DNA from: Mucinivorans hirudinis
GTDB taxonomy: Bacteria; Bacteroidota; Bacteroidia; Bacteroidales; Rikenellaceae
Direction: 5' to 3'
Assembly: GCA_000723505.1 (NCBI GenBank)
Contig: HG934468.1
Span: 1,334,798-1,398,797 of the forward strand
DNA: 64,000 nt
The stretch's first letter is position 1. Each line of letters opens with the position of its first letter. The position numbers and the translations under genes are program-made. The notes beneath the pieces are model-generated. The model worked only from the letters and a program-made list of their open reading frames with translations, was not told the DNA's origin and ran no database searches. This document shows, piece by piece, positions 1 through 64,000 of this stretch.

Positions 1-17
1 GCCTATAATTAGGACTG

Positions 18-48
18 CAAAAGTAATCATTTTTTTTTGTACTGCAAA
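18..48 (-). promoter_or_regulatory. Bacteroidales-type promoter reading off the left edge
   Basis: On the minus strand TTTG (48-45) is followed after 19 bases by TACTTTTG (25-18), matching the Bacteroidetes sigma-ABfr pattern TTTG-N19-TAnnTTTG. It lies just past the 3' end of the S41 protease gene and points leftwards, so it probably drives a gene outside the window. Confidence 0.55.
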
Positions 49-59
49 TTATTTCTCCA

Positions 60-1670
60 TTATTCTTTTCGCAACAACTCAACCGCACGCACCGCAGTCT
101 TATCAACCGGATGGAAATAAAAGTATAGTGCGTTATCCTCCAGCAGGGTATTGCGCCCTATATAGCCCTTTATCTGTCCCATAATAAGAGACTTGACCTC
201 TTCGGCATCTGCCGCCCTGTCGGGCTGCACGCCACTCTTGGAGGCATAGTTTACAAAATCGTAAAAAAGGTTTTTAGAGGCAAGAAATCTCTCCAGCGCC
301 GCGAAGCTATCAATTTTATTAATCGCCGGGCGATTCTCCTCCACCACCTTTGTGGCGTAACGGAAAATCAGATTCTTTGCAAAAACTTTTCTAAAATATC
401 CATTCACCCCAGCGGTATCTAATGGTACAAACTCGTCAGGCATAATGCCACCACCACCATAAACAACTCGCCCCTTAGAAGTTACAAACTTCAACTTCTC
501 ATTCTGCTTTATGCTATCCACGCTGAACAGTTCGTCGTGCGCTGCACGCTGGTAGAGCTCCATAAAATACTCATCACTCTCGCCCATCTTGTAGGGTTTC
601 TGAATCGAACGCCCGACAGGAGTGTAATAGTGGGCAATGGTCATTAGCAGTGCCGAGCCGTCCGGATAGTCTATCTGCTCCTGAACCAACCCCTTACCAA
701 AGCTGCGACGTCCAACCACCAAACCACGGTCGTTGTCCTGAATCGCGCCGGCGAGAATCTCCGATGCCGAAGCTGAACCTTCGTCAATCATCACAACCAG
801 GGGCACGCTCTTGTACTTGCCCGAGCCGTCAGCATACTGGTCAAGACGGCGCGAGTGAGCACCCTCGGTGTAGACAATCTTCTGCCCCTTCTCCAAAAAT
901 TCGTTTGCAATCAAAATCGCAGGCTCCATATAGCCCCCGCCGTTGCCGCGCAAATCCACCACAAAACGCTTTGCACCATCCTTGGTGAGCACCGCCATCG
1001 CCTCCATAAGCTCCTTGTATGTGGTTGCCGCAAAACGTGAAAATTTTATGTACCCCACCGTATCCGCAATTACAAATGCCGCATCCAAACTCTTCATAGG
1101 AATCACCCCGCGCGTAATTGTAATTCGGGCAAGCTCGTTACTACCGTTACGTTGCACACCAATGGTGACCTTGGTGCCGCGTGTGCCTTTGAGTTTCTTA
1201 ACAACCTCGTCGCTGGGAATCTTGCGTCCGGCTATCACCGAATCATTGACCGTAATTATACGGTCACCCGCCACCACACCCGCCTTATCGCTCGGGCCAC
1301 CCGAAATAACATTCGTAACGAGCACCGTGTCGGTGAGCATATTAAACATAACACCAATTCCATCGAATTTCCCCTGCAACGGCTCATTCTTCTCGGTGAG
1401 TTCCGCAGCGGGTATGTACGAGGAATGGGGATCCAATTTGTTTATAAGTGCCGGAACAACCAGCTCCAACAGCGAATCGCGCGCAATATTATCCACATAC
1501 TTATTCTCAATGAGATTCATAGTGAAGGACAATTTGTCGTTTACGCCCAGCCGCGAGCCGACGGTCGAAATGGTCTGACGCTCCAAAATCACGCCGCCAA
1601 CAACACCCAAAAGAGCTGCCGCAACAACCATTACGACAACTCTAACTCCAATTTTATGTCTTGTATTCAT
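60..1670 (-). CDS. S41-family C-terminal processing peptidase
   Basis: 536 aa, the usual length for a periplasmic tail-specific (CtpA-type) protease. An N-terminal membrane anchor or uncleaved signal spans about residues 8-29. A PDZ domain covers about 100-175 and the S41 catalytic fold about 190-360. The catalytic serine is expected at Ser301 in GSASASE, with the general-base lysine at Lys326 in FGKGLVQ, spaced as in E. coli Prc/Tsp. The family degrades or trims exported proteins from their C-termini. The start at 1670 places the hydrophobic segment at the N-terminus. The FKBP-like lipoprotein gene lies about 100 bp away on the same strand, and a hairpin separates them. Confidence 0.93.
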   Translation of the reverse strand: MNTRHKIGVRVVVMVVAAALLGVVGGVILERQTISTVGSRLGVNDKLSFTMNLIENKYVDNIARDSLLELVVPALINKLDPHSSYIPAAELTEKNEPLQGKFDGIGVMFNMLTDTVLVTNVISGGPSDKAGVVAGDRIITVNDSVIAGRKIPSDEVVKKLKGTRGTKVTIGVQRNGSNELARITITRGVIPMKSLDAAFVIADTVGYIKFSRFAATTYKELMEAMAVLTKDGAKRFVVDLRGNGGGYMEPAILIANEFLEKGQKIVYTEGAHSRRLDQYADGSGKYKSVPLVVMIDEGSASASEILAGAIQDNDRGLVVGRRSFGKGLVQEQIDYPDGSALLMTIAHYYTPVGRSIQKPYKMGESDEYFMELYQRAAHDELFSVDSIKQNEKLKFVTSKGRVVYGGGGIMPDEFVPLDTAGVNGYFRKVFAKNLIFRYATKVVEENRPAINKIDSFAALERFLASKNLFYDFVNYASKSGVQPDRAADAEEVKSLIMGQIKGYIGRNTLLEDNALYFYFHPVDKTAVRAVELLRKE

Positions 1671-1706
1671 AAAAAACCCTATATGTACTACTCTATACTA
1701 CTAGGC

Positions 1707-1748
1707 TTCTGAAAATTAGCCTTGGGTTAGCTTGGCAAATTTTCAGAA
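1707..1748 (-). terminator. Hairpin downstream of the FKBP-like lipoprotein gene
   Basis: TTCTGAAAATTAGCC and GGCAAATTTTCAGAA form an inverted repeat with one mismatch and a loop of about 12 bases. It fills the space between the FKBP-like gene and the S41 gene. There is no clear U-tract on the minus strand, so it may be a processing or pausing hairpin instead of a full terminator. Confidence 0.4.
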
Positions 1749-1767
1749 TCCTAACTGCTCTTCACTC

Positions 1768-2787
1768 CTACTTCTTCTCAGGGGGTATGACGGTAACCAG
1801 ATAGATACGAGGTTGATATGGCAATATCTGCGGAACGGAGGCTGCATCACCGTTCACACCCTCCTTTGTCCATTTCGACACGGTAAGTATCTCTGCCGTC
1901 TCGCCCTGACGCATAAAGGGAAGCACCTTGTTTAATATCTCATTATCTGTCTCGTTACCCACGACCACTGCCTTTGGATAATAACTTTTGTTTATAGGAT
2001 CATAAATCTTATACTCCTTTGCGATGGTCTCGCTAGTTGTGCTGATAATAAATTTGTCGGTAAAGAAGGTGGTTAAATTCAGCGAAACCGTGGAGTCCTT
2101 AGCTATGGGGTTACCACCGGGGTTTTCCACAATTTTCTTCATAAAAATTCCTTCGACAATCGTGTCTCCCGGGCGCAATCGCCACTTCTCCAGAGCCCAT
2201 TTCTCCACCGAGTCACGCTCGTAAATATCCGGTTTGTCGGTGATAGCCTTAATCTTGAGCTCGAAGATATACGGGCGGTCTTGATACGAAACTCCTTTCT
2301 CGCCATTATATGCCAACGGTATATTCATCCCAAGACTGGCATTATAACCAAGGTGTGCCGGTACGTACATTTTTACGTGGTCGCCTCCCTTCAAATCAAG
2401 CATTGCGCTCCATCCGCCGGCAGAAAATTTAGTGTCTGAGGGGTTATAAAAGACAAAGTCGTCACAGAAGTGTGTAGTTCTAGACCAAGCGCCAACCGTG
2501 CGCGAAATATTGGAGTCGCGAGTGGCAAAAACCAAATTTTCCATCGTACGCATCGTATAATTAAGTTGCAGCCAACTGGTGAGCGACTCGATGGTGGTCT
2601 CGCCCTTGCCGCGCTCAACATACTCCATAAACACGCCATCCTTGAGCTCCTTCGCCGACGGATGGTTGCGGCGCATCCAATCCTTGAAGAAGTCCAACTG
2701 AGTCTGTGCATCTATCAAAGCGGGAGAATCCTTTGCACAAGATACTATTGCTGCAATTACTATTATGGAAATAAATATTTTTTTCAT
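1768..2787 (-). CDS. FKBP-like peptidyl-prolyl isomerase lipoprotein
   Basis: 339 aa. The N-terminus is a lipoprotein signal peptide with lipobox cysteine near residue 17 (IVSCAKD), so the protein should sit in the periplasm or outer membrane. Two segments resemble FKBP-type domains: one around 60-185 with a Gly-Gly-Asp turn (LKGGDHVKMYVPAHLGY) and one near the C-terminus ending in LPYQPRIYLVTVI. This pattern matches Bacteroidetes FKBP/DUF4827-like envelope lipoproteins. Isomerase activity is inferred from the fold only; aromatic pocket residues cannot be confirmed here. It follows the DUF2723 gene in the same direction with a 72 bp gap and may share its transcript. Confidence 0.75.
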   Translation of the reverse strand: MKKIFISIIVIAAIVSCAKDSPALIDAQTQLDFFKDWMRRNHPSAKELKDGVFMEYVERGKGETTIESLTSWLQLNYTMRTMENLVFATRDSNISRTVGAWSRTTHFCDDFVFYNPSDTKFSAGGWSAMLDLKGGDHVKMYVPAHLGYNASLGMNIPLAYNGEKGVSYQDRPYIFELKIKAITDKPDIYERDSVEKWALEKWRLRPGDTIVEGIFMKKIVENPGGNPIAKDSTVSLNLTTFFTDKFIISTTSETIAKEYKIYDPINKSYYPKAVVVGNETDNEILNKVLPFMRQGETAEILTVSKWTKEGVNGDAASVPQILPYQPRIYLVTVIPPEKK

Positions 2788-2859
2788 ATTTGGTGTGAGT
2801 TTTGGGACATTTTGGACGAATGGTAGGGCGACTATAACAGATTCGCCACTATCTAATAT

Positions 2860-5800
2860 CTAGAAATATTTTTTAATCTTGTCGTAATAATCTGTTTTGC
2901 CCATTTTGCGTGCAACTTCCGAGAGGTCATAAAGGTTTCTCTGTTTATCTAAGAGTGCGTTATCGACAGCCTCGGCTTGCCGCCCCTTAAAGCTGTAGAA
3001 ATATTCCACATACTCGCCCTGCACCCTTATAAAATCATCAGCCAACTTATCACCCTTCTCGGTGGCTCCAGCCAACCAATATGCCTCAATCATCGGCACA
3101 ATATATTGGTCGTAACGCAACTGCGCCGGTGGCAACATCTCTAATGATTTGTCCACCACCTCTATCGCACGCACACTGTCACCCTGCTGCAATAGTTTAT
3201 GTGCCAAACGTCCATAAGTTTCGCGGAAACGTGCCGCCTGCAAACTGTTCTCCACGAAAGAGTCTACATAGACCTTAGGGTTGTCGATATTGCCGAAACG
3301 GAGGTTGTTCATCATCTCATCGTAGAGCGATTCGGTATCAAGATAGCCAATTCCCATACGCTCATCAATGGGTGTTTTGAAGGGGACAACCAACGCATTT
3401 GCACCGTTCTGTTGCAAGTAACTGTATTTTTCGTTTTTATTGGCGACCACCAAACCAAGGTCGAGGAAACTTGTCGAACCGGTTGTGTAAATCGGGCGCA
3501 GCCAATCTGAGTTGGCAAGCAAATCGAGTTGCACCAACTCGCCGATATGGAGTGAACGTTTGCTTGCAGGAATTGTCACATATATCGTATCTTCAATCAT
3601 ATGAGCCATTTCAGGCTTCACAATGCCGCTCTTCAATACATTCTCCTTATTGACAGGTATCGCTATTCTACGTGTGGGAATGAAGTCGTACCCCTCAACT
3701 TTTGTTCCCGCATTATCGGAATTGACAACCGCCATCACCTCTTTTGCTGTCCAAACTCCCCCATTGGGGTGAGGAATTTCTACAATGGGGAATACAAGAT
3801 TTGCGCCAGGCCCACGATATTTGCTTCGCGGAATGGTGATAGGCAGTGGCTCGGAGTCGTTTGCCTTCACACGCATTTGGTCTATGTACCAGTCACCCGT
3901 GATATACGAAGTGTTCATCGGGCGCACATCAGTACGGTAGCCCTCAACCTCCTGTATATACCAAACGGGGAAAGTGTCATTGTCTCCGTGATTAAATAAT
4001 ATAGAGTTAGGGAGCGTAGAGTTCAAATAGTTGTAACCCATATCTCGCGCTATGGTTCTCCCGCTACGGTCGTGATCATCCCAATTTTGCGTCGCCATAA
4101 GCACAGGCACAGAGGTGGAAGCCGCCACTGCTACAATGGCAGCCATACGAGCATTGAGTTTCTTGCGAATCCACTCATAAATAGGCAGTACCCCCAAACC
4201 AACCCATATTGCAAAGGCATAGAACGAACCCGCATAGGCATAGTCGCGTTCACGAGGTTCGAGCGGCTTTTGGTTCAGGTATACAATGATAGCTAAGCCC
4301 GTGAGTAGGAATAACATCATAACCACGGTGAAATTACGCCCATCCCGTTTGAGGTGGAAGAATAGCCCCAGCAATCCGAGTATGAACGGAAGGAAATAGT
4401 ACTTATTTCTACCCTTATTGGCAGCCATTTCGCTAGGCAGATTATCCTGAGGACCAAGATAGAGTGCATCTATGAAAGGTATGCCCGAGAGCCAATTACC
4501 ATTGGTAATACCGTCATACTGAATATCGCTTTGGCGACCCACAAAGTTCCAAAGGAAGTATCGCCAATACATATTATTGACCTGATAGCCGAAGAAAAAT
4601 TTCAGATTCTCGGCAAAGGTCGGAATTGTAACATACTCACCTTTTGAGTTTAGCACCTGCTTACCTTTGAAGTCTGTCCAATTTTTGTACTCCCTGATAT
4701 GCGACTCTTTATCTGAGTGCATACGTGGGAAAAATACTTCAGTCGCAGGGTCGTACTTATAGTCGATAGCCGTTTCGGTATAGACATATTTGCCGTTATC
4801 ATCCAAAACGTAAGTTGAAGACTCATTGTTGCCGATAGGCGTCGAGGCGAAGGTTTGCCCCTTAACCAAAGGTGGCGCTCCATATTGCTCACGATTCAGA
4901 AACCGTTCGAGAGTATAGGGGTCGGCAGGATGGTTCGAGTTCATCGGCGGATTTACTGATGCGCGAATCAACACGATGCCATAGGTCGTCATCCCCAAAA
5001 TCATCAAGCCCAACGAGAGTAATCCTGTATTCAACAATACTTTACCCTGCTTATGAGTACGCCAAACAAAGTAACCTATTATGACCAAAACAGCTGAAAC
5101 AGTAAAAATAACACCGCTATTGACAGGCATATCAAAGTTGTTGACAAAAATCCTATCTATAAAGGCACTAACACCAACCAACCAAGGGTTTAACTTTATC
5201 GAGAAGCCAAGCAGAAGTAGCGACGCAAGAGCGGGTTTCCAAAGGTCTGTTTTCTTGCGATTAGGATATTTTTTGAAGTAAAATATGAAGGCAATAGCCG
5301 GAATAGCCAGCAGGTTAAGGATGTGAGCGCCAATGGATAAACCCATTAAATATGCAATCAATATTATCCAACGGTTACCGCCGTCTTTTTCGTAAGCATC
5401 CTCCCATTTGAGTATCGCCCAAAAAACCAATGCGGTGAACAAGGAGCTGAGGGCATAAACCTCTGCCTCTACAGCCGAAAACCAGAACGTGTCCGAGAAA
5501 GTATAGGCTAATGAACCAATGGCTGCCGCACCGAGCACTGCGATAGTCTCGTCCTTACCCATCTCATCAGCGCGCTTGCGATAAATTCTTCTGCCTAAGT
5601 GAGATATACTCCAAAAGAGAAATAGAATCGTAAATGCCGATTGCAAAGCCGAAAAGCCGTTAATGAGTGCCGCAACCCAAGTGGGGTCGGGTGCAAACAT
5701 TGCGGCAAAACGATTAATAAGGAAAAAGAAAGGAGTCCCTGGGGGGTGACCCACCTCTAGCTTATAGCTTGTTGCGATAAATTCGGGGCAGTCCCACAGG

Positions 5801-5892
5801 CTCGCCGTAGGCTCGATGGTCAATAAGTAGGTTATTGCCGCAATAACAAATACCGCCCAGCCGACTATGGTGTTTAACTTACGAAATTGCAT
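2860..5892 (-). CDS. DUF2723 (GT117, TMEM260-like) membrane protein, putative protein O-glycosyltransferase
   Basis: 1010 aa. The N-terminal half carries about ten or more hydrophobic segments, beginning with TIVGWAVFVIAAITYLLT. The opening region SLWDCPEFIATSYKLEVGHPPGTPF is the DUF2723 signature, with the acidic DCPE expected in the lumenal active-site loop of GT-C enzymes. After about residue 600 a large soluble region follows, with TPR-like helices near the C-terminus (DKSLEMLPPAQL). Human TMEM260, with the same domain, is a protein O-mannosyltransferase, and Bacteroidetes carry a general protein O-glycosylation system; a matching role here is inference. The gene stands alone between an epimerase gene and the FKBP-like lipoprotein. 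Confidence 0.85.
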   Translation of the reverse strand: MQFRKLNTIVGWAVFVIAAITYLLTIEPTASLWDCPEFIATSYKLEVGHPPGTPFFFLINRFAAMFAPDPTWVAALINGFSALQSAFTILFLFWSISHLGRRIYRKRADEMGKDETIAVLGAAAIGSLAYTFSDTFWFSAVEAEVYALSSLFTALVFWAILKWEDAYEKDGGNRWIILIAYLMGLSIGAHILNLLAIPAIAFIFYFKKYPNRKKTDLWKPALASLLLLGFSIKLNPWLVGVSAFIDRIFVNNFDMPVNSGVIFTVSAVLVIIGYFVWRTHKQGKVLLNTGLLSLGLMILGMTTYGIVLIRASVNPPMNSNHPADPYTLERFLNREQYGAPPLVKGQTFASTPIGNNESSTYVLDDNGKYVYTETAIDYKYDPATEVFFPRMHSDKESHIREYKNWTDFKGKQVLNSKGEYVTIPTFAENLKFFFGYQVNNMYWRYFLWNFVGRQSDIQYDGITNGNWLSGIPFIDALYLGPQDNLPSEMAANKGRNKYYFLPFILGLLGLFFHLKRDGRNFTVVMMLFLLTGLAIIVYLNQKPLEPRERDYAYAGSFYAFAIWVGLGVLPIYEWIRKKLNARMAAIVAVAASTSVPVLMATQNWDDHDRSGRTIARDMGYNYLNSTLPNSILFNHGDNDTFPVWYIQEVEGYRTDVRPMNTSYITGDWYIDQMRVKANDSEPLPITIPRSKYRGPGANLVFPIVEIPHPNGGVWTAKEVMAVVNSDNAGTKVEGYDFIPTRRIAIPVNKENVLKSGIVKPEMAHMIEDTIYVTIPASKRSLHIGELVQLDLLANSDWLRPIYTTGSTSFLDLGLVVANKNEKYSYLQQNGANALVVPFKTPIDERMGIGYLDTESLYDEMMNNLRFGNIDNPKVYVDSFVENSLQAARFRETYGRLAHKLLQQGDSVRAIEVVDKSLEMLPPAQLRYDQYIVPMIEAYWLAGATEKGDKLADDFIRVQGEYVEYFYSFKGRQAEAVDNALLDKQRNLYDLSEVARKMGKTDYYDKIKKYF

Positions 5893-5937
5893 TATATTGT
5901 AATTTACTATGTTTGTTTGTCATTACCCTTAGTTGTC

Positions 5938-6001
5938 ATTGCGGCGAAAGTCGCAATCTCCTCTGCAAAAATTCTGAATAAATTGCGATTTTAGCCGCAA
6001 T
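5938..6001. repeat. REP-like palindrome between the epimerase and DUF2723 genes
   Basis: Two 20-base arms (5938-5957 and 5982-6001) are inverted copies with 18 of 20 matches. Each arm is also a small hairpin of the type ATTGCG...CGCAAT. The core resembles intergenic repeats of the form GTCATTGCG...CGCAATCTC. It lies just after the epimerase gene and could serve as its terminator. Confidence 0.55.
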
Positions 6002-6074
6002 TATAAGTAAAAATATTTTATTAAAATCATTATCTATTATAACTCTTTTCCGAGGAGATTATTACACTGCACGC

Positions 6075-7037
6075 CTATTTATTTGCTTCATCGGAAATTC
6101 TGCGCATTGTCTCCTCAATGGGGGTATATTCCAAACCTACTGCACGCTCTATCTTGCTTCCATCATACAATGATTTACTAGTCAGATACTTAATCATATG
6201 TTTGCGAATCACAGGAATAATCAACGAAGCCACAACCAATGCACCTCGACCGACTCTTATAAAGGGTAAACGTCTACCACCGACCCGATTGACCAAGCCG
6301 ATTATCTGCCTGAACGACAGATTGTGTCCCGAGAGTATATACCGTTCACCCCAAGCCTCGGGCTTCTCTGCCAATAGACGCATAGCCCGCGCTACATCCA
6401 CCACATCAACATATCCGACAATCCCATCAGTATAAAAAGGGATGCTAAACCTCCGCGCCACGCCAAGGAGCATTTCAACCTCTGCCCCACTCTTGCCTCC
6501 GGTGCCCAAAACCACCGACGGATTGACCACCACAGCACGTAAACCCTGCTTCACTCCGCGCCATACTATATTTTCACTCAAGAACTTACTACGCGAATAT
6601 GCCGCCGCTGTCGCAATACCGGTAAATGGAGTCTGCTCATTGGTCTGCTCAGGGTAGGATGCCGTGCCCAGTGCAGCTATCGAGCTGATATGCACAAGAG
6701 AAGCTCCGCACTCCAAGCAGCTATCCACTACATATTCGGTCAGTTCTACATTACTAGAAACTATCTGTTCCTGCGAACCCTGAATATCGACAATCGCCGC
6801 ACAATGAAAAACTATATCCCTGCCCGAAAATGCATCGCGAATCTGCTCAAAAGAATTAGTATCGACCATCACATACTCCACCCCACTAACTCCGTAGCGC
6901 GACAAAATCTCCTCTAACCTCCTCTTAGACCCCTCGCTGCGCAACATCACCGCCACATTACTCCATCCCGCACGCAACAATTCGACAACCAAGTGACTGC
7001 CAATCAAGCCCGTTGCGCCGGTGATGAGGGTTTTCAT
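6075..7037 (-). CDS. NAD-dependent epimerase/dehydratase (extended SDR)
   Basis: 320 aa. The Rossmann glycine motif GATGLIGS occupies residues 7-14, and a YSRSK active-site Tyr-Lys pair near residue 147 follows a SS(I/A) serine region (HISSIAALG). These are the hallmarks of the extended short-chain dehydrogenase family (dihydroflavonol reductase or NDP-sugar epimerase-like). The substrate cannot be told from sequence. Hydrophobic stretch GALVVASLIIPVI near residue 265 could make it membrane associated. The start codon is immediately preceded by a 9 bp tandem repeat array, and no promoter consensus is visible. Confidence 0.82.
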   Translation of the reverse strand: MKTLITGATGLIGSHLVVELLRAGWSNVAVMLRSEGSKRRLEEILSRYGVSGVEYVMVDTNSFEQIRDAFSGRDIVFHCAAIVDIQGSQEQIVSSNVELTEYVVDSCLECGASLVHISSIAALGTASYPEQTNEQTPFTGIATAAAYSRSKFLSENIVWRGVKQGLRAVVVNPSVVLGTGGKSGAEVEMLLGVARRFSIPFYTDGIVGYVDVVDVARAMRLLAEKPEAWGERYILSGHNLSFRQIIGLVNRVGGRRLPFIRVGRGALVVASLIIPVIRKHMIKYLTSKSLYDGSKIERAVGLEYTPIEETMRRISDEANK

Positions 7038-7040
7038 TTG

Positions 7041-7120
7041 TTAGGACTGGTGGACTGGTAGGACTGTTAGGACTGTTAGGACTGATAGGACTGATAGGAC
7101 TGGTAGGACTGATAGGTCGG
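7041..7120. repeat. 9 bp tandem array (TAGGACTGN units)
   Basis: About eight to nine degenerate copies of the nonamer TAGGACTGT/A/G run up to a closing TAGGTCGG. The array begins four bases upstream of the epimerase start codon and ends 12 bases before the tRNA-Arg gene. Related nonamers occur in at least six other spacers in this window. Confidence 0.9.
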
Positions 7121-7132
7121 CTCTAAAATATG

Positions 7133-7204
7133 TAGCTCCTCCGAGACTCGAACTCGAATCTAAGGTTTAGGAAACCTTCGTTCTATCCCTTGAACTAAGG
7201 AGCC
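7133..7204 (-). tRNA. tRNA-Arg(CCT)
   Basis: A full cloverleaf folds on the minus strand. The acceptor GGCTCCT pairs with AGGAGCT, with a terminal G-U. The anticodon stem AAGGT/ACCTT encloses loop TTCCTAA, with anticodon CCT at 7171-7169. The T arm is TCGAG-TTCGAGT-CTCGG. The discriminator is A and no CCA is encoded. It lies between the nonamer array and fabH, about 24 bases beyond the fabH stop. Confidence 0.93.
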
Positions 7205-7228
7205 TTAATTTAGAGTTTAGATTTGGAA

Positions 7229-8239
7229 CTAAACTCTGCTCATTGTTCCTCCATCGTAAGCCCATTTGAGGTAGATCGCACCCCAAGTAAAGCCGCCGCC
7301 GAAGGCTGCAAGTATCAGATTATCACCCTTTATCAAACGGCTTTCATAGTCCCACAAACAAAGGGGTATTGTCGCCGCCGTTGTGTTGCCAAACTTCTGT
7401 ATATTTACCATACAATTCTCCTTATCCAACCCCATTCGGTTGGCAACAGCATCAATGATACGCATATTAGCCTGGTGAGGAACGAGATAGCGAACATCTT
7501 CCGAATAGAGGTTGTTGCGCTTCATCACCTCCACCGACACATCAGCCATATTGGCAACCGCCGCCTTAAAAACGGGCTGTCCCTCTTGATATACATAGTG
7601 CCACTTTTTCTCAACAGTCTCATAAGTAGAAGGATAGCACGAACCACCGGCTTTCATATGAAGGTGCGCCGCGCCGCCGCCGTCCGAGTGGAGGCTGGCA
7701 TCCAAAACGCCATAACCCTCCGTACTAGGCTCTAAAAGCACAGCAGCAGCAGCATCACCGAAGATGGGGCAGGTCGAACGGTCGGTATAGTCTATGATAG
7801 AGGACATCTTGTCCGCACCCACCACCACAACTTTCTTGTGTGTACCCGTCTCAATATATTTAGATGCCGTCTGCAGAGCAAACAAAAAGCCACTGCACGC
7901 CGCCGAAATATCGAATGCAAAGGCTTTTTTACAACCCGTCTTGTGGGCAATCAAATTACCCGTGCTCGGGAAAAACATATCGGGAGTGACGGTAGCACAA
8001 ATCAACAACTCGATTTCTTCGGGATTCGTCCCCGTCTTCTCCAATAAATCCTGAACCGCTTTGGCTCCCATATAGGAAGTACCAAGCCCCTCGCCTTTCA
8101 AGATGTGTCTCTCCTTGATACCTATGCGTGTCATAATCCACTCGTCGGTGGTATCAACCATTCGCGCCAACTCTTCGTTGTCGAGAATATATTCGGGCAG
8201 ATATGCCCCAACGCCTGTTATTGCAGCAGTAGTTTTCAT
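7229..8239 (-). CDS. fabH: Beta-ketoacyl-ACP synthase III
   Basis: 336 aa from the ATG at 8239. An upstream ATG at 8311 in the same frame would add 24 residues read from microsatellite sequence and is rejected. It condenses acetyl-CoA (or another short acyl-CoA) with malonyl-ACP to start type II fatty acid synthesis. The triad is visible as Cys115 in ISAACSG, His255 in VPHQANMR and Asn285 in FGNTTAA. It is the last gene of the yceD-rpmF-plsX-fabH cluster, and a 23 bp inverted repeat separates it from plsX. Confidence 0.96.
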
Positions 8240-8268
8240 AGTTTGTGTGATTTGCGATATTGTGATTT

Positions 8269-8332
8269 GTGATATTGTGATATTGTGATTTACCCAATAT
8301 TTGAGTTTCAAATCACAATATCACAATATCAC
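8269..8332. repeat. Perfect 23 bp inverted repeat built from GTGATAT/GTGATTT heptamers
   Basis: Arms 8269-8291 and 8310-8332 are exact reverse complements with an 18-base loop. The arms are tandem copies of a GTGATAT-like heptamer, and two further heptamer variants lie just left of the first arm. The hairpin lies between the plsX stop and the fabH start, so it would form in an operon transcript. Confidence 0.9.
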
Positions 8333-8343
8333 ACATCACAACT

Positions 8344-9282
8344 CTAAGAAAATGCCTCTCTGATTTTTCCGACCACACCCGAACGCACGTTCGCTTCAGC
8401 CGTCAGAATCATATTTTTAATAGCTCGCGCAGACGAACAGCCGTGCCCGATTATCACGTTCGAATTGATGCCCAACACCGGAGTACCACCAACAGCCTCG
8501 TAATTGAGACCGGCTATAAACTCACTCTCACCCTCAAATGGCTTCAATATCTCATAAAAACCTTCTGCCATCTTGAGAATTGTATTGCCCATAAATCCGT
8601 CACATACAACCACATCGGCAACAGTACCGTCGAAGATATGTTTACCCTCGACATTGCCCACAAAGTTATACTTTTCTTGATTCTCCTTCAACAGAGGATA
8701 TGTTGCCTTTGCCAATAGGTTGCCTTTGCTCTCCTCCTCTCCTATGTTGAGCAGCGCCACTCGCGGACTATTCACGCCAAAAATCTCGCGTGCATATATA
8801 TTCCCGATAACGGCATATTGCAACAACACCTCGGGTTTGCAGTCAGCATTGAGCCCCGCATCAAGAATCGTTACCGGATTCTTGCCTATTGTTGCTATGT
8901 GAGTGGCAATCGTGGGGCGAATTACACCCTCGATTGGTTTAATCACCTGAAACGAGCCCACCATCATTGCCCCCGTGGACCCGGCACTTGCAAAACCGTC
9001 AATTTTGCCTGCCGCCAAGTGGGCAAACCCTACGGTTATACTCGAATCTGCTTTGCGCACAAAAGATTGAGCCGGGTGGTCACCCATCTCAATAACCTCG
9101 GTAGTCGGTACAATCTCAAGGAGAGATTGATACTCGGCAGGCAGGTAGCTCTCTATCTGTACACGGTCTCCGAAGAGCACTAACTTCGTATCACTTGATA
9201 GACTGGAAAGTGCCTCTATAGCACCCTCAACCGCTACTTTCGGAGCGAAATCGCCCCCCATTGCATCAAGACCAATTCTCAT
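8344..9282 (-). CDS. plsX: Phosphate acyltransferase PlsX
   Basis: 312 aa from the ATG at 9282, giving the normal family N-terminus MRIGLDAMGGDFAP. PlsX makes acyl-phosphate from acyl-ACP for phospholipid synthesis by the PlsY route. The family signatures DAMGGD and GSTGAMM are present. The frame stays open for another 45 codons upstream and would add ten Gly-Leu-Leu repeats from the 9 bp array. That extension is unlike any PlsX and is probably untranslated. It sits between rpmF and fabH, the order seen in many bacteria. Confidence 0.95.
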   Translation of the reverse strand: MRIGLDAMGGDFAPKVAVEGAIEALSSLSSDTKLVLFGDRVQIESYLPAEYQSLLEIVPTTEVIEMGDHPAQSFVRKADSSITVGFAHLAAGKIDGFASAGSTGAMMVGSFQVIKPIEGVIRPTIATHIATIGKNPVTILDAGLNADCKPEVLLQYAVIGNIYAREIFGVNSPRVALLNIGEEESKGNLLAKATYPLLKENQEKYNFVGNVEGKHIFDGTVADVVVCDGFMGNTILKMAEGFYEILKPFEGESEFIAGLNYEAVGGTPVLGINSNVIIGHGCSSARAIKNMILTAEANVRSGVVGKIREAFS

Positions 9283-9295
9283 TGTTTTGTGGAAA

Positions 9296-9451
9296 TGTGA
9301 TTTGTGATTTGTGATTAGCCGACCTAAAAGTCCTAAAAGTCCTAAAAGTCCTAAAAGTCCTAAAAGTCCCAATAGTCCCAATAGTCCCAATAGTCCCAAT
9401 AGTCCCAATAGTCCCAATAGCTGTAGAAATAATCACAAATCACAAATCACA
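9296..9451. repeat. 9 bp array (GGACTTTTA / GGACTATTG) enclosed by a 22 bp perfect inverted repeat
   Basis: Arms 9296-9317 and 9430-9451 are exact reverse complements made of three TGTGATT-type heptamers. Between them lie about eleven nonamers in two blocks, CCTAAAAGT then CCCAATAGT on the plus strand, opening with CCGACC. The whole composite sits between the rpmF stop and the plsX start. Confidence 0.92.
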
Positions 9452-9456
9452 CAAAA

Positions 9457-9636
9457 TTAGTTTTTAATTTCGATAGCCTGTTTGCCACGGTAGTATCCGC
9501 ACTCGGGACATACACGGTGGAAGAGAGTAGCTGCACCGCAGTTGCTGCAAGTTGCCAAAGTAGGAGCCTCAGCTTTATAGTGTGTGCGGCGTTTATCTCG
9601 GCGTGTGCTCGAAATCTTGTGTTTAGGATGTGCCAT
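9457..9636 (-). CDS. rpmF: Ribosomal protein bL32
   Basis: 59 aa, beginning [17 protein letters not shown], which is the basic N-terminus of L32. A four-cysteine zinc ribbon is visible as CSNCG and CPECG with a 12-residue spacing. It is a structural protein of the large ribosomal subunit. It lies between yceD and plsX, a spacing conserved across bacteria that couples ribosome and lipid synthesis. Confidence 0.97.
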
Positions 9637-9698
9637 TGTTAGTTATTAGTGTTTAGTTATTAGTTATTAGTTTTTCGCTGCTCCCCTTGTCTTTAGCA

Positions 9699-9753
9699 CC
9701 CGACCTACCCGACCTATCAGTCCTATCAGTCCTATCAGTCCTAAAAAAGTCCT
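9699..9753. repeat. Short 9 bp array between yceD and rpmF
   Basis: CCCGACCTA is followed by four or five copies of a CCTATCAGT-type nonamer and then a degenerate unit. The array opens with the same GACC element as the array upstream of plsX, and nonamer unit and phasing belong to the same family. Confidence 0.8.
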
Positions 9754-9765
9754 CCTCACCCCTCA

Positions 9766-10218
9766 CTACCCCTCCATCGAAAAACGGGCAATCATATCCT
9801 GATTGCAATCCTCAATATGGGGATGTATCCGCGGAAAAGGGAGACTCAGTATTACACTTTCATATATGTATTGTGCCAGCGAGAGCTTATCTTCACCGGG
9901 ATTGAGCCAAATCACATCTCCGTCATCCTCTCCCTGCTCGGCAGATATCTTGACGATAAGCTCACCAAAATAGTCTATCGGCTGGCGGTATTCGTCCAAA
10001 CAACGGTCGCAGGCAACCTCCACCTCACCGATAATCTCCACCTCCAACTCCATAAAAGTCGAATGTTTCACCAAATAGACCTCAACCCCGAGCTGCCCTT
10101 TTTTCACCTCCGACTCCTCATACATCGCAAAAAGGTCATTGCCAACCTCAAATTCAAAGTGGTGTTCGCCAAGGGTAAGTCCCTGATATTCTATCGAATA
10201 TTTTTTCTGAGGTATCAT
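9766..10218 (-). CDS. yceD: YceD/DUF177 family protein
   Basis: 150 aa from the ATG at 10218 (MIPQKKYSIEYQGL). The upstream in-frame ATG at 10269 lies inside the promoter and is rejected. The family motif CDRCLDEY, a CxxC pair, is present near residue 87. The C-terminal half carries the LSLPFPRIHP segment common in this family, and a second Cys lies in EDCNQDM. DUF177 proteins are encoded next to rpmF and are needed for 23S rRNA accumulation in some organisms. It is the first gene of the yceD-rpmF-plsX-fabH cluster, directly behind a strong promoter. Confidence 0.88.
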   Translation of the reverse strand: MIPQKKYSIEYQGLTLGEHHFEFEVGNDLFAMYEESEVKKGQLGVEVYLVKHSTFMELEVEIIGEVEVACDRCLDEYRQPIDYFGELIVKISAEQGEDDGDVIWLNPGEDKLSLAQYIYESVILSLPFPRIHPHIEDCNQDMIARFSMEG

Positions 10219-10239
10219 CGCGCAACTATATACGGAGTG

Positions 10240-10270
10240 CAAAGGTAGCAATAAAAATTTGTTAAGCAAA
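10240..10270 (-). promoter_or_regulatory. Promoter of the yceD-rpmF-plsX-fabH cluster
   Basis: TTTG (10270-10267), 19 bases, then TACCTTTG (10247-10240) on the minus strand, a full match to the Bacteroidetes consensus. The yceD ATG lies 22 bases beyond the -7 box. Its back faces the rpsL promoter, so the region is divergent. Confidence 0.75.
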
Positions 10271-10309
10271 ATAAATTACACCCCCAAAAAGCCGATATTT
10301 TAAGATAAA

Positions 10310-10341
10310 TTTTTCATTTCTAATTTTTTTGATTATCTTTG
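10310..10341 (+). promoter_or_regulatory. Promoter of the rpsL-rpsG-fusA-rpsJ operon
   Basis: A TATCTTTG -7 box occupies 10334-10341. The -33 region is only T-rich, with no exact TTTG at 19-21 bases. It lies 58 bases ahead of the rpsL start and is the only good box in this divergent spacer on the plus strand. Confidence 0.6.
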
Positions 10342-10398
10342 CCGTCCGATTTTGTGTCAAAAAATCAAACAAAACAGTTAAAAACTAAAACGTAAAAA

Positions 10399-10812
10399 AT
10401 GCCAACAATCCAGCAATTAGTGCGCAAGGGTCGTACGGAGCTTGTGGAGAAGAGTAAATCTCCGGCTCTGAACTCCTGCCCACAGCGTCGCGGAGTGTGC
10501 GTACGTGTGTACACAACAACTCCCAAGAAGCCGAACTCGGCTATGCGTAAGGTGGCTCGTGTACGCCTTACAAACCAAAAAGAGGTCAATGCCTACATTC
10601 CGGGCGAGGGTCACAACTTACAGGAGCACTCAATCGTGCTTGTGCGCGGGGGTCGTGTAAAGGACCTTCCGGGTGTTCGTTACCACTTGGTTCGCGGAGC
10701 ATTGGATGCTTCGGGCGTAGATGGTCGTCGCCAACGCCGTTCTAAATACGGCACCAAACGTCCTAAGAAAGGTGCAGCAGCGGCAGCACCGACAAAAGGT
10801 AAAAAGAAATAA
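10399..10812 (+). CDS. rpsL: Ribosomal protein uS12
   Basis: 137 aa. Classic S12 segments are present: [12 protein letters not shown] at the start, [13 protein letters not shown] with the streptomycin-site lysine, and [12 protein letters not shown]. It forms part of the decoding centre of the 30S subunit. The C-terminal tail is extended and rich in Lys and Ala, as often in Bacteroidetes. It is first in the str-type operon. Confidence 0.98.
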
Positions 10813-10822
10813 TTAGCAAAAA

Positions 10823-10860
10823 GACCTATATGACCTCAAAGTCCTATAAGTCCTAAAAAC
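10823..10860 (+). repeat. Degenerate 9 bp repeats between rpsL and rpsG
   Basis: Roughly four degenerate units of the type GACCTATAT and GTCCTAAAA occupy most of the spacer. They are the same nonamer family as upstream of plsX. Finding it inside a ribosomal protein operon shows that the family tolerates highly expressed transcripts. Confidence 0.6.
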
Positions 10861-10870
10861 AATCAGAAAA

Positions 10871-11347
10871 ATGAGAAAAGCAACGCCTAAAAAGCGCATT
10901 CTACTTCCTGACCCGAAGTTTGGTGACAAACTCGTTACCAGATTTGTAAACAATTTAATGTTAGACGGTAAGAAGAGTATTGCTTATGGTATCTTTTATG
11001 ACGCATTGGATATCATAGGTGAGAAGATGAAGGATAACGAAAAGAAGCCTCTTGAGATTTGGAAGAAGGCATTGGAAAACATCACTCCACAGGTTGAGGT
11101 TAAATCTCGCCGTGTTGGTGGTGCTACCTACCAAGTTCCGATGGAGGTTCGCCCCGAGCGTAAAGTGGCTCTGAGCATTCGTTTTATGCTTCAATTCTCG
11201 AAGAAAAGAGCTGGACGTTCAATGGCTGAGAAATTGGCTGCTGAAACAATGGCTGCATATAATAACGAGGGTGGTGCGGTGAAACGTAAAGAGGAGATTC
11301 ACCGTATGGCTGACGCTAACAAAGCGTTCGCACACTTTAGGTTTTAA
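10871..11347 (+). CDS. rpsG: Ribosomal protein uS7
   Basis: 158 aa. It starts [18 protein letters not shown] and contains the family stretch [16 protein letters not shown], which binds the 3' major domain of 16S rRNA, and [27 protein letters not shown] at the C-terminal end region. It nucleates assembly of the 30S head. It follows rpsL by 58 bp. Confidence 0.98.
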
Positions 11348-11455
11348 TTAGTCCTGTATAAATTTTAATAGAAAAATAATTAAAATTTAGTAGTTGTTCG
11401 GTTTTCAATGGCGATATTTGCCAGCGAAATCAGCAGTTATTAACAAATTACAATT

Positions 11456-13576
11456 ATGGCAAGAGACTTAAAATATACTCGTAATATCGGTATTATGGCT
11501 CACATTGATGCCGGTAAGACGACGACTTCGGAACGTATTCTATTTTATACAGGTAAGACACACAAAATCGGAGAGGTTCACGAGGGCGGTGCAACAATGG
11601 ACTGGATGGTACAGGAGCAAGAGCGCGGTATCACCATTACATCGGCTGCCACTACTGCCTTTTGGAAGTACAAAGAGGATACATACCAAATAAATATCAT
11701 CGACACCCCCGGACACGTGGACTTCACCGTTGAGGTGGAGCGTTCACTTCGCGTTCTGGACGGTGCGGTGGCTACATTCTGCGCCGTGGGTGGTGTTGAA
11801 CCACAATCGGAAACGGTTTGGCGTCAGGCTGATAAATACAAAGTTCCACGTATCGGTTACGTAAACAAAATGGACCGTACGGGTGCAGACTTCTCGGAAG
11901 TTTGCTTCCAAATCAAGGAACGTCTGGGTGCGAACCCTGTGCCCATCGTATTGCCGATTGGTGCGGAGGATAAGTTCCGTGGCGTGATTGACTTGGTTTA
12001 CAACCGTGCTTACATCTATTTTGATGACAAGACGGTGCGTGACAACTACACTATCGAGGAGATTCCCGCTGACCTGAAAGCTGAGGCAAGCGCAGCGAGA
12101 GCGGCAATGATTGAAGAGGTTGCGGCTTCGGATGATGCTCTTCTCGAAAAATTCTTCGACGACCCCGACTCTATTACTCCCGAAGAGATTATTGCTGCCC
12201 TACGCGTTGCGACAATCAATATGAGCGTAATTCCTATGTTGTGCGGTTCATCGTTCAAGAACAAGGGTGTTCAGTTGCTTTTGGACTCGGTTATCGCATA
12301 CCTTCCTTCGCCATTGGATGTTGAGGCTATCGAAGGTTTTAATCCAAAGACCGACGCTGAGGTTTCTCGCAAACCAAGTGAAGCAGACCCATTCTGCGCA
12401 TTGGCGTTCAAGATTGCTACCGACCCATTCGTGGGGCGTTTGGGTTTCATCCGTGTGTACTCGGGTAAATTGGATGCAGGTTCATACTGCTACAACAGCC
12501 GTTCGGACAAAAAGGAGCGCATCTCGCGTATCTACCAAATGCACGCCAACAAACAAAATCCTATCGAGTTTGTGGGTGCAGGTGATATTGCGGCGATTGT
12601 GGGTTTCAAGGATGTTCGCACGGGAGACACCCTTTGCGACGAGGCTCATCCAATCGTACTTGAGTCAATGACCTTCCCTGAGCCGGTTATCGGTTTGGCG
12701 GTTGAGCCTAAAACTCAGAAGGACTTGGATAAACTCGGTATCGGACTTGGCAAGCTGGCTGAGGAAGACCCAACGTTTACGGTGAAGACCGACGAGCATT
12801 CGGGGCAGACCATCATCTCGGGTATGGGTGAGTTGCACTTGGAGATTATCGTAGACCGCCTCAAACGCGAGTTCGGTGTGGAAATCAACCAAGGTGCACC
12901 ACAGGTAAACTACAAAGAGGCACTTACTAAAACAGTTGAGCACCACGAGACATTCAAGAAACAGACAGGTGGTCGCGGTAAGTATGCCGATATTATATTT
13001 GAACTCGGACCTTGCGAGTCTAAGGAGGCAACGGGTCTCGAATTTGTGGATGTCGTTAAGGGTGGTAACATTCCTAAGGAGTTTATCCCGGCGGTAGAGA
13101 AAGGTTTCAAAAATGCAATGGTAAACGGAGCGTTGGCGGGGTATCAGATTGATGCTATGAAGGTCACGCTCAAGGACGGTAAGTACCACAACGTGGACTC
13201 GGATGCACTTTCGTTTGAAATCTGTGCACGTAACGGTTTCCGCAAGGCTGCCCTGAAGGCTGCGCCTGTGATTATGGAGCCTATTATGAACGTAGAGGTG
13301 GTAACGCCCGAGGAGAGTATGGGTGATGTAATCGGCGACTTGACCAAACGTCGCGGACAAATCTCGGGTATGGATAGCAAGGGTAACGCACGCGTTGTCA
13401 AGGCTAAAGTACCTCTGAGCGAGATGTTCGGTTATGTGACCGTATTGCGTACAATCACTTCTGGACGTGCGACAAGTTCTATGGAATTCGCACACTTTGA
13501 CCGTGTACCTGAGGCTGTGGGCAAGGAGATTATCGAAAAGTCTTCGGGTCGTCTCAAGAGCATAGACGAAGATTAA
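11456..13576 (+). CDS. fusA: Elongation factor G
   Basis: 706 aa, full length. The GTPase P-loop [15 protein letters not shown] starts at about residue 15, the switch [10 protein letters not shown] and the NKMD base-specificity motif follow, and the translation-factor domains II-V continue to the end. EF-G drives ribosomal translocation and, with RRF, recycling. The spacer from rpsG is 108 bp, longer than elsewhere in the operon, but no separate promoter consensus is visible in it. Confidence 0.98.
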
Positions 13577-13602
13577 TTTTCCACCAAAAAGAATATAAAA
13601 CA

Positions 13603-13908
13603 ATGAGTCAAAAAATTAGAATTAAACTCAAATCTTTCGACCACAATTTGGTGGATAAATCTGCCGAAAAAATCGTGAAGAGCGTTGTGGCGACGGGTGC
13701 GGTTGTGAGCGGTCCTATACCCCTTCCAACTCACAAAAAAATCTTCACCGTGAACCGTTCTACATTTGTGAACAAGAAATCACGCGAGCAGTTCCAACTT
13801 CAAACTTTCAAGAGAATGTTGGACATCTACTCATCAACACCCAAAACAATCGACGCTCTTATGAAGCTCGAATTGCCAAGTGGCGTTGAGGTGGAAATCA
13901 AGGTGTGA
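13603..13908 (+). CDS. rpsJ: Ribosomal protein uS10
   Basis: 101 aa with the S10 segments [28 protein letters not shown] and [13 protein letters not shown]10 is a 30S head protein and the NusE antitermination factor. It is 26 bp behind fusA. In many Bacteroidetes rpsJ leads into rplC and the S10-spc ribosomal cluster; here a terminator and an unrelated acyltransferase follow. Confidence 0.98.
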
Positions 13909-13933
13909 TATTCATAGGTTATTGGTAACCCAA

Positions 13934-13982
13934 GGGGGGGGGGGGAGTATGTCGTGCGCGACCGCTCCCCCCTCCTTTTTTT
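13934..13982 (+). terminator. Terminator of the rpsL-rpsJ operon with a G12 tract
   Basis: Twelve consecutive G (13934-13945) followed by AG pair with the GCTCCCCCCTCC stretch at 13964-13975, and a run of seven T follows. A smaller GTCG/CGAC hairpin sits in the loop. The G12 tract is prone to slippage, so its length may vary between isolates or be a sequencing uncertainty. Confidence 0.85.
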
Positions 13983-14285
13983 GATTGGTTGGGTGTGTCA
14001 AAAAAGGTATCAATTATTGCTTGTCTGCAAAATGTAATTTCAGAATAAGTTTTTGAGAATTATTCAGAAATCGGTATAATCATCATTAACGAAACATTGT
14101 TTTGAAGTAATTTATTACCTTTGTAAGTTGCTGTCCTTCAAAAAAAAGCCCGACATACCCCGCACTTGACACGAGGCTGTGAGTGTTTGCTTTAGAAATC
14201 ACGTTGATGCGAAGTTAAATTTGCTATAACTATTTGATATTAAAAATAATAAAAACCAAAAAACAACCACGATTTGAAAACAGAG
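13983..14285 (+). promoter_or_regulatory. Leader region of the acyltransferase gene with a -7 box
   Basis: About 300 bases lie without a gene. A TACCTTTG -7 box at 14116-14123 matches the Bacteroidetes consensus, but the -33 element is weak (ATTG at 14096-14099, spacer short). The predicted leader of about 150 bases contains CCCGACATACCCCGCAC and no convincing ORF. I see no known riboswitch in it. Confidence 0.45.
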
Positions 14286-15422
14286 ATGCCCCTATCTGCC
14301 TTTGCCGACACCAAAGCTCACTTCCACATTCTCGACGGATTACGCGGGGTGGCTGCAATTATGGTGGTGTGGTTTCATATTTTCGAAGCCTATGCCACAA
14401 GCCATTTAGACCAACAAATCAACCACGGTTATCTGGCAGTCGATTTTTTCTTTCTACTCTCGGGCTTCGTTATCGGATATGCCTACGACGACCGCCGAGG
14501 GCGAATGAGTTTTGGCGAGTTTATCAAACGACGGGTGATACGTCTGCACCCGATGGTGGTGGCGGGCGCCCTTATCGGTGGAGTGATGTTCTATATGCAG
14601 GGGTGTCCCGTGTGGGATGTTTCGGCGGTAACCATTGGCGCTCTGATTTTTGCAACTTTCATCAACGCACTATTGATTCCTGCCACAACCACGATGGAGG
14701 TGCGGGGGCTGGGCGAGATGTATCCTCTTAACGGACCGAGCTGGTCGCTCTTCTTTGAGTATATCGGCAACATTCTCTATGTCCTCTTTATCCGTAGACT
14801 CTCCACCATACTCCTATCGCTACTGGTCTTTGCTGCCGGCTGCGGTCTGGCAATCTTTGCAATATGGGGTCCCTTGGGAGATATATGTGTGGGTTACTCG
14901 CTAACCGGCACCGAGTTCACGGGCGGATTCCTACGACTACTATTCTCCTTCTCGGCCGGTCTGCTCCTATTTCGCATCTTCAAACCGGCAAAGGTGAAGG
15001 TTGGATTTTGGATAAGCGCACTCCTGCTCGTTGTCCTGCTGGCTATGCCGCGCTTGGGTGGCGAGCGACTCTGGATAAATGGCATATACGACACCCTCTG
15101 CTTTGCTCTGCTCTTTCCGCTCATTATCTATTGGGGTGCATCGGCAACGGCTAAAAACAGACATATGATACGCCTGTGTACGTTTCTAGGCGATATATCA
15201 TATCCGCTCTATATGGTGCACTATCCATTCATTTACCTCTACTACGGATGGGTCAAGAGCGAAAATCTAACATTCACGCAGTCGTTGCCAGCCGCCCTAG
15301 GGGTGGTTGCGGCAAGCATTCTACTGGCTTATTTGTGTCTGAAATTCTACGACATCCCGCTGCGCAAATACCTATCAAAGAGATTTCTGAAGAAAAAAGC
15401 CAAAGCAGTGCCCCAGACCTGA
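14286..15422 (+). CDS. Acyltransferase 3 family membrane protein (OafA-like)
   Basis: 378 aa from the ATG at 14286; a TTG at 14274 would add four residues. The family opening FHILDGLRGVAAIMVVWFH is present, including the conserved His, followed by the LAVDFFFLLSGFVIG segment. About ten hydrophobic segments cover the rest. These proteins move acyl groups such as acetate onto sugars of LPS, capsule or peptidoglycan at the inner membrane. The acceptor is unknown. No glycan gene cluster surrounds it, so it is likely a stand-alone modifier. Confidence 0.85.
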   Translation: MPLSAFADTKAHFHILDGLRGVAAIMVVWFHIFEAYATSHLDQQINHGYLAVDFFFLLSGFVIGYAYDDRRGRMSFGEFIKRRVIRLHPMVVAGALIGGVMFYMQGCPVWDVSAVTIGALIFATFINALLIPATTTMEVRGLGEMYPLNGPSWSLFFEYIGNILYVLFIRRLSTILLSLLVFAAGCGLAIFAIWGPLGDICVGYSLTGTEFTGGFLRLLFSFSAGLLLFRIFKPAKVKVGFWISALLLVVLLAMPRLGGERLWINGIYDTLCFALLFPLIIYWGASATAKNRHMIRLCTFLGDISYPLYMVHYPFIYLYYGWVKSENLTFTQSLPAALGVVAASILLAYLCLKFYDIPLRKYLSKRFLKKKAKAVPQT

Positions 15423-15588
15423 AACTCTTGTATATGAGAATAATATAAGCGCGCAACAACAACTGTGGTCGGTTGCGAAAAGAAAACCATAAACTATTGT
15501 TTTTTTCCAAAATTATGGCTAACTTTACAAAATAAAACGATGTACAAAATCGTTCATATTTCTATGATACATTAATTTTACCAACGCT

Positions 15589-15966
15589 ATGGAAGGAATG
15601 GAAAAAACACGCTACTCTGATGCAGAACTGGCTGATTTCAAGGAGATAATCCTTGCAAAGCTGGCTAGTGCCAAGGAGGATTATGAGATGCTCAGAGCTA
15701 CAATAACCCATACTGACAGTAATGGAACCGACGATACCTCTCCAACTTTTAAGATTTTGGAAGAGGGAGCTGCTACTTTGAGTAAGGAGGAGTGCGGTCG
15801 TTTAGCTCAACGTCAGTTGAAATTTATTCAGCACCTAGAGGCTGCATTGGTTAGAATCGAGAACAAAACCTATGGCATATGCCGTGAAACGGGTAAACTC
15901 ATACCCAAGGAGCGACTGAAAATCGTGCCGCACGCAACGCTAAGTATTGAGGCTAAAAACAAGTAA
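15589..15966 (+). CDS. DksA/TraR-like protein with a degenerate zinc finger
   Basis: 125 aa. An N-terminal helical region is followed by the DksA-type YGICRETGKLIPKERLKIVPHATLS segment. Only one of the four zinc cysteines of canonical DksA (Cys in YGIC) remains; the other three positions are Thr, Leu or Ser, and Ala or Lys. Such degenerate forms are common in Bacteroidetes. DksA-type proteins act in the RNA polymerase secondary channel; whether this one still does is inference. The start may be Met1 or Met4. It is separated from lemA by only two bases. Confidence 0.85.
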   Translation: MEGMEKTRYSDAELADFKEIILAKLASAKEDYEMLRATITHTDSNGTDDTSPTFKILEEGAATLSKEECGRLAQRQLKFIQHLEAALVRIENKTYGICRETGKLIPKERLKIVPHATLSIEAKNK

Positions 15967-15968
15967 CG

Positions 15969-16559
15969 ATGAAAAAAAATCTTTGGATATTACTTATTAT
16001 AGTCGCTGTTATCGTTGTTATTTTCAGCTTCTTCGGCGGAAAATACAACGCGATGGTGGACAAAAGCACAACGGCAGAGAAGGCGTGGGCAAATGTGGAG
16101 ACTCAGTATCAACGTCGTGCGGATTTGATTCCCAACTTTGTGAATACGGTCAAGGGATACGCCGAGCACGAGAAGTCGGTGTTGGAAGGTGTGGTACAGG
16201 CACGCGCACAAGCAACCCAAACCAAAATCTCTTTCGACGACATTAACGACGGCACATTAGCTAAGTATCAACAATCGCAGGGAGAGATATCGCAAGCACT
16301 GGGGCGACTGCTGGCAATAACCGAAAACTATCCTGACCTGAAGGCAAACCAAAACTTCGCGGCTTTGCAGGATGAGCTGGCGGGAACAGAGAATCGCATT
16401 GCAGTTGCACGTAAGGACTTTAATGAGGCAATTACGGACTATAATGTATACGTAAAAAAGTTTCCGAACAACATCATTGCAGGAATGTTCAGCTTCACGC
16501 CCAAGGCTATGTTTGCATCTGAGGCAGGGGCAGAGAAAGCTCCGCAGGTACAGTTCTAA
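15969..16559 (+). CDS. LemA family protein
   Basis: 196 aa. The N-terminal transmembrane helix (about residues 4-22) is followed by YNAMVDKSTTAEKAWANVETQYQRRADLIPNFVNTVKGYAEHE-type family sequence (positions about 28-70) and a helical bundle. LemA proteins are short membrane-anchored coiled-coil proteins of unclear function, often next to TPM-domain proteins. No TPM partner is adjacent here; the neighbours are the DksA-like gene upstream and ispD downstream. Confidence 0.93.
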   Translation: MKKNLWILLIIVAVIVVIFSFFGGKYNAMVDKSTTAEKAWANVETQYQRRADLIPNFVNTVKGYAEHEKSVLEGVVQARAQATQTKISFDDINDGTLAKYQQSQGEISQALGRLLAITENYPDLKANQNFAALQDELAGTENRIAVARKDFNEAITDYNVYVKKFPNNIIAGMFSFTPKAMFASEAGAEKAPQVQF

Positions 16560-16697
16560 GCAGTAAAAATAATTATTGGTTCATTTCGCAAGAAAATAGG
16601 ATAATTAAGAAACTGTTTAAGTTTTATTTTTGGAATTTATTATGAGGGATTTCTGGAGAGTCAGGAATCCGTCCGGATTATCCGAAAATGGCTAACT

Positions 16698-17396
16698 ATG
16701 AAGACTACCACAATAATCGTAGCAGGTGGGAGCGGGAGTCGTATGGGCTCTGCGCTCCCTAAACAATTTTTAGAGGTGGCAGGACGTCCCCTATTGATGG
16801 AGACGATGGAGAGGTTTGCTGCATCTGTTAATAACTATGTTAATAACTTTGTTGTCGTTCTGCCTCAGGCGCAAATGGAGCTATGGAAGCAACTCTGTTG
16901 CGAACACGGTTTTGCGATTGAACATAGGGTGGTAGCGGGCGGGGCAACTCGCTTTCACTCAGTAAAGAACGGCTTGTCTCTGGTGGAAGATGCTGATATA
17001 GTTCTTATTCACGACGGTGTACGCCCATTTATAGATTCGCGGTTGGTGAGCGAAGTGATAGAAGCAGCATATGAATTTGGGGCGGCAGTTCCGGTCGTTG
17101 AAGTTACTGACACGCTACGAAAGATTGTTAATAACTTGTCGATAACTGTAAACAGAGCCGACTATCGTGCCGTTCAGACGCCTCAGGGTTTCCGTCGCCA
17201 GACCATAGCGGAGAGTTATGAACAGACATTTTCGGAGCATTTTACAGACGATGCCTCGGTGGTGGAGAGTGCAGGACACCGAGTGACACTTACCCGAGGT
17301 GATGCAGCAAATTTCAAAATAACCACCCCCGTCCATATTGAGCAGGCACAATATCAAATCACAACAGAAAACCGCGAGGACGGCACAAAGCAATAA
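16698..17396 (+). CDS. ispD: 2-C-methyl-D-erythritol 4-phosphate cytidylyltransferase
   Basis: 232 aa. The nucleotide-binding loop IIVAGGSGSRMGS lies at residues 6-18, with LPKQFLEVAGRPLL next. HDGVRPFID and VPVVEVTDTLR are family signatures. It catalyses the CTP-dependent third step of the MEP isoprenoid pathway. The 138-base spacer from lemA contains TATTTTTG at 16625-16632, a possible -7 box. The gene ends at a second candidate promoter. Confidence 0.95.
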   Translation: MKTTTIIVAGGSGSRMGSALPKQFLEVAGRPLLMETMERFAASVNNYVNNFVVVLPQAQMELWKQLCCEHGFAIEHRVVAGGATRFHSVKNGLSLVEDADIVLIHDGVRPFIDSRLVSEVIEAAYEFGAAVPVVEVTDTLRKIVNNLSITVNRADYRAVQTPQGFRRQTIAESYEQTFSEHFTDDASVVESAGHRVTLTRGDAANFKITTPVHIEQAQYQITTENREDGTKQ

Positions 17397-17399
17397 TTA

Positions 17400-17432
17400 T
17401 TTGGACTTTTAGAATAATTATTGCTATTTTTG
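17400..17432 (+). promoter_or_regulatory. Promoter upstream of the MITE-like element and GH2 gene
   Basis: TTTG (17400-17403), 21 bases, then TATTTTTG (17425-17432). It begins a few bases after the ispD stop. A MITE-like insert follows it at once, so the GH2 start codon lies about 210 bases further on. Confidence 0.6.
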
Positions 17433-17450
17433 TGAATGGTAAAATAGCAT

Positions 17451-17633
17451 TAAGGGGACTTCTAAAAATTCATTTTTGAAGACCAAAGATTTATTTTCCG
17501 TAGATTTTGAAGTGATTATACTAAGGCGCTATTTAGGAGTACGGCTTGGGTAATCAATACGAAAGATGTATGGAAGAAATAAAAACAATAGACTCCCCCT
17601 AAATAATTTTATGAATTTTTGCAAGTCCCTCTA
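17451..17633. mobile_element. MITE-like element with 23 bp terminal inverted repeats
   Basis: The left end (17451-17473) and the reverse complement of the right end (17611-17633) match at 19 of 23 bases; both contain GGGACTT and AAAAATTCAT. The interior is AT-rich with no ORF. It inserts between the promoter at 17400-17432 and the GH2 gene. No transposase or clear target duplication is visible, so the element would be non-autonomous. Confidence 0.6.
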
Positions 17634-17643
17634 AACAAGATAT

Positions 17644-19662
17644 ATGAAACGTCTATTTTTTGCAATTATCATCCTTATCAGCATTTCGCCGCTTGTGGCA
17701 CGCGAGGTTATCAACCTGAATCGCGGCTGGCAATTCACCCCCGGTTGGGAGGTAAATAAGGGTAAGTACACGGAAATAAACCTGCCCCACACCTATAACC
17801 TCGATGCGCTCTCGGGCAAACAGGACTACTATCGCGGACTAGCTAACTACGTTAAAACCTTAGAAATACCGGTAACTTGGCGTAGTGATAAGGTCTTTTT
17901 GAGGTTCAAGGGGGTCAATCAGACGGCAGACCTCTATGTCAATAGCAAACACGTGGGTCAGCACAAGGGCGGCTACACGGCATTCGGTTGGGATATAACC
18001 CCATTCCTGCGCTTTGGCGAGCGCAACACACTGTGGGTGAGGGTTAATAACGCGCCGGATTTGGATGTTATGCCACTGGTGGGTGACTTCAATATGTATG
18101 GGGGCATCTATCGCGATGTGGAGATGATTGTTGTGCCCAAGACCCATATCGACCTCGAGAATTTCGGCAGCTTCGGCGTGTTCGTCACCCAAAACAGCGT
18201 CAATGAAGAGAAGGCGGAAATCACCGTTACGACAACCGTTACAGGCGATCCAAACGACAATGCCGAGGTGAAATTATATCTGCGCGACGAGCAGAAACAG
18301 ATATTAGACTCCGTAGTTCGCCGCGTACGCATTGAAAATGACGGAGACACCGAAATATCACGCCAATTCACAATCAACAATCCACACCTATGGAATGGCA
18401 CGATAGACCCCTATATGTACAACGTTTTGGTGGAGGTGAAGAGCACCAAGACGGGCAGCAGGGCAGATTTTGTGGAACAAAATTTTGGGGTGCGTTACTG
18501 GGAGGTAAACAAAGATAATCAATTCACCCTCAACGGTAAACCCTATAAGATTCAGGGCGTTGCCAAGCATCAGGACTACGCGGGATTGGGTAACGCCGTA
18601 AACAGGCTCAACCACGAGCGGGATATGGAACTGATGTTGGAGATGGGGGTAAATGCGGTGCGTTTGGCACACTATCCCTATGACAGCTACTTCATTGAGC
18701 TGTGTGATAAGAACGGGATAATCGTTTGGAGCGAGATACCGTTTGTCGGTCCGGGCGGCTATCGCGATAAGGGGTTCAATGACTCGGAAGCATTTATGGA
18801 TAATGGCAAACATCAACTTGTGGAGATGATTCGCCAGCACTACAACCACCCCTCGATTCTCTTTTGGGGACTCTTCAACGAGTTGATTCAGCAGGGTGAC
18901 GACCCGGCACCATATGTCCGCGAACTTAACGAGCTGGCTAAGGAGGAAGACCCCTCGCGTCTGACTGTCGCGGCGAGCAATCAGGATGGCGACCTCAATT
19001 TCATCACCGACTTGATAGCATTCAATAAATATTTCGGCTGGTATGGCGGTATGCCCGCGGATTTGGAGCAGTGGGGCAGAACACTACGGCGCGACTGGGC
19101 AAAGTTATTGGTGGGTATCAGCGAGTATGGGGCGGGCAGCAGCATCTATCATCAGCAAGACACCCTAATGAAAACTATTCCCACAAGTTATTGGCATCCC
19201 GAAAATTGGCAGACCCACTTCCACGAGGAGCACTGGAAAATAATCAAGGACAAACCCTACTTCTGGGGTACTTTCGTGTGGGCGATGTTCGACTTCGGAG
19301 CAGCACACCGCACCGAAGGGCAGCTTGCGGGGGTAAATGACAAAGGATTAGTAACTTTTGACCGCGCAATAAAAAAGGATGCTTTCTATTTCTACAAAGC
19401 GAATTGGAATAAGGAAGACCCCTTTGTCTACATAGCCGAGCGGCGCAATCGAGAACGTAGCTCCCCTGTGCAGACAATCAAAATATACTCCAACCAAGAG
19501 CAGGTGGATGTAACCATTGACGGCAATCGTACAATATGTTTGCAGTCGGATGGTTACGGCACTTTCCTATGGAAGGATGTGGAGTTGGGCAAGGGTGAGC
19601 ATACTGTGGAGGTAGTAACCCCCGATGGCAGTCGCGATAGTGTAACATTCACCATAAGGTAG
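17644..19662 (+). CDS. Glycoside hydrolase family 2 protein (beta-galactosidase/beta-glucuronidase type)
   Basis: 672 aa. Signal peptide about residues 1-20. The GH2 sugar-binding jelly roll (about 25-175), immunoglobulin-like domain (about 180-285) and TIM barrel (about 290-570) follow in order, with a short C-terminal beta domain. The acid/base is Glu413 in GLFNE, and the nucleophile is Glu494 in ISEYG. It removes beta-linked galactose, glucuronate or mannose from glycans, probably in the periplasm; the exact sugar is not decidable here. The stop codon is directly followed by the ATG of the S24/S26-like peptidase gene. Confidence 0.9.
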   Translation: MKRLFFAIIILISISPLVAREVINLNRGWQFTPGWEVNKGKYTEINLPHTYNLDALSGKQDYYRGLANYVKTLEIPVTWRSDKVFLRFKGVNQTADLYVNSKHVGQHKGGYTAFGWDITPFLRFGERNTLWVRVNNAPDLDVMPLVGDFNMYGGIYRDVEMIVVPKTHIDLENFGSFGVFVTQNSVNEEKAEITVTTTVTGDPNDNAEVKLYLRDEQKQILDSVVRRVRIENDGDTEISRQFTINNPHLWNGTIDPYMYNVLVEVKSTKTGSRADFVEQNFGVRYWEVNKDNQFTLNGKPYKIQGVAKHQDYAGLGNAVNRLNHERDMELMLEMGVNAVRLAHYPYDSYFIELCDKNGIIVWSEIPFVGPGGYRDKGFNDSEAFMDNGKHQLVEMIRQHYNHPSILFWGLFNELIQQGDDPAPYVRELNELAKEEDPSRLTVAASNQDGDLNFITDLIAFNKYFGWYGGMPADLEQWGRTLRRDWAKLLVGISEYGAGSSIYHQQDTLMKTIPTSYWHPENWQTHFHEEHWKIIKDKPYFWGTFVWAMFDFGAAHRTEGQLAGVNDKGLVTFDRAIKKDAFYFYKANWNKEDPFVYIAERRNRERSSPVQTIKIYSNQEQVDVTIDGNRTICLQSDGYGTFLWKDVELGKGEHTVEVVTPDGSRDSVTFTIR

Positions 19663-20100
19663 ATGTATCGGCAACGGGTAGTTGAGAATGCCGCACTCTT
19701 CGCTCAGGTGGAGCAGGCGGTGGCAGAGGGGCACAGCGTTACAATCACCGTGCGCGGGGTGTCGATGCGCCCGCTGCTCAGAGACCTCAAGGATAAGGTG
19801 GTGTTGGAACGGGCAGATAGATTGAGGGTTGGCGATATAGCACTCTTTCTCTATGGCGATAGACACCTATTGCACCGCATCCGCCGAATAGTGGGCGAAC
19901 AAATAACGATGCAGGGCGATGCACTCCTACAGACCACCGAAGAGTGCACCCGAGAACAGGTCATAGCAACTGTCAGTAAAATTATCTACCCCTCGGGCAG
20001 AGTAGTAAGCATTGATTCGGCTATTTATAAATTAAAATATGCCATTTGGCTCTCACTGCCCAAAATCATAAAGCGCGTTGTGCTACGCTTATTAAAATGA
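19663..20100 (+). CDS. S24/S26-like serine peptidase domain protein
   Basis: 145 aa. The segment VTVRGVSMRPLLRD-like (ITVRGVSMRPLL near residue 35) carries the catalytic serine of LexA/signal-peptidase folds, and VGDIALFLYGDRHLLHRI (about 65-85) is the next conserved block. The usual Lys of S26 enzymes is replaced in this block by His-Arg, as in the short S24/S26 proteins of Bacteroidetes. A C-terminal hydrophobic stretch (YAIWLSLPKII) may touch the membrane. It begins right after the GH2 stop and overlaps the PqqD-like gene by ATGA, so all three may be co-translated. Substrate unknown. Confidence 0.72.
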   Translation: MYRQRVVENAALFAQVEQAVAEGHSVTITVRGVSMRPLLRDLKDKVVLERADRLRVGDIALFLYGDRHLLHRIRRIVGEQITMQGDALLQTTEECTREQVIATVSKIIYPSGRVVSIDSAIYKLKYAIWLSLPKIIKRVVLRLLK

Positions 20101-20366
20101 AAATAAAACAAAACTTCAAAGTCCGCAACATTGCCGGCGAAAACATTGTCGTAAACTTCGGGCAGCTCAATGTCGATATGACTCGGGTTATTGCCCTGAA
20201 CGACACAGCATTAGAGCTTTGGAATTACTTCCGCGAGAGAGATTTCTCGAAGGAGGATGTGGCGCAATATCTCCAAAATGAGTATGAAATTGCCGCCGAG
20301 CAAGCCACGGGTGATGCGGCGCGGTGGGTCGATGCTCTTGCCGGTGCCAAACTTTTGGAAGAGTAG
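20097..20366 (+). CDS. PqqD-like peptide-binding (RRE) protein
   Basis: 89 aa from the ATG at 20097, overlapping the peptidase stop in ATGA; a longer upstream start at 20046 would run inside the peptidase gene. The fold pattern (FKVRNIAGENIVV, then VIALNDTALELWNYF) is that of PqqD, a winged-helix peptide chaperone used by many RiPP systems. No radical SAM protein, precursor peptide or transporter lies beside it; a fumarase gene follows after 65 bp. A role with the preceding peptidase in maturing a small peptide encoded elsewhere is inference. Confidence 0.75.
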   Translation: MKIKQNFKVRNIAGENIVVNFGQLNVDMTRVIALNDTALELWNYFRERDFSKEDVAQYLQNEYEIAAEQATGDAARWVDALAGAKLLEE

Positions 20367-20431
20367 GTGTGGGGTGATTTACCCGTAGCTCGTATTTCCA
20401 CTCATAGAAACAACAATAACAGATAAAGACA

Positions 20432-22036
20432 ATGTCAAACTTCCACTACCAAGAGCCATTTCCGCTCTCGGGCGACACGACGGAATATCGCCTGCTTACA
20501 AAAGACTACATCTCGATAGAGGAGTGCGCCGGCAGACGCATCCTGAGGGTAGACCCGCGCGGTCTCGAACTTCTGGCAAAAGAGGCTTTTGCCGATGTAT
20601 CCTTCTACCTTCGCTCTTCGCATATGCAGAAGCTCGCCAATATCCTCAAAGACCCCCAAGCAACCGACAACGACAAGTTTGTTGCCTACACACTGATTAT
20701 AAATCAGGTGGTCTCAGCCGAAGGCGAGCTACCCACCTGTCAGGATACGGGCACGGCTATCATCTCGGCTCTCAAGGGCGAAAATGTCTATACGGGGGCA
20801 AACGATGCCCTGCACCTGAGCCGTGGCGTTTATGAAACCTACAAAGAACGCAATCTACGTTACTCTCAGGTTGTCCCATTCACAATGACCGAGGAGAAGA
20901 ACAGCGGCAATAACCTCCCCGCACAAATCGACCTATATGCCACTCAGGGTAATGCCTACAAATTTCTCTTTATGACCAAGGGGGGCGGCTCGGCAAACAA
21001 AACCTTTTTGTACCAACAGACCAAAGCCCTGCTCACGGAAGAGGGACTCACTAAGTTCATAAAGGAGAAGATAAAGGACTTGGGCACGGCAGCTTGTCCG
21101 CCATACCACTTGGCTGTGGTTATCGGGGGAACATCGGCTGAGGCAAACCTTGCGGCTGTGAAAAAGGCATCGGCACACTACTATGACAACCTTCCGACGG
21201 AGGGTAACGAGGGTGGACAGGCTTTTCGTGATTTGGAGTGGGAACGCCGCATAGAAAAGATTTGCCAAGAGAGTGGTGTTGGTGCACAATTCGGCGGAAA
21301 GTATCTGGTTCACGATGTGCGCGTTATTCGTCTTCCGCGCCACGCCGCCTCGTGTCCCGTGGGCATCGGTGTGAGCTGCTCGGCAGACCGCAATATAAAG
21401 GGGAAAATCACCGAGGAGGGAATTTTCCTGGAACAACTCGAGAAGAATCCTGCACGCTTTCTGCCCGAGCTTGCACCACACTTAGCTCCGGCTGTGGAAA
21501 TCGACCTGGATAAGGGTATGGATGCCGTGCTCAAAGAGCTTAGCAAATACCCGATTAAGACGCGCCTCAACATCAGGGGTACGCTGATTGTGGCACGCGA
21601 TATTGCCCACGCCGAACTCAAAAAGTTGGTGGATGCGGGCAAACCTCTGCCCGACTACTTCAAGAACCACCCGGTCTACTATGCCGGCCCGGCGAAGACT
21701 CCTCAGGGTATGGCGAGCGGCAGTTTCGGACCGACCACAGCAGGACGTATGGACTCCTATGTCGATTTGTTCCAATCGCTGGGCGGCTCTATGGTGATGG
21801 TTGCCAAGGGCAACCGCAGCAAAGCCGTAACGGATGCTTGCAAGAAACACGGCGGTTTCTACCTCGGCTCAATCGGCGGACCGGCGGCAGTCTTGGCTAA
21901 GGATAGCATCAAATCGAGCGAGGTTATCGACTTTCCGGAGTTGGGAATGGAGTCAATCCGTAGGATATATGTAGAAAATTTCCCGGCATTTATCATCGTC
22001 GATGACAAGGGTAATGATTTCTTTGAGGCACTCTAA
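20432..22036 (+). CDS. Fumarate hydratase class I
   Basis: 534 aa, the size of single-chain (FumA/FumB-like) iron-sulfur fumarases. It interconverts fumarate and malate. Cluster ligand cysteines are visible as Cys103 in PTCQDTG, a Cys in TAACPPYH and a Cys in AASCPVGIG. The C-terminal half is the beta-domain ([15 protein letters not shown]). In an anaerobe it serves the reductive branch leading to succinate. The GH18-like gene starts 10 bases after its stop. Confidence 0.95.
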
Positions 22037-22046
22037 AACAATTAGA

Positions 22047-23225
22047 ATGAAAGTAATTGCCAAACTATTCCTACTTCTTTGTGCCTTACCGCTGGTAATG
22101 TGCTCGAGTAAAGACCCGGCTCCCATCAATCCCGAGAAACCGGAAGAGCCGGAAGTTATCCTGCCCGACAAAGTTATCCCCAAATTTATCCATTCAACTT
22201 ATATAGTTGGTAATAGATTGACGGCAAATCAAATATCAAACAGCAACTTCGGTAAGTTCTCGTTTATGTATCTGATGGCTTATCCGAATTTTGTTGCCAC
22301 AGACTTCGACTTGCCTACCAATGATTTGTTCTCGAAATATGTTACCAACTTCAACTCCACAAACCTTGAGATACAATTCACCGCCAAGGCACAATCTCAG
22401 AATTGTAAGGTGCTGCTGAGCGTGGCGGGGACTACGGAGTATGCCAAAATTTTCCAAAATACCACACGCCGCGCACGGTTTGCTTACATCGTTGCAAAGC
22501 TCGTTGAGAAGTACAAGTATGACGGCATTGAGGTCGATTGGGAGGGCGAAGAGGTGACAATTTCCACCCACACAGCGCTGATGAATGACATTCGCACGGA
22601 GCTCAATAAGTCAGAAAAAAATCTCAAAAAGAGACTCTACCTAACCACTGCTCTTGCCGAATGGCGCGGCTATAATGAGGCACAATCCAAGGCGCTGAGT
22701 GATGCTGTGGATTGGATTAACATTATGACATATGATATGGGAGGGGGAACGTGGGGCGATACACCGTCGCACAATACACCTCTCAACATAATAGAGCAGA
22801 GGTTGTCGTCGAACTTTAGGCACTTCGATAAAAAGAAGATAGTCATTGGTTTAGGTAACTATGGATATGCTTACAAGGGGCTATCGCCGGGCGTGAAATA
22901 CACGCGTGAGACGATAGCTGCTCAAAGTCAATCGCCCGGTTGGAATACCATCGAAGAGTGGATTTTGACCAAAGGTTGGACAGAGCAATGGGACGATGTG
23001 GCAAAATGTCCGTACTTCTTCTCGCCCGACAAAAGCGACTTTGCAACCTGTGACAACCTTCGCTCGTTGGACCACAAGATTGAGTGGATTGTGAAAGAGG
23101 GTTTTCGTGGCGAGTTTTGGTGGGTATTCAACTGCGACTATCACGACCCCCTGGCCGGCGAAACGTTCGGTACAAACACTCAGATTGACCACGTTGAAAA
23201 ACGATGGAAAGAGTTGATAAAATAG
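22047..23225 (+). CDS. GH18-like (chitinase/endoglycosidase-type) lipoprotein
   Basis: 392 aa from the ATG at 22047; the alternative start at 22002 lies inside the fumarase gene. The lipobox cysteine falls at about residue 19 (LVMCSSKD). A proline/glutamate-rich linker follows, then a TIM barrel. The catalytic stretch DGIEVDWE (residues 159-166) has Glu166 as acid; Glu162 replaces the usual second Asp of DxxDxDxE, as in several endo-beta-N-acetylglucosaminidases. YDMGG and a WWVF ending fit GH18. It likely cleaves GlcNAc-containing chains at the cell surface. It is not next to a SusCD pair. Confidence 0.85.
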   Translation: MKVIAKLFLLLCALPLVMCSSKDPAPINPEKPEEPEVILPDKVIPKFIHSTYIVGNRLTANQISNSNFGKFSFMYLMAYPNFVATDFDLPTNDLFSKYVTNFNSTNLEIQFTAKAQSQNCKVLLSVAGTTEYAKIFQNTTRRARFAYIVAKLVEKYKYDGIEVDWEGEEVTISTHTALMNDIRTELNKSEKNLKKRLYLTTALAEWRGYNEAQSKALSDAVDWINIMTYDMGGGTWGDTPSHNTPLNIIEQRLSSNFRHFDKKKIVIGLGNYGYAYKGLSPGVKYTRETIAAQSQSPGWNTIEEWILTKGWTEQWDDVAKCPYFFSPDKSDFATCDNLRSLDHKIEWIVKEGFRGEFWWVFNCDYHDPLAGETFGTNTQIDHVEKRWKELIK

Positions 23226-23342
23226 TAAAAGGGCTACTTGAATCACCATTCACGAGCAACCCGTTTCAACCTGAGTTGGGGATAAGTTTTGTGACGAAGA
23301 AATAAATGGGAATTTTATTATTAACTCGGTATTAAATTTACA

Positions 23343-24083
23343 ATGAAATACTTAGCAATCATTCCAGCTCGCTATGCCAGCACACGTTTTCCGGGCAAAC
23401 CTCTCGCCGACATCGGGGGCAAGCCGATGGTTAGGCGCGTGTATGAGCGTGCGGCGGCAGTTTTTGCGGATGTTGTTGTGGCTACGGATGATAATCGCAT
23501 CCTTGAGGTTGTCGAGAGTTTCGGCGGCAGGGCAGTGATGACCTCCGCTGACCACCGTAGCGGCACCGACCGCTGCCGTGAAGCTATGGACATCTACGGT
23601 GGGGAGTTCGATGTTGTCGTTAATATTCAGGGGGATGAACCATTTATTGCTGCCGAGCAGTTGGAGAGCCTCAAGCAATGTTTTGCGGATGACTCACAAA
23701 CTGACATCGCCACCCTCGTAAAACCCTTCAGCGCAGATGAGGATATTTTTAATCCAAACTCACCAAAGGTTGTACTTTCACAGAACGGTTTTGCACTATA
23801 TTTTTCACGCTCAGTGATACCATATCAGCGTGGTGTTGAGCCTAAACTCTGGCAACATAATTATCAATACTACAAACACATAGGTCTCTACGCCTATCGC
23901 ACAGAGGTTCTTCGTGCCATCACCGAGTTACCGGCAGGGCGATTGGAGGTTGCCGAATCTTTGGAACAGCTTCGCTGGTTGGAAAACGGCTACCGAATAA
24001 AGACGGCAATAACTACCCTACCCTCCTACGGGATTGATACTCCCGAGGATTTGGCAGCCCTTGATTTGGAGAGATTAAAATGA
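23343..24083 (+). CDS. kdsB: 3-deoxy-manno-octulosonate cytidylyltransferase
   Basis: 246 aa. The opening [19 protein letters not shown] is the nucleotide-sugar binding signature of Kds[12 protein letters not shown] and GIDTPEDL are also present. It activates Kdo as CMP-Kdo for lipid A core synthesis, implying that this organism makes LPS. A perfect 18 bp hairpin follows the gene. Confidence 0.96.
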
Positions 24084-24138
24084 GGTCTGACTATTGCCCC
24101 GCCGCCGCCCTCTGGGTGGGGTGAACAGCTACAAGAGA

Positions 24139-24180
24139 AAGAGGCGGCTCAGAGGTGTAAAAACCTCTGAGCCGCCTCTT
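24139..24180. terminator. Strong bidirectional hairpin between kdsB and ppdK
   Basis: Arms 24139-24156 and 24163-24180 are perfect 18 bp reverse complements with a six-base loop, and the arms include GAGGCGGCTC. It separates two convergent genes and can stop transcription from either side. Confidence 0.9.
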
Positions 24181-24200
24181 CAAATAGAGGACAGCAGCGC

Positions 24201-26933
24201 CTACTTGCCTGCTTGTTTAATAGCCGCGTGAGCAGCCGCCAACCGTGCAATAGGCACGCGGAATGGTGAGCAACTTACGTAGTTCAAGCCCGCATAGTGG
24301 CAGAACTCAACCGATGCAGGGTCGCCACCGTGTTCTCCGCAAATACCGCACTTAAGCTCGGGACGTGTCGAGCGTCCTTTGAAAACACCCTCGCGCAGGA
24401 GCTGACCAACACCCTTCACATCCAAAGTCTGGAATGGGTCTACCTTCAGTATTCCCTTCTCCAAATAAATGGGCAGGAACTTGGCAATGTCATCGCGAGA
24501 GAAACCAAGGGTCATCTGCGTCAAATCATTTGTTCCGAAAGAGAAGAACTCGGCAAACTCGGCAATCTCGTTGGCAGTAACGGCGGCGCGAGGCACCTCA
24601 ATCATCGTACCAACCATATAGTCAATACGTTTCTTGCGTTCTGCAAACACCTGCTCAGCGGTGGTATCGATAACATTCTTCTGATATTTGAACTCCTTGT
24701 GGTTACCAACCAAAGGCACCATAATCTCAATATTCACCGGAACACCCTTAGCCGTTACGTTGAGCGCAGCTTCGATGATTGCACGTGTCTGCATCTCGGT
24801 AATCTCGGGATAGGTGTTACCCAATCGGCAACCACGGTGTCCAAGCATAGGGTTCACCTCGATAAGGTTCTCTATCTTAGCCTTGATAATCTCCACAGAT
24901 TTACCCAAAAGTTTACCCAACTCGGTCTGCTCCTTCTCGAAGTGAGGAACGAACTCGTGAAGAGGTGGGTCGAGCAGGCGAACCGTTACCGGATAGCCGT
25001 TCATTGCCTCGAAAATACCTTCGAAATCCTCGCGTTGAATTGGCAACAATTTGTCCAAAGCCACGCGACGTCCCGCCTCGTCATCCGCCAGAATCATCTC
25101 ACGCACGGCATTGATGCGGTCACCCTCAAAGAACATATGCTCAGTACGGCAAAGACCGATACCCTCCGCACCAAATGCAAAGGCTACCGCCGCATCCTTG
25201 GGCGTGTCAGCATTGGTACGAACTTTCATCTTAGCATATTTCGCCGCCATTGCCATCAACTCACCAAAGTCGCCCGAAAGCTCTGCTGCCTCCGTGGCAA
25301 CCTTGCCATCATAAACCTCGCCTGTTGAGCCATTTAGAGAAATCCAATCACCCTCTTTATACTCCTTACCGCCGATTGTCATCGTGCGAGTCTTGTAGTT
25401 AATCTCCAACGCACCCACACCCGACACACAACACTTACCCATACCGCGCGCCACAACAGCCGCGTGCGAGGTCATACCACCACGTGCGGTAAGTATACCC
25501 TCAGCCGCATTCATACCCTTGAGATCCTCGGGCGAGGTCTCCACACGCACCAAGATAACCTTATGTCCCTTTTCAGCCCACTCGTGTGCATCATCGGCAA
25601 AAAAGACAATCTGACCCGTAGCCGCACCCGGCGACGCAGGCAGACCTTTTCCTAACACTTTTGCCAAACCAATAGCCTTCTTGTCGAAGACAGGGTGAAG
25701 AAGCTCGTCCAATTTAGCCGGCTCGACACGCAACACAGCAGTCGGCTCGTCAATAAGCCCCTCCTTGCACATCTCAACCGCCATACGAACCATTGCCGCA
25801 CCGGTGCGTTTACCCGAACGTGTCTGCAACATCCACAGTTTACCATCCTGAATGGTGAACTCAATATCCTGCATATCTTTGAAATATGTCTCCAAGTGGT
25901 TCTGAATTGCAAAAAGTTCTGCATAAGCCGTAGGCATTGTCTCCTCCAACGAAGGATATTTCGAGGCACGCTCATCCTCCGAAACGCCCTGCAAAGCCGC
26001 CCAACGGCGCGAACCCTCCAAGGTAACCTCCTGAGGTGTGCGGATGCCGGCAACCACATCTTCGCCCTGAGCATTTATCAGATATTCACCATTAAAAATA
26101 TTCTCACCCGTGGACGCATCGCGCGTAAAGGCAACGCCCGTAGCCGAACCATTACCCATATTGCCGAACACCATAGCCTGAACATTGACCGCCGTACCCC
26201 ACTCGGCAGGGTATTTGTGCATTTGGCGATAGAGGCACGCACGCGGGTTCATCCAACTCTCGAACACCGCGCAAACAGCCCCCGCAAGTTGCTCCCAAGG
26301 GTCAGTTGGGAACTCCTTGCCGGTCTTCTCCTTAACTGCCGCCTTGAATTTTTGTACAAGAAGTTTCAAATCATCAACCGTGAAGTCAGTGTCGTTTTTG
26401 ATACCTTTTTCCTCTTTCAAATGGTCGATAATCTCCTCGAATGGGTCGTGGTCTTCCTTCGACTCGGGCTTCATACCAAGCACAACATCACCATACATCT
26501 GAACAAAACGACGATATGAGTCCCACGCAAAACGGTCGTTACCCGACTTCTTAGCAATACCCTCCACCGCCTGGTCGTTCAAACCAAGGTTGAGGATAGT
26601 ATCCATCATACCTGGCATCGAAACCCGCGCACCCGAACGCACCGAAACCAACAACGGATTGGTATTGCTGCCGAACTCCATACCCATAGTCTGCTCCATC
26701 TTCTTCATTGCTGCGCGAACCTCGGCATCCATCGAAGCAACAGTCGCCTCCTTGCCGTGGTCATAAAATTCGGTACAAACTTCCGTAGTTATCGTAAAAC
26801 CGGGAGGCACAGGAATGCCTATAAGATTCATTTCAGCCAAGTTAGCACCCTTGCCACCAAGGAGCTCTTTCATCTTGCCGTTACCCTCCGCAACCTTGTT
26901 GCCAAAGGAGTAGACACGTTTTTTGTTCGACAT
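24201..26933 (-). CDS. ppdK: Pyruvate, phosphate dikinase
   Basis: 910 aa. The N-terminal ATP-grasp domain contains GGKGANLAEM, the central swivelling domain carries the phospho-histidine in GGMTSHAAVVARGMG, and the C-terminal TIM barrel ends with the catalytic cysteine in GICGEHGGDP. It interconverts pyruvate and PEP with ATP and phosphate, consistent with PPi-linked anaerobic glycolysis. A consensus promoter stands directly ahead of it and a perfect hairpin behind it, so it is monocistronic. Confidence 0.97.
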   Translation of the reverse strand: MSNKKRVYSFGNKVAEGNGKMKELLGGKGANLAEMNLIGIPVPPGFTITTEVCTEFYDHGKEATVASMDAEVRAAMKKMEQTMGMEFGSNTNPLLVSVRSGARVSMPGMMDTILNLGLNDQAVEGIAKKSGNDRFAWDSYRRFVQMYGDVVLGMKPESKEDHDPFEEIIDHLKEEKGIKNDTDFTVDDLKLLVQKFKAAVKEKTGKEFPTDPWEQLAGAVCAVFESWMNPRACLYRQMHKYPAEWGTAVNVQAMVFGNMGNGSATGVAFTRDASTGENIFNGEYLINAQGEDVVAGIRTPQEVTLEGSRRWAALQGVSEDERASKYPSLEETMPTAYAELFAIQNHLETYFKDMQDIEFTIQDGKLWMLQTRSGKRTGAAMVRMAVEMCKEGLIDEPTAVLRVEPAKLDELLHPVFDKKAIGLAKVLGKGLPASPGAATGQIVFFADDAHEWAEKGHKVILVRVETSPEDLKGMNAAEGILTARGGMTSHAAVVARGMGKCCVSGVGALEINYKTRTMTIGGKEYKEGDWISLNGSTGEVYDGKVATEAAELSGDFGELMAMAAKYAKMKVRTNADTPKDAAVAFAFGAEGIGLCRTEHMFFEGDRINAVREMILADDEAGRRVALDKLLPIQREDFEGIFEAMNGYPVTVRLLDPPLHEFVPHFEKEQTELGKLLGKSVEIIKAKIENLIEVNPMLGHRGCRLGNTYPEITEMQTRAIIEAALNVTAKGVPVNIEIMVPLVGNHKEFKYQKNVIDTTAEQVFAERKKRIDYMVGTMIEVPRAAVTANEIAEFAEFFSFGTNDLTQMTLGFSRDDIAKFLPIYLEKGILKVDPFQTLDVKGVGQLLREGVFKGRSTRPELKCGICGEHGGDPASVEFCHYAGLNYVSCSPFRVPIARLAAAHAAIKQAGK

Positions 26934-26969
26934 TTTTTATAATTTGATGTTTGAGAAATCGGTTTCCTG

Positions 26970-27001
26970 CAAAGGTAGCAATAATTTTCAAAACTCGCAA
27001 A
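26970..27001 (-). promoter_or_regulatory. Promoter of ppdK
   Basis: TTTG (27001-26998), 20 bases, then TACCTTTG (26977-26970), an exact match to the Bacteroidetes pattern, 36 bases ahead of the ATG. Confidence 0.8.
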
Positions 27002-27017
27002 GATATATATTAAAGCA

Positions 27018-27072
27018 AGTTGAGAAGTCGGACTGCGTGCATATCGCCATTTTGCAGTCCTACTTCTCAACT
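27018..27072 (-). terminator. Hairpin after the OPT transporter gene
   Basis: Arms 27018-27035 and 27055-27072 are 18 bp inverted copies with one mismatch (AGTTGAGAAGT... pairing with ...ACTTCTCAACT). It lies 17 bases past the OPT stop and just upstream of the ppdK promoter. Confidence 0.65.
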
Positions 27073-27088
27073 CACCGTATGTATGCTT

Positions 27089-29053
27089 CTATGCCTTGCT
27101 ACTGCGCATAGAATCTCGTATGAAGTATATTATCAACAATATATACATCGGGTATGCAATAATCTCAGCATAAGTGTGTTGAGCGAACCAGTCGAAGCCA
27201 ACATACTTCAAAATGGCACTCACAACACCCATCAACGCGCCGCCGGCAATAAATCCCGATGCAATCAACGTTCCGCGGTCGCCTCGTTCTTTGTTCACCT
27301 TCTCATCCTTACTGCGTGTGGTTACGAACCAGCTCACCAAGCCACCCACCAACAGGGGCGTATTGAGCTCCAACGGAATAAACATACCAAGGGCAAATGC
27401 CAATGCAGGAATGCCCAACATCGTGAGAATCAACGCCAGAACCGCACCCGCAAAGTACAACATCCAAGGCGTGGCACCACCCTCCATCAACGGTTTAATC
27501 ACCGCCGCCATAGCATTCGCCTGCGGAGCAACCAATGCACCATCGCCTGTGAAGCCATAAGTTTTATTGAGAATAATCATCACTCCGCCAACCGTTGCCG
27601 CCGAAACTGCCGTACCAAGAAACTTCCAAGCCTCCTGCTTAGCAGGGGTAGAGCCGAGCCAGTAGCCGATTTTCAGGTCGGTGATAAAGCCGCCTGCCAT
27701 CGAAAGAGCCGTGCAGACCACACCTCCGATAATCATCGCCGCCGCCATACCCGCCTCACCTTTCAGACCAACGCTTACCAACACGAATGAACTCAAAATC
27801 AAGGTCATCAGCGTCATCCCCGATACGGGGTTCGTACCCACGATAGCAATAGCATTCGCCGCTACGGTCGTAAAGAGGAATGCAATTATAAAGACAATCA
27901 GAGTGCCGACAATAGTTTGCGTCCAGTCGCCCAAAACGCCGAATTGGAAAAAGAAAAAGACCCCAGCAAGCGACGCTATAAGAACCGAAAGGAGTGTGCG
28001 CATCCTCAAATCCTTTTGCGTGCGGAGCGAATTTTCTGTCTCGCCGCCGGACTTTTTGCCCGTCAGCTCACCCGCCGCCAACGAAACAGCCGAGCGAATA
28101 ATCTTCGACTGGCGAATGATGCCAATCAAACCCGCCATCGCAATGCCACCTATACCTATGTGACGAGCATAGTTTCTAAAAATCTCCTCGGGCGACATTT
28201 CGCCAATAAGTTTCACCACACCCTCGCCCACGGCAAGTGTCTGTCCGTCTGCAAAGTGGCTCAGAAATGGAATGAAGACGAACCACACCAAGAATGAACC
28301 GGCACAGATTATTGCCGCATATTTCAACCCTATGATATAGCCCAGACCGAGCACCGCTGCACTCGTATTAATCTTAAAAACGACCTTCGCCTTCTCAGCC
28401 AAAATCTCTCCCGCAGAGATTACACGTGTGGTAATCTCCTCGCTCCACCATCCGAAAGTCGTTGCAAAAAAGTCGTAAAGCCCCCCCACCAAACCGCTCA
28501 CGGCAAGCACAATAGCAGATTTTTTATTACCCTCGCCGCTAACAAGAACCTCCGTTGTTGCCGTAGCCTCGGGGAAGGGGTATTTGCCGTGCATATCCTT
28601 AACAAAATATTTTCTGAACGGAATCAGCAAAACGATACCCAATAGTCCGCCGAGCAATGACGAGAGAAAAATTTGGTAAAATTGGGCATCTAATTCCAAA
28701 ATATAGAGAGCCGGCAGGGTAAAAATTGCACCCGCTACAATCACTCCCGAGCTTGCGCCGATAGATTGAATGATGACATTTTGCCCCAACATATTTTTCT
28801 TGCCACTTATCGTTCCAACACCCACTGCAATAATGGCAATGGGAATGGCAGCCTCGAACACCTGCCCCACTTTCAGCCCAAGATAGGCGGCAGCAGCAGA
28901 GAAAATCACCGCCATAATCAGACCAAAGCTCACCGAGTAGACTGTAACCTCTTTGGGTTTAGATTCGGCAGACATTATCGGCTTGTACTCCTCGCCGGGT
29001 TTGAGTTCCCGATAGGCATTTTCGGGTAGTTTTTGCTGTTCCATATTATTCAA
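27089..29053 (-). CDS. OPT family oligopeptide transporter
   Basis: 654 aa with about 15 hydrophobic segments. The N-terminal LPENAYRELKPGEEYKP motif and the following TVYSVSFGLIMAVIF segment are typical of bacterial OPT proteins. NIIQ/GAS-type turns and the GYIIGLKYAAII loop also fit. The family imports peptides or peptide-metal conjugates by proton coupling. The M28 peptidase gene lies only 9 bases upstream in the same direction, so peptide hydrolysis and uptake may be coordinated. Confidence 0.9.
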   Translation of the reverse strand: MNNMEQQKLPENAYRELKPGEEYKPIMSAESKPKEVTVYSVSFGLIMAVIFSAAAAYLGLKVGQVFEAAIPIAIIAVGVGTISGKKNMLGQNVIIQSIGASSGVIVAGAIFTLPALYILELDAQFYQIFLSSLLGGLLGIVLLIPFRKYFVKDMHGKYPFPEATATTEVLVSGEGNKKSAIVLAVSGLVGGLYDFFATTFGWWSEEITTRVISAGEILAEKAKVVFKINTSAAVLGLGYIIGLKYAAIICAGSFLVWFVFIPFLSHFADGQTLAVGEGVVKLIGEMSPEEIFRNYARHIGIGGIAMAGLIGIIRQSKIIRSAVSLAAGELTGKKSGGETENSLRTQKDLRMRTLLSVLIASLAGVFFFFQFGVLGDWTQTIVGTLIVFIIAFLFTTVAANAIAIVGTNPVSGMTLMTLILSSFVLVSVGLKGEAGMAAAMIIGGVVCTALSMAGGFITDLKIGYWLGSTPAKQEAWKFLGTAVSAATVGGVMIILNKTYGFTGDGALVAPQANAMAAVIKPLMEGGATPWMLYFAGAVLALILTMLGIPALAFALGMFIPLELNTPLLVGGLVSWFVTTRSKDEKVNKERGDRGTLIASGFIAGGALMGVVSAILKYVGFDWFAQHTYAEIIAYPMYILLIIYFIRDSMRSSKA

Positions 29054-29062
29054 GTTTTGGGT

Positions 29063-30493
29063 TTATAGTCTATATCCTATTTTTAACAAAGCCGTATGAT
29101 TGAATACCTTACTATTGTTTGCATCGAAAAATGGAGTTAAACCGTAACGCCAAACGCACCCAACATCAAACTTACCGAAATATATACCCAACCCCCAACT
29201 CAAACCCAACTCATTCCTCTTGAGCTGGTCAATAATATTCCGTTGTTCCTGCTTTGCCCCGAGCAAATAGTTGTAGTATCCGCCCGCTTGAAGGGTCAAT
29301 CCATATCCATAGCCGGTTATTTTGTACTCAATATTCAAAGGGATGGAGATTGCATCGCTGTATAAGGTTGATGAAGAGGCAGTACGCGCATAACGCCTCT
29401 CGACACCGATTTCCGGTTTGAGAGAGAGGAGGCTTATTCCGCGCTGATAAATAGATATGCGCGAGAAAAATCCAACATTAACTGCAAAGGCATTTTTACC
29501 CGTCAATCCGCCATCCTTGATATACAATCGATTAGAACCTACACCCAGCGTAACTCCGAAAGTTACTTTATCACTCCTATCTGAATCTATCCGCGCAACA
29601 AGTTTCTGAGCAGGCGAAGCCGCTTTTTGCAACACTCGATAGAAATGATTAGTAACCAATACTATACCGTCGTAATCAATTATTTCGGCAACATCCTCGG
29701 GCTTGTGATAGGGCGTTTTCAAGCCCGTGTTTACATAGACACCGGGAATGCCTTTGTTCGTATATGATTGACTGTCTGTGCCCGAAAAGATTTTTGTCGA
29801 GCCGGGGATTATTTTTAGCGGGAGGTTATCGGGGTTTTCGACCTCAAAAATCGCCTTGCCATCCTCAATCTGACCATATCCGTAATACTCCAATTTTCCG
29901 CCATACTTCAATCCCCCCACCATATCCAGACTGAACATCAACTTCACTTTGGGGTGAAAGATAGTATCTGCTCTGACCATATATTCCGACCCCACCAAAC
30001 CCTCCTCCTCGGCATCGTAAGCGGCAAAGATTACACTGCGAGCCAAAGGGTTAGCCTTCACCAGTCGTGCCGTCTCCAACATCGCCGCCACCCCCGAGGC
30101 ATTATCATCCGCTCCGTTATATACAATGATTCCACCCTCACGCGAAATAGCACCAATATGGTCGTAGTGTGCACCCACAACAATGTACTCATCTCTGAGT
30201 TGCGGGTCTGTGCCCTCCACCACTGCCACCACATTGCGAGCTTTGAGCAAACGACGTGAGTATGTAAAATTCTGAAAATAACCACTTTCATACAAAGGTT
30301 TTATGCCCAACTCCGCAAATCGGTCGGCAATATACTGTGAAGCCTTGCGGCTACCCTCCGTTCCCGCAATTCTTCCATAGAGTGAGTCGGCAGCCAGAAA
30401 ATAGATGTCGCGCTCGAAATTTTCACGAACCGTCTGCGCCTTTGCCGTCACGGCAAAAGCAGCAACAAATAGAATCAAAAGTAATTGTCGCAT
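29063..30493 (-). CDS. M28 zinc peptidase with C-terminal beta-barrel-like domain
   Basis: 476 aa. Signal peptide about residues 1-19. The M28 domain spans about 60-290, with zinc ligands visible in GAHYDHIG, GADDNASG, AEEEGLVG, SLDMVGG and TPYHKPED. These enzymes are co-catalytic aminopeptidases. From about residue 305 to the end the sequence changes to alternating polar and aromatic beta strands (VTFGVTLGVGSNRLYI, LGLSWGLGIYF) and ends in ALLKIGYRL. This resembles a small PorT-like outer-membrane barrel. If so, the peptidase would be anchored at the outer membrane. It is flanked by a thioredoxin-fold gene (3 bases) and the OPT transporter. Confidence 0.85.
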   Translation of the reverse strand: MRQLLLILFVAAFAVTAKAQTVRENFERDIYFLAADSLYGRIAGTEGSRKASQYIADRFAELGIKPLYESGYFQNFTYSRRLLKARNVVAVVEGTDPQLRDEYIVVGAHYDHIGAISREGGIIVYNGADDNASGVAAMLETARLVKANPLARSVIFAAYDAEEEGLVGSEYMVRADTIFHPKVKLMFSLDMVGGLKYGGKLEYYGYGQIEDGKAIFEVENPDNLPLKIIPGSTKIFSGTDSQSYTNKGIPGVYVNTGLKTPYHKPEDVAEIIDYDGIVLVTNHFYRVLQKAASPAQKLVARIDSDRSDKVTFGVTLGVGSNRLYIKDGGLTGKNAFAVNVGFFSRISIYQRGISLLSLKPEIGVERRYARTASSSTLYSDAISIPLNIEYKITGYGYGLTLQAGGYYNYLLGAKQEQRNIIDQLKRNELGLSWGLGIYFGKFDVGCVWRYGLTPFFDANNSKVFNHTALLKIGYRL

Positions 30494-30495
30494 AG

Positions 30496-30945
30496 CTATT
30501 TAACATTTTTAAGTTGGTCGGTCGAAAATTGGCTCAAGTTACCCTGCCACTGGAGCGTATTGCGGGAATCAACAAGAACTCCGAAGGGGACAAACTTCAC
30601 TCCAAAGGCATCGTGCGTTTTGCCATCTGCATCGTAGCCTATCGCATAGTCCGCTCCGAAATTTTTCACCATTTTGTCAATCTCCTCACCCGTTTCGCGC
30701 ACCAAGACCACGATATTGATGTTGCTTCGGGCACTCTTTATTTCACTCAACTTGGGAAAAGCCTCCACGCTTGACTTATTTGTGGATTGATAAAACTCTA
30801 TGTATGAGGGTTGCCCATTCTCGGGCGACTTGCTGAGCCACTTGACACTGCGCAACTCGGGCATCTTAGAGCCGATTACAAACTGTTGTGCCGCGGCGGT
30901 AGTTACGGCGACGGCAGCAATGATGATTGTTAGTAGCTTTTTCAT
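30496..30945 (-). CDS. Thioredoxin-fold periplasmic protein lacking the CxxC
   Basis: 149 aa from the ATG at 30945, which places a signal peptide (MKKLLTIIIAAVAVTTAAAQ) at the N-terminus; a start 19 codons upstream would spoil it. The region GQPSYIEFYQSTNKSSVEAFPKLSEI aligns in pattern to the thioredoxin active-site strand and helix, but both cysteines are replaced by polar residues. The cis-Pro region appears as VKFVPFGVLVDS. It probably binds rather than reduces its partner. It overlaps no gene and precedes the M28 gene by 3 bases. Confidence 0.7.
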   Translation of the reverse strand: MKKLLTIIIAAVAVTTAAAQQFVIGSKMPELRSVKWLSKSPENGQPSYIEFYQSTNKSSVEAFPKLSEIKSARSNINIVVLVRETGEEIDKMVKNFGADYAIGYDADGKTHDAFGVKFVPFGVLVDSRNTLQWQGNLSQFSTDQLKNVK

Positions 30946-30979
30946 TCTATTGTGTTTTTCGATATATCGTGCACAAACG

Positions 30980-32806
30980 CTATGCCAACTGCTGCATCTC
31001 AATGAGTTTGCTGTATAGCCCGCCCTTAGCCATCAACTCGGCGTGCGTGCCCTGCTCAACCACAACTCCTGCCTCTATAACGATGATTTTGTCGGAATGT
31101 TGTATTGTGCTCAGGCGATGAGCAATAACAAGCGATGTTCGCCCTCTGAGCAGGTTGGCAAGAGAGTCCTGCACCAAACGTTCACTCTCGGTGTCCAATG
31201 CCGAGGTCGCCTCGTCCAGAATCAATATCTCGGGATTGCGCAAAACAGCTCGTGCAATGCTAAGTCGCTGACGCTGACCGCCGCTGAGTTTCACCCCGCG
31301 GTCGCCGATATTGGTCTGATACCCCTGCTCGGTCTCCATAATAAAGTTATGGGCATTTGCCACTTTTGCAGCCTCTATGATTTGCTCCATCGTTGCCGCG
31401 TGGTTGCCCATACGGATGTTGCCCTCGATGGTGTCGTTGAAGAGGATAGTCTCCTGCGCCACGATTCCGAGCTTGGCACGGATGGAGTCTGTGGTGTATT
31501 CGGTGATGTCCTTTTTGTCGATGGTTATAGTGCCCTTGGTGGGGTCATAGAAGCGGGGGATAAGGTCGGAAATTGTGGATTTGCCGCCGCCGGAGGGTCC
31601 CACCAACGCAACCGTCTGCCCCTTTGGTATTGTAAACGAAATATTGTGCAACACCTCCCGCTCTTCATAAGAGAAACTTACGGAGTTGAACGCTATTTCC
31701 GCTGTGAAATTTTCGAGGGGCACGGCTGTGGGTTTGTCCCTGATTTCGGGCTTGGTGTCCATAAGTGCAAGGACGCGTTCGCCGGCTGCAATACCCTGAT
31801 TTATGTTGCCAAAGGCATCTGAAATGGCACGGGCGGGGCGGGTAACCTGCGAGAAGATGCCAAGGTAGGTGATGAAAGCGGCTGTGCCAAGCTCCGCGCC
31901 CATAATCATATTGCCGCCATAGACCAAAATAAACGAAAGGGAGGTGATGCCCAAGAACTCACTCACGGGAGAGGCAGATTGCTGCTTGCGGGCAATGGAG
32001 CGTTGAATATCAGAGTAGTGTTTGTTTTGCGAACGAAACTTCTCGTCCACATAATTAGTTGCATTATAGCCTTTTATTGTTTTTATTGCGCCCAGAGACT
32101 CATCCAAGAGCGAGACCATTTCGCCAAAACTCTCCTGCCCAGCGGAGGATGCTTTTTTAAGTTTTTTTACGATGGTGGCAATGAAAAGCGCGATGAAAGG
32201 TAGCACGGCAATGGCAAAGAGAGTGAGTTTCCACGAGATTGCCAGCAGCATAAATATGTATGAACCAATGAGAAATGGTTCTCGAAAGAATACTTGCAGG
32301 GTGCTGGTTACGCAGTATTGCACAACTTGTACGTCGGAGGTGATTTTGGAGATGATGTCGCCTTTGCGTTCGTTGCTGAAAAAGGAGGCTTGGAGGCGGA
32401 TGACGTTGTTGAAAAGGGTGTCGCGCAACTGTTGGAGTGTATGGATGCGTAGATTCTCCATCGTGCGCTGAGCTATGTAGCGGAAGAGATTTGAAAGAAG
32501 TGATATTATGACAGTCATAATAGCGAGGAGCATAAACAAGTCCTTGACTGTATATCCTGTGCCCATAACCTTGTATAACGAGTAGTTGAGCACACCATCA
32601 AACCACTCTTTCGAGAGGGCAAAATCGGGCATCTCTCGCGCCGTCTGCACCATTGCATCGGGGTCTATCATCGTGCCTATGATGGGTATCAACATACCGA
32701 ATGTGGCGGCATTGAAGAGGGAGTGAAGTATGATAGATACGGCGTATATTGTTCCGTATTTAGAGTATGGTTTGCCAAAGCTGAGTAAGCGGAGATATGT
32801 TTTCAT
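30980..32806 (-). CDS. ABC exporter, fused permease and ATPase (MsbA-like)
   Basis: 608 aa. Six transmembrane helices occupy about residues 15-330, then a nucleotide-binding domain. Walker A is GPSGGGKST, the ABC signature is LSGGQRQRLS, and Walker B is ILILDEATSALD. The H-loop histidine is in VIAHRLST. The half-transporter acts as a homodimer; lipid A flipping (MsbA) is the commonest assignment for such a gene in a Gram-negative, but multidrug or peptide export cannot be excluded. No transport partner is adjacent. Confidence 0.92.
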   Translation of the reverse strand: MKTYLRLLSFGKPYSKYGTIYAVSIILHSLFNAATFGMLIPIIGTMIDPDAMVQTAREMPDFALSKEWFDGVLNYSLYKVMGTGYTVKDLFMLLAIMTVIISLLSNLFRYIAQRTMENLRIHTLQQLRDTLFNNVIRLQASFFSNERKGDIISKITSDVQVVQYCVTSTLQVFFREPFLIGSYIFMLLAISWKLTLFAIAVLPFIALFIATIVKKLKKASSAGQESFGEMVSLLDESLGAIKTIKGYNATNYVDEKFRSQNKHYSDIQRSIARKQQSASPVSEFLGITSLSFILVYGGNMIMGAELGTAAFITYLGIFSQVTRPARAISDAFGNINQGIAAGERVLALMDTKPEIRDKPTAVPLENFTAEIAFNSVSFSYEEREVLHNISFTIPKGQTVALVGPSGGGKSTISDLIPRFYDPTKGTITIDKKDITEYTTDSIRAKLGIVAQETILFNDTIEGNIRMGNHAATMEQIIEAAKVANAHNFIMETEQGYQTNIGDRGVKLSGGQRQRLSIARAVLRNPEILILDEATSALDTESERLVQDSLANLLRGRTSLVIAHRLSTIQHSDKIIVIEAGVVVEQGTHAELMAKGGLYSKLIEMQQLA

Positions 32807-32896
32807 TTACGATTTTATGATGGTGGTAATGGTGGGGCAGATATTAGTATATTTGGTAGCGTTACTTAACGATGTTGTTATCATTCTTACTTTTAA

Positions 32897-32982
32897 CTCT
32901 GTCATTCTAGGCGAAGTAAAGAATCTTGACTTCACCTTGCTTTTGGGAAATTGATTCTTCGCGTCGCTCAGAATGACAGAGC
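32897..32982. repeat. REP-like imperfect palindrome (GTCATTCT...AGAATGAC)
   Basis: Arms 32897-32925 and 32953-32982 are imperfect inverted copies, matching at about 24 of 29 bases. Both contain CTCTGTCATTCT and GAATC blocks with a GCGA centre. It resembles dispersed intergenic palindromes of the type GTCATTCTGAGCG. It lies between the ABC exporter start and the LRR lipoprotein terminator. The rest of the 325-base spacer holds nothing else that I can identify. Confidence 0.65.
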
Positions 32983-33073
32983 GAGGCGAGTTGAGCATAC
33001 TTGTTGTGTGTGGTAGCACAAAGATATAAAAATAAGAGCATACTTGCAACATATTGCAACATACTATCAATAG

Positions 33074-33110
33074 TAAACAAAAGCGTGGCTCGCTAAGTGC
33101 GAGCCACGCT
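33074..33110 (-). terminator. Terminator of the LRR lipoprotein gene
   Basis: A perfect 12 bp stem (AGCGTGGCTCGC, 33082-33093, with 33099-33110) and a five-base loop are followed on the minus strand by TTTTGTTTAC. It lies 21 bases after the stop codon. Confidence 0.9.
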
Positions 33111-33131
33111 AAATAATTCATTAAACAATTA

Positions 33132-35471
33132 TTAGTTGTTAGTGATAGAAATAAACTTCGCAGATTTACTAGTTGACCACTTCAAAGTATTACCTTGAAT
33201 GGTAGTACCTGAAGTATTATCACGCATACCTTTGTTTATCCAAAGAGTTACATTAGTTGTTGTACCAAATGGCTGAACATCAGAGATAGTGAACTTTTCG
33301 TCAAACTTCATTTGTGAAGCATTTGGAGCATTAAGAGCATTGGCACCGGTAATAGAAGTAACCGCCTTGAAGTGGAATACAGATGCACCATTACCCTCAA
33401 ATGCACTTGCAGGAATTGCAGTCAATACATCAAATACAAGACCTGTATTGCCAGTAGTGTTTTTGAACAAAGTTGTACCTTTGAACGCAGACACACCAAT
33501 TGTAGTAAGTTTGCTTACATCCAACTTAGGAAGTTTGTTACAATCTTCAAATGCCGATACACCAACTTTAATAGGCTGACCCGCAACCTCAACAAGTTTA
33601 GTACAGCCTTTGAATGACTCAAAACCAACCTCTGCATAACCTGTTACCAAGAATTTCTCAAGCGAAGTAACGCCTTCAAATGCTTGGTCACCAATGTTGT
33701 TAGATGGTGCTTGCGCATTGATTACTCCGGTAACATTCTTAATTGAGCTACCTTGGAATGCTTGAGCACCGATACTACCAAGAATTTCAATTTCTGTAAG
33801 AGCTGAACAGCCATAGAATGCAGACTGTGCGTTAATCAAGTCTACTTTAGCATTAACTTTATCTAGATTGGTTGCACCATAGAATGCGTTACGGTTAACG
33901 ACTATACCATCTTTAAGTTTTATCTCTTCCAATTTATTGAAATTTCTGAATGAAATAAAGTCAGTATTAAATTCTTCGCCAATCTTTGTCAATGCAGATA
34001 GGTCTGCATATTTCAATGATACTTTATTAAACAAACGAGCAAATGTATTATTATTCTCTAATTGAGTATTTCCTGTCCATTTTGGAAGAACAACTGTTTC
34101 AAGTGAAAGACCTGTAGGGAACGCATTATTTGCAATCGTTACAACGTTAGGAAGAACAACTTTTTTAAGAGAAGTCATACCGTTGAATGTTTGAGCAGGA
34201 ATGTTCTCAACCAACTCAATAGATACTATCTCAGCTTGTGTGAATTTCTTCAACAAAGCAAGGTTCGCATCATTTTGAGCTGAATAGATAACAATGTTTT
34301 CAAACTCAGTAAAATCAACATCAACACCGTTCCATACAACTGCTGTTTTAGCAGAATTAAGAGTATTAGCTAAATTGCCTGAGTTAACAATCAAAGAACG
34401 ATCAGGACCATTAGTAACAATATAGGGCTCAGCTTTAATATCAAGAACAGGCGCTTTTACGAAGTTACCATATGTTTTAGGCCAGTTGTTAGACGTTTCA
34501 TACTTTTTATTCAACTCTACGTTTTGGAAGAGATAAGTAACCTCATATTTCTCAGTGAAATCGCGTTTAACGCTGTTGATAGGCAAGTATAATTTTGCAT
34601 CATCCTTCCACTGCCAACTAGTCCATTTGGAAATCAACGAAATCGGGCTTGCATCCGCACTTGTCGTAATCACTTTGTCTTTGAAATTATATGTAGCACT
34701 TGTTCCGAAGAAGATAAGCGATGGGTCTTTAACAATAGTACCGTCAGCTTTCTTCTTACCCATTGTTTCAAGTTTAACTGCTAGCAAATCACCCAAGAAA
34801 TCTTTATAACCATCATAATTCTCAGTGCGGAATACCATAGCTGTGTATGGACGCTCGAAAGTAAGTTTGAGGTTGTTAGTAACGTTGTTGCAATTGTTAT
34901 TGAAAGGAGAAGCAACGTAATCTACTTGCTCAGCCCACATAAACATATTTTGAGCGGGTAGAGAACCTTCTACGTTATTTTGATAGTAGCTACCGCCCTC
35001 AACTGTTGTATTGTAGTAAGGCAAAGTAGCATTCTCAACATTTGCATCAACAACGACAGATGTTGGCCATACTGCACGGAAAGAAGCTTTCTTGCTTTGG
35101 TTTTTTGCGCCGTCTTGAAGAAACCACAACCAATTGTAGCCTGTGGCAGTAAACACACCATTCAAAGCTGAACGAGTAGCTTTATAAAATGTCCGGAAGT
35201 TATCTTTATAGCCACTTGTATTCTGAGAAACAGGATTATACGATATCTCAGCGTTATTGTAGAAAATTTTGATTTGGTCTTCTTCAGCATACCAGAAGAA
35301 TGCTTTGTCAGGAGTTTCGAAAGGATCGAATTGAGCCTTAGTATCTGTGCCCAAGTCAGCTGAGAAAACGATACCCTTTGCGTCCATCTTCTCCTCTGTT
35401 TGCGTATCAAGCTGCTTATTACAGCTTGCCAAGAGTGCAACAGCACCCATAAACAATAAAAGTTTTTTCAT
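33132..35471 (-). CDS. Surface lipoprotein with fimbrillin-like N-terminus and BspA-type leucine-rich repeats
   Basis: 779 aa. Lipoprotein signal with Cys at about residue 17 (LLASCNKQ). The N-terminal third (about 30-330) resembles fimbrillin or SusF-type beta-sandwich modules, with FSADLGTDTKAQFDP. From about 400 to 720 there are at least eight LRR_5 (BspA-type) units with the core xIGxxAFxGCTxLxxV, for example VGVSAFEDCNKLPKLD and IGDQAFEGVTSLEKF. The last 40 residues form a small beta segment. BspA-like proteins bind host or partner-cell ligands; the ligand here is unknown. A 34-codon ORF lies 66 bases upstream in the same transcript. Confidence 0.82.
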   Translation of the reverse strand: MKKLLLFMGAVALLASCNKQLDTQTEEKMDAKGIVFSADLGTDTKAQFDPFETPDKAFFWYAEEDQIKIFYNNAEISYNPVSQNTSGYKDNFRTFYKATRSALNGVFTATGYNWLWFLQDGAKNQSKKASFRAVWPTSVVVDANVENATLPYYNTTVEGGSYYQNNVEGSLPAQNMFMWAEQVDYVASPFNNNCNNVTNNLKLTFERPYTAMVFRTENYDGYKDFLGDLLAVKLETMGKKKADGTIVKDPSLIFFGTSATYNFKDKVITTSADASPISLISKWTSWQWKDDAKLYLPINSVKRDFTEKYEVTYLFQNVELNKKYETSNNWPKTYGNFVKAPVLDIKAEPYIVTNGPDRSLIVNSGNLANTLNSAKTAVVWNGVDVDFTEFENIVIYSAQNDANLALLKKFTQAEIVSIELVENIPAQTFNGMTSLKKVVLPNVVTIANNAFPTGLSLETVVLPKWTGNTQLENNNTFARLFNKVSLKYADLSALTKIGEEFNTDFISFRNFNKLEEIKLKDGIVVNRNAFYGATNLDKVNAKVDLINAQSAFYGCSALTEIEILGSIGAQAFQGSSIKNVTGVINAQAPSNNIGDQAFEGVTSLEKFLVTGYAEVGFESFKGCTKLVEVAGQPIKVGVSAFEDCNKLPKLDVSKLTTIGVSAFKGTTLFKNTTGNTGLVFDVLTAIPASAFEGNGASVFHFKAVTSITGANALNAPNASQMKFDEKFTISDVQPFGTTTNVTLWINKGMRDNTSGTTIQGNTLKWSTSKSAKFISITNN

Positions 35472-35537
35472 TTTTTTTGTGAATTTTGTTTTTTTAATGA
35501 TTGTTCCGATTCGATTGACTTACCGGCCCGATGACTT

Positions 35538-35642
35538 CTAAGCTTCGTCTACGCCAGGGGGGACAACCGATTGAGCGATGCCGCTCTCCACGGCAACCTC
35601 AACTATCTCCAATTCAGGAGACTGATAAATTTCTTTTTTCAT
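35538..35642 (-). CDS. Small 34-aa peptide ORF upstream of the LRR lipoprotein
   Basis: Start ATG at 35642, stop TAG at 35540. The product begins MKKEIYQSPELEIVEVAVES and ends GVDEA, with an internal GIAQSVVPP. It is acidic, with no signal peptide. The pattern K-Y-x-SPE-x-EIVEV is, to my recollection, one seen in very short Bacteroidales proteins near surface lipoprotein genes; I cannot confirm it without a search. It lies between a good promoter (35823-35852) and the LRR lipoprotein. A poly-A tract but no strong Shine-Dalgarno precedes the start, normal for this phylum. Function unknown. Confidence 0.6.
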   Translation of the reverse strand: MKKEIYQSPELEIVEVAVESGIAQSVVPPGVDEA

Positions 35643-35822
35643 TTCTTTGTTTTTTGGTTAATAATATTTTTTTTTCTTTACTTCCAAATAGTTATCACCC
35701 TCATTAAAAAGTATTATCACACAGCAACCATACAAAAATAAATCAACTATAACACTGTGAGCCAGCGAAATAAGCAATTAAAAAGGTCTAAAAAGGTCGT
35801 GTTTACGTACAGAGACACACCG

Positions 35823-35852
35823 CAAAGTTATAAAAAAATCTTATAAACCAAA
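35823..35852 (-). promoter_or_regulatory. Promoter of the 34-aa ORF and LRR lipoprotein unit
   Basis: TTTG (35852-35849), 18 bases, then TAACTTTG (35830-35823). The predicted leader of about 175 bases precedes the small ORF. Confidence 0.65.
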
Positions 35853-35917
35853 AAATATTTATCTTTTTTTGGTAAATATTCATTGAACGAAAGGCGTATA
35901 AAACAGCCACAAAGAAG

Positions 35918-35946
35918 CAAAAAAAAAGAGGGGCATAAAGCCCCTC
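35918..35946 (-). terminator. Terminator of the alpha-oxoamine synthase gene
   Basis: GAGGGGC (35928-35934) and GCCCCTC (35940-35946) form a 7 bp stem with an ATAAA loop, followed on the minus strand by a run of nine T. Confidence 0.85.
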
Positions 35947-35949
35947 GCA

Positions 35950-37206
35950 CTAACCATTCATATCCGGCACATCGCCCACGTAAGCCCCGCTCAGGAGCTT
36001 GTCGCGACAGGCTTTGAAGCAATTCAATGTATACTCAACATCCTCCAAAGTGTGTAACGCCGTGGGGATTATCCGCAAGATTATCTCCCCCTTAGGAATA
36101 ACCGGATAGACCACCACCGAGCAAAACAAATTATGATTCTCCCTGAGATCGGCAACCAGATTAGTAGCCTCACCAACACCACCCTTCATATAAACAGGAG
36201 TTACGGGAGACTCGGTGCAGCCAATCTCGAAACCAGCATTCTTGAAGCCGCCTTGCAGGGCATTGACAACAGTCCAAAGCCGTTCCTTATACTCGGGATG
36301 ACTCTCTATCAGCTCCAAACGCTTGAGAGCACCAATCACCATAGGCATAGGCAAAGACTTGGCATAGAGCTGCGAACGCATATTATACCTGAGGAAATTA
36401 ACAATCTCAGGCTCAGCTGCTACAAACGCCCCAATGCCTGCCATAGACTTTGCAAAGGTAGAAAAATGGATGTCCACACCATCCTCCACACCAAAATGCT
36501 CCGCAACTCCCGCACCACGAGCACCCATAGTACCAAAACCGTGAGCATCGTCCACCAAAAGACGGAACTTATGGTCGCGCTTCATCGCCACAATCTCGTC
36601 CAATTTACCCAAGTCACCCTTCATCCCAAAAACACCCTCGGTTATCACAAGCACACCTCCGCCCTGAGCATCAGCCAACTTCTCGGCGCGAGCAATCATA
36701 CGGCGACAAATCTCCATATTATTATGAGGGTACACAAAGCGTTTGCCACCCTTTGCCTTGTGTATCAAAAGACCATCAATGATACAGGCGTGCGACTCGG
36801 AATCATAGACAATAACATCGTTACGCGTTGTGAGAGTGTCAATAATGGAGACCATACCCTGATAACCAAAATTCAACAAAAATGAGTCGGGCTTACCAAC
36901 AAACCTAGCAAGTCGCTGCTCCAATTCCTCGTGCCACTTGGTCTGTCCGCTCATCATACGCGCACCCATCGGAGCCGCCATACCAAAACGCGCCGCACCC
37001 TCCGTGTCTGCCTTGATAACCTCGGGATGGTTTGCCAGTCCCAAATAGTTATTCAAACTCCAGTTCAACATCATCTTACCGCGAAACATCATTCGCGGAC
37101 CGATTGCCCCCTCCAACTTAGGGAATGCAAAGTACCCGTGTGCCTGCTTCATATACATACCGATAGGTCCGCCGGCGTTGCTTTTGATTCTTTCGAAAAT
37201 ATCCAT
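35950..37206 (-). CDS. Alpha-oxoamine synthase (PLP-dependent acyl-CoA/ACP:amino acid acyltransferase)
   Basis: 418 aa from the ATG at 37206 (MDIFERIKSNAGG); the longer frame to 37275 reads through the promoter and is rejected. PLP features are visible: the substrate-site LNWSLNNYLGL, DDAHGFGTMG with the Asp that holds the pyridine nitrogen, and the Schiff-base lysine in STFAKSMAG. The family includes 2-amino-3-ketobutyrate CoA ligase, serine palmitoyltransferase and cysteate acyl-ACP transferase. In Bacteroidales the last two make sphingolipids and sulfonolipids. Substrate choice cannot be read from these motifs. It is monocistronic, with its own -7 box and terminator. Confidence 0.85.
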   Translation of the reverse strand: MDIFERIKSNAGGPIGMYMKQAHGYFAFPKLEGAIGPRMMFRGKMMLNWSLNNYLGLANHPEVIKADTEGAARFGMAAPMGARMMSGQTKWHEELEQRLARFVGKPDSFLLNFGYQGMVSIIDTLTTRNDVIVYDSESHACIIDGLLIHKAKGGKRFVYPHNNMEICRRMIARAEKLADAQGGGVLVITEGVFGMKGDLGKLDEIVAMKRDHKFRLLVDDAHGFGTMGARGAGVAEHFGVEDGVDIHFSTFAKSMAGIGAFVAAEPEIVNFLRYNMRSQLYAKSLPMPMVIGALKRLELIESHPEYKERLWTVVNALQGGFKNAGFEIGCTESPVTPVYMKGGVGEATNLVADLRENHNLFCSVVVYPVIPKGEIILRIIPTALHTLEDVEYTLNCFKACRDKLLSGAYVGDVPDMNG

Positions 37207-37228
37207 AGTTTTGGTTTTTATTAAATGG

Positions 37229-37236
37229 CAAAGGTA
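37229..37236 (-). promoter_or_regulatory. -7 box of the alpha-oxoamine synthase gene
   Basis: TACCTTTG on the minus strand, 22 bases upstream of the ATG; no TTTG at the expected 18-21 base distance, so the -33 element is weak. Confidence 0.5.
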
Positions 37237-37376
37237 ATAAATATTGATGCCATTGTATATAAGTATAAATACCAAATAAGTAGAGAAAAATAATTATATC
37301 TAATCATCATAAAAGCTTTGTTGCCATTCATTTCGTAGATGCCGCGCTTGGTCGCCGAATGACAGTATAATTACAT

Positions 37377-37420
37377 CAAAAAAGAGAGCGGGCTGCCCTC
37401 CGCAATGAAAGGCAGCCCGC
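37377..37420 (-). terminator. Terminator of the OmpA/TPR lipoprotein gene
   Basis: A perfect 10 bp stem, GCGGGCTGCC (37388-37397) with GGCAGCCCGC (37411-37420), is followed on the minus strand by CTCTCTTTTTTGA. It begins 24 bases after the stop codon. Confidence 0.9.
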
Positions 37421-37444
37421 AATCAATATAATGTTCCGTGAAGA

Positions 37445-39169
37445 TTATCTCTTAACTTTGATAATTACGATTTCAACTACTTCTGTAACAGTTGCATAAG
37501 GCAAGAAGTTCACTTCTGTCTCAGCAAGTTGTTTCGCTGCAGGATTTTTCGCGATTGCTGATTTCAAGTTAGCAACCAACGCCTTAGCATCACCCTCTTT
37601 TGCTGCAATAACCGCCTTAACGTACTCTGCACGCCAAGTGTTCATTGAGCCAAATGCTGCCTTTGCTGCGGCAACATCGCCGTTCAACAACTGAGCAAGT
37701 GCCTTGTTGTAACCATCAAGTGAGTTGATAGCCGACGAGTAGTTACCCTCTGCCAAATCAACCAAGCCTTTGTTATACTTAGCCTCGGGAGCTGTTGATG
37801 CTGCGAAGAATTTAGCTGCCTCAGATTTTTTACCTTCAGACAAAGCTACAACACCAAGATTGTTGATAACCTGTGGATTAGAGTTGTTCAACGAAGCTGC
37901 TTTTGTGAAGTCAGCCTTAGCTGCTGCATAGTCTCCTTCCCAAGCCTTAACAACACCAAGGTTGTTCCAAGCGCGGAAATCATTATATTTGTCAGCTGCT
38001 GCCTTGTAGCATTTAGCCTTCGTTGCATTGTCTGTAAACAGAGTGGCTGCGAACAACATCTCCTCAACGGTAAGTTTATTGATATCAGAACCAACTGCTG
38101 CTTTAAGTTCTGCATCTGTCAAACCATCAACTTGTACGTTTACGGTCATCTTAGAGCGGCGAAGTTCAGGAAGAATCTTATCAGCCAATACTTTGAAAGC
38201 TGCCGTCATATTTTTAATCTCTTTGTCGCGAACTTGTGGGTCTTTGTACATAGAGAGAACTTGAAGGATAAGTGCCTTGTCAGGAATATCTGATGCTTGA
38301 ACCAACTCTTGGAAACCTTCCCAGTCTTCACCCATCGCGTTTACATCGAACACATCCTTAGGAGTACCGTCTTTTTTGAACTTTGTCTCCATAGCCTTCT
38401 TAGTGGTCTTACCACGGTCTGCAGAAAGCTTGTCATTGAGAGTCAAAGGACCGTCAGGAGAAGCGTAAGCCTGTGTGTAAACATCGCCTACTTTTTTCTT
38501 TGCATCACCCGTGTTGTCTTTGATAAATTGCTGAAGAGCAGATATTTCCGAAGAGTTCAACTGAGCAGCGCGAACGTCAGCCTTGTTGATTTGGAACATA
38601 ATCTTTGCAGACTCCTTTACATAAGTAGTACGAACAAACGCATCTGGAGCGATAGCTACCTTAGCATAGTTGTCTGCCATCATTTGCAAAGAGCTGACAC
38701 CGAATGTTACAGGAATTTCAGTATTATAATCGGTAAAGTTCTTAATCTTAGAACCCTGTTTAATACATTTAGCCTCAACGCGAAGAACGAGCTCCGAAAG
38801 ACGCATTGCGGGAGTGTAAGGGAACGAAAGTTGCTGACTGTAAGAACCACCTGCCTCGTAAGGAATCACCTTGTAGTTATCCTTAACCTTTTCACCCTGA
38901 AGGAATGTTGGCTGACCAACTACCTCGCCACCCGGATAAACCAAAACGGGAGTTACCTTCAAAACACCCCACTTGTGGAATGCCTTTGCAGGGAAATTAA
39001 CAGTGATAGTGCCGATTGCATTATCACCTTTAAGTGTCAAAAATTCGGGAGAACTGCTAACGGTAATTCCCGGAGCAGTCTTCTTCATCATCTTTGAGTA
39101 GCAATTACAGCTTGTTAGCAAAAACACCATACCAACTAGTGCCAAGCTGATGTGTAAGAACTTTTTCAT
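37445..39169 (-). CDS. OmpA-like and TPR-domain outer-membrane lipoprotein
   Basis: 574 aa. Lipoprotein signal with Cys at about residues 21-23 (LLTSCNCYS). An Ig-like region (about 35-165) is followed by an OmpA-like peptidoglycan-association segment (about 185-285, IMFQINKADVRAAQLNSSEI and YASPDGPLTLNDKLSADR). TPR-like helices run through the C-terminal half (WNNLGVVKAWEGDYAAAKAD and VINNLGVVALSEGKK). This order is typical of Bacteroidetes envelope lipoproteins that link the outer membrane to the wall. The specific role is unknown. A 17 bp tandem array lies in the 5' spacer. Confidence 0.82.
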   Translation of the reverse strand: MKKFLHISLALVGMVFLLTSCNCYSKMMKKTAPGITVSSSPEFLTLKGDNAIGTITVNFPAKAFHKWGVLKVTPVLVYPGGEVVGQPTFLQGEKVKDNYKVIPYEAGGSYSQQLSFPYTPAMRLSELVLRVEAKCIKQGSKIKNFTDYNTEIPVTFGVSSLQMMADNYAKVAIAPDAFVRTTYVKESAKIMFQINKADVRAAQLNSSEISALQQFIKDNTGDAKKKVGDVYTQAYASPDGPLTLNDKLSADRGKTTKKAMETKFKKDGTPKDVFDVNAMGEDWEGFQELVQASDIPDKALILQVLSMYKDPQVRDKEIKNMTAAFKVLADKILPELRRSKMTVNVQVDGLTDAELKAAVGSDINKLTVEEMLFAATLFTDNATKAKCYKAAADKYNDFRAWNNLGVVKAWEGDYAAAKADFTKAASLNNSNPQVINNLGVVALSEGKKSEAAKFFAASTAPEAKYNKGLVDLAEGNYSSAINSLDGYNKALAQLLNGDVAAAKAAFGSMNTWRAEYVKAVIAAKEGDAKALVANLKSAIAKNPAAKQLAETEVNFLPYATVTEVVEIVIIKVKR

Positions 39170-39279
39170 TTTGTTTAAGAAATTTATTTGTTAGTTTTAT
39201 CTGCAAAAATAGCTTTGAAGCACAAAGTTATAAATCTTTTTCTGATTTTGTGTGTTTTTTGCAAAATATTTGCTGCTAT

Positions 39280-39416
39280 TGGGACTTTTAGGACTTTGGG
39301 TCGCTTGGGACTTTGGGTCGTTTAGGACTTTGGGTCGTTTAGGACTTTGGGTCGTCTAGGACTTTGGGTCGTTTGGGACTTTGGGTCGTTTAGGACTTGT
39401 TGGTCATTTGGGTCGG
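39280..39416. repeat. 17 bp compound tandem array (GGACTTTGGGTCGTTTA)
   Basis: Seven to eight copies of a 17-base unit run between the OmpA/TPR gene and pnp. The unit is the GGACTTT nonamer of the other arrays fused to GGGTCGYTTR, and the array closes in GGGTCGGC. This ties the 17-mer to the same repeat family. Confidence 0.9.
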
Positions 39417-39423
39417 CAATAAA

Positions 39424-41541
39424 CTACTGTTTTGGCAGCAATGCTTTGCGCGAAAGTTTCAATTTACCCGTTTTAGGGTCAGCGCCAATTAGTTTCACTT
39501 GGATGATGTCACCCTCTTTCAAACCGCTCTGTTCCATTGTATCAACGCGCTCGTGCTTGATTTCCGAGATGTGTAACAACGCATCCTTGCCGGGTAAGAA
39601 CTCAACAAAAGCACCGAAAGCCATAATCGACTTAACCTTGCCCTCATAGACCTCGCCGATTTCGGGTACAGCCGTGATACCTTTAATCTTCGCCAAAGCC
39701 TGGTCGATGCCCGCCTTGTCTGCCGAGAAAATATCGACAATACCTTTATCACCAACCTCAGTAATAGTAATTGTAGTATTTGTAGCTTTTTGAAGCTCCT
39801 GTATCACCTTACCGCCAGGTCCGATAACCGCACCTATAAAATCCTTTGGAATGGCTATCTGAACGATGCGTGGTACGTGTGGCTTGTAATCCTCACGTGG
39901 CTCAGCCAACGTCTCGGTAATTTTACCCAAAATGTGTAGACGACCCTGACGCGCCTGCTCTAAAGCCTGCTCGAGAACCTCATACGAGAGACCATCTACC
40001 TTAATATCCATTTGGGTGGCAGTAATACCATCCTTCGTACCGGTCACTTTGAAGTCCATATCGCCCAAGTGGTCTTCGTCGCCCAAAATATCCGAAAGAA
40101 CTGCAAATTTACCTTTTTCTGCTATCAAACCCATCGCAATACCCGAAACAGGCTTTTTGATTTTCACACCCGCATCCATCAGCGCCAAAGTACCGGCACA
40201 AACAGTAGCCATTGACGACGAGCCGTTCGACTCCAAAATATCCGACACCACACGAATCGCATATGGACACTCCTCTCCCACAGGTACCATCGGTTTGAGG
40301 GCACGCAAGGCAAGGTTGCCGTGTCCCACCTCACGGCGTGAAGTTCCGCGAGCCATTTTCGCCTCGCCGGTGGAGAATGGGGGGAAGTTATAGTGCAAAA
40401 CAAATTTTTCTGAACCTTCGCGCAAAACGTCGTCAATCATCTTCTCATCAAGTTTCGTGCCAAGAGTTACCGTTGTCAAAGACTGTGTCTCGCCGCGTGT
40501 GAAAATTGCAGAACCGTGAGGCGCGGGAAGGTAGCCAACTTCACACCATATAGGTCTGATTTCATTGGTTTTACGCCCGTCCAAGCGTACTCCCTCATCG
40601 AGTATCATAGCACGCATAGCTTTTTTTAGAACATCGTCGTGGAAGTATCTTTTTATCAAAGATTTTTTCTCTGCCAACTCCTCTTGCGAGAAAGTTGCCA
40701 TATATTCTGCCTCGATAGCGTCGAATTTTTCAGACCTCTCGTGCTTTGCGGACATAGATTTTGCGACCTCGTACACCCTATCATAAGTAGCCGCTACGAC
40801 AGCCGCGCGCAAATCATCATCATTCTTTTCGTGGCAATATTCGCGTTTTGTTGTCTTGCCAACCTCTGCCATAAGCTCGATTTGAGCCTGACACTGTATC
40901 TTGATTTCGTTGTGAGCAACCTTGATTGCCTCCAACATAACGCTTTCCGACACCTCTTTCATCTCACCCTCTACCATCATAATATTATCCACCGTTGCCG
41001 CCACGATAATATCTAGGTCACAATCCGCCATTTGCGAGAATGTAGGATTTACGACAAATTCTCCGTTGATGCGCGCCACTCGAACCTCTGAGATTGGACC
41101 CTCGAAGGGAACGTCGCTCACAGCCAGTGCCGCCGATGCAGCCAAGCCAGCCAAGGCATCGGGTTGAATGTCGGGGTCTGCCGAAATAAGATTGACCGTC
41201 ACGAACACCTCGGCGTGAAAATCCGAAGGAAAAAGAGGGCGCAGTGCGCGGTCGATAAGGCGCGACACCAAAATTTCGTAGTCCGATGGGCGCGCTTCAC
41301 GTTTGAGGAAGCCACCCGGAAAACGACCGTTCGCCGCATATTTCTCTTTGTACTCTACCGACAGAGGCATAAAATCTACATCCTCCTTAGCATCCTTGGC
41401 ACAGACAACCGTAGCCAACAACATTGTGTCCCCCTGACGAACAACCACCGAACCGTCAGCCTGTTTCGCCAACTTGCCGGTTTCAATCTCGATGGTGCGT
41501 CCCCCCGAGAGTGCAATTTTCTTTTGAATTGCGTTATACAT
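39424..41541 (-). CDS. pnp: Polyribonucleotide nucleotidyltransferase
   Basis: 705 aa, full length. Two RNase PH domains with the phosphate-binding region [10 protein letters not shown] and [16 protein letters not shown], then a KH domain ([24 protein letters not shown]) and an S1 domain ([33 protein letters not shown] region, about 620-690). It degrades RNA 3' to 5' with phosphate. It lies opposite RNase Y by 1.6 kb, so two major RNA decay enzymes are close together. Confidence 0.97.
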
Positions 41542-41567
41542 ATTCTTTCACATTATAAAATTCCGCA

Positions 41568-41575
41568 CAAAGTTA
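41568..41575 (-). promoter_or_regulatory. -7 box upstream of pnp
   Basis: TAACTTTG on the minus strand, 26 bases ahead of the pnp start. The -33 region 19 bases upstream reads TTCG, a partial match. Confidence 0.45.
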
Positions 41576-41718
41576 GTGATAATTAAATTAAAAACGAAAA
41601 ATGAAAGGTGAAAACACAAATCATTTTTTAGAATCTATCTAAGTTTTATCTTGGGGATTTATATGATAGTGAATCAGTGAGACGGATAGAAGCGTCGATT
41701 TGAAGGAGTCGCCCTGCA

Positions 41719-42261
41719 CTAACGAATCAAAGAGCTGATTAACAGCTGCAACTGTTCCCGAAAATAGAAAGCAATATAGCCCAAAGCGGCAAGGGCACAG
41801 ATTAGGGCAAGGGTAATGCCAAAAGTGTTGCGAGGGGTACGAGGAGGCTTGATTCCCACTAACAGCTGAGATTTGGGGCTGTTGTTGATAACTATTTTAT
41901 CGCCCGTGAGCGGATTTAATCGACAACTAAACGCCTCGCAGACAAAAAATTCGCCGTTGCGATAGATAAATTCGCCAACGCCGTCAATAACAAGGCGCTC
42001 CCCATCATTTGCATCTACCAACCACTCATTAACTATCTCTTGGGCACGCTCATCATCGACATTCATATCGGCAGCCACGTATTCCGTCAAGGTGCAGGCA
42101 TCAAAGTCACCCACTCTAACCACCCTTTCGGGCGCAACCATCCTCCTGCCGCCATCACACTGCTCCGCCCCCAAAATATCCACATAAAGAACACCTACCG
42201 AGGGAATCGCCACAGCTCTCCCCCCGCCCAAATGACGCGCTATTACTCTTTCGACAGACAT
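41719..42261 (-). CDS. HU-CCDC81-like domain membrane protein
   Basis: 180 aa. The N-terminal region (about 1-100) has the small helix-strand pattern of Bacteroidetes HU-CCDC81 domains (VERVIARHLGGGRAVAIPSVG, VIDGVGEFIYRNGEFFVCE). A transmembrane helix follows at about 145-165 (FGITLALICALAALGYIAFYF). In many relatives a C-terminal SPOR domain binds denuded peptidoglycan; here the protein ends eleven residues after the helix, so SPOR is missing. Its function is unknown. It is followed by lgt after 41 bases. Confidence 0.65.
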   Translation of the reverse strand: MSVERVIARHLGGGRAVAIPSVGVLYVDILGAEQCDGGRRMVAPERVVRVGDFDACTLTEYVAADMNVDDERAQEIVNEWLVDANDGERLVIDGVGEFIYRNGEFFVCEAFSCRLNPLTGDKIVINNSPKSQLLVGIKPPRTPRNTFGITLALICALAALGYIAFYFREQLQLLISSLIR

Positions 42262-42278
42262 TTATTCAGCTTCGACCT

Positions 42279-42300
42279 AAAAATCTTATAAGTCCTAAAA
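42279..42300. repeat. Two degenerate 9 bp units between the HU-like gene and lgt
   Basis: CCTAAAAAT, CTTATAAGT and CCTAAAAAC are variants of the CCTAAAAGT nonamer; the spacer is almost wholly made of them. Confidence 0.5.
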
Positions 42301-42302
42301 AC

Positions 42303-43109
42303 TCACAACTTATACGGTTGTGGTTTACGTTTTAGCGCAATAACCAAGATGACTACCCCCGCTATCACAAAAGGAATACTCAGCAACTGCCCCATATTCA
42401 ATAGCATATCAGCCTCCCACTTCTCTTGCGTATTTTTAATAAGTTCTATAAAAAACCTTGCTCCAAAGAGTAGAATCAAGAACGACCCGAACATAACTCC
42501 TCGACGGTCGCTGACCTTGGTGCGCCAGTAGAGGTGTGCCATCAGTGCGAATATAAGCAAGTATGCCACCATCTCGTAGAGCTGCGTAGGGTGCATCGGC
42601 GCTGTTTCGCGTGCACGCACAAAGATCACACCCCAAGGCAGTTCAGTTGCCGTGCCGTAAATTTCCGAGTTGAAGAAATTACCCAAACGCACCAATGCTC
42701 CGGCTATGGGAACGAGCACCGCAATACGGTCTAACATCCACATATAGGGCATCTTCCACTTACGACTCCAGAGCCATATGCCTATCAAAAGACCCACTGC
42801 CGCACCGTGGCTTGCCAACCCCCCCTCGCGGATTTCAGTGATTATCGCCCACGGGTGGGTAAGGAAGTAGCCGGGGTCGTAGAAGAGGCAGTGCCCGAAC
42901 CGCGCACCGACCACGGTGGCAATTATTAAGTAGTAGAACGCCGAGGTGTCGGCATCTTTCGCCACCCCCTCCCTCTTACACATCTTAGAAAAAAGCCACG
43001 AATCCACCAAAAAAGCCAGTGCCCACATCAGCCCATAGTAGCCAATGGAGAGGCTGCCGATGGAGAAGGCAATGGGGTCTAAATCCCAAACGATTGCTGA
43101 AAGAGTCAT
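42303..43109 (-). CDS. lgt: Phosphatidylglycerol:prolipoprotein diacylglyceryl transferase
   Basis: 268 aa with about seven transmembrane segments. The Lgt signature is visible in ALVRLGNFFNSEIYG, and HPTQLYEM matches another conserved block. It adds the diacylglycerol to the lipobox cysteine of pre-lipoproteins in the inner membrane, which all the lipoproteins in this window need. It lies between the HU-like gene and rny. Confidence 0.95.
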   Translation of the reverse strand: MTLSAIVWDLDPIAFSIGSLSIGYYGLMWALAFLVDSWLFSKMCKREGVAKDADTSAFYYLIIATVVGARFGHCLFYDPGYFLTHPWAIITEIREGGLASHGAAVGLLIGIWLWSRKWKMPYMWMLDRIAVLVPIAGALVRLGNFFNSEIYGTATELPWGVIFVRARETAPMHPTQLYEMVAYLLIFALMAHLYWRTKVSDRRGVMFGSFLILLFGARFFIELIKNTQEKWEADMLLNMGQLLSIPFVIAGVVILVIALKRKPQPYKL

Positions 43110-43121
43110 TGTTTTGTGATA

Positions 43122-44666
43122 TTATTTCGCGTAAGCCACCGAGCGCGTCTCGCGAATGACGGTTACTTTAACCTGACCCGGATAGGTCATTTCGTCCTGT
43201 ATTTTTTTAGCTATTTCGTAGGATAGAATCTCTGCTTTTTCGTCACTAATCTTCTCTGAGCCAACAATTACACGCAGTTCGCGACCCGCCTGAATGGCAT
43301 AAGTTTTCAACACACCGTCGTGAGACATTGCCAAATCTTCCATCTCTTTAAGGCGTTTGATATAGCTTTCCACAACCTCGCGACGCGCACCGGGGCGTGC
43401 TCCCGAGATGGCATCACAAACTTGGACGATAGGGGCAATCAACGAACTCATCTCCACCTCGTCGTGGTGCGCTCCGATAGCATTTGCCACCTCCGGTTTC
43501 TCCTTGCAACGCTCCGCTATCTTCATACCGATAATTGCGTGTGGCAATTCCGGTTCGTCATCAGGCACCTTGCCAATATCGTGGAGCAGACCGGCGCGCC
43601 GCGCCAAAGCGGCATTCAAACCAAGCTCGGAAGCCATTATACCGCAAAGATTTGCCGTCTCGCGCGAGTGTTGCAACAGGTTCTGTCCATAAGAGGAACG
43701 ATACTTCATTTTACCGATTAGGCGGATAAGTTCTGGGCTAAGTCCGTGAATACCAAGGTCAATGGCAGTACGCTTACCTACCTCAATGATTTCATCCTCA
43801 ATCTGTTTTTGCACCTTTGCCACCACCTCTTCAATGCGTGCGGGGTGGATGCGTCCATCGGTAACCAGTTGGTGTAGAGCCAATCGTGCAATTTCGCGGC
43901 GCACGGGGTCAAAACCCGAAAGGATAATCGCCTCGGGGGTATCATCCACTATGATTTCTACGCCCGTAGCCGCCTCCAGCGCGCGAATGTTGCGCCCTTC
44001 GCGACCGATGATGCGTCCCTTCACCTCGTCCGAATCAATATTGAATGCCGTAACCGAATTCTCCACCGCCGCCTCCGTAGCAACACGCTGAATGGTCTGA
44101 ACCACAATCTTTTTAGCATCCTTACTTGCCGATAGTTTGGCATCCTCAATAATATCGTTCACGATGGTCATCGCCTCGCTCTTTGCCTGCACCTTCACCT
44201 GCTCAATGATGAGCTCTTTTGCCTGCTCGGGGGTAAGTCCTCCGATTTGTTCCAACTTGGTAATCTGCTCCTTGGTCAATTTGTCGAGCTCCGCTTCACG
44301 CTCAGCCATCACCGCCGCCTGAGCCTCTACCTTGGCACGGGTAGACTCGAACTCCTTGTTCCTCTTATTGAAAATATCAGTCTCGCTCTGAAGCTGAGAT
44401 TGTTGTTGCTTAATTTTTGCTTCGACCTGCGTGATGCGATTATTACGCTCATTAACAGCCTTCTCGTGCTCAGCCTTGAGCTGAATGAACTTCTCTTTTG
44501 CTTGAAGCATCTTCTCTTTTTTGAGCATTTCGCTCTCGTTTTCGGCATCGCGCAAAATTGCTACTCTACGTTTTTCCGTTGCCTTGTATGTAAAGTAGTA
44601 TGCCGCACTACCGGCAGCAACCGCAGCAGCTATGGCAACCAAAATGATGATTAAAATTTCTGACAT
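43122..44666 (-). CDS. rny: Ribonuclease Y
   Basis: 514 aa. N-terminal transmembrane helix (about 3-25), long coiled coil (about 30-180), KH domain with [15 protein letters not shown], and HD domain with [10 protein letters not shown] and HDIGKVPDD. RNase Y is the membrane-anchored endonuclease that starts mRNA decay in organisms without RNase E. It lies 12 bp upstream of lgt on the same strand. Its 5' spacer holds tandem repeats and a structured RNA. Confidence 0.96.
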
Positions 44667-44684
44667 AAGTATATTTAGTTGATT

Positions 44685-44792
44685 TTAGGACTTTTGGGAC
44701 TTTTAAGTCTTTTAGTCGGTTTGAAAAGTATTTGTGATGTGTGATGTGTGATGTGTGATGTGTGATGTGTGATGTGTGATGTGTGATGTGTC
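44685..44792. repeat. 9 bp units followed by a TGTGATG heptamer array
   Basis: Three degenerate GGACTTTTG units ending in TTTAGTCGG (44685-44719) precede about eight and a half exact copies of TGTGATG (44733-44792). The two repeat families of the plsX spacer occur here side by side, in front of rny. Confidence 0.9.
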
Positions 44793-44802
44793 TATTTTTT
44801 TA

Positions 44803-45026
44803 TAAAAAACCGCATAGCATCCTAATGTTGGTTTGACGAAAACTCCATCAAACAGGAATGAGCATCCCTTTATGGCGTCGGAGGTCTACTGTTGACTGCT
44901 CAAATAGATTGAGTTAGCTTCCCGCGCGCGGGAAGTGAAGCCTCTCCTGTTCCAAAGAAAAAGAGGATACTCGATAATTATTAATTGTCGAGTTTCGCAA
45001 AGCAATAGGAAACTATGCGGGTAGTT
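44803..45026 (-). ncRNA. Structured small RNA downstream of zapA, 6S RNA candidate
   Basis: On the minus strand CCGCATAG (45020-45013) pairs with CTATGCGG (44817-44810) to close a domain of about 210 nt, and the 3' strand is followed by a six-base U-tract. Inside are further helices: an A-U rich hairpin beginning CTCGACAATT, a CTTCCCG/CGGGAAG hairpin, a CTCAA/TTGAG hairpin, a TTTGATG/CGTCAAA hairpin and a long-range AACAGGA/TCCTGTT pairing. The position just after zapA and the closing stem suggest 6S RNA, as ssrS follows zapA in other bacteria. No good promoter consensus is seen; it may be processed from the zapA transcript. Confidence 0.6.
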
Positions 45027-45051
45027 TGTTCCTTGCCGTATGTAAAGAACG

Positions 45052-45348
45052 TTATAAATTTTTATCTTTCTCTAAGTAATCTTTCAATTCCTCGGTCATC
45101 TTCTCAATCTGTTGTCTTTCGGAGTTGTACTTGATTTTGCCGATATTCACCTCATTTTCGATAGAAATTTTGAGCGCAGCCATCGCCAAATACTCTATGT
45201 ATGAAGCCTCGTATTTGGTATGCAGTTCGCGTATCTCGTCCTTGATGCGTCGTGCAGCACGTCGCACTATCTCCTCTTCGTCTGAGTTGATAGTCATCTT
45301 ATACATCTTATCGGCAATCTCGACACGAATGACAATCTGATTCCTCAT
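45052..45348 (-). CDS. zapA: Cell division protein ZapA
   Basis: 98 aa. Small beta-alpha domain with VRIEIADKMYKM-like N-terminus and the RRAARRIKDEIRELHTKY helix, then a coiled-coil tail. ZapA bundles FtsZ filaments at the division ring. It lies 6 bases downstream of the coiled-coil gene and shares its promoter. Confidence 0.9.
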   Translation of the reverse strand: MRNQIVIRVEIADKMYKMTINSDEEEIVRRAARRIKDEIRELHTKYEASYIEYLAMAALKISIENEVNIGKIKYNSERQQIEKMTEELKDYLEKDKNL

Positions 45349-45354
45349 AACTCA

Positions 45355-45645
45355 CTATCTATTTACCAAAGAAATACACCTGTCAATATCCCGCAACAGG
45401 CTGTTTACCCGCGCCCGTGCAACCTTCGCACTTCCGCTCACCGTAACCAACGACTGAGCGAGAACCACAGCCTGAGCACGCTGTTTCTCTTGCTCCATTT
45501 GCGCTTTAGCCTCTGAGAGTTGAAGTTGATAGCCCGCACAAAGTTCCGACAGCCGTTTGTTCTCCCTCTCCAACGTATCACACTTTGCCAACAAATCTTT
45601 GACAAGGACACGCAACTCATCGATAGGTTCTACAATTTTCGCCAT
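45355..45645 (-). CDS. Small coiled-coil protein, probable ZapA partner
   Basis: 96 aa, entirely helical. A heptad-rich region (LLAKCDTLERENKRLSEL, then QLSEAKAQMEQEKQRA) spans about residues 15-65. No catalytic motif is seen. Genes of this kind often precede zapA in Bacteroidetes, and a division role comparable to ZapB is inference. It starts the small operon behind a consensus promoter at 45674-45704. Confidence 0.75.
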   Translation of the reverse strand: MAKIVEPIDELRVLVKDLLAKCDTLERENKRLSELCAGYQLQLSEAKAQMEQEKQRAQAVVLAQSLVTVSGSAKVARARVNSLLRDIDRCISLVNR

Positions 45646-45673
45646 CAGTCAACCGTATAAACAAATTACGACA

Positions 45674-45704
45674 CAAAGTTAAGTTTTTTTTTGGAAAAAT
45701 CAAA
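45674..45704 (-). promoter_or_regulatory. Promoter of the coiled-coil, zapA and 6S-candidate unit
   Basis: TTTG (45704-45701), 19 bases, then TAACTTTG (45681-45674), a near-exact Bacteroidetes promoter, 29 bases ahead of the coiled-coil gene start. Confidence 0.75.
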
Positions 45705-45709
45705 AAAAA

Positions 45710-46528
45710 CTATTTCAGCATCATCAGCCTACTCTCGGCTGCCAACATATCTACGACCGCTTTGACAATCTTATCCAACTTGGAGTTGGGTTTGTAATCT
45801 GCCGGCGCCGTAAAGTTTACGCGATTATCTGTAATAAGCTTTTCAAGTGTGTACCCAATCTGCTGGTCTTTGGGATTATAGACGGCAATAGCGTGCCCCA
45901 TCTTCTCTTTCACCAAACGCATACAGGGTATATCGGTGGTACCATCACCAATGTAAATCATATTGCGGAAGGGAATTTCGCGCTCATTTTCAGGCATATA
46001 CTGATTGATGAGTTTATCATCGGCAACAGAAGAGATGCCTTTATTTATCTTGAAAAGAAACTGCGTCTTGTTGGTATAATTAACTGCCACGGAGGGCCAA
46101 TAGGCAACGCCGTCCACATTATAAAAAAAGGAGCAGGCGAATATCTTTTTGAAATAACGGGCAATGGGCGTCCCCTCAATCATCTCCTTTATCCCCGATG
46201 AGTTTATATAATGCTCAATTTCAACACCTTTACTTGCACCGTACTTGCTTATTCTGCCAAACCACTCCCTGACACCCTCGAATAGTTCAACCCTCGCACC
46301 GTAGCTCACAAAAGCCTCACGCCGCAGCGACATCTCGCTCATATTTGCCTGCACAATCATCTCGCTCAAATAGGTGAGAATGGGGTCTGCATCATTCTCA
46401 GCAGCCTTTTTGCGACAACGCGCCCAAAACTCATCCTTATCCTTGCCCGTGGCAGGGATAAAATCATACTCCTGCATATTACCGGGCGACAAAGTCCCGT
46501 CAAAGTCGTATATAAGGGCGATTTTCAT
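45710..46528 (-). CDS. HAD-family phosphatase-like protein
   Basis: 272 aa. The nucleophile loop LIYDFDGTLSPGN (residues 5-17) has both aspartates. A threonine or serine motif lies around HYINSSG, and the IGDGTTDIPCM loop supplies the third acidic motif. HAD enzymes hydrolyse phosphate esters; the substrate is unknown. It is followed by the coiled-coil/zapA unit but separated by that unit's promoter. Confidence 0.85.
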   Translation of the reverse strand: MKIALIYDFDGTLSPGNMQEYDFIPATGKDKDEFWARCRKKAAENDADPILTYLSEMIVQANMSEMSLRREAFVSYGARVELFEGVREWFGRISKYGASKGVEIEHYINSSGIKEMIEGTPIARYFKKIFACSFFYNVDGVAYWPSVAVNYTNKTQFLFKINKGISSVADDKLINQYMPENEREIPFRNMIYIGDGTTDIPCMRLVKEKMGHAIAVYNPKDQQIGYTLEKLITDNRVNFTAPADYKPNSKLDKIVKAVVDMLAAESRLMMLK

Positions 46529-46595
46529 TGGATGTGATTGGTGATTGGTTAGCGGTTAGCGGTGGTTTGCACCACTCACTAACCACACTAGCCCC

Positions 46596-46910
46596 CTAAA
46601 ATAGTTCTTGTTCTACTTTGGCGTCAAAGAACCCTGGTTTGTTGGTCTTGATATAATTTACCGCCTCGGCAAAACCTTCCGAGAATTTATCGAAATCCTC
46701 CTTGTAGAGGTGGATTTTGTGCTTATCGATAACAAAAGAGCCATCCTCGTTCACACGCTTACGACTTTCGGTAATGGTAATGTAATAATCATCGTTACGA
46801 GTGGCTTTTACATCAAAATAATAAATACGTTTGCCTGCTTTCACCGGCACAGAGAATAGCTCGTCTCCTTCCGCTCTCTCTCTTTTTTCCTGATAATCAA
46901 AGTTGGACAT
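46596..46910 (-). CDS. DUF3276 (PUR-alpha-like) family protein
   Basis: 104 aa. The sequence LFSVPVKAGKRIYYFDVKATRNDDYYITITESRK (about 19-50) is the single PUR repeat of DUF3276 proteins, which resemble eukaryotic Pur-alpha and bind nucleic acids. It probably dimerises. It has its own -7 box (46948-46955) and is divergent from the yqaA-like gene. Confidence 0.88.
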   Translation of the reverse strand: MSNFDYQEKRERAEGDELFSVPVKAGKRIYYFDVKATRNDDYYITITESRKRVNEDGSFVIDKHKIHLYKEDFDKFSEGFAEAVNYIKTNKPGFFDAKVEQELF

Positions 46911-46947
46911 AAAAACAAATTGTTATTAAAGGGTTTGTAGTCGAAGT

Positions 46948-46955
46948 CAAAGGTA
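46948..46955 (-). promoter_or_regulatory. -7 box of the DUF3276 gene
   Basis: TACCTTTG on the minus strand, 37 bases ahead of the start. The -33 element is not evident. Confidence 0.5.
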
Positions 46956-46996
46956 CAAAAAAAATTAATTTAGAACCACTCAGCATAAAATTTTAT

Positions 46997-47004
46997 TACC
47001 TTTG
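46997..47004 (+). promoter_or_regulatory. -7 box of the YqaA-like gene
   Basis: TACCTTTG on the plus strand, 28 bases before the ATG; upstream TTTAG at 46969-46973 is a poor -33 with a long spacer. Confidence 0.5.
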
Positions 47005-47032
47005 CAGCCAAGTTTTATCCAAAATATTAGTT

Positions 47033-47632
47033 ATGAACAGCAATAAACCTAATTTCATACGTCGCATATACAATTGGGTGCTCCACTGGGCAGACACACC
47101 TTGGGGAGCGATAGCGCTCTTCGTGCTGGCATTTGCCGAGTCCAGTTTCTTTCCAATTCCGCCGGACGTTTTGTTGATTGCACTATGTTTGGGTGCGCCC
47201 AAGAAGTCGTTTAAGTACGCGCTCATATGTACGGTGGGTTCGGTTACAGGGGCAATGCTCGGTTACGCAATCGGCACTTGGGGGTGGGAGGCGATGCAGA
47301 GTTGGTTTATTCCCGCACTGTTCTCTCAAGAGAAATTCAACGCAGTGGGCTCGCTATATAACGAGTGGAATTTTTGGGCGGTATTTACGGCAGGATTTAC
47401 ACCGATACCCTACAAAATATTTACCATTGCAGCAGGGGTATTCTCTATTGATTTCGCAATGTTTATCCTCGCTTCGATTGTGGGACGAGCCGCTCGCTTC
47501 TTTTTGATAGCCTTCCTTATCTGGAGATTCGGTCCAACCATCAAGAACTTTATCGACAAATATTTCAACCTCTTGGCAATAGCATTCACGGTACTTCTCA
47601 TAGGCAGCTTCGTACTTATAAAGTATCTGTAG
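47033..47632 (+). CDS. YqaA/DedA-like (VTT domain) membrane protein
   Basis: 199 aa with about five hydrophobic segments. The block FAESSFFPIPPDVLLIALCLG and the later GFTPIPYKIFTIAAGVF are VTT/SNARE-associated-Golgi signatures. The family includes lipid scramblases or transporters such as the undecaprenyl phosphate flippase DedA-type. A specific substrate is not evident. It is the only plus-strand gene in this part of the window. The spacer to rseP holds a terminator for rseP. Confidence 0.88.
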   Translation: MNSNKPNFIRRIYNWVLHWADTPWGAIALFVLAFAESSFFPIPPDVLLIALCLGAPKKSFKYALICTVGSVTGAMLGYAIGTWGWEAMQSWFIPALFSQEKFNAVGSLYNEWNFWAVFTAGFTPIPYKIFTIAAGVFSIDFAMFILASIVGRAARFFLIAFLIWRFGPTIKNFIDKYFNLLAIAFTVLLIGSFVLIKYL

Positions 47633-47755
47633 ATTTCCCGCACCACACACTCAGAGACTTCTCCCTGAGAACCCCACAGGGGCTGAGCAAGAATAAATTT
47701 GTTTGTGAATTTTAGTCGTATCATCACACAATAAAATCGAAATACGCCCCCCCCA

Positions 47756-47800
47756 AAAAAAAAGAACTGTCTATGATTGCCCAATATCAATCATAGACAG
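47756..47800 (-). terminator. Terminator of rseP
   Basis: CTGTCTATGATTG (47767-47779) and CAATCATAGACAG (47788-47800) form a perfect 13 bp stem with an 8-base loop, followed on the minus strand by a run of T and then C. It starts 26 bases after the rseP stop. Confidence 0.92.
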
Positions 47801-47825
47801 CCTCCGCCAATGTTACGGAGTGTGG

Positions 47826-49157
47826 TTAAGCCACCCCCAGCAGGCGCAAAATATCGCTGCCATTAGCAAAAATTAGCAGTCCGATAAGCAATATAAAACC
47901 GACATATTGAGCTATTTCCATAAACTTCTCAGAGGGTGCGCGACGTGTAATCATCTCATAGATAATAAATACCAAGTGCCCGCCATCCAAAGCCGGAATA
48001 GGCAATATGTTGAGTACGGCAAGCATAATAGACAATAGTGCCGTGATGTTCCAAAACGCCAACCAGCTCCACTCCGAAGGGAAAATTTTGCCCATCGTGA
48101 TAAAACCGCCCACAGATTTGTACGCACCTGTTTCGGGCGAGGCAATAAGTTTGAGCTGCTTGAGGTAGTTATCCACACGGTCGATGCCGCGTTCTACACC
48201 TCTGGGAATCGACTGTAAGAGAGAGTAGTCACGAGTACTCAACTTATAGTTATTCAATAAGTTACCTCCTATATAAAAGCCGATTTTACCCTCATCATTC
48301 ACCGCCACCGGCAACTGCTGGAAGAGCCCTGAACGGTAGAACCCAATCTGCACGGTGTCATTTTTGTGCTTATCCAAGCTGGCACGCAGTTCATCGAAGT
48401 ATATGACATTGACCGAGTCGATAGTCACAATCGAATCCCCCGCCAATAGCCCTGCACGTGCAGCACCACCCTCACCCTCGACCTCTCCCACCACCACGGG
48501 CATACGAAGCGAAATCAAATCCGGCGACTTCAACAGTCTCTTTACAGCCTCTGCCGGAATGGTAATGAGCTGACGCACACCGCCTCGTTCAATCTCCACC
48601 TCGCGCTTGTCTGAAAGAATGATATCCATCTGAATCTGGGTGTACTGTTTATCGGAAACATCCTCGCCATCCACCGCGATAATCTTGTCACCATTTTGAA
48701 AACCAAGTGACTGTAAATCCGCGCTATAAGCATACCCCTGCCTCACATCGCCGTTAGCAATGTAGCTATCTCCCCACGCAAAGGTTATACCTATGTATAT
48801 TACCATCGCCAGCAAAAAGTTCATCAACACACCGCCGATGATGATAAAAAATCGTTGCCACGCCGGTTTGCTGCGATACTCCCACGGCTGGGGCGCTTGT
48901 TTGAGTTGCTCCTTGTCCATCGACTCATCCACCATTCCCGCAATCTTGCAGTAGCCTCCCAGCGGCAGCCAGCCAATGCCCCACTCCGTATCACCTATCT
49001 TCTTCTTATAAAGCGAGAACCACGGGTTAAAGAAGAGGTAGAATTTATCTACGCGGCATTTGAAGAGACGGGCAAAAAGAAAGTGCCCCAACTCGTGCAC
49101 CAAAACAAGCAGCGACAAACTCGCCACCAACTGAACTATTTTTATTAGAATCTCCAT
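47826..49157 (-). CDS. rseP: Site-2 intramembrane metalloprotease RseP
   Basis: 443 aa. HELGH at about residues 21-25 is the zinc-binding HExxH in the first transmembrane helix. Two PDZ-like domains occupy about 115-300. The C-terminal NILPIPALDGGHL is the third zinc ligand region. It cleaves membrane-bound anti-sigma factors and remnant signal peptides. The gene has its own -7 box and is followed by a strong terminator. Confidence 0.95.
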   Translation of the reverse strand: MEILIKIVQLVASLSLLVLVHELGHFLFARLFKCRVDKFYLFFNPWFSLYKKKIGDTEWGIGWLPLGGYCKIAGMVDESMDKEQLKQAPQPWEYRSKPAWQRFFIIIGGVLMNFLLAMVIYIGITFAWGDSYIANGDVRQGYAYSADLQSLGFQNGDKIIAVDGEDVSDKQYTQIQMDIILSDKREVEIERGGVRQLITIPAEAVKRLLKSPDLISLRMPVVVGEVEGEGGAARAGLLAGDSIVTIDSVNVIYFDELRASLDKHKNDTVQIGFYRSGLFQQLPVAVNDEGKIGFYIGGNLLNNYKLSTRDYSLLQSIPRGVERGIDRVDNYLKQLKLIASPETGAYKSVGGFITMGKIFPSEWSWLAFWNITALLSIMLAVLNILPIPALDGGHLVFIIYEMITRRAPSEKFMEIAQYVGFILLIGLLIFANGSDILRLLGVA

Positions 49158-49186
49158 AATTTTCGATGTGAAAATATTTAACTTTG

Positions 49187-49194
49187 CAAAGTTA
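49187..49194 (-). promoter_or_regulatory. -7 box of rseP inside a palindrome
   Basis: TAACTTTG reads on the minus strand at 49194-49187. It is part of the palindrome TAACTTTGCAAAGTTA; a matching -33 is not evident. Confidence 0.4.
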
Positions 49195-49253
49195 CAAATA
49201 ATTCCTCAGAAAATGTACAACATTAATTCAATACTCAGGATCCAAACATTTTT

Positions 49254-49417
49254 TAACTCGGCTTTAAGCAATTTAGATAATTTTGAATATGTTCAAGGCT
49301 AGAGCTGCAATAAAAACCGCAATATAATTGACTTATATGAAGATTTTTATGGGTGGGTATAGCGCTGAAATTATGCGAAAGAGTTGTCAAAAAGCCAAAT
49401 TATTTAAAGCCGAGTTA
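49254..49417. mobile_element. MITE-like element with TAACTCGGCTTTAA ends
   Basis: A 14-base sequence, TAACTCGGCTTTAA, at 49254-49267 is repeated exactly in inverted orientation at 49404-49417, and the similarity continues for a further AATTT. The interior is 136 bases, AT-rich, with no ORF. It lies 8 bases after the stop of the DUF1735-type lipoprotein gene. Only a terminal inverted repeat supports the call; no target duplication is clear. Confidence 0.5.
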
Positions 49418-49424
49418 TTACTTA

Positions 49425-50303
49425 CTACTTCTTGGAGGTGATAGCAAACCAATTTGTGCGTGGGTCAATATTGATTATTACCCCTGCTTTGGCGGATGTT
49501 ACCTTTACCAATTTGCAAACCAAGGCGTAGTTATCATCGTCCAATTTCTCTCTGTCGATGGTGATGGCAATTTCGGCAGTTTGTTTACCTGCTTCAATTT
49601 TCACATTTGTCGAAGAAATGGTGTATGCCTCTTTAGGAATCTGCTTGTATATACCTTCTTTTGAGTCGTTAAACTCGTCGAAAGTGACGGCAGAGAGGTC
49701 TAAAAGGCACTCCATACCATATTTATTCTCGAAAGGTATGGTGAGCGGAATTATATAGGAGACTGTTTTAGCGTCGCCGGTTATTGCAATTTCGCCCGAA
49801 ATAGCCATCCGCACAGCGGGAGAGAGTATGTCAAAGGTTAGGATGGTTGTTTTGGTCTTTTCGTTCAGAGCAACACTGGCTTGGCTTATGGAGAGTGGCA
49901 GAGCATATTTAGTGAAGTCGATTTTGGAGAGTTCAGGGACTTTGACACTCAGAGTGGTCGTGTTGTAGAGTTGGTCTGCAGACACCACTACGTCGTTGTC
50001 TGTGAAGATGTAGTAGTCAGATGGTAGTAGTATATAATTTGTTCCGCTCGACTCGTTCCACTCTTTGAGGGCTTGTGCCGACACCTCGACTTTTGCTTTC
50101 ACCTCTACATTGTCAAGCCCCGAACGTGTTACCGATATGGCAACATCTTGTGGCTCATTGAGATTGTAGAGTGTAACCTCCCGTTCACCACTGTGGGTTA
50201 AAAACACCATACTCGGGGGCATATCCGCCCTTCTGTAATCTTCATTACACCCCGTTAGCATTGACAGAGTCACTGAAAGAGTTATTATAATTTTTGAATT
50301 CAT
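49425..50303 (-). CDS. DUF1735-type surface lipoprotein, third gene of a SusCD operon
   Basis: 292 aa from the ATG at 50303, which gives a lipoprotein signal with Cys at about residue 17 (MLTGCNEDY); upstream starts lie inside susD. Repeated beta-rich DUF1735-like halves can be seen (LYNLNEPQDVAISVTRSGLDNVEVKAKVEVSAQAL region and the second copy near VSYIIPLTIPF). Such proteins are surface glycan-binding or chaperone partners in SusCD operons. It follows SusD by 28 bases. Confidence 0.78.
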   Translation of the reverse strand: MNSKIIITLSVTLSMLTGCNEDYRRADMPPSMVFLTHSGEREVTLYNLNEPQDVAISVTRSGLDNVEVKAKVEVSAQALKEWNESSGTNYILLPSDYYIFTDNDVVVSADQLYNTTTLSVKVPELSKIDFTKYALPLSISQASVALNEKTKTTILTFDILSPAVRMAISGEIAITGDAKTVSYIIPLTIPFENKYGMECLLDLSAVTFDEFNDSKEGIYKQIPKEAYTISSTNVKIEAGKQTAEIAITIDREKLDDDNYALVCKLVKVTSAKAGVIINIDPRTNWFAITSKK

Positions 50304-50331
50304 CGTTATTTTGCTTTTAACATTAAGACAC

Positions 50332-52269
50332 TTACCACCCATAATTTTGCACCAAGTTTTTATTCCTATCGAGTTCGTACTGGCTAAATGGATGGAGATA
50401 ATGATTCGAGCGGAACACGCGTCGTTGAGCGACACTTCGTTTCCAAAAGGCATCTTGAGTTGTTACAAGTTCCGAATTTGGCGCTTGGATGTTCATTCCC
50501 CACATATTTCCGTTGTCGGTGGTTTGGGCAATCATCCAAGTGCGGGTGTCGAAGTACCTATGATTTTCGAAGGCAAGCTCCACGCGACGTTCGCGACGTA
50601 CAAGTTCCCGCATAAACGCTTTGTCTTTAATTTCACTACCATATATCTGCTCTATTGGTGGCACTCCGGCACGTGTGCGGATGGCATTTAGGTAGTGGAG
50701 AAGGTCGGGGTTGCCGGGGTCTGACTCCACCAGAGCCTCACAATAGTTGAGGTAAACCTCCCCTACCCGGACATAGGGCCACGTGTAGGTTCCATAGTCG
50801 GGGGCGGCTCTTCCAGAGGCATTGTCGAACATTTTGCGCACTAAATAGCCCGACGGCGGAAAGTCGTGGCTACCGTTACTTCCCGAGTAGCCCTCGCCTT
50901 TGGCGCTGTAATCGAATATTATAGGTGCAAAGTTCGTGTTGGCACACCACACCCAATCGTTCCAATGGATTGCTGCATAGAATCGCGGCTCGCGATTTTT
51001 GTACATATTCCACGCCTTTTTGGGTTTCCCGCCACCGAGTGACGGGTTCTCCACCATTGAGAACGACGATTCGTCATATCCCGAACGTGGGTCTATCGTG
51101 GGCACGCCGCCCGTAGCCCTGCCCGTGATACCCTTAACCCCAGCGGTAGTACGTTGATTGAGGTAGTAGCTCTCCCCTTCATAGCCTACGATTGGGTAGT
51201 ATCCATTAGCCATTGCATAGCTGTCCACCTGCTGCTGTGTGGGCGAGGCTCCGCCATATGCCTCCCCCCCCACCGAGGCGAGGGCTCGCGGACGCACGTG
51301 CTCACCCCACCTGCCTGCACCGCCCCATCGTCCCCACAATATCTCATTGTTCCAATGGTCGAAAAATATCCCTTTGATGGACTCGTACACCTGATACTTA
51401 CCCGTCTTGGGCGACACGTAAAGACCATAACCATCCTCCGTCAAACAATCTATTGCCTTTTTTGCAGCGGCTGCTGCCACCTGCCATTTTTGAGGGTCGT
51501 AGTCCGGAAAGAGCCTTGTTCCATCCGGATTTTTGATATTTGCATAGAGGGAATTTCCATTGAAGAGTTCGCGCGCGCTGTATAGCCTCAATCGGGCAAT
51601 AATTGCTAAAGCCGTACTTCGTGTGGGACGACCATAGTCGCTGTTTATGTCCACCTTGTCGGGTAGTTTTGCGGCACAAGCCTCCAATTCGCTACATACC
51701 CACTCCACACATTCGTCCCACGGCGAGCGTGGGAATGCCAGTGTGGAGAGTTCGGCATCGGGTGCTATAATCATATCTTTGAGCAAAATCACCGCCCCAT
51801 ATTGCTTGAGCAGTTCGGCATAGTAGAATGCTCTGAGGAATAGTACCTGGTCGCACCACCCCTCAAACTCCTCTTCGGTCAGCCCCACAACGACTCTATT
51901 TTTGATGTTTTCCACCACTAAAGGTGCAGCCTGTAAAAAGATATTAGCCTCGCGTATGGCTCGGTAGTACCCACCCCAACGTTGCCCCGCCGGCGAGGTT
52001 GGCGACCACGTACCGCTGTTGAGTCGGTCTGCGTCGCTGTCTTTCCACACACAGATTATCTCGTCCGAAGCACCTGTCCATACAATGCCCGGCAGGTCTG
52101 ACTCCTCAGGAAGAAAGGAGTAGATATGTGCCAGATATTGCTCGGTTGTGCCTCTTTGCTGCCATATCTTTTCGTAGGTCATTTTCTCTATCGGCTGCGC
52201 ATCCAAGAAACTCTCGCAGGAGCATATAAAGATGGCGCACAGAACTATGGTGATTATTTTTGTTTTCAT
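50332..52269 (-). CDS. SusD/RagB-family surface nutrient-binding lipoprotein
   Basis: 645 aa. Lipobox cysteine in IFICSCESF at about residue 16. The SusD helical scaffold with TPR-like units carries RAFYYAELLKQYGAVILLKD, and the family C-terminal segment RRERRVELAFENHRYFDTRTW is clear. The protein caps the SusC channel and presents glycan. It lies 18 bases downstream of SusC and 28 bases upstream of the DUF1735-type gene. Confidence 0.93.
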   Translation of the reverse strand: MKTKIITIVLCAIFICSCESFLDAQPIEKMTYEKIWQQRGTTEQYLAHIYSFLPEESDLPGIVWTGASDEIICVWKDSDADRLNSGTWSPTSPAGQRWGGYYRAIREANIFLQAAPLVVENIKNRVVVGLTEEEFEGWCDQVLFLRAFYYAELLKQYGAVILLKDMIIAPDAELSTLAFPRSPWDECVEWVCSELEACAAKLPDKVDINSDYGRPTRSTALAIIARLRLYSARELFNGNSLYANIKNPDGTRLFPDYDPQKWQVAAAAAKKAIDCLTEDGYGLYVSPKTGKYQVYESIKGIFFDHWNNEILWGRWGGAGRWGEHVRPRALASVGGEAYGGASPTQQQVDSYAMANGYYPIVGYEGESYYLNQRTTAGVKGITGRATGGVPTIDPRSGYDESSFSMVENPSLGGGKPKKAWNMYKNREPRFYAAIHWNDWVWCANTNFAPIIFDYSAKGEGYSGSNGSHDFPPSGYLVRKMFDNASGRAAPDYGTYTWPYVRVGEVYLNYCEALVESDPGNPDLLHYLNAIRTRAGVPPIEQIYGSEIKDKAFMRELVRRERRVELAFENHRYFDTRTWMIAQTTDNGNMWGMNIQAPNSELVTTQDAFWKRSVAQRRVFRSNHYLHPFSQYELDRNKNLVQNYGW

Positions 52270-52287
52270 TGTAGATAATGGTTAAAT

Positions 52288-55200
52288 TCAATATGTAAAT
52301 TGCACCCCTAATGTGATGGATGTACTTAATGGATATGTCTGCCCCTGTCCGCCGCCGCTTTCGGGGTCCCAGAGGTCAAATTTAGAGAATGTAAGAAGGT
52401 TTGTACCAGAGAGGTAAGTCCTTATATTTTTAAGACCTATTGCCTTTGTCCACTGCTGAGGCAAGTTGTATGCAACCTCTGCATTTTTCAGACGAATAAA
52501 CGAGCGGTCGCGCATCCACAGGGTTGATGTTCTGTTATTGTTCTCGTGGGTAACTCCTGCTGAGATACGGGGATAGAGTGCCGAGCCGTTATCTTTGCGG
52601 CTTTCGCGCCACACGTTCGTGTATATGTCCTCGTGGAAGTTTACCCGAGAGTTGGACGGAAGTTGCATAACGCTGCGTATTGCAGCCCCACTGAGGAAGA
52701 TTGACGAGTTCGCGATGCCCTGAAAAAAGAGCGACAGACTGAGTCCCTTCCATTGCGCCGAAATCCCAAAACCGTAGACTATCTGTGGCATAGATGGATA
52801 GCCTATTGCTACTTCGTCGTGTTCGTCTATTTTTCCGTCTGCGTTAATATCACGATACTTCACATCACCCACTCTCACGGGTGAGAAAGCCTGCACAGGA
52901 CTATTATCAATATCAGCTTGGTCTTTAAAAAATCCCTCGGCAATCAAACCAAAAGGCTGATCTAACGGTTTGCCGATGCGATTCGAGTATTTGTATTTCC
53001 AATCCGGTTCATCGTTGTTGAGCAGAGTGTTGCAAGCATAGGTGAAATTACCGCGCGCCGCGAAATTGACCTCCCCCACCCGTTTGTAGAATTCCAATGA
53101 CCCCTCGAAACCTTCGTTTCTCATCCTACCCACGTTTACCCACGGCACCGAAGAGACACCGCTTATATTAGGCAGTGATGCGCGTTCCAGAAATATACCA
53201 TTTCTCTGTTCATAGAAATATTCTCCAGTTAGTTTAAGCTGATTATCAAGGAAATTCACCTCCAAGCCGACATTGGTCTTTATCGACTCCTCCCAGCTCA
53301 CATTAGGGTTTGCAAATTCACCTATGGCGATACCGTTTGAGCCACTATCGCCCATTTTTCCCCACCCATAACCACCCGCTCCAACTATCGTTCCATCATA
53401 GATGAAACGTCGTCCGCCACCTATCTTGTCGTTACCGATTTTACCCCAAGAGGCTCGTAATTTCAGGAATGAGATTACGTTGCTCAAACTCTCCATAAAC
53501 TTTTCATTGCTGACAATCCAGCCGCCGGCAATGGCAGGAAAGAGTCCGAAACGCTTGCCCGGCGCAAAGTTCTCCGAACCGTTATAACCGGCATTGAACT
53601 CCATAAAATAGCGATTCTCATAGTCGTAAGTGAGACGGGCGGCTACACCTTGATTTTTATAAGGTAGCGAACCCTCTGCATCGGAGGCACTTACATAGGT
53701 GAGAATATTTTGGTTGTAGTTGAATAGAGCCGACATATTATGTTTTTCGCCTATTTGGGTTTGGTATCGCAGCAACACTTCGAGGTAGTTGGATGTGCCG
53801 TCAGATCCGCCACCTCCTGCTTCATATCCCAATGATTTCGAACCAATTACAGTGCGGTCTAATACTAATTGTCCCTCGTCGTCACGTATCCCACGGGCAA
53901 GGTAAGTGTCCACGTTTTTGTGGCGCTTGATGAAGGATGAGTTCCACGCATCCCACGAGAAGTTTGCCACCGCTGTTAGACCTGGTACGGCATTGCCGAA
54001 CTTCTGAGTGATGCTGATTGTGGTCTGTGTTTGGTTCCAGAAGTTTTGTTCATATCCGCTGTTCATCAGCTCGTTGTAGGGGTTTGTGCCTGCATTTGAT
54101 GCCGGACCCGACCAAGCCAACCAGTTGCCATCATTGTCGGTGTAGTACTCCGGGAAAGCTATAGGAGAGGTCTCAAAGGCACTACCCCATACTGTTTCGT
54201 TGCCCGCACCCGGCTCGTTTTTCTTCTCGAAGATGTTAGATATCTTGACACCGATTTCGGTTATAGGTGTGACTTTGAGGTCTATGTTGGCACGGAAATT
54301 CATTCTGTCGTATATGAGCGAGTTTTGGTAGTCGGACTGCGTTGTGCGAAATATCGACCCCTCGTTGTAGTATGCCCCCGAGACATAGTATCGAGCAATA
54401 TTACCTCCGCCCGAAACCGAGAGATTGACCCTCTGGTTGTTAGCCCAACGAGAAAAGAGTCGGTCTATCCAATCCACATTGGGATAGAGGTTGTGGTCGC
54501 GTCCGGGAGCGTCGTGGGGCATTTGGAACTGGCGCATAGCCTCGTCAGAGTAGATCTTTCTTCCGACAGACTCATTAACAAGGTCGGCAAATTGGTAGGA
54601 ATCCACCATCTGCACCCTCTTCATCGGAGTGAGCATTCCTAACTCATACCGAAGGTTGATTTGCGGGCGTCCCTCGTAACCTTGCTTGGTGGTTATAACA
54701 ATTACACCGTTGGCACCACGAACACCGTAAACGGCTGTTGCTGAAGCGTCTTTGAGTATAGAAAAAGTGTCTACATCCTCGATGTCGACCAAATCCAGCG
54801 ACCGCTCCACACCATCCACTAACACCAAGGGCGACTGATTAGCTCCGAATGTAGACAAACCGCGAATCCAGAAACTGGCTCCCGAGCCGGGTTCACCGTC
54901 ACTATGAACGCTGATGATGCCGGCAAGTTGCCCTGCCAATGAGGTGGAAAGTTTCACCGTGGGCAGCACAAGATTGTCCACTTTCAAGGTAGAGATTGCC
55001 CCCACTACCGACTCCTTGCGCTGGCTACCCATTGCCACCACCACAACCTCGTCGATTTTCGTCACATCTTCCTCCAATTCCACATTAATGACCGCGCGAT
55101 TGTCTATAGGTTCTTCGTGGGTTTTATACCCGAGAAAGGACACCTGAATAACAGGATTTTGAGTAGTGTAGTGTAAGATGTAGTTGCCTTCCGTGTCCAC

Positions 55201-55401
55201 CATTGTTCCCTCGGTCGTACCTTTGATGAGTACGGAGGCTCCGGGCAAGACCTCGCCACCCGGGGCGACAGTTACGCGACCTTTGACGCTTCGCCTCTGT
55301 TGGGCAAAACAATCGTTCGCAACTATGACAAATATTAGCGCCGTAAGAATGAAAACCTGTCGGAAACAGACTCTTCGGACTTTGAAATAAAGAACTTTCA
55401 T
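52288..55401 (-). CDS. SusC/RagA-family TonB-dependent receptor
   Basis: 1037 aa from the ATG at 55401; the longer frame adds 36 residues with no signal peptide and is rejected. A signal peptide spans about 1-32. A carboxypeptidase-D-like domain (KGRVTVAPGGEVLPGASV region) and a plug with SFWIRGLSTFG and VLVDGVERS follow, ending in VEDVDTFSILKDASATAVYG-type sequence. A 22-strand barrel ends in TLGVQFTY. It imports glycans with SusD. A second, non-functional fragment of SusC plug sequence lies in the spacer upstream. Confidence 0.94.
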   Translation of the reverse strand: MKVLYFKVRRVCFRQVFILTALIFVIVANDCFAQQRRSVKGRVTVAPGGEVLPGASVLIKGTTEGTMVDTEGNYILHYTTQNPVIQVSFLGYKTHEEPIDNRAVINVELEEDVTKIDEVVVVAMGSQRKESVVGAISTLKVDNLVLPTVKLSTSLAGQLAGIISVHSDGEPGSGASFWIRGLSTFGANQSPLVLVDGVERSLDLVDIEDVDTFSILKDASATAVYGVRGANGVIVITTKQGYEGRPQINLRYELGMLTPMKRVQMVDSYQFADLVNESVGRKIYSDEAMRQFQMPHDAPGRDHNLYPNVDWIDRLFSRWANNQRVNLSVSGGGNIARYYVSGAYYNEGSIFRTTQSDYQNSLIYDRMNFRANIDLKVTPITEIGVKISNIFEKKNEPGAGNETVWGSAFETSPIAFPEYYTDNDGNWLAWSGPASNAGTNPYNELMNSGYEQNFWNQTQTTISITQKFGNAVPGLTAVANFSWDAWNSSFIKRHKNVDTYLARGIRDDEGQLVLDRTVIGSKSLGYEAGGGGSDGTSNYLEVLLRYQTQIGEKHNMSALFNYNQNILTYVSASDAEGSLPYKNQGVAARLTYDYENRYFMEFNAGYNGSENFAPGKRFGLFPAIAGGWIVSNEKFMESLSNVISFLKLRASWGKIGNDKIGGGRRFIYDGTIVGAGGYGWGKMGDSGSNGIAIGEFANPNVSWEESIKTNVGLEVNFLDNQLKLTGEYFYEQRNGIFLERASLPNISGVSSVPWVNVGRMRNEGFEGSLEFYKRVGEVNFAARGNFTYACNTLLNNDEPDWKYKYSNRIGKPLDQPFGLIAEGFFKDQADIDNSPVQAFSPVRVGDVKYRDINADGKIDEHDEVAIGYPSMPQIVYGFGISAQWKGLSLSLFFQGIANSSIFLSGAAIRSVMQLPSNSRVNFHEDIYTNVWRESRKDNGSALYPRISAGVTHENNNRTSTLWMRDRSFIRLKNAEVAYNLPQQWTKAIGLKNIRTYLSGTNLLTFSKFDLWDPESGGGQGQTYPLSTSITLGVQFTY

Positions 55402-55700
55402 GCAATTAAAATTTGAGGTTAAAAAAATATTGTAATAGCCTAACAATAAATCCTTATGCAAAAAAATCAGTCCCTTGTACCACCTCAAACAATTAAGAGG
55501 GTATTGCAACGGCGGATAAAGGTGTAGTCATAGCAACTCGAACCAGTGTTCGAGGGCACGAGTGAACCGTTACCAATTACCCGGCATCCCCCGTGAGTGT
55601 GATAGTTGAATGCAATATCCTATGTACAATCCCAATAGAGAACTTCGTAACCACTCATCTGGTCGTTATAGCAAGCCGTTGCGGCATCATTAACACCCTT

Positions 55701-55820
55701 TTATGTTTTCCAAAAGAGAGCCGGGGAGAGTTGGTCTGCCGAAGCCGCATCCTTCAGAACAGAGATAGACTCAACGTCGTTAGGGTCTACTCGATTCATC
55801 GAGCTACCATCACTGCCGAC
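55701..55820 (-). pseudogene. SusC plug-domain remnant
   Basis: The frame reads VGSDGSSMNRVDPNDVESIS and then VLKDAASA before running into unrelated sequence and a TAA. NRVDPNDVESISVLKDAASA is the well-conserved end of the SusC plug, which in intact proteins continues with AIYG. Only about 28 codons survive, with no start or barrel. It points to loss or replacement of an older SusC gene beside the present one. Confidence 0.75.
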
Positions 55821-55879
55821 ATATGTATATGTATAAATCAATGGTCATATACAAAAATAAGTTGCAAACGATGCTCCCT

Positions 55880-56110
55880 CTTTTTAAGTGGTGGAACTAT
55901 CGCTCGCAACTTCGATTAATTATCTGTATATAAGAAATATAGGCTAAATCATCCGTTAATACAACACTATTAGTGATTAAAAATTGCCAAACAAATTATA
56001 TGCGAATTGTGATGTGAGTGTAATATATTATCCTATTTTGAAACTTATATTTCAGCTGCTTAACCCTCTGCGTTTATTCAAAAAAGACGATAGTTCCACC
56101 ACTTAAAAAG
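55880..56110. repeat. Perfect 23 bp inverted repeat flanking 185 bases upstream of susC
   Basis: Bases 55880-55902 and 56088-56110 are exact reverse complements; each holds the core GATAGTTCCACCACTTAA. A third, imperfect inverted copy follows the right arm (56111-56126), so that arm can also form a local hairpin. The left arm sits within a longer AAGTTGC...GCAACTT palindrome. Size and spacing resemble phase-variable promoter inversions of Bacteroidales, but no invertase or clear promoter is present. Confidence 0.7.
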
Positions 56111-56602
56111 TAGCGGAACTATCTTAATACCATATCAGATTGATACTCTGGGACAGCATCTGATTTTACAAAAATGGTTAAAACGAGAGGATTGATTTGC
56201 GCAGACTCAACTCCGTGCGTTTTTGCGATAGCGATACGTGCTTGTGATACGAATGAAAAAATAGCAATAAAATCTCGACAAACTTGGGCAAACAAAATAC
56301 TCAGTTGAACTCAATTTAAGTCCCCCTTTTTTTACACCGACCACAAAAGAGAGATTTCGGACGGTGAGCACATACTTTACAAGGGGTTTCATTGCAAAGC
56401 TAATCAAAATAATTCTTATTTCAAAATTTATATTCTCGCTTAAATTCAACTTATAATATCACCTGCCATTTTGCATTGCCGTCATAGCCTTGCGAAGATA
56501 TCCTCCTCTATCTCACCTCATAGGCACTCTCCATCTATTTGCCCCAACTTTAACGTAGTGTGTATGCAAATCTGCTGTTCTTTAAGCCTTATCAGTTTTT
56601 GG

Positions 56603-57451
56603 CTATCTGCATTGCTTCGCCAACCACTCAGTCAATTTTTGTTTCATCTGTTCGTGATACTCGAAGTGTGTAAAGAAGCCCCATCCGTGCCCACCTGTGG
56701 GATAGATAACCAACTCCCCATCAACGCCGGAATCTCTGAGTGCCTGTAAAAATAGTTCGCTATTTTGTATGGGTACTGCTTTGTCGTCCGCACTATGAAA
56801 TAGTAGCGTCGGCGGTGTCTTGCGGTTGATGTGCTTCTCGGCTGAGTACTTGTCCCACAGAGACTTATCATCACTCCCCGTCAGCGAGCGGAACGAACCG
56901 ATGTGACAAAGTTTATCCTCGCTTGTAATGACAGGATAGTAGAGTACGGCGAAAGCCGGGCTGCACCTCACTGCTATGTTGGCTGCCAAATTGCCGCCGG
57001 CGGAAAAGCCCATAACTCCGATTTTTGCGGTGTCGATGCCCCATTGAGTTTCGCCGTGTTTCAATATTTCCATAGTTCGTTGGGCATCCTCCAACGGAAT
57101 CTCAGGCTGCCCCGCCGGCATCCGATAGAGAAGAACCGCACCCGCTATATTGTGCTCGTTGAGAAAGCGAGCAAATTGTCTCCCCTCGTGCTCCGAGGCG
57201 AGAATACCGTAACCTCCCCCCGGACATATTATGACCGTTGCCAATGGCTTTTTATTCGGGAGAAATAACTCTACACGCCCCTGAGCGGAATTGGCTATAC
57301 GCCCCATTGAGTCGATTGTTTCAGCATTGGTGATTGTCGAGGAGTGGGGTGCGGATTTTTCATCCCAGAGGTTGAACTTCACTACACGTGACGTCTGGGC
57401 AACACTCATAAATGACATCAGACAAAGGGTTAGAGTCGATAGATGTTTCAT
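56603..57451 (-). CDS. Secreted alpha/beta hydrolase, acetyl-xylan-esterase-like
   Basis: 282 aa. Signal peptide about 1-18. Nucleophile elbow GFSAGG near residue 148, acid in HSADDKAVP and His in GGHGWG complete a Ser-Asp-His triad; the oxyanion segment is CPGGGYG. The family (BD-FAE/endo-1,4-beta-xylanase-B like) removes acetyl or other acyl groups from glycans. Its ATG overlaps the stop of the DUF486 gene as TAATG, which suggests translational coupling. Confidence 0.85.
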   Translation of the reverse strand: MKHLSTLTLCLMSFMSVAQTSRVVKFNLWDEKSAPHSSTITNAETIDSMGRIANSAQGRVELFLPNKKPLATVIICPGGGYGILASEHEGRQFARFLNEHNIAGAVLLYRMPAGQPEIPLEDAQRTMEILKHGETQWGIDTAKIGVMGFSAGGNLAANIAVRCSPAFAVLYYPVITSEDKLCHIGSFRSLTGSDDKSLWDKYSAEKHINRKTPPTLLFHSADDKAVPIQNSELFLQALRDSGVDGELVIYPTGGHGWGFFTHFEYHEQMKQKLTEWLAKQCR

Positions 57452-57819
57452 TATTTTTTGAAGATAAAGTAGACGGCGAGAACCAAAAAGAGAGCTCCGA
57501 TGAGGTGGTTGATGCGAAAGGTCTCGTTGCGAAAGAAAATAGTAGCAAAAACTACAAATACGCAGAGTGTTATAACTTCCTGCAAAATTTTGAGCTGGAG
57601 CAGAGAAAACGGTCCTCCGTTGTCAATAAAACCAATTCGATTTGCCGGTATCATACAGCAATACTCAAAAAAAGCCACGCCCCAACTCAGCGCAATAATC
57701 GCGAATAACGGCATATCTGAGAACCACTTAAACTCCTTCATACGTAATTGACCGTACCAAGCAAAGGTCATAAAGATATTGGAGACAATCAACAGTATTA
57801 TTGTGTAAACTCCTTTCAT
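57451..57819 (-). CDS. DUF486 (DMT-like) small membrane protein
   Basis: 122 aa from the ATG at 57819 (MKGVYTIILLIVSN); a GTG at 57879 would place the start inside the ppiD terminator and is rejected. Four transmembrane segments and the family stretch TFAWYGQLR and WGVAFFEYCCMIPANR are present. DUF486 proteins resemble half of a drug/metabolite transporter. The function is unknown. It overlaps the esterase gene by one base. Confidence 0.85.
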   Translation of the reverse strand: MKGVYTIILLIVSNIFMTFAWYGQLRMKEFKWFSDMPLFAIIALSWGVAFFEYCCMIPANRIGFIDNGGPFSLLQLKILQEVITLCVFVVFATIFFRNETFRINHLIGALFLVLAVYFIFKK

Positions 57820-57851
57820 ATATGCGTTTGTAAATATTTTTATTAGTATAC

Positions 57852-57888
57852 TAAAAGCCCGGTAGAACCAAATTGGCACTACCGGGCT
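57852..57888 (-). terminator. Terminator of ppiD
   Basis: AGCCCGGTAG (57856-57865) and CTACCGGGCT (57879-57888) form a perfect 10 bp stem, followed on the minus strand by TTTTAG. Confidence 0.9.
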
Positions 57889-57939
57889 ATAGTTTTACAG
57901 TTGCATTAGCGACATTAGCACCAGCCAGATGCCGGATTC

Positions 57940-60000
57940 TTAGAAAAATCGGTAACGCAGGTCCTTGATGTTACTAGCTTGCAGGAATGCTTGATAGGCA
58001 GTATAGAAAGCGTTTTGCTGCGCCTCAGCGTTCAAACGCGCCTTTACAACCTCCACCGAAAGTGGCTCAGAGGCTGTTGCGTTGATTTTTGCCACATACA
58101 CTCCCATATTACCCACAATCGGCTTGCTCAAAGATGTAGGGTTCATCGCACAAACACCACCGGCAAAGGCAAGGTCTAACCCAACTTGAGGAACAATGTA
58201 AGTGTTGAAATTGACATCCTCAGCCTCAATAATTGATGAAGACAACTGACCTGAAAGCGTCTCTAACGAGGTTGCTCCCACCATCTTTGCTGCCAATATC
58301 TCTCCCTTTTTCTGAGCTATGAGTTGTGATTTAATGTATTGCTCAACCGATTTTAGAGGAGCTTTACCCTCTTCGGTCACATTGGTAAGGGTAGCCACAA
58401 TAAAGGTGTCACCGAATTCCATAACCTTCGATACCTCCTTTGCTTGGTTGTCGAAAGCCCAGCGCACAGCTTCACGTGAGTTGCGCAAACCATTGATTTC
58501 ACGGTCGAAAGGACGAATGACTGCCGCACGTTTAACTAAAGACTGCGAGCTAATGGCAGCGTCAAAACCATTGTGAGCCTCCGTAGCAAAGCTATTTGCT
58601 TTGGCATAAGTCGCGCTACGCGTCTCGTTGCTCGCCTCCACAGTATATTTAATGGTAGCCAACTGCACCTTTTTACCTTCACCTCTAACCTCATTCACTT
58701 TAATTAGATGAATACTTTGTGGAGTCTCCACAACAAAAATATCACCTTTTTTCGCTTTAAGCAACGGTGCGGAGAATTGTTCGGGCATTGTTTGAGGGTC
58801 GATTGAGCCAATCAAGCCACCCTTCTCTTTGGTTTGGGGGTCTTGCGAAAACTCGGCAGCCATTGCCGCAAAGTTGTTTTGCTTGCGGATAACGTCGGCG
58901 ATGCTGTCAGCCTGATTTTTCTGACCGGGTAGCAGTACTATGTGGCTGAAATTCACACTATCGGGCATAATCTTAACATCAGATATGCGTGCCAATGTGT
59001 ATTGGTCTCCGATAAGCTCAGGTCCGTAAATTTGGTCGGTCGTGGCAGAGAATGCGAACTTGCCAAGATCGCCACTCATCTGACCTTCACTATAGTATCG
59101 TGAATCCATCGCAGATTGGCTGTTTACCGATGCAAATTGGAGAGGTGTTGAGTTTTGTTGGAACTCTGTGGCTAGTTCACGGATATATTTATCTGCCGCG
59201 AGGCGGTCTACCTCTGACGGTTGAGCATCGAAAACAACATAGTCTATCGAGCGTGAGGTCTGCTCCTTGAACGAATCGGGATATTTGTCATAGAATGCTT
59301 TGATTTCGGAGGCAGAAACCGAAACCGTGCTATCGGGAATCGAAGAAAATTGACTTGCAACAAAGCTGACGCTATAGCTGTCGGACTCGAACTTTGCAAT
59401 CTTCGATGCCTCGAAAGAGGTGACGTAAGCAGCCTTATCAACCAGCGCTTTGAACTTCATAATTAGTGAGTTGTCGGCAACTTCCGTCTGCAGATAGTTC
59501 CAAAAAACCGTTAGCTGACCGCTTGGGTCTTGTTTGATATTAGAGACAAAATTTGCAAAATACTCCCTGTCGAAGAGTCCTGTTTGAGGATTGGCAAACA
59601 TTTGAGCAATCATCGGGGATGTGTGTGCGCCTCCCATAAGCTGGGTCATCTCATCGGTGGTTATTGTAAGACCAACCTCGGATAGAGATGGTTTGAGCGC
59701 ATACTGACGAATAAACTGTTCCCAGGCTTGCGAACGAAGAGCCTCGTTTTGCTCCTCGGTGTTAGCAGATTGACCACCGCTACTGATTTTTTGGATATCA
59801 GAGAGATAAGCTACCTCTTGAGAAAATTTTTGATAGTTGATTGTAGTACCGTCAATCTCGCCCACATTTTGACGTGACGCTCCGAAAAGACGGCTGCCCG
59901 AGGATAGGAAATCACCCAGTAGGAATGCCAAAAGAGCCAGACCGATAATCACCGAAACAATGATACCGCCCTTGTTTCTAAGAGTTTGTAATGATGCCAT
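57940..60000 (-). CDS. ppiD: Membrane-anchored peptidyl-prolyl isomerase (PpiD/SurA-like)
   Basis: 686 aa. N-terminal transmembrane anchor (GGIIVSVIIGLALLAFLLG, about 11-29), SurA-N-like helical chaperone region (about 45-260) and a parvulin domain (about 340-440, VNFSHIVLLPGQK and KGGLIGSIDPQTMPEQFSAPL). A second parvulin-like region may follow. PpiD helps fold outer-membrane proteins at the periplasmic face. A -7 box lies 60 bases ahead and a strong terminator follows. Confidence 0.92.
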   Translation of the reverse strand: MASLQTLRNKGGIIVSVIIGLALLAFLLGDFLSSGSRLFGASRQNVGEIDGTTINYQKFSQEVAYLSDIQKISSGGQSANTEEQNEALRSQAWEQFIRQYALKPSLSEVGLTITTDEMTQLMGGAHTSPMIAQMFANPQTGLFDREYFANFVSNIKQDPSGQLTVFWNYLQTEVADNSLIMKFKALVDKAAYVTSFEASKIAKFESDSYSVSFVASQFSSIPDSTVSVSASEIKAFYDKYPDSFKEQTSRSIDYVVFDAQPSEVDRLAADKYIRELATEFQQNSTPLQFASVNSQSAMDSRYYSEGQMSGDLGKFAFSATTDQIYGPELIGDQYTLARISDVKIMPDSVNFSHIVLLPGQKNQADSIADVIRKQNNFAAMAAEFSQDPQTKEKGGLIGSIDPQTMPEQFSAPLLKAKKGDIFVVETPQSIHLIKVNEVRGEGKKVQLATIKYTVEASNETRSATYAKANSFATEAHNGFDAAISSQSLVKRAAVIRPFDREINGLRNSREAVRWAFDNQAKEVSKVMEFGDTFIVATLTNVTEEGKAPLKSVEQYIKSQLIAQKKGEILAAKMVGATSLETLSGQLSSSIIEAEDVNFNTYIVPQVGLDLAFAGGVCAMNPTSLSKPIVGNMGVYVAKINATASEPLSVEVVKARLNAEAQQNAFYTAYQAFLQASNIKDLRYRFF

Positions 60001-60059
60001 ATTCTATTTTTATTTATTTCTGCATTGCAATAGTGCACAATTGTGCAAAAATCAAGATG

Positions 60060-60067
60060 CAAAGATA
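60060..60067 (-). promoter_or_regulatory. -7 box of ppiD
   Basis: TATCTTTG on the minus strand, 60 bases upstream of the ATG; the -33 region is T-rich without an exact TTTG. Confidence 0.5.
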
Positions 60068-60142
60068 TAATTTTTTAATAAATAAAGAAAAAAAAGTTGC
60101 CATTTTTACTCGGGTATCCACTATCCGATGTGGGCTAGCTAC

Positions 60143-60691
60143 TTACAATCCCCACCGCCTAAGCCTCACCACCATACCGGCAGAGGCATCACGCCGCAAA
60201 AAATCCGTCAGCTCGGGCAGAATATCTTGCACCCAATCCACTCTATGCCTTAGCTTTAGAAATACCTCCATAGCCCAAATCTGCACACTAACGCGCACGC
60301 CCGCCTGAGTGATCCACTCTGCGACAGCGGTAGCGATTTCGTTCGCCTGCTTGGGCGAGGGGATGTGAGTGTCCAGAAGCGTTGCCATTATTTTGGCAAA
60401 ATGCCGCTTCGCGCTACTGTTTCGGCACTCGGCAAAGTCGCGAAAAAACGCCTCCGTCAAAGGTGCAAAAGATTCTGGCGCGATGAAAAATATAGTCTCC
60501 AAAACATACGCCGCACGAAATTGCACACTCTCGCGCTCGCCACGCCCCAAGCCATCAACCCGCCCGCACGCACACTCATAGAGCTGCGCCACCCAACCTC
60601 TCTCAACCACCTCACAAGCAGTCTGAAAGGCATAGTCCTCCCGATAGCGTTCACCAAGCAAATCCACCATTTCTCCCGCGGCACTGTTCAC
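60143..60691 (-). CDS. HEAT-repeat-like protein of unknown function
   Basis: 182 aa with a GTG start at 60691, or 175 aa from an in-frame ATG eight codons in. The sequence is all alpha-helical, with paired helices suggestive of HEAT/ARM repeats (RAAYVLETIFFIAPESF, AKRHFAKIMATLLDTH, VSVQIWAMEVFLKLRH). No signal peptide is seen, so it is probably cytoplasmic. It begins 6 bases after the GH89 stop codon and is likely translated from the same mRNA. A link to glycan use is suggested only by position. Confidence 0.6.
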   Translation of the reverse strand: MNSAAGEMVDLLGERYREDYAFQTACEVVERGWVAQLYECACGRVDGLGRGERESVQFRAAYVLETIFFIAPESFAPLTEAFFRDFAECRNSSAKRHFAKIMATLLDTHIPSPKQANEIATAVAEWITQAGVRVSVQIWAMEVFLKLRHRVDWVQDILPELTDFLRRDASAGMVVRLRRWGL

Positions 60692-60697
60692 GATGCC

Positions 60698-62854
60698 CTA
60701 CTTTTGCAAGAAATTTATCACCTCACCCACCAGTTCTATCGTATTCCCCAATGGCACAGGCGAATATTGCGTGTTGCCGCGCACCCACTGATCCTCCATA
60801 TCGAAATAATCCGTTCCCACAGGAATTATACCCGTAGAATTGATTTGGTCGAAGAAATACTTCCAACGGGGATAGTAGAAGTCACGCAATAGTCCGTTCC
60901 ACTCGCGATGAGAGTAGTCGTGAAGTCCACCCTTGTTTGCCGCAAAACGGTTGCCCCAAGTGGTGATGAGTCGAAGAGCCGTTTGGCGGTAGTATGGATA
61001 TTCCGCCTGATTTGCTGCCATCTTCTGCGCCTGTTCAATGTATGCCCCCACCAAAAATTCGCGCCGCGTGCCGAGTAATCTGTCCTCTAATAGGATAAGA
61101 TTTAGAAAGTTGTCGGACAGTTTCTTGAACTCTACTTTATCTCCCTTTTCGAAGGCGGTTAATAGTTTTGGTAACAGGTCATTGGCTCGATTCGCCATTG
61201 CCTGACGTGCCACGTCTGCCAGGTCGTATAGGTAGTTATTTACGTAGCGGAAACGGTCGGCAACCGAGAACATCAGTTCGAGAGCTTTTAGAAAATCCTC
61301 GGATTTATAGTACATCTTCGCCGTTGCCCAACTCGAAACCCTATCCACAACCAATGCCGGACGAGAGCATATGACCGACTCTGAGGTACCCTCTTGAGTG
61401 GATTCGTAGGGTGGATTGTAAGCTGTGTTGGCAAGGATTGTCCAAGCCTGGTCCAGCTGAGGATAATTGCGTCCGTAACGTGCCTTAACCCAGCTTACGA
61501 GCCACTGCTCGCGCGAAAATTTTTCGGGATGCCAAGGCAACTCGAACAGCAACTCATACATAACAGGATTGTTCTCAATGCCTTCCGCTGTTGCCCCCAC
61601 GCCGCGCAGGTGCTTGCCCTGTGGTGACTGGCGTGCGAGGTAGTAACCATCGATGAGTCGATCCATCTTGCCGAACATACCTGTATTTCCGCCGAAGTTG
61701 AGCAACATACAATATATCCAGTCGTGTTGCTCGAAGCCATTTTTGCGATACCACGTAGACTTGGGGTCACCCCACTGCGGACGCCCCTCGCTGAATAGGT
61801 CTAGAACCAAGACTTTCCCCGCCGGCACCTGGTCAATCATCTTTTGGTAAGGCGCAGCCTGCCAGCTCTGTATCACCCAAACGGCATCGGGATTAGCCTG
61901 CTTGATAGCCCCATATATGGCTTGACCGGCACTTGGCAGATCGACACCCTTGGTGGAACCTCCCTCGTGGAAAGGGTCTATGGCATAGTAGTTTGCCTTG
62001 CCATATAATTTTGTCATTTCATCATAATAGACCTTTGCGATTTCTGCAAAGCGAGGGTCTTCGGGTTGTAAAAAGGCAGGGCGGGGATATCCGCACCAAA
62101 GACCCGGGTCTTGAACCTTCAGTCCTAGTTTCTCACCCGCATTTCGGGGTACCATACCTGCATAGCCTGCAAAAACAGGCTCAATGCCCCATTCTCGGTA
62201 ACGTTCATTTATCTGCTTGGCAAGCGCCTCCTCATTCTTGAAGAACGATTCCGGAATCGGGTCATCCGCCCCCTCAAGGTTGTTCATAAGCCACCACGCC
62301 TGATGTGCAGGTCCGGCAATAAACGCTGTAGCCTCCTCTTTCGAGTATCCGAGTTTCATTAATGTGTTGCGCCAAACAACGCTCGTGCCCGTCAATGCCA
62401 ACGGCAGATTTATGCCGTGCATAGCCATAAAGTCTATCTCCTGCTCCCAGCGTTTCCAATCCCAGAAAGCCATCGAGTAGGAAAAAGTGCAGTAATTGAA
62501 GTAGTAGCGCGTGAGAAGCTCGGTGCTGCGCCGTTCCACCTTTTTGACCTTTGGCAGATTCTCGAGCACTTGGCGCGGATTATTCCAAGTAATCTGAATA
62601 TTGGCGTGATACTTCAAGTACCAGTTGAGTCCCGTTGCGATGCTCACATTCGAGTTACCGCGAATCCACACCCGCGAACCTTTTTGGTCTAGCTCAAAGA
62701 AATCGACATCGGATTGCGGGTCGGTAATATCGAACAAAAATAGTTTGGATGCCCCCTTGTTTATGCGTTCAACAAGTTCATATACAGGTTTTTGCGCCGA
62801 AACGGTTGCTATAAACAATAACAACAATGTTAATGTAACACCTATTTTTTTCAT
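60698..62854 (-). CDS. Alpha-N-acetylglucosaminidase (GH89, NAGLU-like)
   Basis: 718 aa. Signal peptide about 1-20. The NAGLU N-terminal domain (about 25-105), TIM barrel (about 110-460) and C-terminal helical domain (about 470-700) occur in order. Family signatures include YYFNYCTFSYSMAFWDWKRW, AMHGINLPLALTGT and MLLNFGGNTGMFG. The catalytic glutamates are expected near DPFHEGG and ATAEGIENNPVMYELLFE. It removes terminal alpha-GlcNAc from heparan sulfate or mucin. It lies downstream of a SusD gene and coupled to the HEAT-like gene. Confidence 0.95.
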   Translation of the reverse strand: MKKIGVTLTLLLLFIATVSAQKPVYELVERINKGASKLFLFDITDPQSDVDFFELDQKGSRVWIRGNSNVSIATGLNWYLKYHANIQITWNNPRQVLENLPKVKKVERRSTELLTRYYFNYCTFSYSMAFWDWKRWEQEIDFMAMHGINLPLALTGTSVVWRNTLMKLGYSKEEATAFIAGPAHQAWWLMNNLEGADDPIPESFFKNEEALAKQINERYREWGIEPVFAGYAGMVPRNAGEKLGLKVQDPGLWCGYPRPAFLQPEDPRFAEIAKVYYDEMTKLYGKANYYAIDPFHEGGSTKGVDLPSAGQAIYGAIKQANPDAVWVIQSWQAAPYQKMIDQVPAGKVLVLDLFSEGRPQWGDPKSTWYRKNGFEQHDWIYCMLLNFGGNTGMFGKMDRLIDGYYLARQSPQGKHLRGVGATAEGIENNPVMYELLFELPWHPEKFSREQWLVSWVKARYGRNYPQLDQAWTILANTAYNPPYESTQEGTSESVICSRPALVVDRVSSWATAKMYYKSEDFLKALELMFSVADRFRYVNNYLYDLADVARQAMANRANDLLPKLLTAFEKGDKVEFKKLSDNFLNLILLEDRLLGTRREFLVGAYIEQAQKMAANQAEYPYYRQTALRLITTWGNRFAANKGGLHDYSHREWNGLLRDFYYPRWKYFFDQINSTGIIPVGTDYFDMEDQWVRGNTQYSPVPLGNTIELVGEVINFLQK

Positions 62855-62962
62855 ATTATTGGCAATAATTATTTTCCAAAATTAGCAATTATTCTTGATA
62901 AAACATAACTAAGGGGAGTTAATTCTTGCGATTACCCCCCTCACACTATTAATTCGGAATTA

Positions 62963-64000
62963 CTACCAACCGGGATTTTGGATTAGGTTGTAGTTGATAT
63001 TAACATAGCTTTGTGCAATCGGATAGAGGTATTGGTGGTCGTCGAATATAATCGGACGTTCGGGCATTTTACGTTCTACATAGTAATCTTCCAATGTTGT
63101 CGCCAACGAATTCAGACCCGACATACCACCACGGTCGGCAGCATAAAATTCTGTAGCTTTCTTCCAACGGCGCAGGTCATACATCCATTTGCCTTCGAAC
63201 GCAAACTCAATCATACGTTCGCGACGAATCACCTCAATAAGTTTCGCACCCGTGGGGTTGCCAAAAGAGGTGGATAGGGATGGAAGTCCCGCCTTTGTAC
63301 GGATAGCGTTGAAGTAGGTTGTAGCATCTTGGTCTAACGAGCCGTTGAACTCGGCGCACGCCTCAATGTAATTCATATACAACTCGCCCAAGCGGAAGAT
63401 TGGGAAAGGATACAGTACGAGATTGACAGTGCCCGAGGACAACACTTGGGTCGAGGGATGAACGCCTTTCTTGACTGCGTATCCGGTGTACAGATGGTCG
63501 GCATTGCCTTGTGTTTGAGTCATTTCCAAGCCGTTTTGTTCGCCACGACAAAGTTTCAGCTCATACGTTTGGTCGTTCAACTCGTAGGGTCCGCGGTTGA
63601 AACCGATGGCTGCGTAGAAACGTGGCTCTCGGTCGCGGTGTAGGTATAGGGTATTGTCGCCGTCCTTCACCTTCATAGAGTTAGCGTAGTCGTAAGCCGG
63701 GTCGCTCTCGATAGGTAGACCATTTTTAGAATAGAACATCCTCACGGCTGTGAGGGTGGGACCGATGCCGCCGAACGGATAGACGCCGCGTGGGGCAAAG
63801 CCCTTAGGGATAACGTGTGTTTGGTACGAGCCACCATCTCCCTTTACCTCTTTCCAACCGGAGTAGCCCCAAATCAACTCTTGATTCCAAGGGTCTACCA
63901 TCGTATAACGTGCCGTCTTTACCGCTTTGTCAAAGGCAGAAAGTCCGGTCTCTTTTGTGTATTCATACAGTTTCGCACCACCGGCTTCAGCCATTTGGAT
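62963..64000 (-). CDS. SusD/RagB-family lipoprotein, N-terminus beyond the right edge
   Basis: At least 345 codons, open to the window edge; the signal peptide and first part are outside. The C-terminal signatures RRERMIEFAFEGKWMYDLRRW and a terminal NPGW are clear. It is 108 bases upstream of the GH89 gene, so it is part of a locus that imports GlcNAc-containing glycans. The partner SusC should be beyond the right edge. Confidence 0.92.
   Translation of the reverse strand: MQMAEAGGAKLYEYTKETGLSAFDKAVKTARYTMVDPWNQELIWGYSGWKEVKGDGGSYQTHVIPKGFAPRGVYPFGGIGPTLTAVRMFYSKNGLPIESDPAYDYANSMKVKDGDNTLYLHRDREPRFYAAIGFNRGPYELNDQTYELKLCRGEQNGLEMTQTQGNADHLYTGYAVKKGVHPSTQVLSSGTVNLVLYPFPIFRLGELYMNYIEACAEFNGSLDQDATTYFNAIRTKAGLPSLSTSFGNPTGAKLIEVIRRERMIEFAFEGKWMYDLRRWKKATEFYAADRGGMSGLNSLATTLEDYYVERKMPERPIIFDDHQYLYPIAQSYVNINYNLIQNPGW

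Follow-up and report, generated by a model that had tools for sequence, protein, structure and literature searches.

The window analyzed here is a stretch of 64,000 nucleotides of the Mucinivorans hirudinis genome (contig HG934468.1, positions 1,334,798 to 1,398,797), and its minus strand carries at 35538-35642 a 34-aa small ORF with an ATG start, whose product, MKKEIYQSPELEIVEVAVESGIAQSVVPPGVDEA, is a probable precursor peptide. The peptide has a net charge of -5 and no hydrophobic signal segment was seen in its sequence, in agreement with an earlier note on this DNA that had described it as acidic and without a signal peptide. Sixty-six bases separate its stop codon from the ATG of the following gene (33132-35471, minus strand), which codes for a 779-aa lipoprotein that combines BspA-type LRR with an N-terminal part resembling pilins/adhesins. 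The match of this partner to Pfam LRR_5 (E 4.9e-26) and its lipobox-like start (LPAM_1, 16.6 bits, under the cut-off of 20) bear out the BspA-type lipoprotein that the note had placed at this distance. The next gene after it encodes an MsbA-like ABC transporter (30980-32806, minus strand; TIGR02203, 486 bits with a cut-off of 602), which is a weak candidate exporter. The note had also put the small ORF behind a good promoter. This did not hold for a sigma-70 promoter, as a scan of 34000-38500 listed nothing on the minus strand from 35263 to 36382, but an exact match to the Bacteroidota-type pattern TTTG-N18-TAACTTTG is present on the minus strand at 35823-35852. From this promoter, transcription would start at about 35817 and the 5' UTR of the small ORF would be roughly 175 nt long. 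Additionally, a terminator-like hairpin is found 3' of the upstream gene (35946-35928, minus strand). The promoter and the hairpin together suggest that the small ORF is probably transcribed together with the downstream surface lipoprotein gene, apart from the upstream gene. In the whole window, the pattern TTTG-N17-21-TANNTTTG gave nine matches, the mean in shuffles being 1.44, and could be an aid to mapping other transcription units here.

The 34-aa ORF is real and is a member of a conserved coding family. A leave-one-out profile, made of the 41 other rows of our small-ORF profile A2, placed the window copy at the top of the 989 window ORFs of at least 20 aa (45.4 bits, E 2.9e-13); the next-best window ORF had E 1.6, and 2000 shuffles of the window peptide reached at most 11.7 bits. 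This confirmed the ORF proposed in the earlier note. The family is found in Rikenellaceae and in some other genomes of the order Bacteroidales. A first protein search of 61 Rikenellaceae genomes found 15 with matches (E of 1 or less), often several per genome, and each of these alignments began at residues 1-6 of the window peptide; profile A2 found matches in 54 of 120 Rikenellaceae genomes, some of which hold a dozen or more, the highest number being 17. At the level of the order, 11 of 247 genomes matched the narrower profile A1, at least one of these matches (L070) being unrelated. L050, which has no Met before the motif, was left out of the 30 loci considered for A1, and the hand-picked A2 omits L039, L043, L044, L049, L050, L052 and L059 from the first set and L066, L067, L068, L070, L071, L075, L081, L086 and L087 from the order-level set.

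Most family ORFs are 34-60 aa long (69/73 as trimmed), the window copy being the shortest of the 73 peptides. In their N-terminal half the conserved residues keep fixed distances, in the pattern YxxPx[VIL]E..E[VIL]x[VIL]ExG[FI]AxS, and a variable acidic tail follows. Numbered from Tyr0, the conserved positions are Pro3, a hydrophobic residue at 5, Glu6, Glu9, hydrophobic residues at 10 and 12, Glu13, Gly15, Phe/Ile16, Ala17 and Ser/Thr19. Among 72 relatives (YxxP was required of every row and L205 was dropped), position 5 is V, I, L or M in 65, and the counts are 68 for Glu13, 69 for Gly15, 67 for Phe/Ile16, 60 for Ala17 and 69 for Ser/Thr19 (Ser in 63, Thr in 6). Furthermore, Trp, Phe or Tyr occurs within the last six residues of 63 of the 72, and the window copy has no aromatic residue near its end. 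The family is under purifying selection, with pN/pS values of 0.19-0.36 in 8/8 of the closest pairs of members (peptides at least 55% identical, with members shared between pairs and the window copy not among them), so the check proposed in the earlier note did not refute a coding role. For the window copy, the genus yielded no close orthologue, its relatives there being too distant for dN/dS, and the M. hirudinis genome gave no paralogue with A1 (E up to 10) or A2 (E up to 5). A search for a solved relative of the window peptide returned one match only, at E 5. The pattern ATGAARN{3,9}TAYNNNNNNCCN gave no signal (44 matches vs 45 in the control), and a plasmid search with the neighbouring gene returned nothing. 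In the same genus, genome G001 holds a YxxP ORF before a lipoprotein gene, below threshold.

The placement beside a lipoprotein gene is also a property of the family. A lipoprotein gene comes next on the same strand for 64 of the 70 distinct peptides whose downstream sequence reaches 500 nt; the two genes overlap in 9/64 cases and lie 1-94 bases apart in 55/64 (median about 20). As background, a similar script called lipoprotein 140 of 607 ORFs, drawn from regions chosen near small-ORF loci. The 70 were obtained from 75 distinct peptides by leaving out L070 and L071, which as parsed are not family members, and three with less than 500 nt downstream; L204 was not parsed in this count. The script itself counted 61/70, and inspection by eye removed L043 (an ATPase) and added L037, L054, L067 and L146 to reach 64; the Fisher value that the script gives for a lipoprotein neighbour uses 61, not 64. 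The six peptides without a following lipoprotein gene are L043, L065, L074, L079, L080 and L205. When the window's partner was aligned with 21 other chosen ones, the lipobox Cys (Cys17 of the window partner) and one Trp were invariant in all 22. A Pfam scan of six other partners found LRR_5 in the three picked for likeness to the window's and nothing above cut-off in the remaining three. The model of the window's partner is of low confidence and gives weak support (mean pLDDT 55.5); in the PDB it is most similar to Bacteroides 'putative cell adhesion proteins' (E 2.7e-6), with FimA at rank 19. Its apparent product class, by a weak fold match, is that of the pilin/fimbrillin-like and BspA-type surface lipoproteins of Bacteroidales, and in the literature searched no paper pairing such lipoproteins with a small YxxP gene was found. 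Three peptides, found in two further families of the order, instead lie 21-75 bases behind the gene of a large secreted-looking protein (L091, 4304-9201; L092, 9990-14116; L093, 7274-10104). These include C10 peptidase, PKD and repeat proteins, and a Por secretion tail was over the Pfam cut-off in one of the three and below it in a second.

The YxxPxL motif of lasso leaders is held by a small PqqD-fold RRE protein. A gene for such a discrete PqqD-like RRE, of 89 aa, is located on the plus strand of the window at 20097-20366 (Pfam PqqD, E 4.3e-11); it is the sole match at E 0.01 or better in the M. hirudinis genome, and its product is a candidate leader-binding protein. The RRE model (pLDDT 87.2) is closest to TbiB1 with lasso leaders (E 5.8e-4, TM about 0.7) and also resembles TfuB1 with its leader, in agreement with a profile search of PDB sequences (TfuB1, E 2.7e-6). 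Residues N35 and D73 are invariant in the 27/27 aligned sequences. A weak alignment with PbaB1 (9x90; E 0.81) places them at chain positions 60 and 97, which by a single offset of 18 would be PbaB1 G42 and Q79; according to the available part of PMC13381572, these two correspond to N33 and D70 of LppB, the residues holding the leader Pro and Tyr. The RRE gene overlaps by 4 bases the preceding gene (19663-20100, plus strand), which codes for a signal-peptidase-like protease of the S24/S26 type and a candidate leader peptidase. A profile built on this protease hits signal peptidase I and SEC11A; the protease itself falls slightly short in Pfam S24 (E 1.5e-4, 21.9 bits vs a cut-off of 23.3) and is also below cut-off in NCBIfam, and its Ser34, His71 and Asp86 are invariant in 7/7 aligned sequences. 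Both genes sit between a glycoside hydrolase family 2 gene, whose stop ends at 19662, and a gene at 20432 that presumably encodes a fumarase (window 17644-22036, plus strand). No kinase or NTP transferase gene was seen beside them, unlike in the compact cassettes of some relatives.

According to a search with profile A3, an HprK-like kinase is present in 54 of the 120 Rikenellaceae genomes, including M. hirudinis, where the single match (G000:C1:2316701-2317531, minus strand; E 4.2e-63) is about 946 kb away on the contig. The M. hirudinis kinase has no Pfam match at E 0.01 and only sub-cut-off matches in NCBIfam, and its gene is adjoined by an NTP_transf_5 gene (PF14907, E 3.7e-41). The parts are spread over three places in this genome. 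Among 32 RRE regions in relatives, 14 contain protease and kinase genes, 16 lack both and the other 2 have only the kinase; in the same-genus genomes G001 and G003 the kinase, protease, RRE and ABC transporter genes stand in a row, and in G330 and G344, where the RRE gene is alone, the kinase gene is elsewhere, beside S26-like and ABC transporter sequence. Seen from the kinase, the best 80 of 567 loci, covering up to 8 kb on each side, include a protease in 72 and an RRE in 63. An MsbA-like transporter belongs to the cassettes of many relatives. With the profile of the LPP-type transporter, the one ABC type of exporter searched, the M. hirudinis genome gave only a baseline match, namely the gene at 30980-32806 (213 bits, the best matches in two system-less genomes being 211 and 234). 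Four partial matches to the LPP-type transporter were also seen at about 97677, 421140, 470046 and 543155 of G000:C1, in frames of 724-738 aa.

The small ORF, the RRE and the kinase occur together across the family. In 120 Rikenellaceae genomes, drawn the same way for A2 and for the PqqD search, small ORF and RRE are both present in 52, the ORF only in 2, the RRE only in 4 and neither in 62 (Fisher 1.4e-26); for the HprK-like kinase the corresponding numbers are 52, 2, 2 and 64 (Fisher 5.8e-29). Because the genomes are relatives of one another, these Fisher values make the observations look more independent than they are. Completeness is 54% and 59% in the two ORF-only genomes and 57%, 68% and 69% in three of the four RRE-only ones, and the fourth is a below-cut-off match in a 91% complete genome. 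G001 is one of the two kinase-only genomes, and its weak same-genus member L203 (profile E 1.25) was scored negative in these tables. Rows of A2 come from 12 of the counted genomes and those of the kinase profile A3 from four (G001, G003, G018, G321); in the genomes with handles above G300, which have no rows in A2, RRE and kinase are present in 36 of 37 ORF-positive ones. The association is also seen within genera of the first 61 genomes: three genomes of genus g15 have all three genes and two, 90-91% complete, have none; in genus g22 three have all and two, 99% complete, have none. At the genus level the Fisher value is 4.7e-5.

These parts resemble those of the linear polyphosphorylated peptides (LPPs) of Bacillota (Popov et al. 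2026, PMC13381572). According to the part of that article available to us, LPP systems consist of an RRE, a SipW-like protease, an HprK-like kinase, an NTP transferase and an MsbA-like transporter; the leader YxxPxVLxHQxIxFET is cut after the Thr at Tyr+15; the LppA core AQSNWK is phosphorylated at Ser3; and a Thr at the phospho-site is left unphosphorylated by the Bacillota kinase. Within these bounds, both systems have short precursors with a conserved N-terminal leader and a variable C-terminus, a YxxPx[V/L] leader motif (YQSPEL in the window copy) and a Ser, here a predicted phosphoacceptor, two residues after Ala, the AQS of the window being the AQS of LppA. They also share a discrete RRE with Asn/Asp, an equivalence that goes through the weak PbaB1 alignment and PMC13381572; a signal-peptidase-like Ser/His/Asp protease, whose catalysis is predicted here; an HprK-like kinase with a nucleotidyltransferase; and, in the same cassette in many relatives, an MsbA-like transporter. 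Compared with what the available text of PMC13381572 describes, the differences are a host of the Bacteroidales and not of the Bacillota, the absence of VLxHQxIxFET, in whose place stands [VIL]E[VIL]xE[VIL]x[VIL]ExG, and a Ser at Tyr+19 vs Tyr+18. Likewise, the precursors here are encoded in trans and mostly beside a surface-protein gene, many relatives having several of them, and M. hirudinis has no single cluster, its machinery being split over several places. On present evidence, the small-ORF system appears to work like that of the LPPs, with the full leader consensus and the single cluster lacking. The same available text calls LPPs restricted to Bacillota and their roles unknown. Bacteroidales RiPP clusters, from the same order of bacteria, were mined in PMC10352776, where the three passages located on PqqD and lasso belong to the reference list and glossary and where S24, S26, fimbril and Alistipes did not occur at word starts. 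The literature searched, mostly open-access and assessed largely from search results and abstract openings, contained no account of this kind of system in Bacteroidota.

All these data lead us to consider it likely that the ORF is the precursor of an LPP-type RiPP whose leader is bound by the RRE, whose Ser25 is phosphorylated and which is cut near Gly21/Ile22. The leader motif, the co-occurrence with the RRE and the HprK-like kinase and the RRE/protease gene pair in the window support this reading, and the peptide-precursor option of the earlier note is well supported by computation. The YxxPxL motif, at residues 6-11, belongs to a predicted leader MKKEIYQSPELEIVEVAVESG (35580-35642, minus strand), delimited by the spacing in the 72 relatives and the LPP leader register, and its binding partner would be the discrete RRE from 20097-20366. 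Ser25 of the AxS motif (codon 35568-35570, minus strand), the predicted phosphoacceptor, would probably be phosphorylated by the HprK-like kinase, and the nucleotidyltransferase encoded beside the kinase could possibly add a further group. The protease encoded at 19663-20100 would then cut next to Gly21/Ile22, releasing an acidic core of 12-13 residues; the predicted core IAQSVVPPGVDEA (35541-35579, minus strand) begins after Gly21. At this junction the window peptide reads ...ESGI-AQS..., with Gly at Tyr+15 followed by I-A-Q-S, which matches the LPP register within one residue. The LPP leader length would put the cut after Gly21 and the LPP core start after Ile22, an ambiguity of one residue. 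Of all this, the conserved coding family, the motif spacing, the co-occurrence, the position next to lipoprotein genes and the RRE fold are computational results; the joint transcript, leader binding, phosphorylation, cleavage, export and an action on the adhesin, if any, are deductions.

The most plausible of the other readings, which we still regard as unlikely, is a small cytoplasmic protein that stays unmodified and serves the co-transcribed lipoprotein as a dedicated partner (a chaperone or export helper) or as a regulator, a small regulatory protein having been the remaining option of the earlier note; the coincidence with RRE and kinase would then have another cause. The large lipoprotein gene that follows in 64/70 cases, the lack of a visible signal peptide and the acidic tail, which in 63/72 has an aromatic residue close to its end, are in line with this. 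It leaves unexplained, however, the YxxPx[VIL] motif and the co-occurrence with RRE and kinase genes, and also why small ORF, RRE and kinase each have a single match in the M. hirudinis genome; moreover, in three relatives the small ORF comes after a secreted-protein gene instead of preceding one.

This last arrangement also speaks against a regulatory leader ORF, in which translation or ribosome stalling would control the lipoprotein gene and the peptide itself would be irrelevant. This option, raised in the earlier note, fits the position of the ORF 66 bases upstream, probably on the same transcript, and the deduced 5' UTR of about 175 nt, and was not supported by the remaining data: N-terminal amino acids are kept at fixed spacing in 72 relatives and purifying selection was found in 8/8 pairs, the RNA fold of the 5' region is no better than that of shuffles (z -0.62, 27/100 shuffles at least as stable), and Rfam gave two matches, both far below gathering scores and on the other strand. 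We consider it very improbable.

A lasso peptide precursor has a minute probability in our judgement. The lead to a mechanism came from one of 29 family members weakly matching a lasso-precursor model: in this set there is one weak match to a paeninodin model (E 0.029) and one to a cyanobacterial lasso model (E 0.089). Lasso peptides of the paeninodin and TbiB1/TfuB1 types share with the present family a [Y/W]xxPx[L/V/I] leader and a discrete winged-helix RRE, the fold of our RRE being closest to lasso B1 proteins, and paeninodins also have HprK and nucleotidyltransferase genes, according to the available part of PMC13381572. The B2 peptidase (PF13471), in contrast, was above cut-off in 0/120 genomes, with eight weak matches and none in M. 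hirudinis, and the protease found here is of the signal-peptidase type; the lasso reading was rejected on the negative B2 search. Lastly, a chance ORF, which would suit the short length and the absence of a Pfam, NCBIfam or PHROGs family for the window ORF (29 scanned A1 members likewise had no match better than E 0.02, only isolated weak ones), can practically be dismissed in view of the leave-one-out profile, the shuffle control and the purifying selection in relatives.

Returning to the LPP-type precursor, one machinery in the relatives would serve many precursor genes in trans. A more tentative extension, to which we give rather less than even credence, is that one central RRE/protease/kinase set in Bacteroidales matures many small phosphopeptides, each encoded next to its own adhesin or secreted protein and serving as its ligand, maturation factor or attached group. 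If true, a large group of unassigned YxxP small ORFs in gut Bacteroidota would be accounted for. The LPP-type reading itself gives a testable function to a small-ORF family present in 54/120 genomes, and with it LPP-like biosynthesis would extend beyond Bacillota, with the precursors beside surface-adhesin genes offering a way to ask what such peptides are for. In other Bacteroidales, distant YxxP small ORFs occur in the kinase-cassette loci L245, L254, L277 and L285, and these are possibly the same kind of precursor with a changed cut region. Additionally, two contigs labelled as a Fibrobacter succinogenes MAG (L287, at 1049-1328 and 6310-9138, and L296) carry kinase and protease genes, L287 together with three YxxP small ORFs; the contigs could be mis-binned, or the genes could have been transferred to another phylum.
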